64,000 bases of DNA from the NCBI GenBank assembly GCA_018604165.1, contig CP075895.1, positions 1,759,501 to 1,823,500 of the forward strand. Reading direction: 5' to 3'. The notes under the pieces were generated by a model. It ran no database searches, was not told the origin of the DNA, and saw nothing but the letters and a program-made list of their open reading frames with translations. The stretch comes from Chitinophagaceae bacterium LGM1. GTDB taxonomy: Bacteria > Bacteroidota > Bacteroidia > Chitinophagales > Chitinophagaceae. The first letter of the stretch is position 1; every line of letters starts with the position of its first letter. Below, one piece after another: positions 1 through 64,000 of this stretch. Made by a program: the position numbers and the translations under genes.

Positions 1-979
1 CTTCGTCTGTAGCGGCCATGTGTACGGTAGTATCAGGTGCAACCCCATCTATCATATCCGTACCGTCAGATGTTCGTATCCTGCAGCTTGTGTATTTGAT
101 GCGCCACCCGTTCGAACATTCGTAAGATGATGTAAGGCCTGCACCGCCACCAGTAGTGTCGCCCATAGTGCGTACGTTAAAGAACGAACTGCTGCCTGCG
201 GCAAACAGATTGGGAACACCGTACATACGCCTGTTGGTCAATACCCATATCTTTTTACCCAGCTTCTTCTTATCGTTCTTATCTACAAACGTACCTGTCC
301 AGTCTGTAAACTCGTCTTTGGCGGTGCCTATTCTATATGCCGTTTGGAAGAGATAAATGCTGTAATCGTACCCCGCAGTGTCATACCCCATGTGGTTGAA
401 CAACGTGTACATGTTCTCGACATTGCTGCCCGTACTGTTTCGTACGTCTAATATAGTACCCTTTTTAGCTCCCAATTCTTTAAGCCTGTCCACTACCGCA
501 TTAATTTGTGCCTCTGTTACCTGCTGGTCGAAGTCGCCATAATACAGATAAGCTACTGAGTCCATAACCTTGTACAACAACGGACCTGTACGTTCTGCAC
601 CTGTCCAGTATTTACTCTCTAACAGCTGCTTATTAAAGTTTTCTTTATGGTTAAATGGTTTGCTATAGTACGACTTGGCAAAACCTGCATCCAAACTTAC
701 ATAAGGGTCTTGTAATATATTTACCATCAGCGCCAGGCTATCGAATAGCTCTCTATCAGTTAGCGTATCTGAAATACGTAGCATGTATTCAAATTGCACG
801 GAATCCCAATTCACACCTTTATAGCCAAACAATGCATAGCCCTTATCTAATGTGCGCCACACCTCGTCAAACACCTGCGTAGGACGGGCAGATTTCTTTT
901 TTGGCATCACCAATCGCTCGCACGAAACGGCAGCAAAAACCAAGGGTAAAACAACAAGTATATATATAAACTTCTTCAT
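1..979 (-). CDS. S41-family peptidase-like lipoprotein (partial, probable pseudoenzyme)
   Basis: The reading frame runs off the left edge; 326 codons are visible from the ATG at 977-979. The N-terminus is a lipoprotein signal ending in AAVSC (Cys20). Residues 35-90 (FDEVWRTLDKGYALFG, then DPYVSLD) resemble the helical N-terminal part of the S41 (C-terminal processing / tricorn-like) proteases. Residues 175-285 carry the S41 core (TILDVRNSTGSN, VLTNRRMYG, MGDTTGGGAG). In active family members the motif after LTNR normally contains the nucleophile Ser (ySAan); here it reads MYGVPN, so Gly254 sits where Ser is expected. Inference: a cell-surface or periplasmic protein with an S41 fold that may have lost catalysis. 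The C-terminus is not in the window. Confidence 0.75.
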   Translation of the reverse strand, partial: MKKFIYILVVLPLVFAAVSCERLVMPKKKSARPTQVFDEVWRTLDKGYALFGYKGVNWDSVQFEYMLRISDTLTDRELFDSLALMVNILQDPYVSLDAGFAKSYYSKPFNHKENFNKQLLESKYWTGAERTGPLLYKVMDSVAYLYYGDFDQQVTEAQINAVVDRLKELGAKKGTILDVRNSTGSNVENMYTLFNHMGYDTAGYDYSIYLFQTAYRIGTAKDEFTDWTGTFVDKNDKKKLGKKIWVLTNRRMYGVPNLFAAGSSSFFNVRTMGDTTGGGAGLTSSYECSNGWRIKYTSCRIRTSDGTDMIDGVAPDTTVHMAATDE

Positions 980-993
980 CAGGTAAAAGCTCG

Positions 994-1833
994 TTAGTAA
1001 TTGAATAAGAATGTGATAAGAAATGTATGCTCAGCACTGAATACTTTAATATCACCATCTCCTTTCATACGGTAATAGTCCCACTGATAGGTAAATCGCA
1101 GCTTATTACCATTCTTTATCGGGTATAAAATATGGAACCTGCTATTGAACCTGAAAAACCTACCGAATGAAGTAAAACGGTTGTTTGCAAATATCCTTTT
1201 AATAGTAGTCGATTCAGGGTCGAGCTCGGTACTGTGATTAAGGTAACCCGGACGCGACATATTAGCAAACAAAGGCATATTCAGGTCGAGTATTATGTGT
1301 CCTTGCCTGCCTTTAAAAGTTTGTTGTTTGGCTATCTTACCCGTTAGCCCAAGGACTATAGCATATTCATAAATATTACCTGTACTAGGCAAGTGCTTTG
1401 CGTTGCGGTGGCAGAATAAAGTAGAGAATAGCATCCCTGCCCTTACATCAAAATAGTTTTCATCCAACAATGCCAGCTTGTAGGTATGGCGATAATCCAT
1501 AGTAGCTTTTAGCTGTTGTACATTTGCCTTTAGCAATTCCTCGCTTTTGCGCCCCATATTCAGGTATGAGCCCTGAAAATTCAGTTCGGTAAACTTTACA
1601 TCATTTATTTTGGTATTGGATATAGCCACTGTACCCCCTACTTTCTCATAACGCATACCCGATATAAGCTCATCGTGAAATACCTGATATGTTGGCCCGG
1701 CACTAATGCCCAAGAAACGGGCATATTCTTTTTTAGATAACACCCCCTCGTCTTCTGCAATGTTTTGCGCATTGCCGTGTAGTGATACAGATAATAAGAG
1801 CAGCAAAAAAAAGCCCCCCGTCCGTAAAGCCAT
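994..1833 (-). CDS. Outer-membrane beta-barrel-like protein of unknown function
   Basis: 279 residues from the ATG at 1831-1833, chosen because it starts a clean signal peptide (hydrophobic leucine run, cleavage near GNAQ). An ATG 51 bases upstream would put 17 unlikely residues before it. The mature part alternates polar and hydrophobic residues and ends in FLFNY, an aromatic C-terminus typical of outer-membrane barrels. No family is recognised. It lies 14 bases upstream of the S41-like lipoprotein on the same strand, so the two are probably co-transcribed and may act together at the outer membrane. That functional link is inference. Confidence 0.6.
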   Translation of the reverse strand: MALRTGGFFLLLLLSVSLHGNAQNIAEDEGVLSKKEYARFLGISAGPTYQVFHDELISGMRYEKVGGTVAISNTKINDVKFTELNFQGSYLNMGRKSEELLKANVQQLKATMDYRHTYKLALLDENYFDVRAGMLFSTLFCHRNAKHLPSTGNIYEYAIVLGLTGKIAKQQTFKGRQGHIILDLNMPLFANMSRPGYLNHSTELDPESTTIKRIFANNRFTSFGRFFRFNSRFHILYPIKNGNKLRFTYQWDYYRMKGDGDIKVFSAEHTFLITFLFNY

Positions 1834-1886
1834 ACTATTTGTTTGAAACGTAATATTAGCAAATTCCCTGCATGAAACGTACATGA

Positions 1887-1926
1887 AAAAAGCCTTATCC
1901 GTTGCAGAATAAGGCTTTTTATATTT
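1887..1926 (-). terminator. Intrinsic terminator after ilvE
   Basis: A 12-bp perfect stem (1887-1898 with 1909-1920), 10-base loop, followed on the minus strand by a run of U. It lies 20 bases past the ilvE stop and just upstream of the next minus-strand gene, separating the two transcripts. Confidence 0.8.
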
Positions 1927-1939
1927 TCAACTATATGAG

Positions 1940-3004
1940 TTATGCTTTTACTACCCAGCTATGCCTATCGGCTACTTTGCCATAGCGTATATTGTTCATT
2001 TCGTCTTTCACCCATTCAGATATACCCCAGTCTTCCTGTGGCAATACCATGTGCATATCGTGATATGTAAGCTCTGCAATATGCGATATAGATGCGGCAG
2101 TACCTGTACCGAATGCTTCTTTCAGTTGATGGGTTTTATATGCTTCGGCTATCTCGTCTATACTTAGCGGGCGTTCTTCAACCGTTACACCTTTTTCGCG
2201 CAGCAGGGTAATAACGCTATCGCGGGTAACACCAGCCAAAATGGTTTCGCTTAGTTCGGGTGTTATTACTTTATCACCTATCACAAAAAACACATTCATG
2301 GTACCAATTTCCTGTACATATTTGTGCTCAAAGCCATCAGTCCATAATATCTGGTCGTAGCCCATTTTGCGTATTTGTGCAGTTGGGTACATACTGGCAC
2401 CGTAGTTGCCTGCCGCTTTGGTGAAGCCAATGCCACCGGGGAAAGCGCGCACATATTCGTCTTGCACATATATAGATACCGGCTTTGCATAATATGGCCC
2501 AGCAGGGCTGGTAATAATGAGGAAAGTAAATTTCTCAGCGGGTTTAACGCCAATAAACTCATCCGTTGCTATCATAAACGGGCGCAAGTAGAGAGATGTA
2601 CCCTCTTCTGTGGGTATCCAATCTTTATCGAGGGTTACCAAAGCGCGCATACCATCAATAAATATATCTTCTGGCACTGCAGGCATACCCATACGCTCGG
2701 CAGAGCGATTCATGCGCTTCCAGTTATCGTACGGACGAAAAATTACAGGTTCATCATCCTGATTCTTGTATGCTTTTACACCCTCAAATATCGCCTGCCC
2801 GTAGTGCATGAATGTAGTTGCAGGGCTTAGCGACAGGTTGTCGAAAGGTAGTATTTCGGGTTGTTTCCACTCGCCATTTTCGTAGTGTGCTACCAGCATG
2901 TGGTCTGCATACATTTTACCAAACTGGATGTTACTCCTGTCCAGCTCGTTGATGCGGCTCTTCTCTGCTTTTCTCACTTTTATATCCATAGTGGAAACAC
3001 TCAT
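1940..3004 (-). CDS. ilvE: Branched-chain amino acid aminotransferase (class IV PLP enzyme)
   Basis: 354 residues, normal length for the eukaryote-like BCAT branch common in Bacteroidota. It catalyses the last, reversible step of Leu/Ile/Val synthesis using 2-oxoglutarate/glutamate. Visible family marks: HYGQAIFEGVKAY near residue 67, YLRPF near 139, the PLP-lysine motif FTKAAGNYGAS with Lys196, and EIGTMNVFF followed by GVTRDSV. A second possible start six codons in (MDIKVRK, base 2989) fits the family equally well. It is transcribed alone, divergent from the recQ pair, with a strong terminator downstream. Confidence 0.93.
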   Translation of the reverse strand: MSVSTMDIKVRKAEKSRINELDRSNIQFGKMYADHMLVAHYENGEWKQPEILPFDNLSLSPATTFMHYGQAIFEGVKAYKNQDDEPVIFRPYDNWKRMNRSAERMGMPAVPEDIFIDGMRALVTLDKDWIPTEEGTSLYLRPFMIATDEFIGVKPAEKFTFLIITSPAGPYYAKPVSIYVQDEYVRAFPGGIGFTKAAGNYGASMYPTAQIRKMGYDQILWTDGFEHKYVQEIGTMNVFFVIGDKVITPELSETILAGVTRDSVITLLREKGVTVEERPLSIDEIAEAYKTHQLKEAFGTGTAASISHIAELTYHDMHMVLPQEDWGISEWVKDEMNNIRYGKVADRHSWVVKA

Positions 3005-3088
3005 AATAAAGAATTAATTTCGAGCAAAGAAACGAAAAAATACTGTAACGCCGAAGCCTGCAATGGCACAGGCTGTTAATCGTTAGTT

Positions 3089-3553
3089 ATGCAATCAATA
3101 CCCGATATTATCCAGTCTGATATAGTTACCGATAAACAAGATGTGTATTGGCAAGCCCTGCCCGATGCTATTCCTGTACAAGCGGTGCAGGCAATCATCA
3201 TTACTACCCCATTGGCAAGCGGCAGTAATGAAGAGGCACAATTACATAAGATAATACAGGCATGTAAGCTGGCAGAAAACGAATACTATATATACACTTT
3301 AGAACAGCCAACAGCATGGCATCAGCTACGCGACAGATTGCAACCTAAAGTAGTGTTACTGTTTGGTGTATTGCCACAGCAATTGGGTATCAGTGCTATG
3401 TTTGGTATTTACCATCCCAACAGGTTTGACGGCTGTATATGGATACCCTCTGTATCGATTGCCGAAATGGAAAAACACCCCGATACCAAAAAGCAACTGT
3501 GGGTAGATGCGTTGAAACCTGTGTTTATAGACAAAACCATTGGCAACCTCTAA
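3089..3553 (+). CDS. Hypothetical protein coupled to recQ
   Basis: 154 residues, no signal peptide or membrane segment. The centre has a hydrophobic strand (KVVLLFGVLP) followed by a conserved-looking stretch with PSVSIAEME and KKQLWVDALKPVF, which suggests a small alpha/beta domain. I do not recognise a named family with confidence. Its stop is only three bases before the recQ start, so the two are almost certainly translationally coupled. A role in DNA replication or repair is inferred from that context alone. Confidence 0.7.
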   Translation: MQSIPDIIQSDIVTDKQDVYWQALPDAIPVQAVQAIIITTPLASGSNEEAQLHKIIQACKLAENEYYIYTLEQPTAWHQLRDRLQPKVVLLFGVLPQQLGISAMFGIYHPNRFDGCIWIPSVSIAEMEKHPDTKKQLWVDALKPVFIDKTIGNL

Positions 3554-3556
3554 ATA

Positions 3557-5449
3557 TTGCAACAGCCCGTTACCATATTATCTCAATACTGGGGCTACCC
3601 TGCTTTTCGTGGCAATCAGGAAGCTATTATTAATGATGTATTACTGGGCAAAGATATACTCGCCCTGATGCCCACGGGTGGTGGCAAATCTATATGCTAC
3701 CAAGTGCCTGCACTGATGATGGATGGCTTATGCATTGTGGTATCGCCACTAATAGCATTGATGCAAGACCAGGTAGCAAGACTGAAAGAAGCCGGCATTG
3801 CAGCTGCCTGCATACATGCGGGTATCCACATACAGGGCGTAATAAGGGTGCTGGACAGCGCCGTTCATGGAGCGTACAAACTGCTCTATGTATCGCCAGA
3901 AAGATTGCAGACTACCCTATTCAACGAATACCTGCCTGCCATGCAGATTAGTTTTGTGGCAGTTGATGAGGCGCATTGTGTATCGCAATGGGGGCACGAT
4001 TTTCGCCCGGACTATTTGAAAATAGTATTGCTTAGAGATGTATTTGATAATATACCTTTTCTGTGCCTGACGGCTACAGCTACTACTGCTGTACAAAATG
4101 ATATTGCCCTACAACTGAAACTGCAAAGCCCTGTACTATATACACAAAGCTTCGAGCGAAGAAACCTATACTACACAGTACACTATACCGAAAACAAACA
4201 AAAAGAATTATTAGAGGCATTAATACAAACCAGCACATCATCTATTGTGTATTGCCGTAGCAGAAAACAAACAGAGGTATTGGTTGGCTACCTTGCACAA
4301 AACGGCATAGAAGCCATCAGCTACAATGCAGGCATGACGAAAGAGAAACGCGAAGATGCACAGCAGGCTTGGATGCAGAATAAAGTAAAAACCATCATTG
4401 CTACTACTGCTTTTGGTATGGGTATAGATAAGCAAGATGTAGGACTGGTGGTAAACTACGATGCACCTGAACATATAGAAGCCTATTATCAGGAGTCTGG
4501 CAGAGGCGGGAGAAACGGGCAGGCTGCACAATCGCTGATACTCTATAATCAAACAGACCTGAACAGGCTGGAAAGAAGTATAGAAATACAATTTCCGCCT
4601 ACAGATTATTTGCGCCATGTATATCAATGCGTGGCAGAATACCTGCAAATACCCATCAGTGCTGAGCCATACAGTTATTACGATTTCGACCTGAAAGATT
4701 TTTGTGAAAAATTTAAACTGGATGCCGCTATTGCCGCCAATGCACTGAAGCTATTGGAACAAGAAGGTTTATGGACATTGACGGAAGCTGTTTTCAATCC
4801 GCCAACCGTATTTATTACTTGTACAAGGCAAGAGCTTGATAATGTAATGAATACCTACCCTGAATTGGCATACTGCATCACTACCCTGCTGCGGCTCTAT
4901 GGTACTTTGTTTCAGTACCCAACTGCTATACGCACTGTAGCCATAGCCAAACAAATGAAAACCAACAAAGAGCAGGTTGAAAAACTGTTATTGAAACTGC
5001 ATGATATGGGTGTGCTTGAATACGCAACACAAAAAGAAGGACCACAATTATTTTTCCATCATTACCGGGTTGACAGCAAGCAACTCATCATCAACACCAA
5101 CCGTATTGCCAAATTAAAGAAACGACATGAGGAGCGTACGAATGCGATTGTTGCCTACCTGCATAACAACAACCAATGCCGTACCCGATTGCTGCTTGCT
5201 TATTTTGATGAAGAAAAACAAACAGATTGCAGACATTGTGATGTATGTGCATCGAAGCAAAAGCAAAACATCAGCCATACAGCCCTGCAAGAAAGCATAT
5301 TACAACATATAACAAAACCCATGAGTATTCACACAATAATGGAAGCACTAACGGGTTATGATAAACAACTTATTATGACTACCATACGTAGTATGATTGA
5401 CGAGAAAAGATTGCGCTTGTCGGCAGATGGGACAGTTACAAAAGCTTAG
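3557..5449 (+). CDS. recQ: ATP-dependent DNA helicase, RecQ family
   Basis: 630 residues. A 3'-5' superfamily 2 helicase that unwinds branched DNA during recombination and repair. Walker A MPTGGGKSICYQ (about 38-49), DEAH box AVDEAHCVSQWGHDFRP (135-151), motif III LTATAT, and motif VI YYQESGRGGRNG are intact. A Zn-binding RQC-type cluster follows (CRTRLLLAYF, then CRHCDVC). The C-terminus ends in a short winged-helix-like segment; no HRDC domain is visible. The only usable start is TTG at 3557, because an in-frame stop (3551-3553) lies just upstream and the conserved N-terminus starts at once. Its stop overlaps the convergent gene by four bases. Confidence 0.93.
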   Translation: MQQPVTILSQYWGYPAFRGNQEAIINDVLLGKDILALMPTGGGKSICYQVPALMMDGLCIVVSPLIALMQDQVARLKEAGIAAACIHAGIHIQGVIRVLDSAVHGAYKLLYVSPERLQTTLFNEYLPAMQISFVAVDEAHCVSQWGHDFRPDYLKIVLLRDVFDNIPFLCLTATATTAVQNDIALQLKLQSPVLYTQSFERRNLYYTVHYTENKQKELLEALIQTSTSSIVYCRSRKQTEVLVGYLAQNGIEAISYNAGMTKEKREDAQQAWMQNKVKTIIATTAFGMGIDKQDVGLVVNYDAPEHIEAYYQESGRGGRNGQAAQSLILYNQTDLNRLERSIEIQFPPTDYLRHVYQCVAEYLQIPISAEPYSYYDFDLKDFCEKFKLDAAIAANALKLLEQEGLWTLTEAVFNPPTVFITCTRQELDNVMNTYPELAYCITTLLRLYGTLFQYPTAIRTVAIAKQMKTNKEQVEKLLLKLHDMGVLEYATQKEGPQLFFHHYRVDSKQLIINTNRIAKLKKRHEERTNAIVAYLHNNNQCRTRLLLAYFDEEKQTDCRHCDVCASKQKQNISHTALQESILQHITKPMSIHTIMEALTGYDKQLIMTTIRSMIDEKRLRLSADGTVTKA

Positions 5450-6513
5450 TCAACATTTATCAGCGCATAAGCCCTGCCTGCTTTGTGATTGATGACAGCT
5501 ATATAGTTTCCTTTTGCAATATTACTTACGTCTATCCTTTTTGTATTCTGATATTGCGCTACAGATTTGCCTTGCATATCGTACACTTCAACAATAAAAG
5601 ACTGCCAGTTTGCAGGCACATCAATCGTTAAGTAACCACTTGTTGCAGGATTAGGATATACTTTCAAGATACTGATGGCAGGTGTTTCAGTAACGTTTAG
5701 CAAACCCGGACGATACATATCGCGATACCTGACTGTTGAAATCGTTTCTGTAGAACCAGTGATGGTAGCCGTCACCCATAGTATAGGATAGTGTTCGCCT
5801 GTTGCCAGCCATTTATACTCAACAGAATTTCTCGGAACACCCACAGCCGGTAATGGCCCTACTTTCACACTATCCACCTCGCGGATTTCAGAACGGACAC
5901 GGATGCAATTTACAGCAGTAGTAAAGAAGGGTGTTTTGATAGTCCCCCACCCGTCTACGGTGGTTTTACGGTGACCTTTTTGCCTGATGGAGCCAACAGT
6001 AGCAAGATTGAAATTGAGGTCGAAGCTGGTGCTATCATTCGTTACACCATATTGCAGGGGAAATTTGTAAACTTCATCCTCATCGGCATAAGCAGCAGGC
6101 GTTGGTATACCACTGATAGTAGCTGCAAAGCCCTCTGCAACAAACCTTGACGGGCTGCTTTTGATATTGAAAAATGTATACAGGTCTTTGATGGTAACAG
6201 GCAAACTAACACCCAAAGACGGAAAGCTATCGGCTACTTTATAACCATAAGCCGTGAGAGAAATAATACCAAACAAGGGGTTGACAGACAACGCGGTTCT
6301 GTAATTGGCAACCGACTGTGCAACAGGTACAAGGCTGCTATAATCCCATGTGTAACCAGCTCCGGTATTTGCCAGTACAATACCTGAAGCACCAGCCGTT
6401 ATACTGCTTCTTAAGGTATCGCCCACAACAGGCATATCAGAAGATACTATTTGTATTTGCGCGTTTGCATTCGTGCAATAAACTGATGCGAGTATTAACA
6501 GCCATTTTCTCAT
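5446..6513 (-). CDS. Secreted protein with T9SS type A sorting domain
   Basis: 355 residues. Signal peptide MRKWLLILASVYCTNANAQ. The body (about 20-270) has no recognised catalytic motif. The C-terminal ~75 residues form a type A sorting domain (LKVYPNPATSGYLTIDVP, then VEVYDMQGKSVAQY, ending GRAYALINVD), which sends proteins through the type IX system in Bacteroidota. The function of the N-terminal part is unknown. Its stop overlaps the end of recQ, leaving no room for a terminator between these convergent genes. Confidence 0.85.
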   Translation of the reverse strand: MRKWLLILASVYCTNANAQIQIVSSDMPVVGDTLRSSITAGASGIVLANTGAGYTWDYSSLVPVAQSVANYRTALSVNPLFGIISLTAYGYKVADSFPSLGVSLPVTIKDLYTFFNIKSSPSRFVAEGFAATISGIPTPAAYADEDEVYKFPLQYGVTNDSTSFDLNFNLATVGSIRQKGHRKTTVDGWGTIKTPFFTTAVNCIRVRSEIREVDSVKVGPLPAVGVPRNSVEYKWLATGEHYPILWVTATITGSTETISTVRYRDMYRPGLLNVTETPAISILKVYPNPATSGYLTIDVPANWQSFIVEVYDMQGKSVAQYQNTKRIDVSNIAKGNYIAVINHKAGRAYALINVD

Positions 6514-6560
6514 ATTGCTAAATTAATATTCTTTAATATTAATAGTAACTATTGGTAATA

Positions 6561-6594
6561 AAAAAACAGCCCTCTCAAAAAGAAAGGGCTGTTT
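6561..6594 (-). terminator. Intrinsic terminator after the ABC-F gene
   Basis: Perfect 10-bp stem (6564-6573 with 6585-6594), 11-base loop, then seven U on the minus strand. It sits 28 bases past the stop of the ABC-F gene. Confidence 0.8.
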
Positions 6595-6621
6595 GAAATA
6601 CTATAATATTAATAAACGCTA

Positions 6622-8253
6622 CTACGCAGGTTGCAAACCATACATTTCTGCTCGTACTGCTTTTACACGTGCATCGTTACGGTATTCGTCAAAACTCATT
6701 TCGCGGTCTATGAGGCCATTTGGCGTTAGCTCCAGCACACGGTCTGCAACGGTTTGTGCCAGTTCATGGTCGCGTGTAGTAAACAGAATTGTACCTTTAA
6801 AATCTTTCATGCCGTTGTTGAGCGCGGTAATACTTTCCAAATCCAAGTGGTTGGTTGGTTCATCCAGCATCAGCACATTGCCTTTCAGCATCATCATACG
6901 GCTCAGCATACAACGCATTTTTTCACCACCACTCAACACGGTACATTTTTTCAATGTTTCCTCTCCGCTGAATAACATACGTCCCAAGAAACCACGAATG
7001 AAAGTTTCGTCTTTCTCTTCACTGTATTGGCGTAGCCAGTCTATCAGGTTCAGGTCTTTACCTGCAAAGTATTCGCTGTTATCGTTTGGCAAATAAGTAG
7101 TAGTAATGGTTACACCCCATTTGAACATACCTTGAAAATCGGTATCCTCACCTGCCAGTATTTTGTAGAATGCACTGGTAGCAAGTCCATTATCTGCAAG
7201 GATGGCAATTTTCTGTCCACGCTTAAGGTCGAAGTTGATGTCTTTAAACATCACTTCTCCATTTCGTACTTTGCTCAATCCCTTTACTTCTAATATCTGG
7301 TCGCCAGCATCGCGTACCTGATTGTTGAATAAGATGGCAGGATATTTACGGTTACTAGCCGTCATATCTTCTATCTTAATCTTATCCAATGCTTTCTTAC
7401 GGCTGGTTGCCTGTTTCGATTTTGAGGCGTTGGCAGAGAAACGGGCGATAAATTCTTTCAGTTCGGCAATCTTATCTTCCGCTTTCTTATTAGCATCCGT
7501 GCGTTGTTTCAACAACAACTGGCTCGACTCGTACCAGAAAGAATAGTTACCAGTGAAGATTGATATTTTACCGAAATCTATATCCGCTACGTGTGTACAC
7601 ACGGCATCCAAAAAGTGACGATCATGCGATACTACCAATACTATCTTATCATAATCTGCCAGAAAATCTTCGAGCCATGAGATAGTTTCAAGGTCAAGGT
7701 CGTTGGTAGGTTCATCGAGTAGCAGTATGTCGGGGTTACCAAATATAGCTTGTGCCAATAACACACGTACTTTCTGGTTACCATCCAATTCTTTCACCAA
7801 TCGATTGTGGAAATCTTCTTTTATACCGAGGTTGCTCAATAAGGTTGCAGCATCACTTTCCGCATTCCAACCGTCCATTTCTGCAAATAAGCCTTCCAGT
7901 TCGCCCGCTTTCAGGCCATCTTCTTCTGTAAAATCTTCTTTGGCATAGATGGCATCTTTATCCTTCATCACTTTGTACAACTTATCGTTGCCCATGATAA
8001 CGGTTTCCAATACCGTAAAATCATCGTATGCATAGTGGTTTTGCTTCAACACACTCATACGTTGGTCTTTACCAATCTCTACCTTGCCTGTAGTGGGATC
8101 TATTTCACCACTCAGTATTTTCAGAAAGGTAGATTTGCCCGCACCATTCGCACCGATGATACCGTAGCAATTGCCCTCGGTAAAACGGATATTCACATCT
8201 TCAAACAACACACGCTTGCCATAGCGAAGCGATAAATTAGAAACTGAAAGCAT
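6622..8253 (-). CDS. ABC-F family ATPase, YbiT-like
   Basis: 543 residues, two ATP-binding cassettes in one soluble chain joined by a charged helical linker; family members bind ribosomes and regulate translation. The first site has a normal Walker A (GANGAGKSTF, about 36-45), Walker B LLLDEPTNDLD and switch His SHDRHFL, but its signature reads LDGNQKVR rather than LSGG. The linker carries FSANASKSKQATSRKKALDKI, as in E. coli YbiT. The second cassette keeps signature LSGGEKMR and Walker B MLDEPTNHLD, but its Walker A reads ADNGLATSAF without GKS/T, and the switch region is TTRDHE rather than SHD. The second site is therefore probably weak or inactive; I believe this is shared by Bacteroidota relatives. 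Confidence 0.9.
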   Translation of the reverse strand: MLSVSNLSLRYGKRVLFEDVNIRFTEGNCYGIIGANGAGKSTFLKILSGEIDPTTGKVEIGKDQRMSVLKQNHYAYDDFTVLETVIMGNDKLYKVMKDKDAIYAKEDFTEEDGLKAGELEGLFAEMDGWNAESDAATLLSNLGIKEDFHNRLVKELDGNQKVRVLLAQAIFGNPDILLLDEPTNDLDLETISWLEDFLADYDKIVLVVSHDRHFLDAVCTHVADIDFGKISIFTGNYSFWYESSQLLLKQRTDANKKAEDKIAELKEFIARFSANASKSKQATSRKKALDKIKIEDMTASNRKYPAILFNNQVRDAGDQILEVKGLSKVRNGEVMFKDINFDLKRGQKIAILADNGLATSAFYKILAGEDTDFQGMFKWGVTITTTYLPNDNSEYFAGKDLNLIDWLRQYSEEKDETFIRGFLGRMLFSGEETLKKCTVLSGGEKMRCMLSRMMMLKGNVLMLDEPTNHLDLESITALNNGMKDFKGTILFTTRDHELAQTVADRVLELTPNGLIDREMSFDEYRNDARVKAVRAEMYGLQPA

Positions 8254-8355
8254 TTATCTAAATCAAAAATTAAAAATCAAAAAGAAAAAACAGTTAATAT
8301 GTTCTGTTTCAAGAGGTGCAAAGGTACAGAAAACAATGCGGACTACCATATAATA

Positions 8356-8383
8356 CTACAGGTGTGCTATTGCACACCTGTAG
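8356..8383. terminator. Hairpin between the YdcF-like and ABC-F genes
   Basis: Perfect 12-bp stem (8356-8367 with 8372-8383) and four-base loop, 24 bases past the YdcF-like stop and 100 bases before the ABC-F start. No clear U tract follows on either strand, so it may end or stabilise the upstream message rather than be a classical terminator. Confidence 0.45.
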
Positions 8384-8406
8384 CCACATTATAATACACC
8401 CCTACA

Positions 8407-9096
8407 CTATAAAGCTTCTAATTTTCCGTCCGGGTATTTTGCCCAATCAATGTCCTTACCCAAAGTACCACGGAAGCGTTTGAAGAATGATTCCTGCTCG
8501 GTGATTGATACAAAATTGTTCACTTTAGCTTTACGTGGGTTTATTTTCGGGTTGAGATATGAATAGGCTGCCAAAGTATCTGTAACAAATGGCAGGCGAC
8601 CTATTTGTGTACTGAACCTTTTTTCAAGAAAAGCCTTAAGCATAAAAGACTGAAAAGGGTCTGTAGCCAATGCCAGCGATTTGAAACCTTGTTCTTTTGC
8701 TACTAAATAAGAATAGTACACATTTTCAGTACTATGTCTGGCGTTTGTATCGTAAAAAATATGCTCTTTAGGTATGCCTAATTGCTCGGCATATAAGCCC
8801 ATAATCACTGCTTCTTTGTAGGGAGAGTAAACGGCAGCACCTGAATAGATAACATTCTTGGCAATACCATTTTTGTACAATACCCAAGACCATAATACCC
8901 TTGCTTTCATCACACTATCCCAACTGCCATTGTTAAAAGGAATACCCGGCACTATAATGGCATCATATACTTTGCCCTCTTGTACGGCTTTAGTGTATAG
9001 CTTTTGCGGACCTTTGCGAGGTGTGAGGCAACTTGCCATTTGGACTATCAGGGCAGAAGCTATCATGATATATGCTACCGACAATAATTTTTTCAT
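8407..9096 (-). CDS. YdcF/SanA/ElyC-family (DUF218) lipoprotein
   Basis: 229 residues. N-terminal lipobox MASC (Cys23) marks it as a lipoprotein. The DUF218 core is visible: DAIIVPGIPFNNG, then KNVIYSGAAVYSPYKEA, GIPKEHIFYDTNARHSTENV and FKSLALATDPFQS. The family has a Rossmann-like fold and is linked to cell-envelope or polysaccharide metabolism; substrates are mostly unknown. It lies downstream of mutS on the same strand with an 85-base gap, so co-transcription is possible. Confidence 0.82.
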   Translation of the reverse strand: MKKLLSVAYIMIASALIVQMASCLTPRKGPQKLYTKAVQEGKVYDAIIVPGIPFNNGSWDSVMKARVLWSWVLYKNGIAKNVIYSGAAVYSPYKEAVIMGLYAEQLGIPKEHIFYDTNARHSTENVYYSYLVAKEQGFKSLALATDPFQSFMLKAFLEKRFSTQIGRLPFVTDTLAAYSYLNPKINPRKAKVNNFVSITEQESFFKRFRGTLGKDIDWAKYPDGKLEAL

Positions 9097-9181
9097 ACTT
9101 GTGATTGTATTTTAATAAACGTCTGAAACGGATATTATGTTCATGCAATCACCATAAAATTATGTCATATAATAATCAACC

Positions 9182-11797
9182 CTATTTATAGGACTTAACT
9201 ATATTCTTTAATTCATTCAATTTTAACAATGCTTCAACAGGAGTGAGGGTATTTATATCTGTGGCTTCCAGTATGTCCTGCACACGGCGTAAATCGTCTG
9301 TAACACCATCAAATATATTCAACTGAAACTTGGGTAATGGGTTGATTTGCTTCACTTTATTAGCTGTACTTCCCTTATCTGCATGTTTTTCTTCCAACAA
9401 TGCCAGTATTTCATCTGCACGTTGCAACAATGCTGGTGGCATACCTGCCATTCGCGCTACCTGAATACCAAAGCTATGCCTGCTACCACCTGCTGCCAGT
9501 TTACGAAGAAAGATGACTTTATTGCCTGTTTCTTTGTGGGTGATGTGGTAATTCTTTACCCTATCCAACTGATTTTCCAGTTCATTTATTTCGTGGTAGT
9601 GGGTAGCAAAGAGCGTCTTGGGCTTGTTAGGGCTATTGTGCAGGTGCTCTACAATAGACCATGCAATAGATATACCGTCGTAAGTGCTTGTGCCCCGCCC
9701 TATCTCGTCGAGCAATACAAGGCTACGCTCGCTGATATTATTGATGATGCTGGCAGTTTCATTCATCTCTACCATAAAAGTACTCTCACCACCGCTCAGG
9801 TTATCAGACGCGCCTACACGTGTAAATATCTTGTCCGTAAGCCCTATGGTAGCAGCATTGGCAGGTACAAAACTACCCATGTGCGCCATGAGCGTAATGA
9901 TGGCTGTTTGGCGTAGTAATGCCGACTTACCACTCATATTCGGACCAGTGAGGATAATGACTTGCTGATTGTCTTTATCTAATAATATATCGTTCGCAAC
10001 ATATTGCTCACCAGGTGGTAGTTGCTGTTCTATTACAGGATGCCTGCCTTGTTTTATATCTATCACCGCTTCTTTTACTACTTCGGGGCGATGATAGTTG
10101 TATTGCTTGGCGATATTGGCAAAGCACAGCAGACAGTCTAACTGTGCAATGATATTGGCATTGGTTTGTATGGGTGCTATATGCGGTTCTATATCGGCTA
10201 TCAGTTGCTGATACACTTCCATCTCTATGGTTAATATCTTTTCTTCCGCACCCAATATCTTTTCTTCGTATTCCTTTAGTTCAGGTGTTATATAGCGTTC
10301 TGCATTTGCCAGGGTTTGTTTGCGTATCCAATCGGCAGGTACTTTGTCTTTGTGCGAATTGGTTACTTCCAGATAATAACCGAATACATTGTTATACGCC
10401 ACTTTCAAAGAACCTATGCCCGTGCGCTCCGCTTCTTTCTGCTGTATTTGCAATAAGTAATTTTTACCACTACGCGATATTGTACGCAATTCATCCAGTT
10501 CGGCATGTACCCCCTCACGTATCATCCCACCTTTTAAAGCTACAGCCGGTGCATCTTCTGTTATGATTTGCCTGATGTGGTGGTGTAAATTTGTTAGTGG
10601 CTGTATGGGTTGTGATAATTGTATCAACGCATTGTAGCCACTGTCAGCAGATATCTTTTTCACCTGCTCCATAAACTCCATGCCACGAGCCAGTTGCAAT
10701 ACTTCTCTGGGGTTGGCTTTTTTCAGTGGTATTTTACCAATCAGTCTTTCTACATCACCTACTTGTTTTATGAGTTGTAGTATGGCATGGTTTACATCCT
10801 GCTCTTTAATAAAGTAAGTAACCAAATCGAGCCGATGATTAATACGTGTAATATCAGATAATGGAAATATCAACCAACGCTTCAGCAACCTTGCACCCAT
10901 GGGTGTACAAGTATGGTCTATGGCTGTAAGCAGGCAATTGCCCTTTTCATTTGTGCTATGTATCAGTTCCAGATTGCGAATAGTAAATCTGTCCATCCAC
11001 ATAAACTCATCAGCTACTATGCGCTGGATGGTATTGATGTGTTGCAGGTTGGGATGCTCAGTATCTTTCAGGTAATGGATAGCTACACCTGCAGCGATGG
11101 TTGAAGCTTTCATATCTTCTATACCATAACCTTTCAGCGATTGGGTTTGGAAATGCCCGAGGAGCAAATCGTAGGCGTATTGCTCCGCAAAAATCCATTC
11201 CTCTAAAGGAAAGGTATATACGCGGGCATCTATATTTTCTTTAAAACGCCTTACTTGTGTTTTGGATAACAGCACCTCTGATGGCTGAAAACTTTGCAGG
11301 AGTTTATCCATATACTCCTCGCTACCCTGTGCTGTATAAAACTCACCCGTACTGATGTCTAAAAATGCTACCCCGCATATAGCATCTGATAAGTAGAGCG
11401 ATGCGAGAAAGTTGTTGGTTTTGTTTTCCAGCAGTTTATCGTTGGTAGCAACACCGGGGGTAACTAATTCTGTAACCCCACGTTTTACAATGCCTTTAGC
11501 AGCTTTGGGGTCTTCCAACTGGTCGCAAATAGCTACACGATATCCCGCTTTTACCAATTTATACAGATAGGTATCTACCGAATGATGCGGAAAGCCGGCC
11601 AGCTCTATATGCGATGCAGAACCGTTGGCACGTTTGGTGAGTGTGATGCCCAATACACGCGAGGCAATGAGCGCGTCTTCACCAAAAGTTTCGTAGAAAT
11701 CGCCCACACGAAACAGCAAAACAGCATCCGGATATCTTCCTTTGATTTCCTTGTGCTGTTTCATCAATGGTGTTTCTGCTGCCTCTTTCTTTGCCAT
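9182..11797 (-). CDS. mutS: DNA mismatch repair protein MutS
   Basis: 871 residues, full length. Recognises mispaired bases and starts methyl-independent repair with MutL. The mismatch-reading motif GDFYETF is at about 32-38. The ATPase has Walker A LTGPNMSGKSALLRQ, Walker B LVLLDEIGRGTSTYDG, and ATHYHEI. The C-terminal helix-turn-helix region follows. A possible -7 promoter element (TAGGTTTG, minus strand, 11806-11813) lies only nine bases upstream of the ATG, suggesting a very short leader; no -33 element was seen. Confidence 0.96.
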   Translation of the reverse strand: MAKKEAAETPLMKQHKEIKGRYPDAVLLFRVGDFYETFGEDALIASRVLGITLTKRANGSASHIELAGFPHHSVDTYLYKLVKAGYRVAICDQLEDPKAAKGIVKRGVTELVTPGVATNDKLLENKTNNFLASLYLSDAICGVAFLDISTGEFYTAQGSEEYMDKLLQSFQPSEVLLSKTQVRRFKENIDARVYTFPLEEWIFAEQYAYDLLLGHFQTQSLKGYGIEDMKASTIAAGVAIHYLKDTEHPNLQHINTIQRIVADEFMWMDRFTIRNLELIHSTNEKGNCLLTAIDHTCTPMGARLLKRWLIFPLSDITRINHRLDLVTYFIKEQDVNHAILQLIKQVGDVERLIGKIPLKKANPREVLQLARGMEFMEQVKKISADSGYNALIQLSQPIQPLTNLHHHIRQIITEDAPAVALKGGMIREGVHAELDELRTISRSGKNYLLQIQQKEAERTGIGSLKVAYNNVFGYYLEVTNSHKDKVPADWIRKQTLANAERYITPELKEYEEKILGAEEKILTIEMEVYQQLIADIEPHIAPIQTNANIIAQLDCLLCFANIAKQYNYHRPEVVKEAVIDIKQGRHPVIEQQLPPGEQYVANDILLDKDNQQVIILTGPNMSGKSALLRQTAIITLMAHMGSFVPANAATIGLTDKIFTRVGASDNLSGGESTFMVEMNETASIINNISERSLVLLDEIGRGTSTYDGISIAWSIVEHLHNSPNKPKTLFATHYHEINELENQLDRVKNYHITHKETGNKVIFLRKLAAGGSRHSFGIQVARMAGMPPALLQRADEILALLEEKHADKGSTANKVKQINPLPKFQLNIFDGVTDDLRRVQDILEATDINTLTPVEALLKLNELKNIVKSYK

Positions 11798-11817
11798 GCG
11801 GATAGCAAACCTAATTA

Positions 11818-11854
11818 AAAAGCCCCTAACACCCTAACAGGTATCAGCGGCTTT
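11818..11854 (-). terminator. Probable terminator at the end of the nrnA-FKBP-M1 operon
   Basis: A GC-centred stem AAAGCC/GGCTTT with a long loop, followed on the minus strand by TTTTT. It lies just after the M1 peptidase stop and directly upstream of mutS. The stem is short, so strength is uncertain. Confidence 0.45.
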
Positions 11855-11871
11855 GGATATTATGTGGATTA

Positions 11872-13557
11872 CTATTTTTCCCTAATCAAAAAATCTGGCG
11901 AAACCACTATGTTATAGCCCCCTTTCTTCCACGATATGTTTTGCCATTCGGCTGTTACATTCAGCGTTGCCGTTTTTTTAGCGGTAGCAACGGGTAGCGG
12001 TAAGCTAAACCCATCTACAACATTGGTAAACCTGTAATGCAGTTCTTTTTTCTTGATATACCATTCAAACTTGGGTATGTTGGTGGTACGCAAATATTGG
12101 TCGAACAGCGGTTTGAGGTTGAGCCCTGTAAAGCGGATGATATAATCTTCCACCTCTTTGGTGGTTACTATTTTATGATAAAAATCTTTATTCAGTCCAC
12201 GCAATAGCTGGCGGAATTTTGCATCGTCATTCATCAATACGCGTATCATGTGTACTACAGCGCTGCCCTTGTCGTATTTATCGCTACTGCCATCGTCACG
12301 CACACCATAATCGCCTATTACAGGTACATCATTGCGTATATTTTTCCATTCGCCACGTGTGTAGGCATAGGCTTTTTCTTTGCCAAAAGCACATTCTGCA
12401 AACAAGGCCTCGGTATAGGTAGTAAAGCCTTCGTGCAGCCAGTTGTCTGCTACATCTGCCGCTGTTATGTTATTACCAAACCATTCGTGCCCTGTTTCGT
12501 GGATGATGATGAAATCAAACAATGTACCTACCCCGATACCGCTACGGTCAGTACCCAGATAACCCATTTTGTATTGATTGCCATAAGCTACCGCACTCTG
12601 GTGTTCCATACCCAAGAAAGGAGCTTCAACCAGTTTATAACCATCCTCATAAAAAGGGTAAGGCCCCATCCAGTATTCAAAGCAGTGCAGCATTTGTTTA
12701 GTAACGGCAAACTGTTTTTTTGCTTTAGCTTCATTGTGTTTCAGCGCATAGTAGCTGATATCCAGCTTGCCTTTCTCGCCCATCAGGGTGTCACTCCATG
12801 TGGTGTAATTGCCACAATAGAAACTAGCATTATAAGTATTAATAGGGTTTTGAACTTTCCAAATACCGTAATTGTATTTAAATACATCTAATTGTGCCTG
12901 TCCGTTTGCTATACTCTGCATACCCAGTATATTGTGGTATATGCTAAGCAACATGCCATTATCCGGTTCGTCTGCCTGGTAGTCTTTGCAAGGCCACCAA
13001 ACACTTGCTCCTACCCCCTGACAAGCTACACTATACCATGCTTTGCCCATACTATCCTTACCCCATATAATGCCACCGTCCCAAGGTGGTGATTTTGCTA
13101 CCTTCGGTTTCCCATGATAATGCAACTTTACTTCTTGCACAGAACCAATACCCCACTTACTGAAATCGTACTGTACCCACCATACACTTCCTTCTTTCGT
13201 TAAGCTTGCTTTGCTGTTGGTTATTATTACTTCTTTTCCGTAAGAACTTACAACGGTATCTAGTTTGAAAACTAATACACTATCCAATACCAGAGAATCC
13301 TGCAAGTCTATCTGCATTGTTATATACGGCTTGCTGACTACTTTCAGGTTAATAACATTTTCTCCTGATATACTTCGAGTCAGCGGGTCTAAATAAACAG
13401 ACAACTGGTATTGCTGTACATCCCACCATTGCCTGCCAATACCATTACTGCCACGCAACGTATCTTGACGTGTATAAGCAAAAGTGGTATTTGCAAAAAG
13501 CAAATACCACAGTATCATCATCGTTCGAAAAATATTGAACATCTTTTTATTTACCAT
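11872..13557 (-). CDS. Secreted M1-family metallopeptidase
   Basis: About 561 residues from the ATG at 13557, which overlaps the upstream FKBP end by 11 bases; ATG 13542 is an alternative. A signal peptide ends near NTTFAY. The substrate motif GMEHQSAVAYG and the zinc site HETGHEWFGN, then NWLHEGFTTYTE match the M1 aminopeptidase consensus HExxH-x18-E. The N-terminal beta-rich domain is typical of M1 enzymes, and the chain ends with a short beta domain instead of the long helical domain of PepN. Probably trims periplasmic or exported peptides. It is last in an operon behind three FKBP foldases, which suggests a shared role in envelope protein quality control (inference). Confidence 0.88.
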   Translation of the reverse strand: MVNKKMFNIFRTMMILWYLLFANTTFAYTRQDTLRGSNGIGRQWWDVQQYQLSVYLDPLTRSISGENVINLKVVSKPYITMQIDLQDSLVLDSVLVFKLDTVVSSYGKEVIITNSKASLTKEGSVWWVQYDFSKWGIGSVQEVKLHYHGKPKVAKSPPWDGGIIWGKDSMGKAWYSVACQGVGASVWWPCKDYQADEPDNGMLLSIYHNILGMQSIANGQAQLDVFKYNYGIWKVQNPINTYNASFYCGNYTTWSDTLMGEKGKLDISYYALKHNEAKAKKQFAVTKQMLHCFEYWMGPYPFYEDGYKLVEAPFLGMEHQSAVAYGNQYKMGYLGTDRSGIGVGTLFDFIIIHETGHEWFGNNITAADVADNWLHEGFTTYTEALFAECAFGKEKAYAYTRGEWKNIRNDVPVIGDYGVRDDGSSDKYDKGSAVVHMIRVLMNDDAKFRQLLRGLNKDFYHKIVTTKEVEDYIIRFTGLNLKPLFDQYLRTTNIPKFEWYIKKKELHYRFTNVVDGFSLPLPVATAKKTATLNVTAEWQNISWKKGGYNIVVSPDFLIREK

Positions 13558-14491
13558 TAGCAGGTGATGGCGCTGCGTTATTTTCAGCAATAACATCCAG
13601 CAATTCTACATCAAAAATAAGGATACCATTTACAGGTATACGGCTTGGGTCGGGGCTGTTAGCACCATAAGCAAGCGGAGATGGTATATACAAAGTAGCT
13701 TTTGTGCCTTTTTTCAGTATGCTGAAGCCTTCATCCCATCCTTTGATAACCATACCCTGCCCTACATTGAACTCAAAAGGCTGTACGTGCTGGAAAGCAG
13801 GGTCTACATTCGAATCGAATGGTTTACCATCCATTGTTTTGCCCGTATAGTTTACACTTACTTTTTGCCCTGGTTTAGCTACTACACCAGTACCTTGTTT
13901 AGATATAGTATAATATAAACCAGATGCTGTTTTAGTTGCTTTGATATTGTTCTTTGCAAAGTAGTCTTGCAGCAGTTTATCGTCAATATCTTTTTGTTTC
14001 GCGGCAGCAGCTTCTGTTTCTTTTTGCTTATCAGCAGCAGATTTTACATCAACCAACACTGCATAATAATATGCTTTTTGTCCTATACCGGGTTTCATCC
14101 AGGGTTGTTGTTGAAAACCGGGTAAAGACATGAGTGAATCTATAGCATAGCGGAAAATAGCGCTATCGCCGGGTGTCATGTAAGTAAATCCTTCAATAAC
14201 ATCTCCCTTTGTAGGTGCTGCCATCATTTGTATCTCGGCTGGCTGGTTGTTCAATACAGCTCTTGTACTGAAGTGTGTGCTATCATCAACTACCAGTTTC
14301 AGATGTACTGAAATAAAATCACCTAATGTCGGTTTTTTTGTACCGGGAGCATCATATACAATTTTATACTCCATTCCATTAGGAGAAACTTTAAAGCCTT
14401 CGTCTTTTTTTGCGGGAGCATTCTTAGATTGGGCAGTAACAACAAATGCAGATAACATGGCTACACTTGTAATGATGAATGTTTTTTTCAT
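13547..14491 (-). CDS. FKBP-type peptidyl-prolyl isomerase, copy 1 of tandem triplet
   Basis: 314 residues. Ordinary signal peptide ending VVTAQ; unlike its two neighbours it has no lipobox. The C-terminal domain (about 205-305) is a canonical FKBP: VNYTGKTMDGKPFDS, VIKGWDEGFSILKKG, PSPLAYG, ILIFDVELL. The N-terminal domain (about 35-140) looks like a worn FKBP fold (EYKIVYD, DVIEGFTYMTPGDSAIF). A charged Ala/Lys/Glu linker separates them, as in FkpA/Mip-type dimeric foldases. It assists folding of exported proteins by proline isomerisation. Same order and architecture as the next two genes. Confidence 0.9.
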   Translation of the reverse strand: MKKTFIITSVAMLSAFVVTAQSKNAPAKKDEGFKVSPNGMEYKIVYDAPGTKKPTLGDFISVHLKLVVDDSTHFSTRAVLNNQPAEIQMMAAPTKGDVIEGFTYMTPGDSAIFRYAIDSLMSLPGFQQQPWMKPGIGQKAYYYAVLVDVKSAADKQKETEAAAAKQKDIDDKLLQDYFAKNNIKATKTASGLYYTISKQGTGVVAKPGQKVSVNYTGKTMDGKPFDSNVDPAFQHVQPFEFNVGQGMVIKGWDEGFSILKKGTKATLYIPSPLAYGANSPDPSRIPVNGILIFDVELLDVIAENNAAPSPANGK

Positions 14492-14519
14492 TTCGTTATG
14501 TACGTTTTTTATAAAAAAA

Positions 14520-15410
14520 TTACTTTAAATCAACCAATTCCACATCAAATACCAATATTGAATTAGCAGGTATAGTAGCCATAGGACTGTTTTTACCATA
14601 TGCTAATGGCGATGGTATAAAGAGCGTAGCTTTTGCACCTTTATTCAGCAGGGCTATCCCTTCATCCCATCCTTGTATTACATTGCCTTTGCCCAACAAA
14701 AATGATATAGGCTCTACGTGTTTGAATTTCGGGTCTAAGCTTGAATCGAATACATTACCATCTAATGTACGTCCTGTATAGTTTACATATACTGTCTGTC
14801 CGTTCTTTGCTTTGTCGCCAACACCCGCTTGCGTAATTGTATAATACATACCCGATGCTGTTCTTTGCACACCAGTTATACGTTTATCGGCAATGTACTT
14901 GAATATGATTTTATCATCAATAGCAAACTGCTCGCTATTACTCATATTCTTTTCCTTGTTTACCTGCTCCTGTGTCTTTACACTTATCATAGATATGATA
15001 TAGGTAACTTTGCCACCGGGCTTCATCCAGGGCTGTGTTTTTTGTTGTGCAGCAATAATAGAATCAACAGGCACTTTCACTATCATACTATCGCCGGCAC
15101 TCATCATGATTAATGCTTCTGCTAAATCGCCATTGAATCTTGGTTTGTTAACTGGAAAAGAAACAGGTTTGCCATTGTTATTGGCTCTTGAGTCGAATAT
15201 CAAACTGTCGTTGTATTTAGTATGAATATGTAACTCAACAAAGTCTGTTTCCTTTGCATTAGTTGTAGTCTTGTTGTCGCGATACATTTTATACTCCATA
15301 CCGCTGGCTGTTTTTTGGTAATCTGTTTTCTTGCCCCCTTTTTTTGAAGTAGAACAAGCCGCCAGTAAAACCAAAGCGGTCATTGTGAGTATAAGAGAAG
15401 TTTGTTTCAT
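14520..15410 (-). CDS. FKBP-type peptidyl-prolyl isomerase lipoprotein, copy 2
   Basis: 296 residues from the ATG at 15408-15410, chosen because it starts a lipoprotein signal (lipobox LAAC, then STSKKGG). The N-terminal degenerate FKBP-like domain (EYKMYRD, then LIMMSAGDSMIVKV) and intact C-terminal FKBP domain (VNYTGRTLDGNVFDS, VIQGWDEGIALLNKG, PSPLAYG, ILVFDVEL) match copies 1 and 3. Lies 28 bases upstream of copy 1. Likely anchored in a membrane leaflet facing the periplasm. Confidence 0.9.
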   Translation of the reverse strand: MKQTSLILTMTALVLLAACSTSKKGGKKTDYQKTASGMEYKMYRDNKTTTNAKETDFVELHIHTKYNDSLIFDSRANNNGKPVSFPVNKPRFNGDLAEALIMMSAGDSMIVKVPVDSIIAAQQKTQPWMKPGGKVTYIISMISVKTQEQVNKEKNMSNSEQFAIDDKIIFKYIADKRITGVQRTASGMYYTITQAGVGDKAKNGQTVYVNYTGRTLDGNVFDSSLDPKFKHVEPISFLLGKGNVIQGWDEGIALLNKGAKATLFIPSPLAYGKNSPMATIPANSILVFDVELVDLK

Positions 15411-15454
15411 TATGTATGTCGCGTACAATAGAGTATGATATACTTGAGCAATTA

Positions 15455-16366
15455 TTATTTTATGTCTTTCACGTCTATATCAAATACCAACACAGAGTTT
15501 GCCGGCAGGTCTTCTCCACGTGCTTGTGAGCCATAAGCCAATGGTGATGGTATAAATAATTTTGCTTTGCTGCCTTTTTTCAACAACATCAATCCTTCTT
15601 CCCAACCCGGTATTACTTGTCCACCACCTACTTGTACTTTCAAAGGCTCTACGTGCTGGAATTTAGGGTCAACGTTTGAGTCGAAAACTTTGCCATTCAG
15701 CAATTTGCCTGTATAGTCAACTGTTACTGTTTGTCCTTTTTGTGCAGTATTGCCAGTGCCTTCTTTTTCTATGATGTAGTAAAGACCTGTACCGGTTTTA
15801 GTTGGTTGTAGGTTGTTGGCAGCAAAATAGTCTTGCATCAGTTTATCGTCAATAGCCATTTGCGATGCTGATTGCTGCATCATTTCCTGCTGTGCTTTTT
15901 CCTGTGCTTGTTTCACTTCAGCTTCAGATTTTACAGATACTACTACTACAGAGTATATTACATGTCCACCTTTCTTCATAAATGGCGGTAATTGACCGGG
16001 ATATAATTTCTGCAATGTATCTACAGATACACGGAACACAGCACTATCACCTTTACTCAACATCTTCAAGCCAACAGGCCAGTCGCTTTTGAATTGTACT
16101 GGTACATCAACAGGTATTTCTATCGGTTGTCCGCCATTCATCTGTACATAGTCTTGCAACAAGGTATCTTTCTTGTTCTTTTCTGCATAATACATCCTCA
16201 ACTTAACAGTTGCCATATCGCCCGATGCCAGGTTTTTACCTTCTTTCTTATCGGTAACAATACGGTATTCCAAACCTTCTTTTGTCTTCTTAAAGCTATC
16301 GTTGTTGCAAGATGTCATGCCAACTACTGCCAATGCTAATGCTGCGGGTACTAAACGTTTTATCAT
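15455..16366 (-). CDS. FKBP-type peptidyl-prolyl isomerase lipoprotein, copy 3
   Basis: 303 residues. Lipobox GMTSC (Cys20). N-terminal degenerate domain (EYRIVTDKKEG, then LKMLSKGDSAVFRV), a Gln/Ala-rich helical linker (KQAQEKAQQEMMQQ), and an intact FKBP domain (VDYTGKLLNGKVFDS, VIPGWEEGLMLLKKG, PSPLAYG, VLVFDIDV). Follows nrnA by 21 bases. The three copies probably arose by tandem duplication. Confidence 0.9.
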   Translation of the reverse strand: MIKRLVPAALALAVVGMTSCNNDSFKKTKEGLEYRIVTDKKEGKNLASGDMATVKLRMYYAEKNKKDTLLQDYVQMNGGQPIEIPVDVPVQFKSDWPVGLKMLSKGDSAVFRVSVDTLQKLYPGQLPPFMKKGGHVIYSVVVVSVKSEAEVKQAQEKAQQEMMQQSASQMAIDDKLMQDYFAANNLQPTKTGTGLYYIIEKEGTGNTAQKGQTVTVDYTGKLLNGKVFDSNVDPKFQHVEPLKVQVGGGQVIPGWEEGLMLLKKGSKAKLFIPSPLAYGSQARGEDLPANSVLVFDIDVKDIK

Positions 16367-16387
16367 TTTATATTATAGATTATAAAT

Positions 16388-17386
16388 TTATCGGGGGTGA
16401 ATATCGGATAAAATTTCCTTAAAGTATGTAATTGTTTCTTCAAAACTCTTGGTTGATGTACCGCCTGATGCGTTAAAATGCCCGCCACCATTAAAATAGG
16501 TACGTGCCAGTGTACTCACATCAAAATCGCCTTTGCTACGGAATGAGAGCTTTACCTCATCGCCACGCTCGGTTATCATAGTGGCAAACTTTACGCTACC
16601 TATGCTGAGTGGGTAGTTTACTAAGCCTTCGGTATCACCCGTATTTACGCCAAACAGTTTCAGGTCTTTGCGAGAAAGACATATTAACCCCGCGTTATAC
16701 TTCGGGAAGATTTCCATTCTTTCCAGTAAAACATAGCCCAGAAACTGCATACGCTTTACGCTCCAGCTATCATATACTTCTTCGTGTATCTTACTATGGT
16801 TCAGCCCCTTTCTTATAAAATCGGCCACCATATCGTGTACACCTGCTGTGGTAACGGGGAAACGGAACGAGCCGGTATCGGTCATAACACCCGTGTACAA
16901 ACATGCTGCAATGTTCAGGTCTATCAAATCATTATCTCCACATAGGTTGATGTAGTCATACACCATCTCGCAAGTACTGCTTTTTTCAGGTATGCTAACG
17001 CCATAGTCCCATACAGGTTTGGGCATCAGATGGTGGTCTATCAATACTTTGGGTGCGGTTGCTGCTGCCAATTGCGCTGTTAAATATTTGGTACGGCTGT
17101 AGTCATTGAAATCGAGGCAGTAAACAATATCTGCTTCTGCCAGTGCCTGTTCTGCTCTTTTACTTTCCGCTTCATAATTCAAGGCATTTTCAACACCGGG
17201 TATCCACATCAGGAAATCAGGCAGTTCGCTGGGTGATACAGGTGTAACATGGTGTCCTTTCTTTACCAGATAATGATACAAACCCATCATACTACCTATG
17301 GCATCTCCATCGGGTTTGTGATGTGTTGTAATAAATATCTTTTTAGGTGTTTGCAGTAAAGGTTGTAAATCTTGTATCGGACGCAT
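16388..17386 (-). CDS. nrnA: DHH-family phosphoesterase, NrnA-like oligoribonuclease/pAp phosphatase
   Basis: 332 residues. DHH domain motifs: THHKPDGDAIGSMMG (about 21-35), CLDFNDYSRT, and LIDHHLMPK. The C-terminal DHHA1 motif reads GGGHFNASGG. NrnA-type enzymes degrade nanoRNA and 3'-phosphoadenosine 5'-phosphate in the cytoplasm. First gene of the minus-strand run nrnA-FKBP-FKBP-FKBP-M1 peptidase. The functional link to the foldases is not obvious. Confidence 0.9.
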   Translation of the reverse strand: MRPIQDLQPLLQTPKKIFITTHHKPDGDAIGSMMGLYHYLVKKGHHVTPVSPSELPDFLMWIPGVENALNYEAESKRAEQALAEADIVYCLDFNDYSRTKYLTAQLAAATAPKVLIDHHLMPKPVWDYGVSIPEKSSTCEMVYDYINLCGDNDLIDLNIAACLYTGVMTDTGSFRFPVTTAGVHDMVADFIRKGLNHSKIHEEVYDSWSVKRMQFLGYVLLERMEIFPKYNAGLICLSRKDLKLFGVNTGDTEGLVNYPLSIGSVKFATMITERGDEVKLSFRSKGDFDVSTLARTYFNGGGHFNASGGTSTKSFEETITYFKEILSDIHPR

Positions 17387-17496
17387 GACAGTATGAGGAA
17401 ACTAACCTCTTGCTTACCCTGATTTTAAAAGTAAAGGCTGCAATTTACGCTATACTGTGTTAAAATACACTTAATTAAAAAAAATCATTTGGAGTA

Positions 17497-17531
17497 TTTG
17501 AGATTTTACAGGCTGAAATAACCTAACTTTG
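17497..17531 (+). promoter_or_regulatory. Predicted ndk promoter (Bacteroidota type)
   Basis: A -7 element TAACTTTG (17524-17531) fits TAnnTTTG exactly. A TTTG at 17497-17500 could be the -33 element, but the 23-base spacer is slightly longer than the usual 19-21. It starts 32 bases before the ndk ATG. Confidence 0.5.
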
Positions 17532-17562
17532 CGCCGTCAAAACACAATTTATACATATCTAT

Positions 17563-17979
17563 ATGTCTAACCGTACATTTACAATGATTAAGCCTGACGC
17601 GGTAAAAGCAGGCAACATAGGCAACATTCTGCAAATGATTAACGCTGCAGGTTTCCGCATAGTAGCCATGAAATATACCCACCTGACAATGGAAACTGCC
17701 GGTAGGTTTTATGAAGTACACAAAGAACGCCCTTTCTATGGTGAACTGTGCGAGTTTATGAGCAGCGGACCGATAGTAGCTGCCATACTTGAAAAAGACA
17801 ATGCAGTTGCCGACTTCCGTACGCTGATTGGTGCTACCAACCCTGCCAATGCAGAAGAAGGTACTATCCGTAAAAAATATGCTACGTCTGTAGGCGAAAA
17901 CGCTGTACACGGTTCTGATAGCGATGAGAATGCTGCTATTGAAGGTAACTTCTTCTTCAGTGGTTTGGAGCGTTTCTAA
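17563..17979 (+). CDS. ndk: Nucleoside-diphosphate kinase
   Basis: 138 residues, standard length. Transfers the gamma phosphate from ATP to other NDPs and dNDPs through a phosphohistidine. Motifs: [15 protein letters not shown] at the N-terminus, [17 protein letters not shown], and the active-site His116 in NAVHGSDS. Monocistronic, with a promoter upstream and a hairpin terminator downstream. Confidence 0.97.
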
Positions 17980-18005
17980 GAGAACAGAGATAATAATAAA
18001 ATAGT

Positions 18006-18040
18006 AACAGAGCTACCTATATGGTGGCTCTGTTTGTTTT
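18006..18040 (+). terminator. Intrinsic terminator after ndk
   Basis: 12-bp stem with one wobble pair (18006-18017 with 18023-18034), five-base loop, then TGTTTT. Confidence 0.75.
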
Positions 18041-18527
18041 AATCATTCATATCTGCATCGTTTCCTATATTGCGTATATCTACCCCACCGTGCATGATGG
18101 ATTTCAGATTGCAACGATAAAACGTCCAGCCAGACGAGCAGCCGACATGGTAGTTGAATTTATTATCATCATCTGTAGGTATGTTAGTTTGTGTTATTAT
18201 CATCTTTGTATCGCTACCCATATCTTCAAACGTTACCATTACAGTACCTGCTTTGCCAAATACAAAGCTGAACCTGTCTTTGCCATTCGCTTCCAGTATT
18301 TCACCAAATTCTTCTACCGTATCGGGGTAACCGTGCCAACGCCAATGGTAGGTATCACCTGCCTGCACAGGCTCGTTATTGGGTAATACTTCTTTACCAC
18401 GCATAAAGACAGCCATTCTTAGAAACCAACTTTCTATACCATCGCGGGTAGTCCACTTATCATATAGTTGTTGTGTTGTAGCTTTGATTCTGATGCTTTG
18501 TGAAAAGCGGCTCCAGTCTTTTGCCAT
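18039..18527 (-). CDS. SRPBCC/AHSA1-like START-fold protein
   Basis: 162 residues, no signal peptide. N-terminal pattern SIRIKATTQQLYDKWTT followed by GIESWF, and the later YHWRWHGYPD and FSFVFGKAGTVMVTFED fit the hydrophobic-pocket SRPBCC fold related to activators of Hsp90 ATPase. The ligand is unknown. Convergent with ndk and divergent from the acetyltransferase gene. Confidence 0.75.
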   Translation of the reverse strand: MAKDWSRFSQSIRIKATTQQLYDKWTTRDGIESWFLRMAVFMRGKEVLPNNEPVQAGDTYHWRWHGYPDTVEEFGEILEANGKDRFSFVFGKAGTVMVTFEDMGSDTKMIITQTNIPTDDDNKFNYHVGCSSGWTFYRCNLKSIMHGGVDIRNIGNDADMND

Positions 18528-18673
18528 AAAGTATATATTGAATAATAAAATTACCTGTAATGGTATAATATCTACGTCATTTAAGTTTTTTTATCATTTA
18601 ACAAGTAGAGAACCATACATTTTGGTATTTTGTAAGCTATAAGGGATATATCACTCATTAAAACAGTTTATCT

Positions 18674-19192
18674 ATGGTTACAATACGTCCGATACACGCG
18701 GATGACAGAGAGCGTTTTTATCAATTGGTGCAAGGCAATAAAGAACGGCTGGCCGATTACTTTCCTATCACCGTAGAGAAAGCGGCTTCGTTAGCAATTA
18801 CAACAGACTCCATCAGGCTGTACAATATGCTGGCAGAGAAAAATGAGCTGTATGTAATGGTGATGGAAAAGAGTAGCGGAGAAATGACAGGTATCATCTT
18901 TCTAAAAAACATAGATGCCAAAACCTGCAAATGCGAGCTGGCCTATTTTGTAGATAAAAGCTACGAACAGCAAGGCTATACAACACATGCCATACAGCAA
19001 GCATTAGATAAAGCATTCAACACGCTGAACCTGAATAAAGTGTATTGCCGTGTAGCACCCGATAATGCTGCCAGCAACAGAGTAGTTATTAAAAACGGAT
19101 TTGAGTTGGAAGGTGTGCTGAAACAGGAATTCAGAATTAGCGATGGTAGCCTTGTTGACCTGAACTATTATGGCAAACTAAGAAACAACTAA
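18674..19192 (+). CDS. GNAT-family N-acetyltransferase, RimJ/RimL-like
   Basis: 172 residues. Begins with VTIRPIHADDRERFYQLV. The acetyl-CoA-binding strand-helix region reads CELAYFVDKSYEQQGYTTHA, and the family C-terminal pattern VYCRVAPDNAASNRVVIKNGF, EGVLKQEFRI is clear. These enzymes acetylate ribosomal protein N-termini or small amines; the target is not predictable. The next gene follows after 21 bases on the same strand. Confidence 0.88.
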   Translation: MVTIRPIHADDRERFYQLVQGNKERLADYFPITVEKAASLAITTDSIRLYNMLAEKNELYVMVMEKSSGEMTGIIFLKNIDAKTCKCELAYFVDKSYEQQGYTTHAIQQALDKAFNTLNLNKVYCRVAPDNAASNRVVIKNGFELEGVLKQEFRISDGSLVDLNYYGKLRNN

Positions 19193-19213
19193 GCAGTTTG
19201 TATATTACCTGCC

Positions 19214-19708
19214 ATGAAGAAAATCGGGCTGATATCAGATACACATGGCTGGCTGGACGATGCTGTTTTCAAACACTTTGAACAATGTGATGAGATATGG
19301 CACGTAGGAGATTTCGGTAATAATGAATTGATAGAACAACTCAAAGCATTCAAACCATTGAGAGGTGTGTATGGCAATATTGACGGGCACGAGATACGTG
19401 CTGAATATCCTGAAGTATTGCGCTTTGCTTGTGAGCAGGTAAATGTGCTGATGATACATATTGGTGGCTACCCCAACAGGTATAGTCAGCTTGCCCGAAA
19501 ACATATAGAAGAATACCAACCCCAACTATTCATTAGCGGACACTCTCATATACTGAAAGTAATGTATGACGACAAATACAAATGCCTGCACATGAACCCC
19601 GGTGCGGCTGGTAAGCATGGTTGGCACAAAGTACGCACCCTCATACGCTTTATAGTAGATGGCAGCGATATGAAGCAATGCGAGGTGATAGAACTGGGCA
19701 AACGCTGA
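19214..19708 (+). CDS. YfcE/MJ0936-type metallophosphoesterase
   Basis: 164 residues. Binuclear metal motifs in order: SDTHG (8-12), GDFG, GNIDGHE, and SGHSH, with NPGA near the end. Family members are cytoplasmic phosphodiesterases with broad in-vitro activity; the natural substrate is unknown. Probably co-transcribed with the preceding acetyltransferase and followed after 34 bases by the FKBP gene. Confidence 0.9.
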   Translation: MKKIGLISDTHGWLDDAVFKHFEQCDEIWHVGDFGNNELIEQLKAFKPLRGVYGNIDGHEIRAEYPEVLRFACEQVNVLMIHIGGYPNRYSQLARKHIEEYQPQLFISGHSHILKVMYDDKYKCLHMNPGAAGKHGWHKVRTLIRFIVDGSDMKQCEVIELGKR

Positions 19709-19742
19709 AAACAATTATCTTCGCAACCTTAAAAGTTTTACA

Positions 19743-20177
19743 ATGGGTATATCAGATATATTATTTAAAAAGAAAGCAGAACAGGCAGCATCCAACCTGC
19801 AAGCAGGCGAAGATTTCTTAGCTACCAACAAACAAAGAGCAGAAGTAACTGCATTGGATAGCGGACTGCAATACGAGATACTGAAAGAGGGCGATGGCGC
19901 TAAACCCACAGCTTTCAATACCGTTACTTGTCATTATCATGGTACGCTGATAGACGGCACTGTGTTTGATAGCTCTGTGCAACGTGGTAAGCCTGCCAGC
20001 TTTCCGTTGAATATGGTAATAAAAGGCTGGACAGAGGGATTGCAACTGATGAGCGTGGGCAGTAAGTACCGCTTCTTCATACCACCCCATCTTGCCTATG
20101 GAGAAAGACAAGTAAGCGCACAGATAGGTGCTAACAGTACACTGATATTTGATGTAGAACTATTGAGCATAAACTAA
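19743..20177 (+). CDS. Cytosolic FKBP-type peptidyl-prolyl isomerase, FklB-like
   Basis: 144 residues, no signal peptide, so probably cytoplasmic. A short basic/Ala-rich helix (FLATNKQR motif common in FklB/Mip proteins) leads to the FKBP domain: LQYEILKEGDG, CHYHGTLIDGTVFDSS, VIKGWTEGLQLMSVGSKY, PPHLAYG, LIFDVELL. It is distinct from the three exported FKBP paralogues in this window. Five bases separate its stop from the next gene. Confidence 0.9.
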   Translation: MGISDILFKKKAEQAASNLQAGEDFLATNKQRAEVTALDSGLQYEILKEGDGAKPTAFNTVTCHYHGTLIDGTVFDSSVQRGKPASFPLNMVIKGWTEGLQLMSVGSKYRFFIPPHLAYGERQVSAQIGANSTLIFDVELLSIN

Positions 20178-20182
20178 TAACG

Positions 20183-20527
20183 ATGGGCAAACAAGTACAG
20201 GAATTTGATGAGTATCGTGCTAAGATGAATGAGGTGATACTTGGCAAGCAGAATAAAGTTATCAATCGCCTCTTTAATCTGGATACCAATACCTATGCAG
20301 AGGGTGCACTGTCTGTAAAGACAAAAGAAATGCTGGGGCTGGTTGCCAGTATGGTGTTACGTTGCGATGACTGTATTAAATACCACTTGGGCAAATGCCA
20401 TGAGCAAGGTATAACTACAGACGAGATGTACGAGATATTTGCTGTAGCCAATATAGTAGGTGGTACTATCGTAATACCACATACACGCCGTGCTGCCGAA
20501 TACTGGGAAGAATTGATAAGCGGATAA
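20183..20527 (+). CDS. Carboxymuconolactone decarboxylase/AhpD-like protein
   Basis: 114 residues, helical. The AhpD-type redox motif CDDCIKYH (Cys61, Cys64, His68) is present, then GITTDEMYEIFAVANIVGG. Members reduce peroxidase partners or act as gamma-carboxymuconolactone decarboxylases; the CxxCxxxH motif favours a thiol-redox role (inference). Lies five bases behind the FKBP gene and ends eight bases before the convergent bshA. Confidence 0.88.
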   Translation: MGKQVQEFDEYRAKMNEVILGKQNKVINRLFNLDTNTYAEGALSVKTKEMLGLVASMVLRCDDCIKYHLGKCHEQGITTDEMYEIFAVANIVGGTIVIPHTRRAAEYWEELISG

Positions 20528-20535
20528 AGCTGGTG

Positions 20536-21672
20536 TTACACCGTTGCCTTATAGCTTGCTAATACGCTGTCGTATAGTTGTTCGTATAGCGGTATCACAC
20601 GTTGCCTGCTGAATGTCTTAGCATGGGCTATGGCATTTTCCTTAAAGGTTTGCAGCTTTTTATCATTGCCCAATATTTCTATGGCGTGTTCTGCCATATC
20701 ATCTGTATCGCCTACTTCGCTCATATAGCCTGTTATGCCTTGCACGTTTATCTCCGGTAAGCCACCAGCATTAGTAGATATGACAGGCACACCACAAGCC
20801 ATTGCTTCCAACGCACTCAAACCAAAGCTCTCGTATTGAGACGGGAGTACAAAGAGGTCTGTAATACTTAGTATTTCATCTACCTGCTCTTGCTTGCCAA
20901 GGAAGCGAATATCGTTGCAGATATTCAGTGTACGGCAATGTTCTTCTATATTCTGCCGTTCGGGGCCATCACCTATCATCAATAGTTTGGATGGTATTTT
21001 TTCATGTACTTTGGCAAACATTGTTACCACATCTTCTGCTCTTTTCACTTTACGGAAGTTGGATACGTGTGCCAGTATGCGCTCGCCATTGGGGGCAAGC
21101 ATCTTTTTAAAGTGCTCTTTATTGCTATGCTGAAACCTGTCTGTATCTACAAAGTTGGGAATGACGATAATCTCTTTCTCTATATTAAAATACTTGTACG
21201 TTTCTTCTTTCAAGTTATCCGACACGGCAGTAATGGCATCGCTCTCGTTGATGGAGAAAGTAACAACCGGTGCATAGGTTTGGTCTTTACCAACTAATGT
21301 TATATCCGTACCATGCAGCGTAGTGATGTAGGGAATGTCTTTACCTGCTTTCTTTAATATCTGCCTGGCAAAATAGGCAGCAGATGCGTGTGGTATAGCG
21401 TAGTGTACGTGCAGCAGGTCGAGGTTGTTATTATTTATCACATTCACCATGGTACTGGTAAGTGCGGTTTCGTAAGGTGGAAAATCGAATAACGGATAGG
21501 TGGGTACTGTTACCTCGTGATAATATACATTCGGGTGAAAATGCAGCCTAACAGGTTGGTTGTAGGTGATGAAATGCACCTCATGTCCTTTGGCAGATAA
21601 AGCCATACCCAGTTCTGTAGCTAATACCCCACTACCACCAAATGTCGGGTAGCATACTATTCCGATTTTCAT
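20536..21672 (-). CDS. bshA: N-acetyl-alpha-D-glucosaminyl L-malate synthase BshA
   Basis: 378 residues, a GT4-fold glycosyltransferase. It makes GlcNAc-malate, first step of bacillithiol synthesis. Marks: KIGIVCYPTFGGSGVLATELG at the start, HVHYAIPHASAAYFAR, TTLHGTDITLVG, NFVDTDRF, and the donor-site PSQYESFGLSALEAMACG. The other bsh genes are not nearby, as is usual in Bacteroidota. Confidence 0.94.
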   Translation of the reverse strand: MKIGIVCYPTFGGSGVLATELGMALSAKGHEVHFITYNQPVRLHFHPNVYYHEVTVPTYPLFDFPPYETALTSTMVNVINNNNLDLLHVHYAIPHASAAYFARQILKKAGKDIPYITTLHGTDITLVGKDQTYAPVVTFSINESDAITAVSDNLKEETYKYFNIEKEIIVIPNFVDTDRFQHSNKEHFKKMLAPNGERILAHVSNFRKVKRAEDVVTMFAKVHEKIPSKLLMIGDGPERQNIEEHCRTLNICNDIRFLGKQEQVDEILSITDLFVLPSQYESFGLSALEAMACGVPVISTNAGGLPEINVQGITGYMSEVGDTDDMAEHAIEILGNDKKLQTFKENAIAHAKTFSRQRVIPLYEQLYDSVLASYKATV

Positions 21673-21751
21673 GTTGCAAATATCCTGAAATAAACGGTAC
21701 TTACTGCTTTTACTGCAATAGGCATTTGTAATAGTGCAATAAGACGAAGCA

Positions 21752-22069
21752 CTATACTTTGGCGTTGGATATCAGGTATGCCCTTACCAATGCTGCTTGT
21801 TCATCAGTTAGCTTGGCGCGGTTGTTCATACGGGGCAATACTTTTTCCCATTTACCTACTGTGCGAGATTGTGGCTCGTACAGCTTATGGCACTTCTGAC
21901 AATTGCCTTGCCACAGCGTTTTACCCTCTTCACGTTGTATATCTGTGTACTTAGTTTGCATTTCTTTTACCACATCTGCCGGTGATGCAGTGCTGGTAGT
22001 CGCTTTCTTGGATGTGCAGGCTACGAATGTTATGCTAATACCAACTGCGAGTAAGGCTATACGCTTCAT
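21752..22069 (-). CDS. Small monohaem cytochrome c lipoprotein
   Basis: 105 residues. Lipobox FVAC with Cys18, then a Ser/Thr/Ala spacer and a single haem-binding CQKCH (Cys57, Cys60, His61). Met81 in LPRMNN is a plausible distal ligand, and the C-terminal helix (LTDEQAALVRAYL) fits class I cytochrome c. Probably an electron shuttle on the periplasmic face. It lies 79 bases upstream of bshA on the same strand. Confidence 0.85.
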   Translation of the reverse strand: MKRIALLAVGISITFVACTSKKATTSTASPADVVKEMQTKYTDIQREEGKTLWQGNCQKCHKLYEPQSRTVGKWEKVLPRMNNRAKLTDEQAALVRAYLISNAKV

Positions 22070-22149
22070 CTTGTATCTTAATTAATGTATATACAAATAT
22101 ACCAACTCATTCTTAAATGCAATCAACCTGTTTTTTATATTTTTAGCCA

Positions 22150-23514
22150 ATGAAACTGAAATTACTGGTATCTGCCATGCTGATAAGTACCCAAGTATCT
22201 GCACAAAACGATAGCGTAGTGATGCGCCAACTGTCAGACAACATATTGCTGCACGGTACTTGTTACGAAAATCTGCGAGTACTCTGCAAACAAGTAGGAC
22301 ACCGATTGAGTGGCAGCCCGCAAGCAGCTAAGGCAGTAGCATGGGGGCAACAGGCGTTGGAAGCAGCAGGGGCAGATAAAGTATGGCTGCAAGCAGTTGA
22401 CGTACCGCATTGGGTAAGAGGTAAAGAACGCCTTGCACTGCGCTTTGAAGGTGAGAAGAGTTTTAAAGATGTGAAAGTATTATCTATAGGCAACACCGTA
22501 GGTACAGATGGTAAAGTATTGGAAGCACCTGTTGTGATAGTAAAGAGTATAGAAGATTTCAGGCTGTTGGGCAAAGATGATGTAAAGGGTAAGATTATAT
22601 TCTTCAATTACCGCTTCAAGCAAGACCTTGTAAATACGTTTGAGGGCTATGGCGATGCGGGTAAATACAGATGGCTTGCACCCAATATGGCAGCAGCACA
22701 GGGTGCAGCAGGTGTTATTATCCGTTCAGTATCTACAGGTGCAGACGATGAACCGCATACAGGCTCTATGCGCTATGCAGATACCGTAAAACCCATACCT
22801 GCCGTAGCCATTGGCAACCATACAGCCGATGCGTTGGAGCAGGCTTGTGTGAAGGGACATGTAACAGCACAAATACAGTCGGACTGTAAGATGCTGGGGA
22901 CTGCACGCTCATACAATGTGATAGGCGAAATAAAAGGCAGTACCTACCCCGATAAAATAGTATTGGTTGGCGGTCACCTCGACTCTTGGGATGTAGGCGA
23001 AGGCGCACACGATGATGGAGCAGGCTGTGTACAGAGCATAGAGGTAATACGCGCTTTGAAAGCTACAGGCATACGCCCCAAATACACTGTACGTGCTGTA
23101 TTGTTTATGAATGAAGAGAACGGACTGAAAGGCGGACTGGTGTATGCTGATAGTGCCAAAGCCAATAAAGAAACACACATCTTTGCTATAGAAACAGATG
23201 CGGGTGGTTTCTCACCCCGTGGGTTCAGCCTTGAAATGAAACCCGAACAACGTGCGCAAATAACACAATACAAAAAACTATTCCTACCCTACGGCATCTA
23301 CGATTTTGAACAAGTACATGGCGGTGCAGACATCAGTCCATTGATGAGGCAAGGCGTACCCGTTGGCGGGTTGATACCTGATGCTCAACGCTACTTCGAC
23401 CTGCACCATACACACGCCGATGTGTTTGAAGCCGTAAACCATAGAGAGCTGAAACTGGGTGCTGTAGCACTTACCAACCTTGTGTACCTTGTTAGCAAAT
23501 ACGGGCTACGCTGA
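22150..23514 (+). CDS. Secreted M28-family peptidase (carboxypeptidase Q-like)
   Basis: 454 residues. Signal peptide ending QVSAQ. A PA-domain insertion lies at about 130-250 (APVVIVKSIEDF, GAAGVIIRS). Co-catalytic zinc motifs: VGGHLDSWDVGEGAHDDGAG, FMNEENGLKGG, ETDAGG and the final His in DLHHTHAD. The family comprises aminopeptidases and carboxypeptidases acting on extracytoplasmic peptides. It overlaps the next gene by one base (TGATG), so uptake and peptide cleavage may be coupled. Confidence 0.92.
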   Translation: MKLKLLVSAMLISTQVSAQNDSVVMRQLSDNILLHGTCYENLRVLCKQVGHRLSGSPQAAKAVAWGQQALEAAGADKVWLQAVDVPHWVRGKERLALRFEGEKSFKDVKVLSIGNTVGTDGKVLEAPVVIVKSIEDFRLLGKDDVKGKIIFFNYRFKQDLVNTFEGYGDAGKYRWLAPNMAAAQGAAGVIIRSVSTGADDEPHTGSMRYADTVKPIPAVAIGNHTADALEQACVKGHVTAQIQSDCKMLGTARSYNVIGEIKGSTYPDKIVLVGGHLDSWDVGEGAHDDGAGCVQSIEVIRALKATGIRPKYTVRAVLFMNEENGLKGGLVYADSAKANKETHIFAIETDAGGFSPRGFSLEMKPEQRAQITQYKKLFLPYGIYDFEQVHGGADISPLMRQGVPVGGLIPDAQRYFDLHHTHADVFEAVNHRELKLGAVALTNLVYLVSKYGLR

Positions 23515-24629
23515 TGGCTGCCGATGGTATTGCACGCAAATTATTCAGCCGCGCATCGGTAGTAGTAGCGATGGCGGTTATCGTTATCACCTGCCTGCTG
23601 GCGGTGTTTGCCTATATGGTAGTACCAGACAATACACCCAATGCCAATACCATGATAATAGAGTTGGGAGCTAAACAACCACGCTTTACCAAACAACTGC
23701 TATACCTGCCCAAGAGCGTACAGGAAGAAAAGAAAAGCCTGCTGGCTGAATGGTTTACGGGCAAGGCTTCTGCCTACAAAGTATCGCCCATCAACACCTA
23801 TTGGTTTACCGATGATAAACTCTACACCCTGCACTATATAGATGATGGTATGCAAGACACCATTACCTACAAACTAACAGATATACTACCCGCTGCACAA
23901 CAAAATCTGCCAATAGATAAACAACAAACATACATCAAAACACACCAGATAGATGAACGCCGTTTTTACCTCGGTACAGACCGCTATGGCAGAGATATAC
24001 TCTCTCGCCTCATCATTGGTGCAAGGGTAAGCATTGCGGTGGGTATCGTAGCGGTGTTGCTATCGCTCACCATTGGCATACTGCTGGGTTCGCTGGCAGG
24101 CTACTTTGGTGGTGTGGTAGATAATGCGGTGATGTGGATTATCAATATACTATGGGCTATCCCTACCCTGCTGCTGGTATTTGCTATTACGCTCACCATC
24201 GGCAAGGGCTTTTGGGAAATATTTATAGCCATCGGGCTAACGATGTGGGTAAGTGCAGCGAGGCTGATACGCGGACAGGTATTGGTACTGCGAGAGATGG
24301 AATATATAACCGCAGCCAAAGCACTTGGCTTGGGCGATATGCGCATCATCTTCAGGCATATACTACCCAACATAGCAGGCCCTGTAATGGTGATAGCTGC
24401 CAGCAACTTTGCCACCGCTATATTGATAGAAGCAGGGCTTAGCTTTTTGGGCATCGGCGTACAACCACCTCAACCATCGTGGGGTCTGATGATAAAAGAA
24501 CATTACAACTTCCTGCTTACCAACCGTCCGCTACTTGCCATCATACCCGGGCTTGCTATTATGTTGCTTGTATATGCTTTCAACATTCTCGGCAATGCGT
24601 TGAGAGATGTGTTGGATGTGAAAGGGTAG
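23514..24629 (+). CDS. ABC transporter permease, OppC/DppC-like
   Basis: 371 residues. One N-terminal membrane helix, then a roughly 100-residue extracytoplasmic insert, then the binding-protein-dependent transport domain starting at the OppC-type motif FYLGTDRYGRDILSRLIIGAR. The EAA loop reads EYITAAKALGLGDMRIIFRHILPN. It probably imports or exports peptides. No ATPase, OppB or binding-protein gene is adjacent, so partners must lie elsewhere. Translationally coupled to the M28 peptidase. Confidence 0.9.
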   Translation: MAADGIARKLFSRASVVVAMAVIVITCLLAVFAYMVVPDNTPNANTMIIELGAKQPRFTKQLLYLPKSVQEEKKSLLAEWFTGKASAYKVSPINTYWFTDDKLYTLHYIDDGMQDTITYKLTDILPAAQQNLPIDKQQTYIKTHQIDERRFYLGTDRYGRDILSRLIIGARVSIAVGIVAVLLSLTIGILLGSLAGYFGGVVDNAVMWIINILWAIPTLLLVFAITLTIGKGFWEIFIAIGLTMWVSAARLIRGQVLVLREMEYITAAKALGLGDMRIIFRHILPNIAGPVMVIAASNFATAILIEAGLSFLGIGVQPPQPSWGLMIKEHYNFLLTNRPLLAIIPGLAIMLLVYAFNILGNALRDVLDVKG

Positions 24630-24795
24630 TTCTGAACCACGATTTTACTGATTAATGGATTTGCCCGGTTTGTTTAGTTGTGGTGTAGAGCGTTCTCATT
24701 TGCGAAAACCTTTGCGCCTTAGCGTCTTTGCGGTTAAAAATCACTCACGATGTATATTACTCTATTCGAGTATTTTCCACGCTGCATTGCCTGCG

Positions 24796-24835
24796 CTTTG
24801 TTTCTTTCTTTTGGCAGCAAAAGAAAGAAACAAAG
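24796..24835. repeat. 17-bp perfect palindrome inside the intergenic element
   Basis: CTTTGTTTCTTTCTTTT (24796-24812) pairs perfectly with 24819-24835 around the loop GGCAGC. Each arm is strictly pyrimidine- or purine-biased. No U tract is placed to make it a standard terminator. Confidence 0.8.
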
Positions 24836-24891
24836 ACCGCGAAGCAGCATGAATACCAATAAAAAGACAAACAATTAATGAATAAAAGCTG

Positions 24892-24920
24892 TCGGGCATT
24901 AAAGACTGCCTAATGCCCGA
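24892..24920. repeat. 10-bp hairpin inside the intergenic element
   Basis: TCGGGCATTA (24892-24901) pairs perfectly with 24911-24920 around a nine-base loop. Could act as a terminator for either flanking gene, although the following bases are only weakly T-rich. Confidence 0.45.
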
Positions 24921-25090
24921 TTGTTACCTTGATGCTACTGCATTACTACTGTGCTGCCAAGCTATATGCCTTGATGGTTTTAAATTATTCAACCTCTTTG
25001 CATCTTAGCGTCTTTGCGGTTAAAACGTCAATCAACTCCCATTTTGAAAGGGGAATTGAAACACCATTAATCAGTAAAATCCAGGTTCAC

Positions 25091-26299
25091 TTACATACTA
25101 CCCGCCGCTATAACACCGCTGCTCCATGCGTGTTGAAAGTTGAAGCCACCTGTTATACCATCTACATCCAATATCTCGCCTGCAAAGTACAAGCCTTTAA
25201 GTATGCGGCTCTCCATAGTCTGCGGGTCTATATCAGATAGCTTAATGCCACCACAGGTTACAAACTCTTCTTTAAACGTGGTCTTGCCTTTTACATCATA
25301 GGCATCGCGCAGCAGGAACTGTATCATCTTGTTTTGTGCGGCAGCGGGTAGCTCGCCCCACTTCACATCTTCACCAATGGCTGCCTGTTGCAGTTGGTAT
25401 TCCCACAATCGCCTGGGCAGGTTGAAGGGGTTTTTATGCCATACCAGTTGCTTGCCTTGCTCTCTACGTATATCGGCAAGTTGTGTGCGCAGGTCTTCTT
25501 CGCTTGCATCTACCAGCCAGTTTATCTGTATGTTGAAGTCGTAGTTGCGTTCGCTTAGTTCTCTGGCTGCCCATGCAGACGTGCGCAGTACAGCAGGCCC
25601 ACTCATACCCCAATGCGTTATCAGCAGCGGGCCGTGTTCTGTAAGTTTAGTACCTGTTATGCGAATGCTGGCATCGGGTACGCTCACGCCCATTAGTTCT
25701 GTTATAGGGTGTTTGGGCATGTTGAATGTAAACAACGATGGTACGGGTGGCTGTATGCTATGCCCTGTTGCTGTGAGCCATTTGTATTGGTCGGGCTTAG
25801 GGTAGCCGCCGCAGGTTATTAATACTTTATCTGTCAGAAAAGTAGTGCCGTCTGCAAAGTGCAGTAGTAGTTTATCGTCTTGCTTTTCTATACGCTCAAT
25901 GCTCTTGTGATATTTCACCTGCACTTTGTTGCGCGTCATCTCTTGCCATATACAGTCTATGATGGTTTGAGAGTCGTCAGTTACGGGAAACATCCTGCCA
26001 TCGGCTTCGGCTTTCAGTTGCACACCACGTTTGGCAAACCAATCAATCGTATCTGTCGGACTAAAACGGTACAGTGTTTTCTTCAACAACTGCTTACCAC
26101 GCGGATAACGGGTTACGAGTTCGGGTACATCAAACAATGCGTGGGTAGTATTGCACCTACCCCCACCCGATGCTTTTACTTTCTGCATCACCTTACCTGT
26201 CTTCTCGAACACGGTAACGGTTACACCATCTTTGTATGGCATATTAGCAGCCGCAAAACATCCCGCTGCACCTGCACCTATGATGGCTATTTGTTTCAT
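25091..26299 (-). CDS. FAD-dependent oxidoreductase, HI0933/YhiN family
   Basis: 402 residues. FAD-binding Rossmann motif IGAGAAGCFAAANM near the N-terminus, the family signature VKASGGGRCNTTHALF (about 41-56), and the C-terminal YFAGEILDVDGITGGFNFQ. Members are flavoproteins of largely unknown substrate, often annotated aminoacetone oxidase family. The stop directly abuts the inverted-repeat element at 24633-25089. Confidence 0.9.
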   Translation of the reverse strand: MKQIAIIGAGAAGCFAAANMPYKDGVTVTVFEKTGKVMQKVKASGGGRCNTTHALFDVPELVTRYPRGKQLLKKTLYRFSPTDTIDWFAKRGVQLKAEADGRMFPVTDDSQTIIDCIWQEMTRNKVQVKYHKSIERIEKQDDKLLLHFADGTTFLTDKVLITCGGYPKPDQYKWLTATGHSIQPPVPSLFTFNMPKHPITELMGVSVPDASIRITGTKLTEHGPLLITHWGMSGPAVLRTSAWAARELSERNYDFNIQINWLVDASEEDLRTQLADIRREQGKQLVWHKNPFNLPRRLWEYQLQQAAIGEDVKWGELPAAAQNKMIQFLLRDAYDVKGKTTFKEEFVTCGGIKLSDIDPQTMESRILKGLYFAGEILDVDGITGGFNFQHAWSSGVIAAGSM

Positions 26300-26302
26300 T
26301 TA

Positions 26303-26389
26303 GTAGAAAGTAGTTAGTAGTAAGTAGAAAGTTTCTATTAACCAATTAACTTATTGCCCTATTACCTTATTAACTAATCAACAAGTTAA
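26303..26389. repeat. Low-complexity TAGTAG / TTAACT spacer
   Basis: The gap between the malic enzyme stop and the flavoprotein start contains imperfect short repeats (AGTAGAAAGTAGTTAGTAG, then several TTAACT/TTATTAACTAAT units). No hairpin terminator is seen. Confidence 0.5.
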
Positions 26390-28666
26390 CTAACCCGCTC
26401 CTTTTATCTGTGCCTCTACTACTGCTATGGCTACCATGTTTACTATCTGGCGCACACTGCTGCCGAGTTGCAGCACGTGTACAGGTTTGCGCAAGCCCAA
26501 CAGTATAGGCCCTACGGCTTCTGCACCACCTACCTCTTGCAACAGATGGTAGGCAATATTACCAGCCGCCAAGTTGGGGAATATGAGTGTATTGGGCGAT
26601 TCGTTTACCAAATCAGAGAACGGATAGTTTTCGCGTAGCAAGTCTTTATTGAAAGCGATACCTGCCTGCATCTCGCCATCTATCACCAGTTCGGGCATTT
26701 TATTTTTGATGGTAGCTACCGCATTGCGTACCAGCACAGCCTCGGGCGATGCACTGCTGCCGAAGTTGGAATAAGACAGCATGGCTATTCGCGGTTTGAT
26801 GTTCAGGTTCTCTACCGCACGTGCCGTTAGGAGTGTTATATCTACCAGCTCATCTTCCGTAGGGTTGAAGTTGACTGTGGTGTCTGCAAAAAACAAAGGT
26901 CCTTTCTTACTCAGCATCACATACATACCCGCTACTCTTCCGGCACCTTCTTCCATGCCTATTATCTCTAACGCAGGGCGTAGTGTGTTGGGGTACTGCC
27001 TTGTAAGCCCCGATATAAAAGCATCTGCCTCACCTGTTTCCACCATCATGCAGCCAAAGTAGGTACGCTCTCGCATTATCTTACGTGCCTCGTACATATT
27101 ATAACCACGGCGGTTTCGCTTCCAGAAGAAGAGTGCGCCAAACTTATCGCGCTTCTGTGCATGCTCATCGCTGCGTGGGTCTATGATGGTTACATCATCC
27201 AGTTGCAGGCTGTGTTCTTCTATCAGCTTGCGTATTTTACGTTCCTCGCCCAGCAGTATGGGTATGGCTATACCATCGTCTTTTACTATCTGTGCTGCCT
27301 TCAGCACTTTCAGGTTTTCTGCTTCGGCAAATACTACGCGCTTAGGGTTTTGCTTGGCTTTGTTGATGATGAAGCGCAGCAGGTTGTCGTCGCTACCCAG
27401 GCGTTTGTATAATTCCGCCTCGTAGGCTTCCCAATCTGTAATGGGCTTGCGTGCTACCCCACTTTCTATAGCGGCTTTGGCAACAGCAGGTGCTACGGTT
27501 ACCAACAAACGAGGGTCTATGGGTTTGGGTATGATGTAGGTAGCGCCATAATGCAGGCTCTTTTCGTTGTAGGCTACGTTTACTATATCGGGTACAGGCT
27601 CTTTGGCAAGCTGTGCCAGTGCCTTTACAGCAGCCAGTTTCATTTCTTCGTTGATGGTAGTAGCCCTTACATCCAGCGCACCACGAAATATATAGGGAAA
27701 GCCCAACACATTATTTACCTGATTGGGGTAATCGCTTCTGCCGGTTGCCATAATAACATCGGGGCGGGCAGCAATGGCATCTTCATACGGTATTTCGGGG
27801 TCGGGGTTGGCAAGTGCAAAGACTATGGGTTTATCGCCCATGCTGCGCACCATATCCTGCGATAGTATATTGCCCTTAGATAAACCAATAAACACATCTG
27901 CACCCTGCATGGCTTCTGCAAGGCTCATGTCTTGTGTATGATTAGCAAATATTTTTTTGTTCTCGTCTAGGTCGTCGCGGGTAGCTGTTATCAGTCCTTT
28001 ACTATCAAACATATACATATTGCGTACATCGGCACCCAATGCTAAGTATATCTTACAGCATGAGATGGCAGATGCACCTGCACCACTTATTACAAACTTT
28101 ACGGTGGCTATGTCTTTGCCCACAACATCCAGCGCATTGAGCAATGCCGCCCCCGATATGATGGCTGTACCATGCTGGTCGTCGTGCATGATGGGTATGC
28201 TCAATTCTTTTTTCAGCCTTGCTTCTATTTCAAAACATTCTGGTGCTTTGATGTCTTCCAGATTGATGCCGCCAAACGTAGGTTCTAATGCCTTAACAAC
28301 AGACACAAAATGGTCTATATCCCTCGCGTTCAGTTCTATATCAAATACATCTATATCCGCGAATATCTTAAAGAGCAATCCCTTACCTTCCATTACGGGT
28401 TTGCTGGCTTCGGGTCCTATATCGCCCAAACCAAGTACGGCTGTACCGTTACTTATTACCGCTACCAGATTTCCTTTAGCGGTGTATTTATAAACATCAT
28501 CGGGGTTGGTATGTATTTCTTTACAGGGTTCTGCCACACCGGGCGAATATGCCAATGCTAAGTCGCGCTGGGTTTTGGTTTCTTTGGTGGGTATTACTTC
28601 TATTTTACCGGGCCGTCCTTTCTCGTGATATTCAAGCGCATCTTCCTTTCTTATTAATTGTGCCAT
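26390..28666 (-). CDS. maeB: NADP-dependent malic enzyme with phosphate-acetyltransferase-like domain
   Basis: 758 residues. The N-terminal malic enzyme half (about 1-410) has [44 protein letters not shown] and the NAD(P) fold ([13 protein letters not shown]). The C-terminal half (about 430-758) resembles phosphotransacetylase ([16 protein letters not shown]-equivalent [35 protein letters not shown]), which in MaeB is regulatory and binds acetyl-CoA. Decarboxylates malate to pyruvate, producing NADPH. Complete and typical in length. Confidence 0.95.
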
Positions 28667-28740
28667 AGCTGTCTTTTAGCAGACAACTAAGTTATACAAA
28701 ATAAGCCCTTTGTCATAGCGACATGGCAAGAGATTGATTT

Positions 28741-28797
28741 ATAGGCGATTAAAGAACGCTACCTAAAACATTTTGCAACTGAATAAAATGCCTTTGC
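28741..28797. repeat. Duplicated remnant of the DinB gene 3' end (repeat copy A)
   Basis: The 51 bases 28747-28797 match 29263-29313, the last codons and stop of the DinB gene, with two mismatches; ATAGG upstream is also shared apart from a 2-base insertion. The remnant has lost the rest of the gene. Confidence 0.85.
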
Positions 28798-28893
28798 CAG
28801 ATAAGACATAAAGAGTTTAGATAATAGTAAAATATCAGAGAAGATGGATTGGCAAAAATGTAAAAAGAGTTTATTTTTATAAAAATGTGTTTT

Positions 28894-29262
28894 ATGAAAA
28901 ATATTATTGCATTAATGTTATTGCTGTGTATATCTCACTCATGCTTTTCACAAACAGGAAAGTTCCAAGAAATACCATATAACAGAAAACAACATTCTGT
29001 AAAAGAACATAGTAAACTCATTGCAAGTTCTTACGGGTTAATATTCAAGTTTAGCAGAGCTGAGCGTAAAACTATTTATCACGACATTCTTAAGTTTTAC
29101 GCTGCTAATGGTGTAAATGAAACACCTGAAAAATTGCATTTATATCTACAAGATAAAATGAAAGCAGTTTTAACCGTAAATGAATACAGTGTGTATCAAA
29201 AAATGAGTAACTATTTTGAATTCATTTTTGCTAAAGGAGCTCCTAATATTGCTTTGAAATAG
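28894..29262 (+). CDS. Small secreted protein of unknown function
   Basis: 122 residues from ATG 28894, chosen because it begins a signal peptide (MKNIIALMLLLCISHSCFSQ) directly; an ATG three codons upstream is possible. The signal could also be read as a lipoprotein signal around SHSC. The mature part is helical and basic (KFSRAERKTIYHDILKFYA) with no known motif. It is visibly more AT-rich than its neighbours. It lies between two copies of the DinB 3' end and its stop is two bases from the convergent DinB stop, suggesting arrival with a local rearrangement. Confidence 0.65.
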   Translation: MKNIIALMLLLCISHSCFSQTGKFQEIPYNRKQHSVKEHSKLIASSYGLIFKFSRAERKTIYHDILKFYAANGVNETPEKLHLYLQDKMKAVLTVNEYSVYQKMSNYFEFIFAKGAPNIALK

Positions 29263-29313
29263 GATTAAAGAACGCTACCTAAAACATTTCCCAACTGAAT
29301 AAAATGCCTTTGC
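29263..29313. repeat. Repeat copy B: intact DinB gene 3' end
   Basis: Functional counterpart of the remnant at 28747-28797, offset by 516 bases. Encodes the final residues of the DinB protein including its stop. Confidence 0.85.
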
Positions 29314-29825
29314 TGGTGTGCTATCAGGAAACGAAACGTATCGCCCAGCTTCAGTTTGATGAGCCTGCTGAGGCTGATGGGTACACGCAGCTTGCCTATG
29401 TCTGTACTGCCTGCTTTTTGCAGCAACGATAACAGATGCTCTTGCCCTTTGATAAATTCGGCTATCACTTTAGCAGCATCCAACTGCTGTGGCGGACGGT
29501 GGTCTTTGGGTGAGTTCATCCTGTTGGCTACCTTACCATCTTTGCCGGGCAGCATCATATTGGTAAAATAGTTGCCAAACCAACCCGCTTTAAATACGGA
29601 ATTAAATGGCACTTGTTTTTGCAAGGCTTTTTCCATTTCGGGCAGGTAGTAGCGGTTGTAGCTGTTCAGGTGTTCTATTATCTGTGCAGCACTCCATTTG
29701 CCCGCAGCGGGTTGTGTATTCAGCCTGTTTGCATCTATGCTTTGTAAGGCCTTTGTACGGCTGATGATGGCATCTACCTGTGTAGTAAGCAGTTGCAGTA
29801 ATTGTCGGGCATCCATAGCTGGCAT
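29265..29825 (-). CDS. DinB-like four-helix-bundle protein
   Basis: 186 residues. The DinB/YfiT pattern of three metal-binding His positions is visible: KWSAAQIIEHLNSYN near residue 45 and FLIAHQQRHFIQLGN near the C-terminus. Members include thiol transferases using bacillithiol or mycothiol; a bacillithiol link would fit bshA in this window but is inference. A start three codons in (MDARQ) is also possible. Confidence 0.82.
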   Translation of the reverse strand: MPAMDARQLLQLLTTQVDAIISRTKALQSIDANRLNTQPAAGKWSAAQIIEHLNSYNRYYLPEMEKALQKQVPFNSVFKAGWFGNYFTNMMLPGKDGKVANRMNSPKDHRPPQQLDAAKVIAEFIKGQEHLLSLLQKAGSTDIGKLRVPISLSRLIKLKLGDTFRFLIAHQQRHFIQLGNVLGSVL

Positions 29826-29895
29826 AATGTTGTGTATTCTTTCGGATGCAAAGCTATTACCCTATTCATTCTAAAATCTTTGTCTGCACCAAGAT

Positions 29896-30474
29896 TTATA
29901 AGCGCACTTTGCCCAATAGCTTGCTGAAAGTGGCAGGGTCTACACCTATATAAGATGCCAGGTATTTGTGCGGTATCAGGTTCAGTACATGGGGGCTGCG
30001 CTTCAGTAATGTGGTAAACTTCTCTTCGGCAGTATAGCTCATTACCTCTACCTGCCTTTCCATCGTACCTGCCAGTGTGTGGGTAAGGGCAAGGCGTACC
30101 CATGTTTCTATACTGCGGTGTGCCTGCATGAGCCGGTGCATATCGTTGTAATGAATACGCAGCAGATTGCTTTTGGTAATAGTTTCCAGATAAAAGCGGG
30201 ATGGTGTTTGTGTAAAAAAGCTATCGATAACACCCGAAAATGAGGGTGCATAGGAAAATACAATCGTTACCTCTCTGTCGTTGTGCTGAAAGAAAGCACG
30301 TTGTACCCCGTCCGTAACCATATACACATAATGCTCTACCTCTCCTGCACGGGTAATGAGTTGTTTGCGCTTATAGGCAACGGGCTCCCAACAGGTGGCT
30401 AAAGCCTGCCAAGCCGCATCGTCCAGCGTGTGTACGGCAAATACCTGTTGCTTGAGCATGGCTATCGCATCCAT
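29896..30474 (-). CDS. Crp/Fnr-family transcriptional regulator
   Basis: 192 residues. Cyclic-nucleotide-binding-like barrel at about 15-125 (KRKQLITRAGEVEHYVYMVTDG, TIVFSYAPSF) and a C-terminal helix-turn-helix (IPHKYLASYIGVDPATFSKL). The barrel lacks the full cAMP-binding arginine motif, as is common in Bacteroidota members, so the ligand is unclear. The chain ends soon after the recognition helix. The palindrome arrays begin just upstream of its start. Confidence 0.88.
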   Translation of the reverse strand: MDAIAMLKQQVFAVHTLDDAAWQALATCWEPVAYKRKQLITRAGEVEHYVYMVTDGVQRAFFQHNDREVTIVFSYAPSFSGVIDSFFTQTPSRFYLETITKSNLLRIHYNDMHRLMQAHRSIETWVRLALTHTLAGTMERQVEVMSYTAEEKFTTLLKRSPHVLNLIPHKYLASYIGVDPATFSKLLGKVRL

Positions 30475-30546
30475 AGCGTAAAAATACAGATGTAGTTAAG
30501 AAATAGGATGTTTTGGTGCGAATACCTGAAAAAAACAGAGGCAGCT

Positions 30547-30600
30547 TGCCCAAGTATGCCCATGTGCCCAAGTATATTATCATTTGGGCAAATGGGCAAA
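30547..30600. repeat. Left-arm palindrome module, word TGCCCAA
   Basis: Three near-copies of TGCCCAA in a row, an AT-rich centre (30572-30583), then two reverse complements (TTGGGCA, TGGGCAA). Same word as the outermost right-arm module at 32394-32444. Confidence 0.85.
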
Positions 30601-30612
30601 GTATCATTCTCT

Positions 30613-30671
30613 GCTCATGCTGCTCACGCGCTCACGATGCTCATTATATATTTAGCGTGAGCACTGTGAGC
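30613..30671. repeat. Left-arm palindrome module, word GCTCAC
   Basis: Four GCTCAT/GCTCAC words, centre TATATATTTAGC, then two GTGAGC. No counterpart with this word on the right arm. Confidence 0.85.
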
Positions 30672-30722
30672 GTTCACGTGTTCACGGTGTTCATACTCCT
30701 GTAGCGTGAACAAGATGAACAT
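30672..30722. repeat. Left-arm palindrome module, word GTTCAC
   Basis: Three words (GTTCAC, GTTCAC, GTTCAT), centre ACTCCTGTAGC, then GTGAAC and GAACAT. It matches the inverse of the right-arm module 32345-32393, including GGTGTTCAT and the GTAGCGTGAAC junction. Confidence 0.85.
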
Positions 30723-30774
30723 GTTCGCACCTGTTCGCGGTGTTCATATATACTTAGCGCGAACAAACGAACAA
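30723..30774. repeat. Left-arm palindrome module, word GTTCGC
   Basis: Words GTTCGC, GTTCGC, GTTCAT, centre ATATACTTAGC, then GCGAAC and CGAACAAG. It corresponds to the inverted right-arm module at 32292-32342. Confidence 0.85.
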
Positions 30775-30780
30775 GGGAAA

Positions 30781-30814
30781 CTGTAACACTGTAACAAGTG
30801 TTACAGCGATACAC
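30781..30814. repeat. Left-arm palindrome module, word TGTAACA
   Basis: CTGTAACA twice, then TGTTACAG, ending GATACAC. Further TGTAACA modules lie at 30987-31020, 31800-31834, 32039-32080 and 32270-32286. Confidence 0.8.
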
Positions 30815-30818
30815 TATT

Positions 30819-30880
30819 TTGTCCCAGTTTGTCCCACTGTCCCAAAATATAGTAACTGGTTTTCTGGGACAGATGGGATA
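30819..30880. repeat. Left-arm palindrome module, word TGTCCCA
   Basis: Three TGTCCCA words, centre containing TATAGTAACTG, then TGGGACA and TGGGAT. The same core, inverted, occurs in the right-arm modules at 31980-32034 and 32157-32220. Confidence 0.85.
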
Positions 30881-30890
30881 GGTGCATTAA

Positions 30891-30922
30891 TTACGTCATT
30901 GCGAAGGTCATTGCGAAGTAGG
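30891..30922. repeat. CATTGCGA-type intergenic repeat fragment
   Basis: ACGTCATTGCGAAGG followed by a second GTCATTGCGAAG. Related to the elements at 32081-32147 and 32221-32269. Such sequences are common intergenic repeats in many bacterial genomes. Confidence 0.65.
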
Positions 30923-30986
30923 AAGTAACTATTCTCATGTAACGAAGCGGAATAATTCCACAGGATGAGTGGTTTGTGTTATACGG

Positions 30987-31020
30987 CTGTAACATTGTAA
31001 CAACTGTAACAGTGATACAC
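30987..31020. repeat. Left-arm inner module, word TGTAACA
   Basis: Three TGTAACA-type words (CTGTAACAT, TGTAACA, CTGTAACAG) ending GTGATACAC; 16 bases before the stop of the orphan membrane-protein gene. Confidence 0.75.
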
Positions 31021-31036
31021 TTAGATTTTACTTACG

Positions 31037-31669
31037 TCATTGTAAGCTTTCGTAATAACTCACTTTTTGTTTGTTATTGACTATGTCAACTTTTTGTTGT
31101 TTTGAATAGTCACCATCTTGATAAAACATAGTATCAGCTTTTATATCAATAGGAAGATAGTATTCTATGCTAAGAGAATAATCGGGTAGAAAATCATCAA
31201 AAGAAAATGAGAAATAAATATGAGTAGATTGCTTAGGAATAACTGGAAACTTAGTCAGTTTTATTATTTCATCATATTCTTCTATTGTTAAGTTCTTAGC
31301 TTCATATCCCATTGCAGAAACATTATAAACCTTTGCTTGAGCTTTATCTCTTAAGGTCTTATTAATAAATCTGTTATCAATAATCCATACAGAATAATCA
31401 ATATATATGTAAGAAGAAATAAGTAGGGTTGTTATTATTGTAATAGAGAGTTTTACTTTATTATTAGTAACATTCTTCTTATTGAAAATATATAGTAATA
31501 GTCTTGTGGCTAATAAAGATATTATTGTAATACCTATAATCTTTATGAATTCAAAAGGCCTTACATTATTGAATATTAGCTCAAACCTATCAGTCCATAT
31601 TGCATGAAGTGCCGTTAGGACTATTAGGTTTACAATACTTATTATGTAGTATTTTAATGCTCCTTTCAA
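31037..31669 (-). CDS. AT-rich orphan membrane protein inside the palindrome arrays
   Basis: 210 residues. Three hydrophobic segments (about 8-24, 43-60, 73-92) followed by a soluble C-terminal domain with many Tyr, Lys, Asp and Ile and no recognised motif. Third positions are strongly A/T compared with every neighbour. No family is recognised. It is flanked on both sides by mirror-ordered palindrome modules and has no functional neighbour. Inference: either a passenger gene brought in with a repeat-bounded segment, or a native gene into whose flanks the repeats accumulated. Confidence 0.65.
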   Translation of the reverse strand: MKGALKYYIISIVNLIVLTALHAIWTDRFELIFNNVRPFEFIKIIGITIISLLATRLLLYIFNKKNVTNNKVKLSITIITTLLISSYIYIDYSVWIIDNRFINKTLRDKAQAKVYNVSAMGYEAKNLTIEEYDEIIKLTKFPVIPKQSTHIYFSFSFDDFLPDYSLSIEYYLPIDIKADTMFYQDGDYSKQQKVDIVNNKQKVSYYESLQ

Positions 31670-31799
31670 ATGATATATACTGGTTTGTGAATTTATATAA
31701 TAACGGCTTAATTATAGCATTGGTGTTGTGGTAAATATCATCTTATTACAAGATTTGTTCACTATCGCATTGACGCAAGTAGAAATACAGAAGTATAGG

Positions 31800-31834
31800 C
31801 GTTACAACTGTTACAGTGTTACACTTGTTACACA
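31800..31834. repeat. Right-arm inner module, word TGTAACA
   Basis: Words GTTACA, TGTTACA, TGTTACA and TTGTTACAC; innermost right-arm module, mirror partner of 30987-31020. Confidence 0.7.
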
Positions 31835-31844
31835 CATAATCATA

Positions 31845-31950
31845 ACGTCATTTCGACCAACGGGAGAAATCTCCTGACGTTTGTACTGACGATGCATGAA
31901 GCGACACCGCTATCTCTCAGGAGATACCTCTCTGCGTTCGGTATGACGAC
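31845..31950. repeat. CGTCATTTCGA-type element with inverted ends
   Basis: Starts CGTCATTTCGACC and ends with the near-reverse complement GGTATGACG. The longer ends, each containing TCTCCTGA or its complement TCAGGAGA, pair imperfectly over about 32 bases. Resembles widespread Bacteroidota intergenic repeats. It lies between two word-palindrome modules. Confidence 0.7.
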
Positions 31951-31979
31951 CTTGATTTGGCAATGACGCGAGTAATGTA

Positions 31980-32034
31980 CTGTCCCAAGTGTCCCACCGT
32001 TTCAGTTACTACACTTTGGGACAGTGGGACAAAA
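31980..32034. repeat. Right-arm module, word TGTCCCA
   Basis: Two TGTCCCA words, centre CGTTTCAGTTACTACACT, then TGGGACA and TGGGACA. It is the inverse of the left-arm module at 30819-30880. Confidence 0.85.
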
Positions 32035-32038
32035 TAAT

Positions 32039-32080
32039 GTAACGCTGTAACAGTTGTTACAGTGATACAGTTGTTACAGG
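32039..32080. repeat. Right-arm module, word TGTAACA
   Basis: TGTAAC, TGTAACA, then TGTTACA twice, separated by GTGATACAG. Confidence 0.8.
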
Positions 32081-32147
32081 CTCGTGTTGTTGTGAGATTG
32101 CTTCGTACATATCTGCATTCGCAGATACTACCTCGCAATGACGTGAG
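32081..32147. repeat. CATTGCGA-type element, copy with internal hairpin
   Basis: Ends GAGATTGCTTCG and CGCAATGAC, bounded by CTCGTG and GTGAG. The centre ATCTGCATTCGCAGAT forms a short hairpin. It lies between a TGTAACA and a TGTCCCA module. Confidence 0.7.
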
Positions 32148-32156
32148 TGTGTATTC

Positions 32157-32220
32157 TGTCCCATTTGTCCCACCGTTTCAGTTACTATACTTTGGGACAG
32201 TGGGACAAGTTTGGGACAGG
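32157..32220. repeat. Right-arm module, word TGTCCCA (second)
   Basis: Two TGTCCCA words, centre CGTTTCAGTTACTATACT, then three TGGGACA words. Read in reverse complement this is the 3+2 arrangement of the left-arm module 30819-30880. Confidence 0.85.
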
Positions 32221-32269
32221 CTCATATAATCGCAAGATTGCTTCGTACCTCGCAATGACGGATAGCGAG
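32221..32269. repeat. CATTGCGA-type element, shorter copy
   Basis: AGATTGCTTCGTACCTCGCA then ATGACGG; lacks the inner hairpin of the copy at 32081-32147. Confidence 0.7.
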
Positions 32270-32286
32270 TGTAACACTTGTTACAG
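32270..32286. repeat. Right-arm short module, word TGTAACA
   Basis: TGTAACACTTGTTACAG, a single inverted pair, lying between the CATTGCGA element and the GTTCGC module. Confidence 0.7.
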
Positions 32287-32291
32287 TCTGT

Positions 32292-32342
32292 TGTTCGTTT
32301 GTTCGCGCACAGGAGTTACGAACACCTCGAACAAGCGCGAAC
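32292..32342. repeat. Right-arm module, word GTTCGC
   Basis: TGTTCG, TGTTCGC, centre GCACAGGAGTTAC, then CGAACA, TCGAACA, GCGAAC: two words then three, i.e. the inverse of 30723-30774. Confidence 0.85.
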
Positions 32343-32344
32343 AT

Positions 32345-32393
32345 GTTCACGTGTTCACGCTACGGGGTTATGAACACCGTGAACAGCATGAAC
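32345..32393. repeat. Right-arm module, word GTTCAC
   Basis: GTTCAC twice, centre GCTACGGGGTTAT, then GAACAC, GTGAAC, ATGAAC. Its reverse complement shares the word order and the CGTAGCGTGAAC junction with 30672-30722. Confidence 0.85.
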
Positions 32394-32444
32394 GCCCAAC
32401 TGCCCAAATAATATTAACTACTACCGCATGGGCAGCTTGGGCAA
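32394..32444. repeat. Right-arm outermost module, word TGCCCAA
   Basis: GCCCAAC, TGCCCAA, AT-rich centre, then ATGGGCA and TTGGGCAA. Mirror partner of 30547-30600. From here to 32531 nothing further is recognised. Confidence 0.8.
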
Positions 32445-32531
32445 TATATTAAAAATACACGCCATGTGGATTAGCCAAAGTTTGGCACGATATTTATTGC
32501 ATACAGATTAGGACTAAATACTGACAGGAAC

Positions 32532-32945
32532 ATGGAATACAGTATCAACACACATAGCACAGACGATGCCGAAGACCTATTTATAGTAGCCAAAGAACGC
32601 CTGCTGGACATCAACGACTGGCGAGAGGGGCATACCTATACGCTGACAGACGGCCATAAACGCAAGGCCCACCGCAATGCTCACAGTGGCGACTTTATAA
32701 AAATAAACACCGATACTTGGGTATATATCAATAAGATACAGTACGATGACTACCCCGATATAGCTGGCGAAAGCATTACGATGTTTATGAGTACCGAGAG
32801 CGATACGGAAAGTATGCACACCGTAGCCATCAACCGTGTAGGTAAGGTACTGACAGTGCAGGGCTTCAACCTGTCTTTCTGCCAAGATGCTGTCGGCTTC
32901 CTGAAAGGGCTGATAGCTACCGAGGAGTATGCCATCGCATCCTGA
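32532..32945 (+). CDS. Hypothetical cytoplasmic protein
   Basis: 137 residues, no signal or membrane segment. Mixed alpha/beta composition with a polar N-terminal half (HKRKAHRNAHSGDFIK) and a C-terminal strand-rich half (HTVAINRVGKVLTVQGFNLSF). No family is recognised. The start ATG follows GACAGGAAC, a plausible ribosome-binding region. Codon use matches neighbouring native genes, unlike the AT-rich gene inside the arrays. Confidence 0.65.
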   Translation: MEYSINTHSTDDAEDLFIVAKERLLDINDWREGHTYTLTDGHKRKAHRNAHSGDFIKINTDTWVYINKIQYDDYPDIAGESITMFMSTESDTESMHTVAINRVGKVLTVQGFNLSFCQDAVGFLKGLIATEEYAIAS

Positions 32946-33000
32946 CTATCTGCAAATACTATGGTGCAATCAGCTTTTACCATAGCTGTGCATTTCATTT

Positions 33001-33048
33001 ATCAGCCAAATAAACGGAACTTTGCCGCTTCAATTGGCTGATTTTTTA
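33001..33048 (+). terminator. Hairpin with T-run before the MFS gene
   Basis: ATCAGCCAA (33001-33009) pairs perfectly with 33034-33042, followed by TTTTT. It can terminate the preceding hypothetical gene. The loop also contains GAACTTTG, close to the -7 consensus, so the same stretch may carry the MFS promoter. Confidence 0.5.
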
Positions 33049-33050
33049 TT

Positions 33051-34259
33051 ATGACTAAGAAAGAAAGGATTGTACTCATACTCCTTGCCCTCATCAACTT
33101 TACGCACATCCTCGACTTTATGATAATGATGCCATTGGGAAACTTCCTGATGCCACATTTCAATATATCTGCACAGGCTTTCTCTGTGGTAGTAGCTGCT
33201 TATACATTCAGCGCGGGTACGGTAGGCTTTACGGCTGCTTTCTTTGTTGACAGGTTCGATAGGAAAAAGGTATTACTCTTTGGTTATATAGGCTTTCTTG
33301 TGGGTACACTGGCTTGTGCTTTAGCTCCTACTTACGGCTTGCTATTGGCAGCACGCATACTGGCAGGTGGTTTTGGCGGGTTGATAGGCGCACAGGTACT
33401 ATCCATTGTTGCAGATTTGATACCGTATGAGCGCAGGGCATCGGCAATGGGCATCATCATGGCGGCATTCTCTATGGCATCTGTAGTGGGTGTACCACTT
33501 GCGCTGTATCTGGCAGGACACATCAACTGGCATGCACCTTTTGTGTTTGTAGTATCTATGGGGGCAGTATTAGTACCACTATTGCTACGCTATATACCCA
33601 AAATGGACGGACACCTGACAGCTACCACCACAGAACGCCCGAACCCCATAGCCATGATAAAGAGTATAGGCACAAACCGCAATCAGTTACTGGCATTATC
33701 GCTCACATCTACCATGATGATGGGACACTTTCTTATCATCCCGTTCCTCAATCCGTTTATGGAATTCAATATGGGTTTCAGTGCCAAGACAGAAACACCG
33801 ATGGTATATTTTGTGGGGGGGTTCCTCACCTTGTTTACCTCACCACTCATCGGCAAGCTGTCAGACAAAACAGGTAAATTCAAAGTATTCAGCATCATGT
33901 TGTTGGCCGGGTTGCTGCCTGTGGTGTTCATTACCAATATGCCGCACGTACCGTTTTACTTGGTATTGTGTGTTACTGGTTTTTGGTTTGTAGTATCCAG
34001 CGGGCGGGCAATACCTGCGCAGGCTATGGTAAGCAATGTAGTACCACCACAAACACGCGGTAGCTTCATGAGTTTCGGCACATCTATACAGCAGATATTT
34101 GTAGGTTTGGCATCGCTATTTGCAGGGCTGATAGTGGTAAAGAACCCTACCACCAATACCATAGAAAACTACGACCTGACAGGCTACCTGAGTATAGCTA
34201 TACTAATAGGCTGCCTTGCCATAGGCTATTTCCTGAACAGGGCAATGAGTAAGGGGTAG
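33051..34259 (+). CDS. MFS transporter, DHA1-like drug/metabolite efflux
   Basis: 402 residues with about 12 hydrophobic helices. Motif A between helices 2 and 3 reads FVDRFDRKKVLL; ARILAGGFGGLIGAQVLSIV follows, as in the AraJ/YdhP/Bcr group of proton-driven exporters. A second loop (GKLSDKTGKFKV) repeats motif A in the C-terminal half. The substrate cannot be told from sequence. Transcribed alone. Confidence 0.9.
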   Translation: MTKKERIVLILLALINFTHILDFMIMMPLGNFLMPHFNISAQAFSVVVAAYTFSAGTVGFTAAFFVDRFDRKKVLLFGYIGFLVGTLACALAPTYGLLLAARILAGGFGGLIGAQVLSIVADLIPYERRASAMGIIMAAFSMASVVGVPLALYLAGHINWHAPFVFVVSMGAVLVPLLLRYIPKMDGHLTATTTERPNPIAMIKSIGTNRNQLLALSLTSTMMMGHFLIIPFLNPFMEFNMGFSAKTETPMVYFVGGFLTLFTSPLIGKLSDKTGKFKVFSIMLLAGLLPVVFITNMPHVPFYLVLCVTGFWFVVSSGRAIPAQAMVSNVVPPQTRGSFMSFGTSIQQIFVGLASLFAGLIVVKNPTTNTIENYDLTGYLSIAILIGCLAIGYFLNRAMSKG

Positions 34260-34274
34260 TCCTTATATAATTAG

Positions 34275-34425
34275 ATTTTTAACCGCAAAGACGCTAAGGC
34301 GCAAATGGGTCTCGCAAAATAACTCATGTTGTGTAAAACCTCATTTCGTGAGATGGCTTCATGCTTCGCCATGACTCGTGTTATACAAACAAGGCAAATC
34401 CATTAATCCAGATAATCGTGGTTTA
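34275..34425. repeat. Second copy of the GCAAAGACGC intergenic element (inverted)
   Basis: In reverse complement this runs AACCACGATTATCTGGATTA, then ATGGATTTGCC, a variable middle, then TTTGCGCCTTAGCGTCTTTG, then CGGTTAAAAAT. Copy 24633-24741 has the same ends and order. The middle holds an extra segment (ATGGCTTC and CGCCATGAC) resembling the CATTGCGA-type element. It fills the whole gap between the convergent MFS and M1 peptidase genes. Confidence 0.75.
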
Positions 34426-36282
34426 CTACTTCACCAATTTATCCAACGTCATTTGTGCAAGCGGGTGGTAATTCATGCGGTATTTGTTGTAGATGTCTTT
34501 AGCCATTTGCTGCTTACCTGTTGTCATCATTTCTTCGTACAACGGTTCTAAGAATTTACGACGCCCTACCCTGCTCAAAAACTTGTCTATAGCTGCATAA
34601 GCAGGTTTGTAATCGGCAGCTACTGCCATCACATACCATTGGTCGGCTATCTCACTGTTGCCGCTATTGGTAAAGTTGTAAGCAGCGTCCAACGCCTGCA
34701 TTTGTGCTGTGTTAAGTGGTTTGGGCATCTTGCGCAAGAAGTGCAACCACTCGTTGGTACTCCATCCTGTGGTTACCATTTCTCTGGCAGGCTTGCCTTG
34801 CAGAAAAGCAGCACGCGCCTCATCTACTTTTACAAATCTTTCGGGGTTGGTACGCGGGCAGTTGGCAGGTATGCCTGCACCATATACCCATGCTTTTATG
34901 TCTATCTTATCTGCCAGTGCTTTGTCTCCATGTATCAGGTTGGCATCCAGGTAGGTAAGAAACTGCTCTGTAGTAATGGTTTTGAAAGCGTGTTCATCAA
35001 AATACTTTTTCAGGAAAGCATCCATCTTTTCTCGCCCTACATTTATCTCTATCAGTTTCAGCAATGCAGCACCTTTCTCGTAAGCTATATCTGTCAGCCC
35101 ATCATCGGGGTCACGTCCTGTCAGGTCAAGTTTCAGGTCTGTGTCTTTACTTTCTTTACCGAGGTCTGCAACCGTTTTCTCAAGGTCTTGATAACCGAGT
35201 TCCCACAGCATGTCTGCATAGCTCTTATCCGTCATGCTCTCTGTAAGCCTGCGCTCGAAGTACACGGTAAAACCCTCGTTCAGCCAAAAGTCGTTCCATG
35301 TAGCATTGGTAACAAGGTTGCCGCTCCAGTTGTGTGCCAGCTCGTGTGCTATCAGGTTCATGAGCGATCTGTCTCCCGCAATGATGGTTGGTGTACAGAA
35401 AGTAAGCTTAGGATTTTCCATACCACCTATGGGGAAGCCTGGTGGCAACACCAGCGCATCGTACCTACCCCAGCGATAAGGACCATATAACTGTTCTGCC
35501 ATCTGCACCATCTTGCCTACTTCCTCAAACTCGTACCGTGCTTTGTCTATCATGGCAGGCTCTGCATATACACCTGTACGCTCATCTATCGGCTTGAAAG
35601 TAATATCGCCCACTGCCAATGCCATGAGGTATGCTGGTACAGGTACATCCATCTTAAAGTTATATACACCACTGTCATTTTTCTGTTGCGGGTTTTCTGC
35701 ACTCATCAATGCCATCAACCCTTTAGGTACTGTTACCCTTGCACTATAGGTAAAACGAATACCCGGGCCATCGGCACATGGTATCCAAGAGCGTGCGTAG
35801 ATAGACTCTGATTGTGTATATAAGAAAGGATGTTGTTTACCATTGGTTTGTTGCGGTTCCAGCCACTGCAAGGCTCGTGGGTTATCGCCCGTAGCATAGT
35901 AAATAACTACTTTGCCGCTTTCTTTCTCAATAGGTATTTTTAAGGCACTACCAATATGTGGCAAAGACGGTCCCCATACATAATCTGTGCGTTTGCCATC
36001 TACCAATATGCTATCTACACTTAGCTGGTAAGCATCTAAAATCAGCTTATCCGTTGCAGATACATTTTCAATATCCCAGGTAGCAGTGCCTCTTATTTTT
36101 CTGGCTTCAAAGTCAACGGCTATATCCAGATGCAGGTGTTTTAATTTCACCTTATCTGCATTGCTTTGTGTGTGCTTATCGATAGCGTTGCTGTCAACAG
36201 CCTGTGTAGTTTCTTTTGTTGTATTATTGTTGCAAGATGCAAAGATACTTGCCAGTGCAATGAGCGTTAATAACTTCTTCAT
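34426..36282 (-). CDS. M1-family aminopeptidase lipoprotein, leukotriene A4 hydrolase-like
   Basis: 618 residues. Lipobox IFASC (Cys17), so anchored outside the cytoplasm. The substrate motif GGMENPKLTF and zinc site IAHELAHNWSGN, then FWLNEGFTVYFE are nearly identical in layout to human LTA4H. A C-terminal all-helical domain (about 470-618) matches the LTA4H C-terminal region, a different architecture from the M1 enzyme at 11872. The role is probably extracytoplasmic peptide trimming. A 33-base gap separates it from the upstream ABC permease gene on the same strand. Confidence 0.92.
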   Translation of the reverse strand: MKKLLTLIALASIFASCNNNTTKETTQAVDSNAIDKHTQSNADKVKLKHLHLDIAVDFEARKIRGTATWDIENVSATDKLILDAYQLSVDSILVDGKRTDYVWGPSLPHIGSALKIPIEKESGKVVIYYATGDNPRALQWLEPQQTNGKQHPFLYTQSESIYARSWIPCADGPGIRFTYSARVTVPKGLMALMSAENPQQKNDSGVYNFKMDVPVPAYLMALAVGDITFKPIDERTGVYAEPAMIDKARYEFEEVGKMVQMAEQLYGPYRWGRYDALVLPPGFPIGGMENPKLTFCTPTIIAGDRSLMNLIAHELAHNWSGNLVTNATWNDFWLNEGFTVYFERRLTESMTDKSYADMLWELGYQDLEKTVADLGKESKDTDLKLDLTGRDPDDGLTDIAYEKGAALLKLIEINVGREKMDAFLKKYFDEHAFKTITTEQFLTYLDANLIHGDKALADKIDIKAWVYGAGIPANCPRTNPERFVKVDEARAAFLQGKPAREMVTTGWSTNEWLHFLRKMPKPLNTAQMQALDAAYNFTNSGNSEIADQWYVMAVAADYKPAYAAIDKFLSRVGRRKFLEPLYEEMMTTGKQQMAKDIYNKYRMNYHPLAQMTLDKLVK

Positions 36283-36315
36283 GTATAAAACCTGATACTG
36301 TTTTTGAATAATTAG

Positions 36316-38013
36316 TTAAGCGGCATCTTCCGCCATCTTCAGTTGTTGCCAGCTTGTGTTGGTGTAGCTATCCCAAAGTGTCCACAGCATAGCTATAGAT
36401 AATAGTGCCAGCAATATCTTCAACCACAAAAAATACAGGAAATAATGTGCCGCACCCATACAACCCATAAAGAGCATAGCCGCAATCATCTTAACGATAG
36501 CAGTACCCACTTTTGTTTTCATCTGTTCGGGCATTGAGAATGGCAGATACCTGTTGCCGAAATACATAAGCACCAATACATATACTGTAACATTGGTAGT
36601 AGCCAATATAATATCTATTACAGCACCAATGCCCCATACGTACAATACAAATGCCGATACCACTATTACAAAAGGCATGTAATACTTTACCCACATGGCT
36701 TTGAAAGCACCACCCATCATACGCCCCGGCTTTTCCATTGGCGATGAATAGTATATCCACGATGCTTTGTATTGCTCTGTGATGTTCATATTGGTTACTG
36801 TGTTGAGCAGTACGAATGATGTCATATACAATAACAGCAAGTGCGATTTAGAATCTGCCATGCGGTCTAACACTTCATCAAAAGGCACATTACCACTCAA
36901 AAAGATATAGAAGAAATAAACGAACACATACGCAAAGCCCGGGTACACCTTCAGCTTAAAACTACGGCTACGGGCTGTTTGCAGCCATGCTAATGAAAAG
37001 CCTGCTTTGGATGCTGCCGTACGGTTAAACACACTACCGAGTGTCAGGTACAGTTTACTGCTCTTCACTTTCTTAGCATTCTTCTTTGGTGCTTCTACCT
37101 CTACTCCATCTATCGCACTTATCTTGCGTATAAAGCTGGGTGCAAAGAATTTCACCGTTACCCATAGCATGATGAATGGTGTGAATACGGCCAATATGCT
37201 CAACCAACCTGTGCCTTGTATTTTTGCTGCATTAGGTTCTATCCAATACCAGCAAGCAGCCAGCCAATAGGTAGGTGTATATTTTATCCACTCCACTGTC
37301 AGTATGTTGAACTGCTCAAAGATGTTGCTTTCTGACAAGCGGGGCATGAAATAGAATGTGGTGAACAGAATGATGGAAAATACTATCTGAAAATAGCTGA
37401 TGATGTCTTTAAACCTCTCGGGTTTAGATAGTTTCAGCAAAAGCATATAACAGCCCATCACTAAAAACAAGCAAATGAACGTGAGCAGCAACATGGGTAT
37501 CGGAAACCACAAAGCACCTTTCCATCCATGCAAGTAGCTCCACAATATCCACGGGATGACAGACATGGGAAATACACTACGGAAGAAGTAGATGAAAATG
37601 TGCAATGCCCGTGACAGAAATATTGTTCTATCATTCACAGGTTTGGGAAATATAATCAGCTTATCGCGGGTATCTATCAATACGTTGGAAAAATCACTTA
37701 TCAACCCGAATGTCAACAAAACCGTCAGCATGGTGTAGAAACTGAATAAACCCATGTATGGCTCACTTTCAAACATGATGAGAGGGAAAACATACATAAC
37801 ACCAACAAACAAACCTACGATGAAGGTGAGTGTAGAAGCATAGTTGCTTTTTTTCTTCTTAGCATTGTTCTGTGGCCGCCCCATTGTCAGGGGTTTGCGG
37901 TCATCCATTTTCAGCTTTACGCTTAGTATGGCTTTCAGTTGTGTTACATCAGCACCCAATCTTTTCCACAAGCCTTTGGGCAACATGATGAGATACAGCA
38001 GTATTTTATTCAT
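36316..38013 (-). CDS. ABC-2-like transporter permease
   Basis: 565 residues, about 10 to 12 hydrophobic helices with cytoplasmic loops rich in Lys (KKNAKKVKSSK). No strong motif, but it lies six bases downstream of an ABC ATPase gene, the arrangement of ABC exporters of the ABC-2 type. The long N-terminal soluble stretch (1-60) and internal basic loop are unusual. Substrate unknown. Confidence 0.75.
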   Translation of the reverse strand: MNKILLYLIMLPKGLWKRLGADVTQLKAILSVKLKMDDRKPLTMGRPQNNAKKKKSNYASTLTFIVGLFVGVMYVFPLIMFESEPYMGLFSFYTMLTVLLTFGLISDFSNVLIDTRDKLIIFPKPVNDRTIFLSRALHIFIYFFRSVFPMSVIPWILWSYLHGWKGALWFPIPMLLLTFICLFLVMGCYMLLLKLSKPERFKDIISYFQIVFSIILFTTFYFMPRLSESNIFEQFNILTVEWIKYTPTYWLAACWYWIEPNAAKIQGTGWLSILAVFTPFIMLWVTVKFFAPSFIRKISAIDGVEVEAPKKNAKKVKSSKLYLTLGSVFNRTAASKAGFSLAWLQTARSRSFKLKVYPGFAYVFVYFFYIFLSGNVPFDEVLDRMADSKSHLLLLYMTSFVLLNTVTNMNITEQYKASWIYYSSPMEKPGRMMGGAFKAMWVKYYMPFVIVVSAFVLYVWGIGAVIDIILATTNVTVYVLVLMYFGNRYLPFSMPEQMKTKVGTAIVKMIAAMLFMGCMGAAHYFLYFLWLKILLALLSIAMLWTLWDSYTNTSWQQLKMAEDAA

Positions 38014-38018
38014 ATCGC

Positions 38019-38810
38019 TTACAGTTGTTCGTTGGTGTTATTACTTGTCATGGCCGATGCGAAATCACCCGCTTTACCCATCAGGTTATCAGCCATTGTC
38101 AGTTTAGAGAATATCTGCTCCAGGCTTTGTCCGCTACCTGCACGCAATTCTTCAAACGTACCATTGGCTAAGATGATTCCTTTATCTATCAGTACGATGG
38201 TATCGGATACTTTTTCTACTACATCCATCATGTGCGAGCAGTAGAAGATAGTTTTACCCTCTTGCTTCAGGCGTTGCAGCAATTCCTTTACCAGTATCAC
38301 TGCATTGGCATCCAAGCCAGACAAAGGTTCGTCTAATATCACAATAGACGGATTGTGCAACAACCCCGATGCCAACAATACCTTCTGGCGCATACCCTTA
38401 GAAAAACTATCCATACGCTGGTCTATATTATCTGCAAGTCCAAAGGAGTCCAGCATCTTTACCATACGTTCTTCTATCAGGTTGGCATCCATACCGTAGA
38501 GCGTACCTGTAAAATGCAGGTATTCACGTGGTGTCAGCAGGTCATACAGTTCTGCCAATTCAGGTACATAACCTATCATCCGCTTAATGTCCATCAGGTT
38601 TTCGCGCAGGTCTTTGCCTGCTACCTGTACGTTGCCCGTGTAGTCTTGTATTACACCCGTCAGCACTTTTACGGTGGTAGATTTACCCGCACCGTTAGGG
38701 CCTATGTAGCCTATTATCTGCCCGGGATATACTTCTAGGTTAATATTATTCAATACCGTCTTTTCGCCGTATTGCTTGCAGAGGTTTGTTATAGATATGA
38801 TTGGTTGCAT
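38019..38810 (-). CDS. ABC transporter ATP-binding protein
   Basis: 263 residues. Walker A GPNGAGKSTT (about 38-47), Q-loop GYVPELAELYD, signature FSKGMRQKVLLA, Walker B IVILDEPLSGLD, switch His YCSHMMD. This places it in the Ccm/Nat/Drug-exporter group that pairs with ABC-2 permeases. Operon with the permease downstream. Confidence 0.92.
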   Translation of the reverse strand: MQPIISITNLCKQYGEKTVLNNINLEVYPGQIIGYIGPNGAGKSTTVKVLTGVIQDYTGNVQVAGKDLRENLMDIKRMIGYVPELAELYDLLTPREYLHFTGTLYGMDANLIEERMVKMLDSFGLADNIDQRMDSFSKGMRQKVLLASGLLHNPSIVILDEPLSGLDANAVILVKELLQRLKQEGKTIFYCSHMMDVVEKVSDTIVLIDKGIILANGTFEELRAGSGQSLEQIFSKLTMADNLMGKAGDFASAMTSNNTNEQL

Positions 38811-38828
38811 AATAGTTGTAAAAATAAA

Positions 38829-38861
38829 ATTCCCCTACGGATAAATGCCAGCAAGGGGAAT
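38829..38861 (-). terminator. Terminator after the Rossmann-fold reductase gene
   Basis: ATTCCCCT (38829-38836) pairs perfectly with 38854-38861; 17-base loop; followed by TTTATTTT on the minus strand. It separates the reductase from the ABC operon. Confidence 0.6.
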
Positions 38862-38892
38862 AATTAATGTAAAATAACCTGTAAGGGGTGAT

Positions 38893-39537
38893 TTATGCTT
38901 TCAACAGCTTGAAGGCGTGCGACCAGTGGTTGTTCATAAAGCCGGGTATGCACCACAACATACACAACGGCTCAATAGCCCTGCCAGCAGTAGCTTTACC
39001 CATATCTTCTACTTCCCATCCAAACTTATCCAGTATATCACTCACATCTTGCTTGGCAGCATTATTATTACCACATATAAACATAGATGGCTTACCTTCT
39101 TTAAAAGATGGATTGACCATAAAGCCACTACCCACACTATTAAATGCCTTAACAAAATGCACTTCGGGGAAGCGAGCCTGCAATATTTCTATCAGCGACT
39201 CTTCTGTGGTAAAAAACTTCAATACCCCATCTTGTGGTGGCTCTGCACCTATGGGGTTGGTAGGGTCTATCACCGTTTTGTGCATAAAGTGCTGCGGACC
39301 TGCTGTGTCAATAACATCTGCCGCTACCCTACCACCTACTGCCAATATCAATATCTCACCAAACTTAGCAGCGTCTTCAAAGCTACCCACACTTGCCTTA
39401 TCACCGGCTTGGGCTTTCCAATCGCTTAGTTTGGCAGCATCTCTTGTGCCAAGCATCACTTCATGCCCATATTTTATAAAGCCAATACCCAATGCCTTAG
39501 CTACTGCCCCCGAACCTAATATGCCTATTTTTTTCAT
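38893..39537 (-). CDS. NADPH-dependent F420-reductase-like dinucleotide-binding protein
   Basis: 214 residues. N-terminal Rossmann motif IGILGSGAVAKALGIGF, then GHEVMLGTRDAAKL where Arg would contact the NADP 2'-phosphate, and DPTNPIG and KAFNSVGSGF typical of the NADP oxidoreductase/F420 reductase-like family. F420 itself is not expected in this group, so the true substrate is unknown. Confidence 0.82.
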   Translation of the reverse strand: MKKIGILGSGAVAKALGIGFIKYGHEVMLGTRDAAKLSDWKAQAGDKASVGSFEDAAKFGEILILAVGGRVAADVIDTAGPQHFMHKTVIDPTNPIGAEPPQDGVLKFFTTEESLIEILQARFPEVHFVKAFNSVGSGFMVNPSFKEGKPSMFICGNNNAAKQDVSDILDKFGWEVEDMGKATAGRAIEPLCMLWCIPGFMNNHWSHAFKLLKA

Positions 39538-39797
39538 TGTATTTGTTTTGATGGCAATTTATCGGAAATGACTATTAAAACACAGAGTGTATATATTGAC
39601 TTTACTTATGGCATGATTGCAAATACAAATAAATTAAATTTAACATATGGTCGTCAGAAGCCTAAAAATGCTTAACATAAAGATATTTTTGCCGAGCATA
39701 CCCAACATAGGCTAAAAAATTTATGTCTATGTTAGCTGAAATGAGTTAAATAACTTATTTTTAAGAGTTCCTAAAAACAATTTAATAATTGCAATAT

Positions 39798-42700
39798 ATG
39801 CAGATTCGTTACAAGTTACTATTGCTGGTATTATTAGTACTATTTGGCAAAACAACGAAAGCAGACCACTTCGCAGCTGGCGATATGCACCTTACTTATA
39901 TAGGTGAAGGGTTGGATGGTTGTACAGGTACTACTGAATACAAATATGAATTAGTTTTCGATTGGTACAGGGCATGTGACCCTGGTAATGCGCCAATAGG
40001 TGCTTATGGCAATATCAGTTGGCGTAGTGCCACAGCAGTTGCCGCAGGTTTACCAGGCGCTACCGGCGGATTCAATTTCTCTGACCCAGGCGTGGTTTTT
40101 ACGAGAGATACGCTTGATGAGTTGTGTGATACTTTTCACAGACTGAGTTCATGTTTCACCAACAATGCTGCATCTCCATTAGGATTTGAGCGTGGCCGTT
40201 TTGTGTATGTATTAACACTACCTTCTGCACAACCGGATTGGACATTCTGGTTTGCAAGTTGCTGTACGTCAAACTTTTTAAACAATGTACCTTGGTATCA
40301 AAGCTTCTATATCGAGTGTATGCTGAATAACGTAGTTAAATACAATAACAGCACGCCACGCTTTACAGTTGCACCATTACCATATTTGTGTAATAACCAG
40401 CCATCTGTTTTCTTAAATGGCCCCGGAGACCCGAACAATGACTCAATGCGTACTTACAATATAGTACACTATACACATACTGCACCAACAGCTACACCTA
40501 CGTGGCTTGCATTTACAGCTCCATATTCTTTAGCAGACCCGATAGGCTCTGCTGCATCAAACCCTTGGCGAGTAGATTCATTGACAGGTGCAGCTTATTT
40601 TACACCAACGAATGCAGGTCGTTATACATTAGACTTTCAGTGTGATGAATATGATCCTAAAACAAAAGTGCTAACAGGTTACATACGCCGTACTTGCGAG
40701 GTGAACGTATTTAACTGTACATACCCACCCCCTACGATGGACACATTGCCATTAAGCATTAGTGGTGCATACTTCCAAACTGACAAGAAACGTATACTGG
40801 CATGTCCTGGTAGTAACATTACGTTTACGGTTAATGGCAGGTCAGTCAATACAACCAGTAAAGTTTACCTGAGTACCTCTAACACAAATATATCAGGCTA
40901 TACATTTACTACTACCGGTACAGGTACCAGTAATGCCAGTGGCACTTTCTCTTGGACACCAACTATAACTGACATAGGAGATTTTTCTATAACAATCGTA
41001 TCAAAAGACTCTACGTGTAGTAATACAGGTACGTTGATTGTACAGAAGAATTTCATTGTTGTAAAAATAAAAGTAACAGCAGGTTTAGACGCAGGCAAAG
41101 ATCAACCTTTCTGTGATTTGACACCATCACCGAAACAATTGTTTGTACGTGGCACTGAAGACCTGACTACTTTTAAATGGACTGACATAAGTGGTGGGCC
41201 TGCCAAAGACCTGTCTGCTGACAATATTAACAATCCTATTGCAACACCTTCTGTTACAACAACCTATGTAGTTTCATCAAATGAGCTTACGGGTAGCTGT
41301 AAATCGTCAGATACTGTTTCAATTTTCAAAGACACTACAAATGCAGTGGATATATTTCCACAACAATCACCTTTTGTAATGTGTCGTCCAAACTATTTGC
41401 AATTAGATTTATCATTGAAAGGCGACGGCCCTCGTAACAACCTTATGTGCGGTCCTTCTAACCAGTTGTTACCTGCTACTTCTGATTCTATAGATATATA
41501 TGGTTCCAGTACGTTTGGTAGTGGTTTTTCTTACGATACTGCCGGCTTGAATACTTCATTGTTCTATACTTATGAAGTTCGTACAGCAAAGCATCAATTC
41601 CTGATTCGCAAATCGGAGTTGAGGGAATATGGCATAGAATCAGCTACTTTGCGTGGGTTATCTTTTGAGACAGATAAGTCTTCTCTTCCTGCAAACTTTG
41701 AGTATGCTAATTTTTCTATTTCTTTGAAATGCGTAGACACTTCTTTCAGAGAAATGAACAAAAACAGATTTGAATCAGGCTTGATACCTGTTTATATTGC
41801 AACAGGGCCTACTTACTTCCCCAACGCAAGGCATTACTTTACATTCGACACACCATATGACATTGATACTACCAAGAATCTGATTGTAGAATTCTGTTAC
41901 AGAAATAACCCGCAATTCACTTCTGGTGCTTGTACACCTCTTTCAGGCAATCCCCCTTTATTGAAGTATATGCCAACAACATATGTTTCAGGTATCGAAT
42001 TGAAGGGAGCAAACAATGCCACACTATCGGTTTGTAATGTTACTAATGACCCAAATATTAAACCTAAAACCGCACGCCCTGTTTTAAGGTTCTTCTACAC
42101 ACCAGCACCAGCACTACCATTTGGCTTCAAATGGGAGCCAGGTCAATATTTATCAGACTCTTCGAGCAAACAGCCTTTGGCGTATATCCCTAAATCTACA
42201 CGCTACACAATCAATACGTTTGGTAAGAGCGGTTGTTTGATACGCGATACTATAGATATAGTAGTCCCTGTACACGACTTCTACGTACTCCCCAAAGACA
42301 CATCTATCTGCTTTGGCGAAACAGCTCCATTATCTGTTAAAAACGGTACTTATTTCGAGTGGTTTGAGTTTGAGAATGGTAAGTTCAAATCAGCACACGA
42401 ATCGCTGAACTGTGACCGTTGCCCCAACCCGATAGCGAAGCCTAAAAAGACGACACACTACAAAATAAAAGTAGGTGATGAACTCTTCTGCTACGATACC
42501 ATAGATGCGTTTATAGAAGTAAAACCATTGCCGATAGTTAAGATACTGACCAATGACACGGTAATAAAATACGGTAAGAGCATACAGCTGATGGTAAACG
42601 GAGCCCGCCTCTACAACTGGACACCGGTATCGTCGCTGAACAACCCGAACATTTCTTACCCGGTAGCTACGCCTACAGAATCTACCCAATATGTGGTAGG

Positions 42701-43028
42701 TGGTATAGCCAGCAACGGTTGTGTATCGTTTGATACGGTACGCGTAGGTTTGGATTATCGTGACAATCTGTTTATCCCGACAGCATTCAGCCCGAATGGC
42801 GATGGCAAGAACGATGTGTTCAAAGTATCGAACATGACATTCCAACGTTATACAGAGTTCCGTGTGTTCAACCGCTGGGGCCAGGAGATATACAATGGCA
42901 ACAAAGGATGGGATGGTATGTGGAAGGGCGTAGTACAGGAAGCAGGTGTATATACCTACCTGATACGAGTAGCCTACCCTGATGGCGAGATAGAAACCTA
43001 CAAGGGTGATGTAACACTGGTGAAATAA
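39798..43028 (+). CDS. Giant T9SS type B surface protein 1
   Basis: 1076 residues from ATG 39798, which gives a clean signal peptide ending KTTKA; a TTG three codons earlier is less likely. The N-terminal module (DHFAAGDMHLTYIGEGLDGC) is shared with the next large gene. Several Ig/PKD-like segments follow, with repeated phrases such as NPIATPSVTTTYVV and YPVATPTESTQYVV. The C-terminus is the gliding-motility type B sorting domain (FIPTAFSPNGDGKNDVFKV, FRVFNRWGQEIYNG, GVYTYLIRV, VTLVK). Expected to be secreted by the type IX system and attached to the surface as an adhesin-like protein. Codon use shifts toward G/C from about 42240 to the end. Confidence 0.88.
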   Translation: MQIRYKLLLLVLLVLFGKTTKADHFAAGDMHLTYIGEGLDGCTGTTEYKYELVFDWYRACDPGNAPIGAYGNISWRSATAVAAGLPGATGGFNFSDPGVVFTRDTLDELCDTFHRLSSCFTNNAASPLGFERGRFVYVLTLPSAQPDWTFWFASCCTSNFLNNVPWYQSFYIECMLNNVVKYNNSTPRFTVAPLPYLCNNQPSVFLNGPGDPNNDSMRTYNIVHYTHTAPTATPTWLAFTAPYSLADPIGSAASNPWRVDSLTGAAYFTPTNAGRYTLDFQCDEYDPKTKVLTGYIRRTCEVNVFNCTYPPPTMDTLPLSISGAYFQTDKKRILACPGSNITFTVNGRSVNTTSKVYLSTSNTNISGYTFTTTGTGTSNASGTFSWTPTITDIGDFSITIVSKDSTCSNTGTLIVQKNFIVVKIKVTAGLDAGKDQPFCDLTPSPKQLFVRGTEDLTTFKWTDISGGPAKDLSADNINNPIATPSVTTTYVVSSNELTGSCKSSDTVSIFKDTTNAVDIFPQQSPFVMCRPNYLQLDLSLKGDGPRNNLMCGPSNQLLPATSDSIDIYGSSTFGSGFSYDTAGLNTSLFYTYEVRTAKHQFLIRKSELREYGIESATLRGLSFETDKSSLPANFEYANFSISLKCVDTSFREMNKNRFESGLIPVYIATGPTYFPNARHYFTFDTPYDIDTTKNLIVEFCYRNNPQFTSGACTPLSGNPPLLKYMPTTYVSGIELKGANNATLSVCNVTNDPNIKPKTARPVLRFFYTPAPALPFGFKWEPGQYLSDSSSKQPLAYIPKSTRYTINTFGKSGCLIRDTIDIVVPVHDFYVLPKDTSICFGETAPLSVKNGTYFEWFEFENGKFKSAHESLNCDRCPNPIAKPKKTTHYKIKVGDELFCYDTIDAFIEVKPLPIVKILTNDTVIKYGKSIQLMVNGARLYNWTPVSSLNNPNISYPVATPTESTQYVVGGIASNGCVSFDTVRVGLDYRDNLFIPTAFSPNGDGKNDVFKVSNMTFQRYTEFRVFNRWGQEIYNGNKGWDGMWKGVVQEAGVYTYLIRVAYPDGEIETYKGDVTLVK

Positions 43029-43045
43029 GAACATATAGTTATAAT

Positions 43046-43089
43046 AAAAGCAATAATCCCTGCCAAATGGCAGGGATTATTGCTTTTTA
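43046..43089 (+). terminator. Strong terminator after giant protein 1
   Basis: About 19-20 perfectly paired bases per arm (43046-43065 with 43068-43087) around a tiny loop, starting AAAAGCAATAATCCC and ending in TTTTT. Confidence 0.9.
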
Positions 43090-43199
43090 AGAATTGTTAA
43101 AGAATACCCAACATTATTGTATAAAACGTAGTCTATATTAATAGAAATATTGTTTTAAAAGACGTATTTTTAAAAAACTATCAGATAACACTTATTTAT

Positions 43200-46160
43200 A
43201 TGAGGTTTCGTAAATTATTAATAGCAAGTATCCTTACTGTACTATCATTATCGCTGACACCACAAACAGCGAAAGCTGACCACTGTGCAGGTGGCGAGTT
43301 GGTATATGAGTGGATTACAGACTCTACCTATCGTTTTATACTTAAGTTTTATAGGGACTGTAATGGTATTGATGCTTATGCTACACAAAACCTTTGTCTT
43401 TACGACTCTTGTAACAACTACAGCGCATCTGTAGTAATGCAAAAATGGTCTGGTACATTACCTGATGGTCGCCCGAATGGCTCCTCTGTAGCGGCAGGCT
43501 GTTCAGGCTATCCTACAAAATGTGAAAGTGCTTCATCTTCAATACCGGGTTATCGAGAATGGTGGTATACAACTGTTGTAGAGTTACCAAGCCGGTGTAC
43601 AAAATGGAAATTTGCAATATGGATAAGTGCCCGAAACTATAGTTTAAACATACCAGGTGGTAATTTGTATTTAGAAACCACCTTTAACAACCAAGTAGCA
43701 CAAGGGAATTCCTCACCCTATTTTTCAATCAAACCCGTTCCATATGCTTGTATTAATCAAGCAACCAGTTACAACAATGGAGCAATTGACCCAAATAGTG
43801 ACTCCCTTTCCAGCGAAATTTTAAACCCTCTTACAGGTAGTAGCTGTACGAGTCCACCAACCAATCTATTACTAACAACAGGGCAAACGCCGCCTCTAAG
43901 TATACCGAGTAACCCATTTCAAACTAATAATACTTTTTCTATAAACCCCCTAACAGGCAACATTACATTTATACCGGCTGTAATCGGTCCGGGTACCGTT
44001 ACTATACGAACAAATGAGTTTCGTAATGGCACAAAAATAGGCTCTATCATGCGAGATGTGCAGGTACAGGTATTGGCCTGCAGTTCGGTAGTACCAACTG
44101 TCAATCCTATACTTACAACTATTGTTGGCGGTGGATATTCATCTAATAGGGTGAATGGTTGTGCAACACAACCGCTGCAATTTTGCTACGAAGTGAACTC
44201 AACAGATACAGGTGCAATATTAATAGCTGACGACAATCATAATGTTTCTATTCCGGCAGCTACCATTACTTATACTAATCAAAAAAGTGACTCAATAAGA
44301 GGTTGTTTTTCATGGACACCTTCTGTTGCAGACTCTGGGTTGAGAAACCTGATTGTTACTGTAAAAGACTCAACTTGCCGACCGCCTGGCATTTTATTAT
44401 ATCAAACTTATACACTACCTATCTATATATGGCCTGTAACAAAAGCGGTACCTGATACAACTATTTGTAAGTTTCAAACAGCGTACCTCAATGTATCTGG
44501 TGGTGGCAACTTTCAGTGGTCAGTATTACCAGGAGGTTCCCCAATAACAAGTCTTAACAACCCGAATATCCCTAATCCAACTGCTACACCGGGGTTAACT
44601 ACAACCTATGTGGTTACATCAACCGTCAACCCGTATTGTGTAAGAAATAAAGATACTGTGGTGGTAAATATGATAGCAGGCCCTGGCTTTACAAATCTAT
44701 TAGATACATTAACCTGTCCTGGACACGCAGTAAGGTTAAACTTGAACGTTGCAAAACAACCTGGCATCACATATACATATAAGTGGACACCCGCAGGAAA
44801 TCTTAACAGTGATACGCTAGAAGCTCCAATTTTCTATGGACAGAATGGCGTTACATATACAATACAAATTAGCTCATCGGCAAACGATTGTAAATCTTTT
44901 GATACTGTTTTTGTAGATGTGCTTGACGGTTTTTTACTGGAAAATATTGATACTGCAGTGTGTGATGGGGATGCCATTAATACACGTGTTGCTGGTGATA
45001 GTCGATATAGCTATTCATGGACTGCCACATCATCTACGGGTGTATTTAGCAACCCGAATAGTATGACTCCCGTCATTACTCCCAGCCCTATCGGGAAAGA
45101 TAAGTATATCATAAAAGCTACACATCCTAACTGCCCTAATAAAGACAGTATTGCTGAATTTGATATAGAGGTACAACCCAGACCAACTGTAACATTAGGT
45201 CAAGATGAATCTCTTTGTGAAGGAGACACAATGAAAATGCAGGCATTTGTTTTTCCTCCTACATACCCATTCAATCTTAACTGGACACCAGGATCGTCGC
45301 TTGACTACCCTACAACACTTAATCCTATTTTTACTGCAAAGCAGACAACAACGCTAACTCTCACTGCATCTACATCGGCAGGTTGTATAGCTAATGACTC
45401 AGTAAATGTGACCGTATTCCCGGCTGACTTTATTACTGTAAATGGAGATACAGCTATATGCCCAGGCAATGATGTGCAAATTGAAGTAACTGGCAATGGT
45501 ATCAAATCATTCAGGTGGTACCCTGATTTCAGAATTAGTAACACCAGCTCACTTACGCCATTTGTTAATCCGTTGAATACACAGATTTATACAGTATATG
45601 CAGTAGATACAAACGCTTGTTTTGATACGGGGATGGTAAAAATAATTGTTAACCCCGGTGCCAGATTGTTTTTACAAGACTCAGTTCGCATATATCCGGG
45701 CGAATCTTATCAAATAGACCCGTTGGGCAACTGTAGTTACTTTACCTGGTTCCCTTCATTAGGGCTATCTCGTAACAATATTTCTAATCCTGTTGCGAAA
45801 CCTGAGGTAAATACAAAATATATTGTAACCGCTGTAACAGAAAATGGATGTAGTACAATTGACTCTGTAACGATACTGGTTTCTGATGAGAGCTTAGTTG
45901 ATGTACCAAATGCATTTTCTCCGGGTGGCGCAAATACAACATTCAAAATTGTAAGGCGAGGTGATCTGACGTTGAAAGGATTTACAATCTACAACAGATG
46001 GGGACAGAAAGTATTTGAAACTAAGGATATTGACAAAGGATGGGATGGCACATACAATGGAGAGCCACAACCTTTGGGAGTGTACATTTATACCATAGAT
46101 GCTGTAAATGCAAACGGCAAACGCATTACCAAACAAGGAAATGTGACGCTTGTCAGATAA
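43200..46160 (+). CDS. Giant T9SS type B surface protein 2 (paralogue of 1)
   Basis: 986 residues. Signal peptide ending QTAKA. The N-terminal module DHCAGGELVYEWITDSTYRF, then FYRDCNGID parallels protein 1. The middle consists of Ig-like repeats with NPNIPNPTATPGLTTTYVVT, NPIFTAKQTTTLTLT and NPVAKPEVNTKYIVTA phrases. The type B sorting domain (VPNAFSPGGANTTFKI, FTIYNRWGQKVFE, GWDGTYNG, VTLVR) ends the chain. Probably a tandem duplicate that has diverged. Separate terminators suggest independent transcription. Confidence 0.88.
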   Translation: MRFRKLLIASILTVLSLSLTPQTAKADHCAGGELVYEWITDSTYRFILKFYRDCNGIDAYATQNLCLYDSCNNYSASVVMQKWSGTLPDGRPNGSSVAAGCSGYPTKCESASSSIPGYREWWYTTVVELPSRCTKWKFAIWISARNYSLNIPGGNLYLETTFNNQVAQGNSSPYFSIKPVPYACINQATSYNNGAIDPNSDSLSSEILNPLTGSSCTSPPTNLLLTTGQTPPLSIPSNPFQTNNTFSINPLTGNITFIPAVIGPGTVTIRTNEFRNGTKIGSIMRDVQVQVLACSSVVPTVNPILTTIVGGGYSSNRVNGCATQPLQFCYEVNSTDTGAILIADDNHNVSIPAATITYTNQKSDSIRGCFSWTPSVADSGLRNLIVTVKDSTCRPPGILLYQTYTLPIYIWPVTKAVPDTTICKFQTAYLNVSGGGNFQWSVLPGGSPITSLNNPNIPNPTATPGLTTTYVVTSTVNPYCVRNKDTVVVNMIAGPGFTNLLDTLTCPGHAVRLNLNVAKQPGITYTYKWTPAGNLNSDTLEAPIFYGQNGVTYTIQISSSANDCKSFDTVFVDVLDGFLLENIDTAVCDGDAINTRVAGDSRYSYSWTATSSTGVFSNPNSMTPVITPSPIGKDKYIIKATHPNCPNKDSIAEFDIEVQPRPTVTLGQDESLCEGDTMKMQAFVFPPTYPFNLNWTPGSSLDYPTTLNPIFTAKQTTTLTLTASTSAGCIANDSVNVTVFPADFITVNGDTAICPGNDVQIEVTGNGIKSFRWYPDFRISNTSSLTPFVNPLNTQIYTVYAVDTNACFDTGMVKIIVNPGARLFLQDSVRIYPGESYQIDPLGNCSYFTWFPSLGLSRNNISNPVAKPEVNTKYIVTAVTENGCSTIDSVTILVSDESLVDVPNAFSPGGANTTFKIVRRGDLTLKGFTIYNRWGQKVFETKDIDKGWDGTYNGEPQPLGVYIYTIDAVNANGKRITKQGNVTLVR

Positions 46161-46182
46161 TCAGTTACGTTATACATACAAT

Positions 46183-46215
46183 AAAAAAGAGAGGCTATGA
46201 GACCTCTCTTTTTTT
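46183..46215. terminator. Bidirectional terminator between convergent genes
   Basis: 12-bp stem (46183-46194 with 46203-46214) with A-run on one side and T-run on the other; serves both giant protein 2 and the C1 peptidase gene. Confidence 0.8.
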
Positions 46216-46240
46216 ATAACTTTATTACAACAAAATAATG

Positions 46241-47413
46241 TTATTTTAATTTACTTCTTATTTCAGAAGGGATAGCACTTTTATGGAGTAATATAGCAGT
46301 AGTCTTATATTTTACGTATGCTTTTGTAACATACATGTATCCTTTATAATCATTCTTTTCTCCCCAAGAGTTTTTTACTATATAATATTCCTTCCCTTGC
46401 TGGTCGTTAGCAATACCAACAATATGCATACCGTGATCATCTGTTGTACTATAATTATCAAAGGCCTCTTGTCTCATTGCAGCAGTTATTTTGCGCTCAG
46501 GCATAGGGCCATTAAATAGTTTCTTCTGTTCATCCTCTTCCATATCGTCCCATTCTTTTTCAGGAACGAATGCAACACCATTTTTCCAGCTAAAATATTT
46601 TTCACTAACATCTGTTGCCCACGTTACGGTATAGCCTTTGTCAAGTGCATTGTCTATAATTGCAGTCAAATCATTCATCTTAACGTTATACACCTTTTCC
46701 CAACTCCAGTTATCGGGCACCATCAATGTTGTCTGTTCATAGTAAGGTTTGCTGCTGAATGAAGACAACTCTATATAATCTTCAGGATTAATGCCAACTA
46801 CTTTTTGTGCAAATGTTTGTGGAGTATATTGCTTCCCATTCCAAGTAAAGGCTGAGGGAACTTCTCCCAAATACACATCCAGCACGGCATTAAAAGCGCG
46901 CTTCCAATTGGGCGTTAATTTACCATTCGGATTTTTAACAATTGCATCAAGCATACCTTTCAATATAGACTGCATCTCACCAAACTTATTTTTGTTAGTA
47001 CCGTATTGCAATCCGCTATAGACAGATTGTGGTATAGCACCGTAACGTGCATACATATTTATTACATCGTGGCAAGAGCCGCCATCGCCCCAACTAACAG
47101 CACCGTGCATCCTTACATAGTTGTCAGCTTTTTCTTCGTACACACGCCTGGCTGTATATATTTCAGCAATATCTACCGGCTTTTTACCCAATCTTGCCAT
47201 TTCGCTTTCAAGAAACGAATTGGTACTATAGCTCCAGCAAGTACCTGAACTTCCCTGATTTTTTACAGCAGTATTCTCAAGGTCTATAACGTGTGTAAAG
47301 GTGAATTTTTTCTTTGCACTATCACTTTTATTACCGTCAATCTTTTTTATTAAGTCATCTTGTGCCGTACATATATAGGGCAATAAGCCTGCTAATAACA
47401 ATAATCTTTTCAT
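46241..47413 (-). CDS. Secreted C1-family cysteine peptidase, bleomycin hydrolase/PepC-like
   Basis: 390 residues. Signal peptide ending YICTAQ. Catalytic Cys59 in NQGSSGTCWSYS, catalytic His in DDHGMHIVGIA, catalytic Asn in YIVKNSWGEK. The insertion pattern and ETAR-like AEIYTARRVYEEKAD place it in the C1B (bleomycin hydrolase) subgroup. PepC enzymes are usually cytoplasmic aminopeptidases, so the export signal is notable. No sorting domain is present. It lies between giant T9SS proteins on the opposite strand. Confidence 0.9.
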   Translation of the reverse strand: MKRLLLLAGLLPYICTAQDDLIKKIDGNKSDSAKKKFTFTHVIDLENTAVKNQGSSGTCWSYSTNSFLESEMARLGKKPVDIAEIYTARRVYEEKADNYVRMHGAVSWGDGGSCHDVINMYARYGAIPQSVYSGLQYGTNKNKFGEMQSILKGMLDAIVKNPNGKLTPNWKRAFNAVLDVYLGEVPSAFTWNGKQYTPQTFAQKVVGINPEDYIELSSFSSKPYYEQTTLMVPDNWSWEKVYNVKMNDLTAIIDNALDKGYTVTWATDVSEKYFSWKNGVAFVPEKEWDDMEEDEQKKLFNGPMPERKITAAMRQEAFDNYSTTDDHGMHIVGIANDQQGKEYYIVKNSWGEKNDYKGYMYVTKAYVKYKTTAILLHKSAIPSEIRSKLK

Positions 47414-47493
47414 TAAATAATTTGTTTGAAGTGCAAATGTATAAGCAAAAAACTGTTGTTATATGCACATATATGGGGTAATAAAGAAGGGAT

Positions 47494-47814
47494 TTATTCC
47501 ATATCTATACTATAAAGCAAGGTTTCGGTATCTCCATTGATGCCATAGAGAGCATTTTTGCGCACTGTAAAACGCTTATAATCTATACAAAGTTGCATCA
47601 CAATTTTTTCTCTTTTCCAATCATCAGCATATTCTGCAGCTTCTTCTTCGGGCATTGTTGCCAATAATTGCTGCAACTCTGTATTTGCGCTATAAGCAGC
47701 TTCAACCTGTCGTGTTAAGCCAATTATATATTCTCCGGGCATACCAATTTCAAAGTCAAAAAGGACTTCAAATAGCTGCTCTGTATCTTCAAATGTCTGC
47801 TGCTTAATATACAT
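47494..47814 (-). CDS. Hypothetical acidic protein
   Basis: 106 residues, no signal peptide, rich in Glu/Asp with helical pattern (ELQQLLATMPEEEAAEYADDWKREKI). No family is recognised. Located 80 bases upstream of the C1 peptidase on the same strand. Confidence 0.6.
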   Translation of the reverse strand: MYIKQQTFEDTEQLFEVLFDFEIGMPGEYIIGLTRQVEAAYSANTELQQLLATMPEEEAAEYADDWKREKIVMQLCIDYKRFTVRKNALYGINGDTETLLYSIDME

Positions 47815-48071
47815 ATAAATAATATTTAATAAATTTGTTTAGCAGGTGAAATTTAAGTGTTTTTTAATGTTGTTCTTTTTTAACAAAGGGTTTGCAAAAC
47901 AGGGAAATATGTGTATTTTACGTACAAATTGTATTGAAGTACAAAACAGTTAAAGAATAGCAGAAAACCAACTTTTTGTTTTTTTTCTACGTCTATTCAT
48001 GTTGAGGTGTACTGTAATACTATGTATTATTTAGCTACAAGATTAATCTTAATTATCAGAAATAGTAACCC

Positions 48072-50537
48072 ATGGTAAAAAAGTTATTTAGCAAGCGTTT
48101 ATTTGTTTTAGCGTTATCATTATTGGCTATTGCTAGCCCTAGGCTACATGCACAAACCACTATTACAACCAATTTTACGCCACCGGTAAATCATTTATAT
48201 AATCCAAACCCTTTAGCGCCGCACTTCATAACGTTTGTTGTAACCAATAGCAATCCTTGCCCTATAACTATAACACAGTTGAATTGGTTTCACGTAGGAT
48301 TGAATACATATGGACCTCGTACCCATAGTATGAATGGTGCCAGGTACACTTTGTGGCGTTCTTCTACATCGTTATCAGGTCCCCCATCAACAATTTCAAC
48401 ATTAAATAACTGGGTAGTAGAAGGTATCAGTGATACTATAAATAACGGTACTTCCACAGGCTCATACTATCCGATTCTTACGAATCTTAATATCAGTATT
48501 CCACCTGCTACTACGTATCGTTTTGCATTATCTTCAACAGATACAATTACATATTTCATAAATGTAGCACCAAATACATTTACTGGTGGCGGTGTTACAT
48601 TAAATGTTAGTCCTGCTGTATCTTATATGGGGCAAATGCCAGGACCAGGTAGTAATAATCCTAACGGTTTTGGTGTACCAGCATTTGGGGGTTCTATTAC
48701 CTTTACCAATGCCGGTAATGCAGCACCAGCGCCACCGGTAGTTGTTGCTTCTAGTTTAAAACCATGTAAAAATTCTAATCTCATACTTACTGCTAATATT
48801 CCTGCATATTTGGCAGCAAACGGTGCCGAATTTGAGTTTAGAGACCCAAGTGGCGCAATTATTCAAACAGGAACGTCTAATAAAGATACCATCTTCAGCA
48901 TACAGCCATCTCAGTCAGGTATATATACAGTTAGGGTAAAAGACCCTAATTGTGGAAATGTTTATTCTTTACCTGCGCCTGTGAACATACAAGTACAAAA
49001 TCCGCCACCACCGCAAATAGATGGTAAAACTGATTTTTGCTTAAACGAACCTTTTGTACCTGTAAATGTAGTAGGTACAAATCCTAAATGGTATTATACA
49101 AGCTTTGGTGGTTCACCTATACCATTTACACCTACTTTCAATACAACGACAGTTAATCAGGATTCGTTTTTTGTAACACAAACTGTTGATGGTTGCGAAA
49201 GTGAATTGCGTACAAAGGTATTATATCGTGCTTCTCAGAAACCTGCCCCCCCAATAGTAAGCACTCCGCTTTACTATTGTGAGAATTCACCAGCCAGCCC
49301 ATTGAATGCTACAGGTAACCAACTAAGGTGGTATTACGACCCTGTAGGTGGCATCCCTAGCCTGATAGCACCTACACCAAATACTACTGCAAAAAATACA
49401 TACACTTATTATGTGTCTCAAAGCAATAGAGGTTGTGAAAGTAACAGATCTCTTATCAACGTAATAGTAACCTTCAAGCCAAATGGTTTAATATTGGCTA
49501 CTAAAGAAAAACTATGCCAAATGGATACGCTTACGCTCAATTATTATGGCAGCGCGTTCCCAGGCTCAGCTTATAACTGGACATTCCCTGTGGGTACTAC
49601 TATCCTCAGCAGTGGACCTAACTTTAGCAGTTCTATCCAAATAAAACTGGACTCTGCTGGCTTACGCGACATTAAACTGCAAGTAGGTAATGATGGTTGC
49701 TATAGCGAAGAGTATGCAAAGCAAATACGTGTAGACACATTGCCTATTGCAGATATAGCGCTGAGGCCGAATATATGCGTAGGACAAACTGAACTTGTAT
49801 CGCTGTCTTCTTATACACTTTCTACAGATTCTTTCTTCTGGGATTGGAACGGTGGTGTAACGTCATTCTACTCTACAGACCAAGGACCTTATGGTGTTAC
49901 TTGGAATACACCAGGTCCAAAAACTGTTAAATTGCGTCTGGTTAATAAATTATGTTCTAACACACTGCCTGTCAACACCACAGTACATGCAAAACCTGAT
50001 GCCAGCTTTAAAATTGATGGCTATGATGCAAGTAAACAATTCTGCTCTGGTGATAGTGTGAAAATAACTGCTAATACAGTTGTCAGCAGTAGTAGATATT
50101 CATGGACTCCTACAAGATTCTTTGATAATTACAGTGATCGTCCAGTTACATACGCCCGACTGGATTTTTCTGCCCCAATAAAACTTGATGTTGAAGATGA
50201 GTACGGCTGTAAAAACAGTGACAGTATCAAAATAAGTACTAAAGGTTGTTGTCAGGTTATATTCCCTACAGCGTTTGCACCGGATGGTAATGGAAGAAAT
50301 GCAATATTCCGAATGGTACCAAGACAAGGCGGTGAACAACGTAACCTTGATTTGCGCAGCCTGAAAGTGGTAAACAGATATGGACAAGTAGTGTTTGAAA
50401 CGGCTGACGAGCGCCGTGGTTGGGATGGTAATCTTAATGGTAAGCCACAGTCAATGGGTACATACTTCTACTACGTGAGCTACCGCTGCGATGGTAAGTT
50501 GCTCGAAGAAAAGGGTGAGTTTATGTTGGTACGATAA
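48072..50537 (+). CDS. Large T9SS type B surface protein 3
   Basis: 821 residues. Signal peptide ending RLHAQ. The N-terminal region (about 28-230) has a beta-rich pattern unlike proteins 1 and 2. Ig-like segments follow, several built around an FCLNEP / YCENSP motif before a short Trp-Tyr-Tyr stretch (PKWYYTSFGGSPIPF, LRWYYDPVGGIPSLI), then PKD-like segments. The C-terminal type B sorting domain reads IFPTAFAPDGNGRNAIF, VVNRYGQVVFE, GWDGNLNG, FMLVR. Probably surface-exposed; function unknown. Confidence 0.87.
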   Translation: MVKKLFSKRLFVLALSLLAIASPRLHAQTTITTNFTPPVNHLYNPNPLAPHFITFVVTNSNPCPITITQLNWFHVGLNTYGPRTHSMNGARYTLWRSSTSLSGPPSTISTLNNWVVEGISDTINNGTSTGSYYPILTNLNISIPPATTYRFALSSTDTITYFINVAPNTFTGGGVTLNVSPAVSYMGQMPGPGSNNPNGFGVPAFGGSITFTNAGNAAPAPPVVVASSLKPCKNSNLILTANIPAYLAANGAEFEFRDPSGAIIQTGTSNKDTIFSIQPSQSGIYTVRVKDPNCGNVYSLPAPVNIQVQNPPPPQIDGKTDFCLNEPFVPVNVVGTNPKWYYTSFGGSPIPFTPTFNTTTVNQDSFFVTQTVDGCESELRTKVLYRASQKPAPPIVSTPLYYCENSPASPLNATGNQLRWYYDPVGGIPSLIAPTPNTTAKNTYTYYVSQSNRGCESNRSLINVIVTFKPNGLILATKEKLCQMDTLTLNYYGSAFPGSAYNWTFPVGTTILSSGPNFSSSIQIKLDSAGLRDIKLQVGNDGCYSEEYAKQIRVDTLPIADIALRPNICVGQTELVSLSSYTLSTDSFFWDWNGGVTSFYSTDQGPYGVTWNTPGPKTVKLRLVNKLCSNTLPVNTTVHAKPDASFKIDGYDASKQFCSGDSVKITANTVVSSSRYSWTPTRFFDNYSDRPVTYARLDFSAPIKLDVEDEYGCKNSDSIKISTKGCCQVIFPTAFAPDGNGRNAIFRMVPRQGGEQRNLDLRSLKVVNRYGQVVFETADERRGWDGNLNGKPQSMGTYFYYVSYRCDGKLLEEKGEFMLVR

Positions 50538-50553
50538 TTAGTAAAACTATTAT

Positions 50554-50591
50554 AATAGAAAAAGCCTGCACAACAGCAGGCTTTTTCTATT
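50554..50591. terminator. Bidirectional terminator between convergent genes
   Basis: Perfect 16-bp stem (50554-50569 with 50576-50591), six-base loop, A-run and T-run arms. Serves surface protein 3 and the ArnT-like gene. Confidence 0.9.
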
Positions 50592-50620
50592 ATTGGCAAT
50601 TCAACAATTAAGAACACAAA

Positions 50621-52240
50621 TTACTCAGGTATTCGTTCAAAGAAAACAAAGCCATTTTTCACGCCTTTTTCTTTTAGTTGTTTATATGTTCTCCACTTAT
50701 CAGCCTGTGTTATTTTACAAATAAAGTAAGCTGGCTTATCAATATCGCCAGTCAGTAACCATTGTTCATTATCATGGTTATTATTTAGCTGGGGTTGCTT
50801 TTTAGTATAAAACAGATGTGCATAGCTTTTGTATCCTAATACATGTACATACACATCTTTTCCTGCAAAACTCTTGAAATAGTCAATAGCTGCGCGTTGA
50901 GATATTGCCTCAATTTTAGGAGTAAAATGAACGACTGTTACTTGAATAATAATTAAGTTTATAACAAAGAGTAGTAACATGCCCTTTTTGAACTGCTTGC
51001 GTAACAAAACTACTGCCAAAACTATACCCGCTAAATAGCTGATACCCCACCCTGTTTCTATATAAGACCAGTTGACCAATGCTTGCAGATTACCTACTGC
51101 AAATGGGTCTTTTATTAAAGGAATGAGCGCGTCTTTATTCATGCCAACAATAGGTAGCAATGTAATAGCAATGGCAATTAACAAGCCTGTAATAAGCAAA
51201 AGTACCCTGCTTATATTCCTGACAGTATCTGTTTTTTCTGCTATCCTGTATAGCTGCAATGCTGCCAGATACGTTAATGGAAAATAACATAATGATGAAT
51301 AATGGACAATCTTTGTTTTAACAACAGAAAACAGCAATAAGACAACCCAAAACAGCACCCACATCCATCTTGTAAAGTTTCTTATCTCAACGGTTTCGCT
51401 TCTTTGCTTTTTCAGGTATTGAAACAACAAAGGAGCAGCAGGGAAACAACCGATTAACAACACCAGAAAATGATAGAAAAATGGTCCGCCATGCCCTGCA
51501 TCTTCTGTTTTGAACAGCCTTATCTGATATGTAATAAACTCGTTTACAAACCACCAACCATGCTTATAAACCTCAACTGCAAACCAAATAGAAGTAGTGA
51601 GCAAAGCCATGAGTAATATACAGATAAGGTGTAAAATATTAACCCCTTTAAAGCCCTTATTTACTATGATAAAGACAATAAAAGCCATCGCTGCAATTAA
51701 TGCAGCAGCAGGCCCTTTTGTCATAACAGCCAAGCCAAGAAACAAGCCTGAAAGCAGAGCATGAATCAACTTGTTAGTAGCATGTAGTAATAAATGAAAC
51801 TGAAAGAAACTAAGAAATATAAACAGGTTGAAAGTAGGGTCTATAATACCCGATTTGAAGTAAAAATGAGGCAACCAGGTTGCAGCATACAACAATACCC
51901 ACCATTGTGCCATTTTCTCATTTACAATACGTTTTCCGGCATAATAAAGGCAGAGCAAGGTAGTAACCCCAACAATAGCATTCGGGAAGCGTGCAGCAAA
52001 TTCAGTAATGCCAAACAACTTCATACTAAGCACCTGCAACCAGATAAATAATGGTGGTTTTTCCCAAAATGGCCTGAAGTTGATTTGCATACGCAAATAG
52101 TCATCAGACACAATCATTTCCCTTGCACACTCAGCAAAGTTTATTTCATCCCAATCAAATAAATGAACATTACCTAAAAATGGCATGAACAATAACAAAC
52201 CTGCTATAGCAATGACGATATATTTAATAGCTGTTTGCAT
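50621..52240 (-). CDS. ArnT-like glycosyltransferase, GT39/GT83 family
   Basis: 539 residues, about 12 membrane helices. The first periplasmic loop has the catalytic pattern LFDWDEINFAECAREM followed by NFRPFWEKPPLFIWLQ, as in lipid A aminoarabinose transferase and protein mannosyltransferases that use polyprenyl-phosphate sugars. Last gene of an operon starting with an LptF/G-like gene; one base separates it from the PAP2 phosphatase. Likely adds a sugar to a lipid or protein on the periplasmic face of the inner membrane. Confidence 0.9.
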   Translation of the reverse strand: MQTAIKYIVIAIAGLLLFMPFLGNVHLFDWDEINFAECAREMIVSDDYLRMQINFRPFWEKPPLFIWLQVLSMKLFGITEFAARFPNAIVGVTTLLCLYYAGKRIVNEKMAQWWVLLYAATWLPHFYFKSGIIDPTFNLFIFLSFFQFHLLLHATNKLIHALLSGLFLGLAVMTKGPAAALIAAMAFIVFIIVNKGFKGVNILHLICILLMALLTTSIWFAVEVYKHGWWFVNEFITYQIRLFKTEDAGHGGPFFYHFLVLLIGCFPAAPLLFQYLKKQRSETVEIRNFTRWMWVLFWVVLLLFSVVKTKIVHYSSLCYFPLTYLAALQLYRIAEKTDTVRNISRVLLLITGLLIAIAITLLPIVGMNKDALIPLIKDPFAVGNLQALVNWSYIETGWGISYLAGIVLAVVLLRKQFKKGMLLLFVINLIIIQVTVVHFTPKIEAISQRAAIDYFKSFAGKDVYVHVLGYKSYAHLFYTKKQPQLNNNHDNEQWLLTGDIDKPAYFICKITQADKWRTYKQLKEKGVKNGFVFFERIPE

Positions 52241-52241
52241 A

Positions 52242-52892
52242 CTACACCTTATTCTGTTTAAAAAATAAATGTTTAACCCTGTTCATTATTGTGACGATTA
52301 ATGCCACAAAACATACACCGATAATACTGCCGGCATATACGTCTTCAAAAAAATGGGCAGCCAGATACATTCTTGAATAAGCTGTTACCAAACCCAACAC
52401 GAAGAAGAACATACCCAATGCTTTATATTTTGGTGTTAATAGCATTGCAAGCAAGCAATACAAACTAAAGGCACCACAACTATGGCCTGAGGGGAAACTA
52501 CGCTCCATTAATTGGGGCCATTCAGGTAATGTATGTATCCAAGCATCGCCTGAAAAATACTTTAACGGGCGAGGTGACATATAGCTGCTTTTTAAAAGCT
52601 GCGTAACTAATGTAGGTATAGTAGTTGCTGCTACTGCTGTAATAAAGTACCACCAATTGCGATACATAGAAAACCCGAATAATAAGAGCAATACTATAGC
52701 TATAAACCATCCTTCTCCAAGCGAAGTAACAGATGGCATAACAGCGTCTGCAAAGCTTGTAGTATTAGTATTAAAAAAGCGGAATAGCTGTTCTTTGGTA
52801 TAACATTGTAACACTATCCCACCAACTATCATCCATAGAATGAATGGGATAAAAAAATACAGATTGAATGAAGTGTATGGCTTATTTTTCAT
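52242..52892 (-). CDS. PAP2-family membrane phosphatase
   Basis: 216 residues, five to six membrane helices. The three phosphatase motifs are present: KSSYMSPRPLKYF (KxxxxxxRP), PSGHSCGAF, and SRMYLAAHFFEDV. Related enzymes include lipid A 1-phosphatases and undecaprenyl pyrophosphatases; the operon fits either lipid A dephosphorylation or recycling of the polyprenyl carrier. Its start lies inside the end of the LptF/G-like gene (11-base overlap). Confidence 0.9.
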   Translation of the reverse strand: MKNKPYTSFNLYFFIPFILWMIVGGIVLQCYTKEQLFRFFNTNTTSFADAVMPSVTSLGEGWFIAIVLLLLFGFSMYRNWWYFITAVAATTIPTLVTQLLKSSYMSPRPLKYFSGDAWIHTLPEWPQLMERSFPSGHSCGAFSLYCLLAMLLTPKYKALGMFFFVLGLVTAYSRMYLAAHFFEDVYAGSIIGVCFVALIVTIMNRVKHLFFKQNKV

Positions 52893-54345
52893 TCAGATGA
52901 TTTTTTTCTGAATAACGCTGCAATTTTGATGCAACTCTTATATACCATTCTTTGGTAAAAATCTGTGAATCATTGCGAGCTTGTTGTATCAACACGAATG
53001 CCATAGGTAGCAGCATACCTGTCGACATCCACATACCAAGCCAAGTAGGTACAGTATCTGTCTTAGCCAATTTTTCACCGGTAATTGAGGTAATATGAAA
53101 CACTACAAAAAACAAAACTGCAATAACTAATGGCATACCAATACCGCCCTTTCTGATAATTGCCCCTAACGGCGCGCCAATAAGGAATAATAACACACAA
53201 GCAAAAGATAATGTAAATTTTCTGTGCCATTCTACATTAAATTGTAAATAGTTTTCATGATGTATATGCCTGTCGTTAGCAGATATGTCAATAATACCCT
53301 TACAACTCCTTACATTGTTGGCAGTATTCTGTATAACGCCTGAACGTAAAGAGTCTGGTACAATATCAAGAAATGTCTTTTCATACGTTCTTGCTGTTTT
53401 AGCAGATGATACTTTTGTAAACAAATCTTTTACAATACTATCATTAGCAAGCATTGTGATATTTACCGAAATGTATGTACCTAAATTTTGAGATAACTTT
53501 TTTTCATACCGCCTGAAACTATCAATACGCTTTGTAAGCTGCACTACACTCATCATCTGATAAGCATCTTTAAACAAGTTTTCGTTAGTACGATTTATCC
53601 GGAACGCTGATAAGTCAAAAACCTTATCCCATTTTCTGAAATGCATTCTGTATTGCTGGTATGATGGTGTGTTACCACTGTAAGATGTTTTTTCCTGATA
53701 TCTCCATCCATCTTTTAACCTGAATATCAAATAGTGTTTATCGTCTGTAGGTATCATCTGTCCTTCTTTCGCCAATACAAGATTCTCATTACCTGTAGTA
53801 TTGACATGATCATATATCATGATATTTCGGATAGTTTTACCATCCTCATCCTTTTCGCCTACTCTTATAAAATAGCCATCAATATCTTTATTAAACTGTC
53901 CGGCCCTGATGTTGAATGTTGGTTTAGAATTACGTAAGTCATACAACAATGAAAGTGCCTTCAAATTGGCATAAGGAATCACATTATTATTAAATAAAAA
54001 CGCTAACCCGCCGATAAGTATGATGAATAATAACAGCGGTCTCATGAATCGAAGTAACGATATGCCAGCAGACTTGATGGCTACTAGCTCGAAGTTTTCG
54101 CCCATATTGCCAAACGTCATAATGGACGCTAACAAAATACCCAACGGCAATGCCAAGGGCACCATTGTAGTGGACATGTAAAACAGTAGCTGAATAATCA
54201 TCCATACACCTAAGCCCTTACCTATCAGTTCGTCCATGTACAGCCAAAAAAACTGCATAACCAACACGAACAATGTGATGAAAAACGTAACGATAAACGG
54301 CCCTATAAAGCTGCGTAAAATGAGTATGTCGAGCTTCTTCAGCAA
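52882..54345 (-). CDS. LptF/LptG-family permease (YjgP/YjgQ)
   Basis: 487 residues. Three N-terminal helices (LILRSFIGPFIVTFFITLFV, then YMSTTMVPLALPLGILLASI), a large periplasmic beta-jellyroll (about 130-360), and three C-terminal helices, the standard layout of the lipopolysaccharide export permeases. The typical N-terminal LDILILR is present. First gene of the operon with the PAP2 phosphatase and glycosyltransferase. Confidence 0.92.
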   Translation of the reverse strand: MLKKLDILILRSFIGPFIVTFFITLFVLVMQFFWLYMDELIGKGLGVWMIIQLLFYMSTTMVPLALPLGILLASIMTFGNMGENFELVAIKSAGISLLRFMRPLLLFIILIGGLAFLFNNNVIPYANLKALSLLYDLRNSKPTFNIRAGQFNKDIDGYFIRVGEKDEDGKTIRNIMIYDHVNTTGNENLVLAKEGQMIPTDDKHYLIFRLKDGWRYQEKTSYSGNTPSYQQYRMHFRKWDKVFDLSAFRINRTNENLFKDAYQMMSVVQLTKRIDSFRRYEKKLSQNLGTYISVNITMLANDSIVKDLFTKVSSAKTARTYEKTFLDIVPDSLRSGVIQNTANNVRSCKGIIDISANDRHIHHENYLQFNVEWHRKFTLSFACVLLFLIGAPLGAIIRKGGIGMPLVIAVLFFVVFHITSITGEKLAKTDTVPTWLGMWMSTGMLLPMAFVLIQQARNDSQIFTKEWYIRVASKLQRYSEKNHLNEK

Positions 54346-54429
54346 AATGATATTAGTGTTTTCGCAAACCTACATAAAAACGCGTGCAACACCTTGTTTG
54401 TTGCTATTCGTTGGCATTGTTTTAACTAA

Positions 54430-54452
54430 AATAGCCCGCTAAGCAGGCTATT
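54430..54452 (-). terminator. Weak terminator after the START-like gene
   Basis: AATAGCC pairs with GGCTATT, extended by GC pairs past one mismatch; TTTTAG follows on the minus strand. Confidence 0.5.
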
Positions 54453-54475
54453 AATATTTTCAGGATAAAACTCCG

Positions 54476-54859
54476 CTAACTACCTATTCTATGTTTAAGG
54501 TCGCTTACCTGAGAGTTCCATAGACGTTCCTGGTCTTTGATGTCTATTTTATCTGCGAAATCTGTGATTTTTAGTATTGTTTCGTTTGTGATAGAGCTTT
54601 GTTCAATACGAAATTCAAAAAACTCATCACGATTATAATAATCCCAACGATACTTCACATATTCATTTTCAGTATATTCTAAAACATCTGCTACATCTGT
54701 AGAGCCATTCCAGCTAAAATAAAACGTGTGATCTCTCTGATCTACCTTATCTGCAAACCATTCTTGCAACCCTACGGGCGTTGATAAAAACTCGTATAAT
54801 ATGGACGGGGAGCACCTGATAGGGAACTCGAGCGTGTACATTGTCTTTTTCTTGCTCAT
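54476..54859 (-). CDS. START-like domain protein
   Basis: 127 residues. Starts YTLEFPIRCSPSILYEFLST, then GLQEWFADKVDQRD, matching a small SRPBCC-type family found next to envelope genes in many Bacteroidota. Ligand unknown. It lies upstream of the LptF/G operon with a 130-base gap and a weak terminator between, and divergent from rpoD. Confidence 0.82.
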   Translation of the reverse strand: MSKKKTMYTLEFPIRCSPSILYEFLSTPVGLQEWFADKVDQRDHTFYFSWNGSTDVADVLEYTENEYVKYRWDYYNRDEFFEFRIEQSSITNETILKITDFADKIDIKDQERLWNSQVSDLKHRIGS

Positions 54860-55008
54860 CTACTGTTATTAGTCGCTTGATATAAACTCTGCCACAATAA
54901 TAAAAAAATGAATGAACAATCAAAATTATTCTTTCAAAAAAGCTGAAAATCTTTTTGGAATGGCAAAAATTGGTTTGATTTTTGCTGTTAACAATTTCTT
55001 AATTTTTT

Positions 55009-55040
55009 TTTGGGTTGAATTGTCTTGAACCATAGATTTG
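55009..55040 (+). promoter_or_regulatory. Predicted rpoD promoter
   Basis: -33 TTTG (55009-55012), spacer of exactly 20 bases, and -7 TAGATTTG (55033-55040). This fits the Bacteroidota consensus TTTG-N19-21-TAnnTTTG perfectly. A start near 55047 would give a leader of roughly 75 bases. Confidence 0.75.
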
Positions 55041-55121
55041 TAATAACAATGTAAAATAATACCATTACTATTATTTATACTTCTATTCTCAAACGATTAA
55101 AAAATTGATTTGCCTATGTCT

Positions 55122-55991
55122 ATGCGTCAGCTCAAAATCACGAAATCCATTACAAATCGTGAGAGCCAGTCTTTAGAAAAGTATCTTCAGGAAATTGGTA
55201 AAGTAGATTTGATTACCCCCGAAGAAGAAGTACAACTTGCCATAAAAATCAAACAAGGCGACCAGCGCGCACTTGAGAAACTAACAAAGGCCAATTTGCG
55301 CTTTGTGGTATCTGTGGCAAAGCAATATCAAAATCAGGGTTTATCGCTTAGCGATCTTATCAATGAGGGGAATTTAGGTCTTATCAAAGCAGCACAACGC
55401 TTTGACGAAACACGCGGTTTCAAATTTATCTCTTATGCTGTATGGTGGATTCGTCAATCAATATTGCAAGCATTGGCAGAGCAATCACGTATCGTTCGTC
55501 TGCCACTAAACAAGGTTGGTTTATCAAACAAAATCAGCAAAGCATATTCTCAACTGGAACAAGAGTTTGAGCGTGAACCATCTACTGAAGAATTGGCAGA
55601 ACTGTTAGAAATAGGCACTGAAGAAATAGAAACTACATTGGGCGTAGCAGCACGACACGTATCGGTTGATGCCCCGTTTGTAGATAGTGAAGACAATACA
55701 TTATTGGATGTATTGGAAAATCCTAATTCAGAATCTGCAGACTCTGAATTGGAACACTACGACTCGCTTCGTTGCGAAATAGAGCGTTCACTCAGCACTT
55801 TAACAGACCGTCAGCGCGATGTAATAAAACTATACTTTGGTATAGGTGTAGAGCATCCTATGAGCCTTGAGGATATTGGTGAAAAATTCTCTTTAACACG
55901 CGAACGTGTACGCCAGATTAAAGACAAAGCAATAACTAAATTGCGTACTGCTACGCGTTGTCAGTTACTGAAATCGTATTTGGGCAACTAA
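55122..55991 (+). CDS. rpoD: Primary RNA polymerase sigma factor (RpoD/SigA)
   Basis: 289 residues from ATG 55122 (MRQLKITKS), the conserved start in Bacteroidota; ATG 55116 is also possible. Lacks the long region 1.1 of E. coli RpoD, as expected. Region 1.2 [16 protein letters not shown], region 2 [29 protein letters not shown], core -10 reading [21 protein letters not shown], region 4.2 helix-turn-helix [20 protein letters not shown]. It directs housekeeping transcription from the TAnnTTTG promoters seen in this window, including its own. Confidence 0.96.
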
Positions 55992-56014
55992 AGCAATACA
56001 AACTGTTTATATTT

Positions 56015-56044
56015 ACAGCCTTGCAACATTGCAAGGCTGTTTTA
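56015..56044 (+). terminator. Terminator after rpoD
   Basis: 12-bp perfect stem (56015-56026 with 56029-56040) with a two-base loop, then TTTT. It ends only six bases before the next start codon. Confidence 0.75.
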
Positions 56045-56049
56045 ATTAT

Positions 56050-56658
56050 ATGAAGTACAGACTGTTATTGATTATTTTATTATTCCCGATTATTACATTG
56101 GCACAATCTGCCTATAAAAAAACTGTTGACAAGTGGCGAACAGAATACAAGCAAGCATTCATAACAGAAGAGCGCAGCCCATTGAAGGCTAATGATACTG
56201 CCGACCTTCGCTTTTTTGAAATCAATGAAAAATATAAGGTTAATGCTACCCTTAACCTAACACCAGATAGCAAGTCATTTGAAATGCCTACCTACAGCGG
56301 CAAAACAAAAACTTTCAGGCAATATGGCACGGCCATGTTTATTATTAACGATACTATTATTACACTCAGCATTTATCAGAATTTAAAGCTGCTTGAAGAC
56401 CCAAAACACAAGAATCTATTATTCATTCCGTTTACAGATGCTACATCATACATTGAAACCTATGCAGGTGGCAGGTATATTGATGTTGAGATTGGTGATA
56501 TAGTAAACAACAAACTAATTATAGATTTTAATAAATGCTACAACCCTTATTGCGCTTATGCAACAGGCTACAACTGCCCCATCCCCCCTTTAGAGAATAG
56601 AATGGATGTAGCCATAAAAGCAGGCGAAAAATTATTTGCCGGCAAGCATAAAGAGTAA
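56050..56658 (+). CDS. DUF1684 protein, exported
   Basis: 202 residues from ATG 56050; earlier in-frame codons lie in the rpoD terminator. Signal peptide ending TLAQ. The DUF1684 signature is clear: LFIPFTDATSYIETYAGGRY, DFNKCYNPYCAYATGYNCPI and the Gly-Glu-Lys ending AGEKLF. Function of the family is unknown. Conserved Cys and Tyr residues suggest a compact metal or redox site (inference). Confidence 0.85.
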   Translation: MKYRLLLIILLFPIITLAQSAYKKTVDKWRTEYKQAFITEERSPLKANDTADLRFFEINEKYKVNATLNLTPDSKSFEMPTYSGKTKTFRQYGTAMFIINDTIITLSIYQNLKLLEDPKHKNLLFIPFTDATSYIETYAGGRYIDVEIGDIVNNKLIIDFNKCYNPYCAYATGYNCPIPPLENRMDVAIKAGEKLFAGKHKE

Positions 56659-56711
56659 AGTAATAAGCACATTCTGCTTATATTTATTTTATTAAAAAAA
56701 ACGGACAGTCA

Positions 56712-58304
56712 TTGAAAAACGATATAAATACAAAGCCACTATCTCGCAATTTGTTATTGCTGCTTTCCTTTTTTGAAGGAGCATGTGTGATGGTTGCTGA
56801 GCTGGCTGGGGGCAAGATGTTGGCTCCGTTCTATGGCACATCATTATATGTATGGGCTTCTACTCTTGCTTTAACGCTTGGTGGCCTCACCATGGGTTAT
56901 TATTGGGGAGGAGAGTTGAGTAAGCGTCCCATACAGCAACGTAAGCAAACGCTGTTTATAATATTGGCCATTGCATCTGCATTAGTCATCATTATGCCAA
57001 TGAGTGCCCGATTTATTATGGCCAATACATTGGATATGAATTTCCTAAGCGGTGTGGTAACATCTCAGTTATTCTTTCTACTTCCACCCATACTAGGCAT
57101 GGGAATGGTAAGCCCGATGCTGATAAGCCTGATTGCAGAAAATAATGAATCGGGGAAGGCTGCAGGATTGATATATGCCATATCTACACTCGGCGGAGTT
57201 ATAGCTACTATGATTACAGGGTTTTGGCTGGTACCGGTAGTAGGCATAACATTACCTTGTATAATAGCTGGCGGACTGTTATTACTGCTTACTATCATCG
57301 TCTTGCGTCCTAAAAATAAAGTTGCTGCAGGAGCGACATTACTACTATTAATACCTGCTTTTTTTTTCTATTGTAATGCCCAAAAAAGAGAAACCGACAA
57401 GTACAAAATACTGTACCACTCGGAAGGAATGCTTGGACAAGTAAAAGTTGTAGACTTTGTATATACTGAAAATGGCATGAATATCCCCTCTCGCGTTATG
57501 TTGGTAAATCATAATTGGCAGACATGGATAAGCAGTAAAGACAAGATGTTCAGTTTTTTGTACTACACAAGATTTACAGATGCTGTGATAAAGAGTATGC
57601 CCACAGGAAGTAATGCACTATTGATAGGTTTAGGTGGTGGTACTGTTGCACACCAATTGGAAGAATATGGAATAAATTACGATGCAGTAGAAATTGATGG
57701 CAGACTACCTATGTTGGCAGAGAAATATTTTGGGTTGAAATCAGCTATTGCTAATACCGTTGTAGATGATGGCAGACATTACATTAACGTCTGTAAGAAG
57801 AAATATGACTTGATAATAGTAGATGCATTATTAGGCGAAAACATACCCTCTCACCTGCTTAGTAAAGAAGCATTTGTAAAAATGAAATCTTTGCTCAAAG
57901 AAACGGGCAAGATATTCATTGAATTTGACGGAATTCGTAAAGAAGATGACGGCTTAGCGCAACAGATGGTTCATAACACCTTAATAGCTGCAGGATATAA
58001 TTGCAGCGTATTCTCATCATCACCCAACCGTACAAATTACGACATAATGTATGTTGCTACCATAAACAATAATAGCAGCTATGATACGGTACAAATCAGG
58101 ACAGATACATACTACCCTATCAAAGGAAAATTAAAAATGTTTGAGGTAACCGATATGCTTACAAACCCTACTGATGCCATTGTAACTGACGAAACACCCG
58201 GATTAGACTACCATCTTCGTGACAGGATGATAGCATTCAGGGAAGAATATCTGGGTGACTACAATGCAGAGTTTTTGGAAGACAACATGTCGTTTTACCG
58301 ATAG
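56712..58304 (+). CDS. Membrane-fused spermidine synthase-like protein
   Basis: 530 residues. Six or seven N-terminal helices (LLLLLSFFEGACVMVAELAG at the start) resemble half an MFS transporter. The soluble C-terminal half is a spermidine-synthase-type methyltransferase fold: ALLIGLGGGTVAHQLEEYG, DAVEIDGRLPMLA, VVDDGRHYI, YDLIIVDALLGENIP. The start is TTG 56712; no in-frame ATG precedes the conserved N-terminus. May transfer aminopropyl groups, or use the fold for another donor. Polyamine synthesis is supported by the arginine decarboxylase gene nearby. Confidence 0.88.
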   Translation: MKNDINTKPLSRNLLLLLSFFEGACVMVAELAGGKMLAPFYGTSLYVWASTLALTLGGLTMGYYWGGELSKRPIQQRKQTLFIILAIASALVIIMPMSARFIMANTLDMNFLSGVVTSQLFFLLPPILGMGMVSPMLISLIAENNESGKAAGLIYAISTLGGVIATMITGFWLVPVVGITLPCIIAGGLLLLLTIIVLRPKNKVAAGATLLLLIPAFFFYCNAQKRETDKYKILYHSEGMLGQVKVVDFVYTENGMNIPSRVMLVNHNWQTWISSKDKMFSFLYYTRFTDAVIKSMPTGSNALLIGLGGGTVAHQLEEYGINYDAVEIDGRLPMLAEKYFGLKSAIANTVVDDGRHYINVCKKKYDLIIVDALLGENIPSHLLSKEAFVKMKSLLKETGKIFIEFDGIRKEDDGLAQQMVHNTLIAAGYNCSVFSSSPNRTNYDIMYVATINNNSSYDTVQIRTDTYYPIKGKLKMFEVTDMLTNPTDAIVTDETPGLDYHLRDRMIAFREEYLGDYNAEFLEDNMSFYR

Positions 58305-58316
58305 CAGTATAGATTT

Positions 58317-58676
58317 CTATACCTGTTCCAGCAATTCCAGCTTATTTTTCCATGGGTCGAGAAATGAAATACGTTTATAACCTGGTATTGCACTCTCTTC
58401 CTTTACATCAATTCCTTTTTCGGCAAGTAATTTCCTCACACTCTGGATACTCTCTACTTCAAAAGCGGGGAAACGTTTTGTAGGATACATTTCTGGTTCA
58501 ATACCAAGATGCAGTTCACTTTCCCCTACTTTGTACCATATACCTGGTACAGATTTAGGCTTATCAATCTCCTGCAGCCCGAGCAAACCCGTGTAAAAGC
58601 TTCTTGCTTCTGCCTCAAAACCAGTAGGGATACAAATAGTAACGTGATGTAGCTTTTTAATACTAATAGAAGCCAT
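58317..58676 (-). CDS. VOC-family glyoxalase/dioxygenase-like protein
   Basis: 119 residues. Starts with LHHVTICIP followed by GLLGLQEIDKP; later SELHLGIEP and the terminal SFLDPWKNKLELLE give the expected His/Glu metal positions. Single vicinal-oxygen-chelate module; substrate unknown. Its stop is 12 bases from the convergent spermidine synthase gene. Confidence 0.85.
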   Translation of the reverse strand: MASISIKKLHHVTICIPTGFEAEARSFYTGLLGLQEIDKPKSVPGIWYKVGESELHLGIEPEMYPTKRFPAFEVESIQSVRKLLAEKGIDVKEESAIPGYKRISFLDPWKNKLELLEQV

Positions 58677-58741
58677 GAAATAGATTATCTGACATACAAA
58701 TTAATGAATGTATACATAATATGCTATCTGTAGGGTAAATA

Positions 58742-60154
58742 TTACCTGATATACCCCAGCAATTTCAGCATACTTTGTGCTGTCTGTTCTTTTGCATAAA
58801 GCCAGTCTTCCAGTTCGCCGTTTTTATTGCGCTCTACAACTACGTGCTTGGGCGATGGTATCATGCAGTGTTTGATGCCGCCATAACCTGCCAACTGGTC
58901 TTGATATGCTCCTGTATGAAAGAAGCCGATATACAAAGGCTCTGAACCTTTTTCCTTGTCTATTTTGGGTAGAAACACAGCATTGATGTGCTCCTCTGAT
59001 GTATAGAAATCATGGCTATCGCAGGTAAGCCCTCCAAGATGCACTTCCTGATACTCTTTGTCCCACTTATTGATAGGGAGCATCAGAAATTTTTCACCAA
59101 TACCCCATGTATCAGGTAGTGTGGTAATGAAAGAGCTATCTATCATATACCATGTTTCGCGGTCGTTCTGTTGCTTATCGTCCAGTACGCTGTATATCAC
59201 CGCACCGCTTTCGCCAACGGTAAATGAACCAAATTCTGTATAGATATCAGGTACATCTACTTTGTTCTTCTTACATACTTTTTTGATGTTCGATATTATC
59301 TCGCTCACCATATAGTTGTAATCATAATCAAAACCCAATGAGTGTTTGATTGGGAAACCACCACCAATATTCAGGCCATCCAACTCTGGGCATATCTTCT
59401 TTAACTGGCAATAGAGGTTTACTACTTTATTTAGCTCGCTCCAGTAGTAGATATCGTCTTTTATGCCCTTGTTCATAAAGAAGTGCAGCATCTTTAGCTG
59501 AAACTTCTCGTTACCTTTTATTTTATCTACATAAAACTCTAATACGTCTCTGCTACGAATACCTAAGCGAGATGTATAGAAGTCGAACGTCGGTTCTTCT
59601 TCACTGGCTATTCGCAAACCTATGTTTACTGGGTCTTTAGAACGTATCAGGCGTTTGTAATCTTCAAATTCTGTTTTGTTATCCAGTATCGGTATTACGT
59701 TTTTAAAGCCGTCGTTTATCAGCCTGGCTATATTGCGCGTGTAGGCTTTTGTTTTAAACCCATTGCAAATGATATAGGTTTCTTTATTTATTTTACGACG
59801 TTTGTATAGCTGCTTCACGATTTCTAAATCGTATGCAAAGGATGTTTCTAAATGTACACCGTGCTTCAACGTTTCTTCTACAATAAAAGAAAAGTGTGAG
59901 CTTTTGGTACAGTAACAATAAAAATACTCTCCATCGTAACGGTGCTTTCTGATGGCATCGTTAAACATTTTCTTAGCCTTATTAATCTGCATACCTATTT
60001 TGGGCAAATAAGTAAGTTTGAACGGCGTACCGTATTTATCAATGAGCTTTTTGATTTCGAGGCCGTTAAATTGCAGGTAATTGTCTTTTACTTCAAAACC
60101 ATCCTGCGGAAAGTCGAATGTCTGATGGACAAGGTCCGTGTAAGTATTGTTCAT
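58742..60154 (-). CDS. speA: Arginine decarboxylase, PLP fold type III
   Basis: 470 residues, the shorter Bacteroidota form. PLP lysine Lys84 in YCYCTKSSHFSF of the alanine-racemase-like barrel, glycine-rich phosphate loop NIGGGFPIKHSLGFD, C-terminal TCDSHDFY for substrate/dimer contacts. Converts arginine to agmatine, first step of the plant-type route to putrescine and spermidine. Assignment between arginine and related amino-acid decarboxylases rests on overall resemblance. A -7 element TACATTTG lies at 60217-60224 on the minus strand. Confidence 0.85.
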   Translation of the reverse strand: MNNTYTDLVHQTFDFPQDGFEVKDNYLQFNGLEIKKLIDKYGTPFKLTYLPKIGMQINKAKKMFNDAIRKHRYDGEYFYCYCTKSSHFSFIVEETLKHGVHLETSFAYDLEIVKQLYKRRKINKETYIICNGFKTKAYTRNIARLINDGFKNVIPILDNKTEFEDYKRLIRSKDPVNIGLRIASEEEPTFDFYTSRLGIRSRDVLEFYVDKIKGNEKFQLKMLHFFMNKGIKDDIYYWSELNKVVNLYCQLKKICPELDGLNIGGGFPIKHSLGFDYDYNYMVSEIISNIKKVCKKNKVDVPDIYTEFGSFTVGESGAVIYSVLDDKQQNDRETWYMIDSSFITTLPDTWGIGEKFLMLPINKWDKEYQEVHLGGLTCDSHDFYTSEEHINAVFLPKIDKEKGSEPLYIGFFHTGAYQDQLAGYGGIKHCMIPSPKHVVVERNKNGELEDWLYAKEQTAQSMLKLLGYIR

Positions 60155-60216
60155 TTATCTTACTGAAAAAAATGCGGTTGCCTGATTGAATACTTCGTTT
60201 TTTTTATTTCGGATAA

Positions 60217-60224
60217 CAAATGTA
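60217..60224 (-). promoter_or_regulatory. Predicted speA -7 element
   Basis: TACATTTG on the minus strand fits TAnnTTTG. No TTTG at the expected -33 distance, so the assignment is tentative. About 60 bases upstream of the start codon. Confidence 0.35.
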
Positions 60225-60303
60225 GCTAATTGCTAAAATGTTACACTATATTTTTTAGCCCTTTTCCATAGAAATAACAATAGCCCCTCAACTACCTATT
60301 GTG

Positions 60304-60311
60304 TATGTTTG
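60304..60311 (+). promoter_or_regulatory. Predicted EamA -7 element
   Basis: TATGTTTG fits TAnnTTTG; 16 bases upstream of the ATG, so the leader would be very short. No clear -33 element. Confidence 0.35.
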
Positions 60312-60327
60312 CATCCTGTATCAATAA

Positions 60328-61236
60328 ATGAAAAAAGCATTAATACAAATACATGTGGCCGTATTGCTTTGGGGCTTTACAGGTGTGTTGGGCAGGGCTA
60401 TAGAGCTTACTGCACCCGTATTGGTGTGGTATCGTATGCTGCTGACGGCGGTTATTATGGCAGGCATATTGTACTACCGCAAACAATGGGTGAAGATACC
60501 CACAAAAGATATGCGCCAACTGGCGCTTATTGGCTGCCTGATGGGGCTGCACTGGGTAGGCTTTTATGGCTCTATCAAATTCTCCAACGCTTCCATTGCC
60601 CTTGTTTGCCTATCAACCGCCAGTATTTTTACTTCCGTGTTAGACCCTTTTGTAAACAAAAGTAAGCACGACTATAAAGAGCTACTGATAGGCGCACTGG
60701 CATTGGCAGGTGTGTATCTTATCTATCAGTTTCAGCAGTTTTATGGTTTAGGTATATTGTTTGGGGTAATAGCTGCTATACTTAGCTCTGTATTTACAGT
60801 ATTGAACAAGCGAATAGCAGGCAAGTATCCGGCACGTACTATGGTGTTTTATGAAATGGGTACGGGCTGGCTGTTTATTACATTGCTGATGCCTTTGCAA
60901 TTTTTGTATGAACCCCATACGCAAATCTTACCATCGTCTATGGATTGGCTATGGTTGGTAGTGTTGAGCCTTTGTTGCACAGTGTGGGCACAATCGCTTG
61001 CGTTAAATGCCTTGAAAGTTATAAGCAGCTTTACGGCTACACTAAGCGTAAATTTAGAGCCTGTTTACGGCATCTTGCTGGCATTCCTGTTTTTTAACGA
61101 AAATAAAGAGCTCGGTACTGGCTTTTATGCAGGAATGGGCTTAATTTTATTATCGGTAATTTTACAAACAATACGTTTACTAAAGCCGGGACTTACCGCA
61201 AGCGGATATGTTGCTGAAAAAGGTGGAATAGATTAG
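60328..61236 (+). CDS. EamA/DMT-family transporter
   Basis: 302 residues, ten hydrophobic helices in two repeated five-helix EamA halves (HVAVLLWGFTGVLGRAIEL and the second half starting GLGILFGVIAAILSSVFTVL). The family exports amino acids, purines or drugs. Substrate not predictable. Followed after 33 bases by a small gene on the same strand. Confidence 0.88.
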   Translation: MKKALIQIHVAVLLWGFTGVLGRAIELTAPVLVWYRMLLTAVIMAGILYYRKQWVKIPTKDMRQLALIGCLMGLHWVGFYGSIKFSNASIALVCLSTASIFTSVLDPFVNKSKHDYKELLIGALALAGVYLIYQFQQFYGLGILFGVIAAILSSVFTVLNKRIAGKYPARTMVFYEMGTGWLFITLLMPLQFLYEPHTQILPSSMDWLWLVVLSLCCTVWAQSLALNALKVISSFTATLSVNLEPVYGILLAFLFFNENKELGTGFYAGMGLILLSVILQTIRLLKPGLTASGYVAEKGGID

Positions 61237-61269
61237 CGGATTTTTATCATTAAAAAAATCTGTGGTGAT

Positions 61270-61623
61270 ATGAACAAATACCTAGAGCAATTGCTGGAAA
61301 TAGAAGTAATAGCCAAAAGCGAACCTGCATCTATGCTACATGCAGACAACAAACGCTGCAACGGCAGGTTGATACTAAGCGGAAAAAGGCTGCTCTTCAT
61401 TTGCAACGGAAATGACAATCCTGAAATAGATATAGACCTTGATACCATCAACGCATTGGCACACGAAAGCCAATTTGTTGACCACAATATACTTACCATC
61501 AACTACCTGCAATACGAAACTGCCCGCTTTACCGTGATAGACTACGATAGTTGGGAAAAAGCCATTGAACAGCAACGCATGACACCCCATGTATTGGCAT
61601 CATTACAGAATTCGTTGAATTGA
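61270..61623 (+). CDS. Hypothetical protein, possible PH/GRAM-like fold
   Basis: 117 residues, no signal peptide. The stretch RCNGRLILSGKRLLFICNG resembles the first strands of bacterial PH/GRAM domains, followed by a polar strand-rich region and a C-terminal helix (SWEKAIEQQRM). The family match is weak. Likely co-transcribed with the EamA transporter. Confidence 0.65.
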   Translation: MNKYLEQLLEIEVIAKSEPASMLHADNKRCNGRLILSGKRLLFICNGNDNPEIDIDLDTINALAHESQFVDHNILTINYLQYETARFTVIDYDSWEKAIEQQRMTPHVLASLQNSLN

Positions 61624-61633
61624 GCAGCTTTTA

Positions 61634-62593
61634 TCACTTCTCCCTACCTAACAGGTAGGTAGCTAAATCGTGCAGGTGTTTTTTGCGACTGCTTTGTACG
61701 GCCGCTTCTTCCAGATTGTTAAATGCTAATTGCGAATAGTGTGCTACAGCTTCTCTGCAAGCAACATCTGCACCCGTATTGGCATAGAGCGATAGCATGG
61801 CAGGTACTTTGCTATCGTCATTGCGTTGCAAGAGCGCATTAATGGCTGTCGATTGCAAGTCGTTGGCGTTTCCCATTGCCTTTAGCAGCAGGTAAGTTTT
61901 TTTATTGGCTATGATGTCGCCGCCGGGTATTTTGCCGCTATCTGCACCGTATGCATCAAGATAATCGTCCTGTAGCTGAAAAGCGATGCCGAGGTTTTTG
62001 CCAAAATCATATAGCTTATCTGCATTGCCCTGTGTAGCACCACCCAGCAAGGCGCCCATCTTCAGGCTACAAGCCAGCAATACAGATGTTTTCAGCGTTA
62101 TCATGTGTATGTACTCGTCTATGGTTACATCCTCGCGGGTTTCAAAATCCATATCCAATTGCTGCCCCTCGCATACCTCTATACTGGTACGGTTGAAGAG
62201 ATGCAAGACCTGTGCCAATGATGTTTTGATATGGGCCAGTTGCTCGTAAGCGTATATAGCCATCACGTCTCCGCAGAGAATGCCAGCGGTTAACCCGTTG
62301 CGGGTATGCAGTGTTGTCTTGCCCCTGCGTAGCGGAGCTTTATCCATTATATCGTCGTGTATCAGGGTGAAGTTGTGAAACAGCTCCACACCCATCGCAG
62401 CACGGTAGGCATCTTCTGTAATATCGCCAAAAAGCTCATTTGCCATCAGGCATATTACAGGGCGTACTCGCTTGCCACCTATCTCCATAAAATACCTGCA
62501 AGGTTCGTACAGTGTTGAGGGCGAATCGGGAAAGGGTAAAGTATTATTCAGCCTTGTTTCAAATAATGTTACTAATTCCGAAAAACTGTGCAT
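61634..62593 (-). CDS. Polyprenyl (trans-isoprenyl) diphosphate synthase
   Basis: 319 residues. Classic motifs: GGKRVRP (39-45), first aspartate-rich DDIMD (80-84) preceded by HNFTLIH, RRGKTTLH, and second aspartate-rich QDDYLDAYG with KKTYLL after it. Condenses isopentenyl diphosphate with allylic diphosphates. The product length (farnesyl, geranylgeranyl or longer) cannot be fixed from sequence by eye. Follows rnr with a three-base gap. Confidence 0.92.
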   Translation of the reverse strand: MHSFSELVTLFETRLNNTLPFPDSPSTLYEPCRYFMEIGGKRVRPVICLMANELFGDITEDAYRAAMGVELFHNFTLIHDDIMDKAPLRRGKTTLHTRNGLTAGILCGDVMAIYAYEQLAHIKTSLAQVLHLFNRTSIEVCEGQQLDMDFETREDVTIDEYIHMITLKTSVLLACSLKMGALLGGATQGNADKLYDFGKNLGIAFQLQDDYLDAYGADSGKIPGGDIIANKKTYLLLKAMGNANDLQSTAINALLQRNDDSKVPAMLSLYANTGADVACREAVAHYSQLAFNNLEEAAVQSSRKKHLHDLATYLLGREK

Positions 62594-62596
62594 GTA

Positions 62597-64000
62597 CTAT
62601 CTTTTGCGTTTCGTTTTGGTTTTTGTGTTTTGTGGCTTGTACTTGGCAGGATGCATGGAGCGTGTACGTTGTGGCCTGCTACCTTGTGGTGCAGCAGCCA
62701 GTGCATAGTCTATCTGCCGTTTTTCGAGGTTGGCACTTACTACACGTACTTTCACGTTATCGCCCATGGCAAATCGTAGCCCTGTATGGTGCCCTACCAA
62801 TGCATACTCGCCTTCCTGCCATTCAAAGTCATCTATATCTCGCAGGTCTGTCAAAGATACCATGCCCTCACATTTATGTGCTACTGTCTCTGCCCAAAAC
62901 CCAAACGAAGATACACCGCTTATCACTGCTTCAAACTCTTCGCCCACATAATCCTGCATATACTCTACCTGCTTGTATTTATTAGCAGCACGCTCCGACT
63001 CCATCGCACGGCGCTCCTGGTCGCTGCAATGGCGGCATTGTGCTTCCATGTGTTTTACCGGCTTAATGTTTTTATCAAGACATTCCTGCAATACACGGTG
63101 TACCATCACATCGGGGTAGCGACGTATGGGCGATGTGAAATGGCAATAGTCCTGAAAGCCTAAACCATAGTGACCAATATTATCGGTAGTATATACTGCT
63201 TTTGACATGGTGCGGATGCCGAGGCTTTCCAGTACGTGCTGTTCGGGCTTACCCTGCACGAGGCGCAGCATTTCGTTGAACGAAGCTGCAATACCTTCGG
63301 GTGTGTCTATATGAAACTTGTACCCGAATTTGGCAGCAAATGCAGTGAATAAACTCAGTTTACTTTCATCGGGGGCATCGTGTACCCTGTATGGAAAAGG
63401 TACGGGCTTCTCTTTTACCATAATACCCGATACATACTCTGCCACCGTACGGTTTGCCAGCAGCATACATTCTTCTATCAGTTGATGTGCTTCTTTACTT
63501 TCTTTTACAGTGATTCCTATCGGTTTTCCTTTTTCATCCAACTTAAACCTCACCTCTTGCGACGAGAAATTGATTGCTCCTTTCTTAAACCTTGCTTTGC
63601 GCAGGTTTTGTGCCATTTCATTCAGTAGCAATATTACATCTTTATGGTCGCCTTCAGCACCCTCTATTATTTCTTGTGCTTCCTCATAAGTATATCTGCG
63701 TACGGAGCGTATAATGGTGCGCCCGAGCCAGTAATCTTTTACCTTGCCTTGCTTGTTGACTTCAAAAATGGCAGAGAACGTGTACTTGTCTTCATTGGGG
63801 CGAAGCGAGCACAACTCGTTTGACAACCTTTCTGGCAACATGGGCAATACCCTATCGGGTAGGTACACACTGGTAGCACGCAGGTAGGCTTCTTTGTCGA
63901 GCGCGCTACCCTGCTCTATGTAATGGCTTACATCTGCAATATGCACCCCCAATTCAAAATTGCCCCCCTTTAGTAGTTTGTACGATATGGCATCGTCAAA
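62597..64000 (-). CDS. rnr: Ribonuclease R, 3' part (5' end outside window)
   Basis: The reading frame is open to base 64000, so at least 467 codons belong to a longer gene. The visible part begins in the RNB catalytic domain (FDDAISYKLL, then GVHIADVSHYIEQGS), with YLPDRVLPMLPERLSNELCS, IDTPEGIAAS, YCHFTSPIRRYPDVMVHR. It ends with an S1 RNA-binding domain (GEEFEAVISGVSSFGFWAE) and a Lys/Arg-rich tail. A processive 3'-5' exoribonuclease that degrades structured RNA. In operon with the downstream polyprenyl synthase. Confidence 0.95.
   Translation of the reverse strand, partial: FDDAISYKLLKGGNFELGVHIADVSHYIEQGSALDKEAYLRATSVYLPDRVLPMLPERLSNELCSLRPNEDKYTFSAIFEVNKQGKVKDYWLGRTIIRSVRRYTYEEAQEIIEGAEGDHKDVILLLNEMAQNLRKARFKKGAINFSSQEVRFKLDEKGKPIGITVKESKEAHQLIEECMLLANRTVAEYVSGIMVKEKPVPFPYRVHDAPDESKLSLFTAFAAKFGYKFHIDTPEGIAASFNEMLRLVQGKPEQHVLESLGIRTMSKAVYTTDNIGHYGLGFQDYCHFTSPIRRYPDVMVHRVLQECLDKNIKPVKHMEAQCRHCSDQERRAMESERAANKYKQVEYMQDYVGEEFEAVISGVSSFGFWAETVAHKCEGMVSLTDLRDIDDFEWQEGEYALVGHHTGLRFAMGDNVKVRVVSANLEKRQIDYALAAAPQGSRPQRTRSMHPAKYKPQNTKTKTKRKR

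Follow-up and report, generated by a model that had tools for sequence, protein, structure and literature searches.

The window analysed here is a 64 kb stretch of DNA from an environmental bacterium. At positions 30546–32445, between two ordinary genes, it carries an insertion of approximately 1.9 kb built of inverted pairs of word-palindromes nested around one AT-rich orphan gene. The block and its flanking genes comprise:

29896–30474, minus strand: left host gene, encoding a Crp-like cyclic-nucleotide-binding protein (PF00027, 7.7e-08)
30546–30600, plus strand: layer 1, left arm, TGCCCAA word-palindrome (detector, pairwise alignment)
30613–30671, plus strand: layer 2, GCTCAC word-palindrome, left side only (detector)
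30671–30721, plus strand: layer 3, left arm, GTTCAC word-palindrome (repeats, pairwise alignment)
30721–30774, plus strand: layer 4, left arm, GTTCGC word-palindrome (repeats, pairwise alignment)
30781–30816, plus strand: layer 5, left arm, TGTAACA word-palindrome (repeats, pairwise alignment)
30819–30880, plus strand: layer 6, left arm, TGTCCCA word-palindrome (repeats, pairwise alignment)
30892–30970, unstranded: REP-like CATTGCGA repeat between layers (repeat families D14, I15 and I21; matches elsewhere in the genus)
30987–31021, plus strand: TGTAACA inner module, left arm (repeats, pairwise alignment)
31037–31669, minus strand: orphan cargo gene, AT-rich, 210 aa, TTG start
31800–31835, minus strand: TGTAACA inner module, right arm (repeats, alignment; polarity of the pair ambiguous)
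31846–31948, unstranded: REP-like CATTTCGACC..GGTATGACG element (inverted repeat I9; also in L134 and L034)
31980–32032, minus strand: TGTCCCA word-palindrome, right arm, inner copy, inverted (repeats, detector)
32038–32079, minus strand: TGTAACA module, right arm (repeats)
32095–32143, unstranded: REP-like ATTGCTTCG..CGCAATGACG repeat (repeats, genus matches)
32156–32218, minus strand: TGTCCCA word-palindrome, right arm, outer copy, inverted (repeats, alignment)
32263–32288, minus strand: TGTAACA module, right arm, outer copy (repeats, alignment)
32291–32343, minus strand: GTTCGC word-palindrome, right arm, inverted (repeats, alignment)
32344–32393, minus strand: GTTCAC word-palindrome, right arm, inverted (repeats, alignment)
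32394–32445, minus strand: TGCCCAA word-palindrome, right arm, inverted, outer edge of the insertion (alignment)
32532–32945, plus strand: right host gene, encoding a conserved 137-aa protein (orthologues adjoin the Crp-like gene; no Pfam match)

Mirror order and insertion site

Read from the outside inwards, the words of the left arm run TGCCCAA, GCTCAC, GTTCAC, GTTCGC, TGTAACA, TGTCCCA, TGTAACA, and those of the right arm TGCCCAA, GTTCAC, GTTCGC, TGTAACA, TGTCCCA, TGTAACA, TGTCCCA, TGTAACA. A first-pass annotation of the sequence had described word-palindromes on both sides of the orphan gene, and every word that it named, and both orders, were found where it had placed them. It did not mention the stretches of a different, REP-like repeat (CATTGCGA.., CATTTCGACC..) that sit between the modules, or that the GCTCAC module is without a partner on the right side. 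Over the window, a search of Rfam gave no family at gathering score and a tRNA scan found no tRNA.

Palindromes were located with a word-blind detector that requires a 6-mer twice and its reverse complement twice, at a spacing of 8–12 nt. This gave 14 overlapping matches in the 64 kb window, all inside 30547–32385, compared with 0 in 10 base shuffles and 0 in 5 × 400 kb of a first-order Markov null. An earlier, looser version of the detector gave two further AT-rich matches, at 6523 and 31379. The source genome has 7 matches in the 400 kb sampled (6 real by eye), G003 and G010 have 4 in 400 kb (3 real by eye), and four genomes lacking the reader genes described below (all such genomes but a fifth, G011) have 1 doubtful match in 400 kb, these being small numbers.

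Stretches of the left arm recur inverted in the right arm, with lengths of 59 nt (85% identity), 48 nt (92%), 53 nt (83%) and 34 nt (91%). Per layer, from the outside inwards, left/right identity is 76, 86, 83, 85, 81 and 78%. The inverted alignment beats the direct one in five of the six module pairs, all but the innermost TGTAACA pair. Shuffled partners reach 80% identity at the 95th percentile, and neither the outermost pair (76%) nor the innermost one (78%) exceeds this. An age gradient across the layers was sought in left/right identity and none was found, and identity was rejected as a layer clock.

The longest order common to both arms is 6 of 7 and 8 modules (permutation p = 0.010, words entered by eye), in agreement with the claim that the mirror order is unlikely by chance. 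We refer to such mirror-ordered nests as onions. Mirror order recurs at L035, L134, L137, L138, L140, L142 and L151, although it is individually weak at these loci (p from 0.04 to 0.42). They are also partly non-independent: L142 and L151 are one site, as are L137 and L138, and L140 has the same right neighbour and arms as L142/L151.

The annotation had offered an inverted duplication as one origin of the block. Arms that are inverted copies of one another would be expected from one such large duplication, and also from an assembly artefact. A single duplication is not sufficient, however, because paired modules are only 76–86% alike, because the words differ from layer to layer and are met again elsewhere, and because the L151/L142 onions have layers in common and different cargo. 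The cargo between the arms is also single copy, and similar onions are carried by several separately assembled genomes, making either origin extremely improbable.

The block is a discrete insertion, and the orthologous site is empty in seven relatives, in which orthologues of the flanking genes lie 84–133 bp apart (7 of 10 named loci keeping both). No target-site duplication was recognised by eye. Among the 15 congeneric genomes, the cargo gene turned up in its own alone; it has no Pfam match above the cut-off (the best, DUF7832, scores 16.9 bits vs 27 needed) and no defence match in PADLOC.

Palindromic, intergenic elements that often occur in inverted pairs invite comparison with REP/BIME elements, whose single conserved palindrome bears a set 5' tetranucleotide and which are mobilised by a Y1 transposase (TnpA-REP), particularly as REP-like CATTGCGA elements are interspersed in the block and Y1 matches (PF01797) occur in 10 of the 15 genomes. 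Against this, G004 and G008 have mirror islands and no PF01797 match, for which reason the Y1 transposase was rejected as the mover, and the words track the helix-turn-helix (HTH) of a different protein, as set out below; we therefore think this origin highly unlikely. There was no transposase among the scanned cargo.

Reader genes and their arrays

The same kinds of palindrome are found directly downstream of genes for a KaiC/RecA-fold ATPase (Pfam AAA_25) with a C-terminal HTH, which we term readers; this tie between words and gene could not have been known to the first-pass annotation. There are 20 readers in 10 of the 15 congeneric genomes, and in 20/20 an array lies at the reader stop codon (17 by detector, 3 by eye). 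After the array comes an AT-rich gene, often putatively defence-like, and beyond this cargo the detector found a second array with the same word at 15 of the 20 loci and no far array at 5. The far array is not clearly inverted in 3 of the 15 two-array loci, with L244 and L256 scoring higher in direct orientation and L258 a tie. All 21 cargo ORFs lie on the reader strand, and their median GC is 0.31 vs 0.469 for 111 host ORFs. Lone arrays without cargo were also seen, at L177, L147 and L363.

Within the genus, DUF6371 is encoded within 6.5 kb of 8 of the 20 readers. Outside it, in other genera and viral contigs, the array lies between reader and DUF6371, at a distance of up to 400 bp, in 19 of 29 loci; no array was found at the distant readers L277 and L278 (L280 is not readable). 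In a search of published open-licence papers DUF6371 was named in one paper, and no named family was found that fits the block, as the annotation had said. A PDB sequence search with the reader alignment returned the HTH fragment 8vd6 only. The 50 matches listed by a structure search were KaiC-like RecA folds, at weak TM values of 0.36–0.41, and RSF1010 RepA was not one of them.

There are no readers within the window, and a pattern search for HTH remnants inside the onions found none. The readers of the source genome cover TGTTCAA and TGTCCCA only, of which TGTCCCA is the sole match to a block word (1 of 6), so that five of the six onion words need readers that have been lost or that act elsewhere. 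Where a genome has at least two readers, their words differ in 9/9 cases by plain count. The 20 reader loci all have a single word layer and no multi-word onion around the cargo, which tends to disfavour growth of the block outwards from a centre, the other origin suggested previously.

These loci could be read as operators, with the reader binding arrays that flank a foreign AT-rich defence gene in order to repress or gate it, and the mirror order a by-product of repeated capture. The cargo is indeed AT-rich, directly flanked by arrays and on the reader strand in 21/21 cases, and an ATPase-HTH protein could act as a switch. However, outside the genus, on plasmids and viral contigs as well as in other genera, the array is often between the reader and a DUF6371 gene, and regulation alone predicts neither nested words without resident readers nor the empty site. 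We consider silencing unlikely as the function of the system.

Helix-word covariation and the proposed exchange of cassettes

More than ten different words occur, each repeated inside its own module. With the register set by eye, position 3 of the recognition helix is Lys exactly when position 4 of the word is C (20/20). For an automated analysis, 17 of 19 out-of-genus matches from a reader family search yielded loci; of 49 loci in total one was without an ORF, 7 of the other 48 were dropped (no pattern helix or fewer than 3 word copies), and the 41 kept include three suspect words (L276, L278 and L279). Helix and word covary across 33 unique helices (r = 0.58, 0/5,000 permutations), and they do so too when the loci outside the genus, from other genera and viral contigs, are taken by themselves (16 helices, r = 0.51, 0/5,000 permutations). 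The covariation persists when controlled for the ATPase body (r = 0.49, 0/10,000), the correlation of body with word being 0.02, and the helix follows the word even among paralogues with 96–100% identical ATPase bodies. The covarying residues fall in the third helix of the HTH, in its N-terminal part, within a block with pLDDT of about 91 in the predicted structure. Recognition of the palindrome words by the matching reader HTH is thus well supported by covariation, from which we infer that readers bind the arrays, each recognition helix probably contacting one word of 6–7 bp.

Orthologous reader loci were compared in G004 and G008. The two are 90% identical until 137 bp before the stop codon, at the end of an EHLK motif; there the similarity ceases, and it returns only at the outer end of the far array. 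In these sister species the HTH-coding end, array and cargo therefore differ as a single block with its edge at one codon. At the L151/L142 onion site layers and arms are common to both, and the difference in cargo is confined exactly to the stretch between the inner palindromes. G004 and G008 have the same flanks and arms around a GldM-like gene in one and SIR2 in the other, that is, different genes between the same conserved neighbours, as in a minimal mobile element.

In a passive, Neisseria-like platform ordinary dispersed repeats would serve as arms for cargo exchange by homologous recombination after DNA uptake. The reader-array pair would have nothing to do with this, being a plasmid-derived module for replication or autoregulation with sites that have spread. 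The conserved L151/L142 arms around different cargo fit allelic replacement, and recombination is likely to be active because reader paralogues within four genomes have ATPase bodies that are 96–100% identical. Alone, however, this leaves unexplained that 15 of the 20 reader loci have, by detector, one and the same word at both cassette ends, that the HTH end varies together with array and cargo as a single block, and that the site is empty at the window locus in relatives. We regard it as the less likely account, though it deserves serious consideration.

We think it likely that the block is a site of nested cassettes, belonging to a gene-exchange system that is addressed by readers and was probably derived from a helicase/primase replicon. 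A word-palindrome, with its 2–4 word copies, short loop and inverted copies, would be the binding array of one reader class, and a cassette would consist of cargo with an array of one and the same word on either side, the two arrays being mostly inverted. Cassettes could be placed directly after the reader gene or at other intergenic sites. At the latter, cassettes of other readers may have come to sit inside earlier arrays, which would leave a mirror-ordered onion with one surviving AT-rich cargo gene; each onion would then be a stack of footprints left by past readers. Cassettes may move by local replication that starts from the arrays, since reader, array and the primase-like DUF6371 together resemble the module by which plasmids and mobilizable elements of Bacteroidota replicate.

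A more specific version, which we put forward tentatively and at slightly less than even chances, is a self-addressing mobile cassette made up of the HTH-coding end of a resident ATPase, the array it reads and the cargo. Replacement of the C-terminus would reprogram the word, and the cassette would land inside old arrays. If so, each onion would be a fossil record of the readers that served the site, and the helix-word pairs a DNA-recognition code under incompatibility-like selection in each genome. The system would show how defence-like genes can be swapped at set places in the chromosome although no transposase is recognisable. It provides a natural and easily sampled code relating recognition-helix residues to DNA words, and the order of nested layers may make the history of cassette turnover readable.

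Comparison with known systems

Iteron-controlled replicons of the IncQ/RSF1010 type have a helicase and a primase, and a replication protein binds their tandem DNA words. The reader system resembles these in its tandem words, presumably read by the reader, its RecA-fold ATPase (KaiC-like, and hexameric by analogy), a putatively primase-like partner at part of the loci and its hairpin sites facing each other. It differs in being chromosomal and multi-copy, in having the HTH fused to the ATPase with a coding end that varies as one unit together with array and cargo, and in arrays that nest and flank exchangeable, often defence-like genes.

A likeness is also found in the AAA-DUF6371 modules of Bacteroidales plasmids and integrative elements, where the ATPase is about 43% identical. 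In the plasmid and integrative-element records examined (CP103138, NZ_OY725959 and NZ_CP032820, 3 of 8 plasmid matches), TGTCCC arrays are present in 3/3 and a GKSTV helix in 2/3, the pairing that the code predicts, and the DUF6371 gene comes next in 2/3. These modules differ in carrying mobilization and integrase genes and in an array placed inside the last part of the ATPase gene (one record has another array beyond it), and the stretches of the three records examined contain no mirror cassette.

Neisseria minimal mobile elements and dRS3 arrays likewise place palindromic repeats around exchangeable genes between conserved neighbours; they are not known to have a reader protein, a code of words or nested layers of different words. 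Integron cassettes are also exchangeable single genes, often defence-related, with hairpin sites (attC). While attC sites are direct and occur once per cassette, the arrays of the reader system come in pairs, mostly inverted, with multi-copy words.

An inserted block of mirrored word palindromes

The window lies in a genome that is a single contig of 3.32 Mb, and the closest named relatives at the locus are Chitinophagales and Flavipsychrobacter-like genomes. The block and its surroundings comprise:

29896–30474, Crp-like gene, left neighbour of the palindrome block
31037–31669, AT-rich orphan gene at the centre, with short palindromes on both sides
32532–32945, conserved 137-aa gene, right neighbour of the block
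30892–30970, 31846–31948, 32095–32143 and 32236–32260, a separate REP-like family (CATTGCGAGG..GAAGCAATCTC), also found in two other fetched stretches (L034, L036)

The modules are approximately 26–62 bp long and usually consist of two to four copies of a 6–7 bp word, a loop and the same word inverted. The first-pass annotation had described a mirrored module order with inverted right-hand copies; the mirrored order is seen in the sequence (permutation p = 0.010), and the inversion mostly holds, in five of six aligned pairs. A detector given no word as input, which searches for a 6-mer twice and its reverse complement twice at 8–12 nt spacing, returned 14 overlapping matches in the 64 kb window, every one inside the block, and 0 in 10 base shuffles of the window.

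The block is an insertion. Its flanking genes are 84–133 bp apart in seven of the ten named loci that keep both neighbours, short-gap examples being ‘Chitinophagaceae bacterium IBVUCB1’ (L045) and two metagenome genomes (L043, L044), and 1.0–2.0 kb apart in the remaining three; the gap in the window is 2,057 bp. The 32 loci L043–L074 contain a single detector match, which is AT-rich (L059), and the orphan protein is present in one of 15 congeneric genomes, its own. At 28885–29262 the window also holds an AT-rich 125-aa ORF (GC 0.30) with a signal-peptide-like start, without surrounding palindromes.

The block was used as a query against this genome and the genus, and the matching stretches were read. 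Word palindromes were detected in 13 of 20 fetched stretches and not in the other seven. Most of the 13 have at least one AT-rich ORF between the palindromes, forming an island with its cargo; L134 is a nested set of arrays with no ORF of at least 90 aa, and L147 is one solitary module. Several mirror-ordered layers are found at L035, L134, L137, L138, L140, L142 and L151 (p = 0.04–0.42 each), which are not seven independent cases: L142/L151 are one site, L137/L138 another, and L140 has arms and a neighbour in common with L142/L151. Layer order is alike across sites and of two types, TGCCCA, TGCTCA/GCTCAC, GTTCAC, GTTCGC, TGTAACA, TGTCCCA, and TTTCAC, TTCCA, TGTCCCA. The gene next to the L134 arrays (genome G003) is also the one beside which this genome has an array remnant without cargo (L032).

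Reader genes and the words of their arrays

Seven islands abut the 3′ end of genes from a single family, encoding an ATPase with a C-terminal HTH (here, readers); Pfam gave AAA_25 and HTH models in all three members searched. The genus contains 20 readers in 10 of 15 genomes, and a word palindrome lies at the stop codon in 20/20, 17 identified by the detector and starting within 1–19 bp, and three by eye (L227, L228, L235). A far array of the same word was detected at 15 of the 20 loci; aligned with the near array, it matches better in inverted orientation at 12, better direct at two, and equally well either way at one. A DUF6371 gene lies within 6.5 kb of eight of the 20 readers, and at L256 it is apparently split in two frames, approximately 1.76–2.65 kb past the reader stop.

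The detector found six true arrays in 400 kb of this genome, three in 400 kb from two other reader-bearing genomes, and one doubtful match in a 400 kb sample of four reader-less congeners. Among the matches listed, those of the block in reader-less genomes fell on REP-like parts, and the REP-like family itself also occurs in reader-less congeners. Its variants have co-changing stem bases (ATTGC/GCAAT, ATGGC/GCCAT, ATTTC/GAAAT, ATTCC/GGAAT), and L034:3450–3810 is a tandem duplication of approximately 160 bp with such elements within. Solitary TGTTGC palindromes with no framed cargo occur in two species (L177:2984–3037, L147:2013–2068) and may belong to another reader class.

The words differ among readers and, judged by sequence covariation, follow the predicted recognition helix.

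Examples of helix motifs of readers with the words of their arrays
Helix: word
SKSTV: TGTCCCA
TGTV: TGCTC
KGTV or KGSV: TGCCCA
SV-TV or SV-SV: TGTTCA/G
SAATV: TGTTTCA
SLGAV: TGTTCAC
SHMKV: TGTAACA

With words aligned by eye, all eight readers with Lys at helix position 3 have C at word position 4, and all 12 non-Lys readers have T. Mantel correlations between helix and automated words were 0.69 for 41 loci (0/2,000 permutations), 0.58 for 33 unique helices (0/5,000), and 0.51 for the 16 unique helices of other genera and viral contigs alone (0/5,000). The correlation of body (ATPase part) identity with word similarity was 0.02, and the helix–word partial correlation given the body was 0.49 (0/10,000), which means that shared whole-protein ancestry is not the source of the covariation. 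Four genomes (G002, G004, G013, G014) each have two readers with bodies 96–100% identical, and helix and word both differ in 4/4; words differ in 9/9 genomes with at least two readers, as a plain count. In an AlphaFold model (mean pLDDT 68, HTH blocks approximately 91–95) the covarying residues 337, 338, 341 and 342 of L220 are placed towards the N-terminus of the third HTH helix.

Three Bacteroidales plasmid records contain a reader relative (43% identical) with TGTCCC arrays inside the gene or directly behind it, and the helix is GKSTV in two of the three, as read in the stretch printed. This is the pairing that the code would predict, seen after the rule was formed. In a viral-contig reader (L298) the helix is SEGAVRKWL and the array behind it has the word TGCGTAC, which adds another word class. 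A more distant 712-aa ATPase (L279) has the helix SKSKIDRWF, with TTGTCCC..GGGACA after it; here too a position-3 Lys goes with GTCC.

Probable exchange of cargo and reader ends

At the site common to G004 (L151) and G008 (L142) both chromosomal flanks are shared, and the left flank and left arm are 91% identical. Similarity ends at L151:4147, 2 bp beyond the innermost left array (4093–4145), and is back at 5691, 5 bp ahead of the innermost right array (5696); between them lies one GldM-like protein versus one SIR2-domain protein. Cargo varies between conserved arms at this site. L140 has the right neighbour and the arms in common with these two, but its left neighbour is recA. The island adjoins a cysteine-desulfurase-like gene, and the change of left neighbour between L140 and L142/L151 suggests rearrangement at islands. 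In another species recA adjoins a reader locus (L150).

In G004 and G008 the orthologous reader loci show 90% identity as far as the end of the conserved EHLK motif, 137 bp ahead of the stop. No match extends across the HTH, near array and cargo; similarity resumes where the far array has its outer end (approximately 20 bp or less inside), and is present at DUF6371 as well. Within-genome paralogues part near the EHLK-end codon (G013 at −108, G014 at −154, G004 at −125); in the G002 pair, whose HTHs are alike, similarity is lost only at −9.

Island cargo families include OLD/AAA_15, AIPR/AbiU, bSEFIR, GajA-like, SIR2 (one ThsA-like), TIR, Fic and PDC-S31/DUF2971, with several further proteins of no known family. 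PADLOC, run on cargo proteins only, matched 12 of 20 (5/10 at E up to 1e-3 and 7/10 at E up to 1e-5); two matches are weak (L253, L258), and the AAA matches represent a broad superfamily. Among 33 cargo proteins compared, homologues lie behind readers of different words in L253/L257 (65% identical), L256/L286 (40%) and L254/L274 (33%); L137/L138 would make a fourth pair (75%) but are a single site. The cargo of 19 reader loci out of 20 comprises 21 ORFs, 21/21 on the reader strand, with a median GC of 0.31 versus 0.469 in 111 host ORFs (Mann–Whitney p = 3e-13); the 633-aa L251 cargo fell outside the limit set for this count.

Each array is probably bound by its reader and each cassette delimited by an array pair. 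At readers the cassette would be exchanged as a block including the HTH end. Elsewhere, nesting would arise when the cargo of an older pair is replaced by a new array pair with its own cargo; the window would then show six or seven such layers with one surviving cargo. Reader loci have one word layer each, and left/right identity across the window layers gave no gradient. Of the window's six words only TGTCCCA has a present-day reader in this genome, which fits an archive of past readers, short of proof. As a guess, the mover could be replication started locally at facing arrays, or else capture at the centres of palindromes.

Readers beyond the genus and comparison with known systems

A draw of 394 family genomes gave readers in 23, from 14 of 101 genera (E up to 1e-30). 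Outside the genus 17 loci were fetched: a word array is clear at the gene end in 12 (detector or eye) and short in L279, and in L273 a CGTAACA stretch is repeated in a less regular way; the L276 array is ambiguous, L280 yielded no ORF, and no array was found at the end of the reader gene in L277 and L278. All 12 viral-contig loci have an array, nine by detector and L287, L297 and L298 by eye. In 19 of 29 out-of-genus and viral loci the reader stop is followed within 400 bp by the start of a DUF6371-like gene, and in L288 a BT4734-like/PriCT_2 primase gene takes its place. This adjacency suggests that reader, array and primase-like gene form an ancestral unit, for which we infer a replicative function, with cargo as an addition.

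No named system known to us combines these features, and a search of open-licence papers turned up none. Iterons are known, as are mobile defence genes and exchangeable genes flanked by repeats, each on its own; apparently undescribed is the link that ties a swappable HTH end to its word array, to cargo and to the nesting of arrays.
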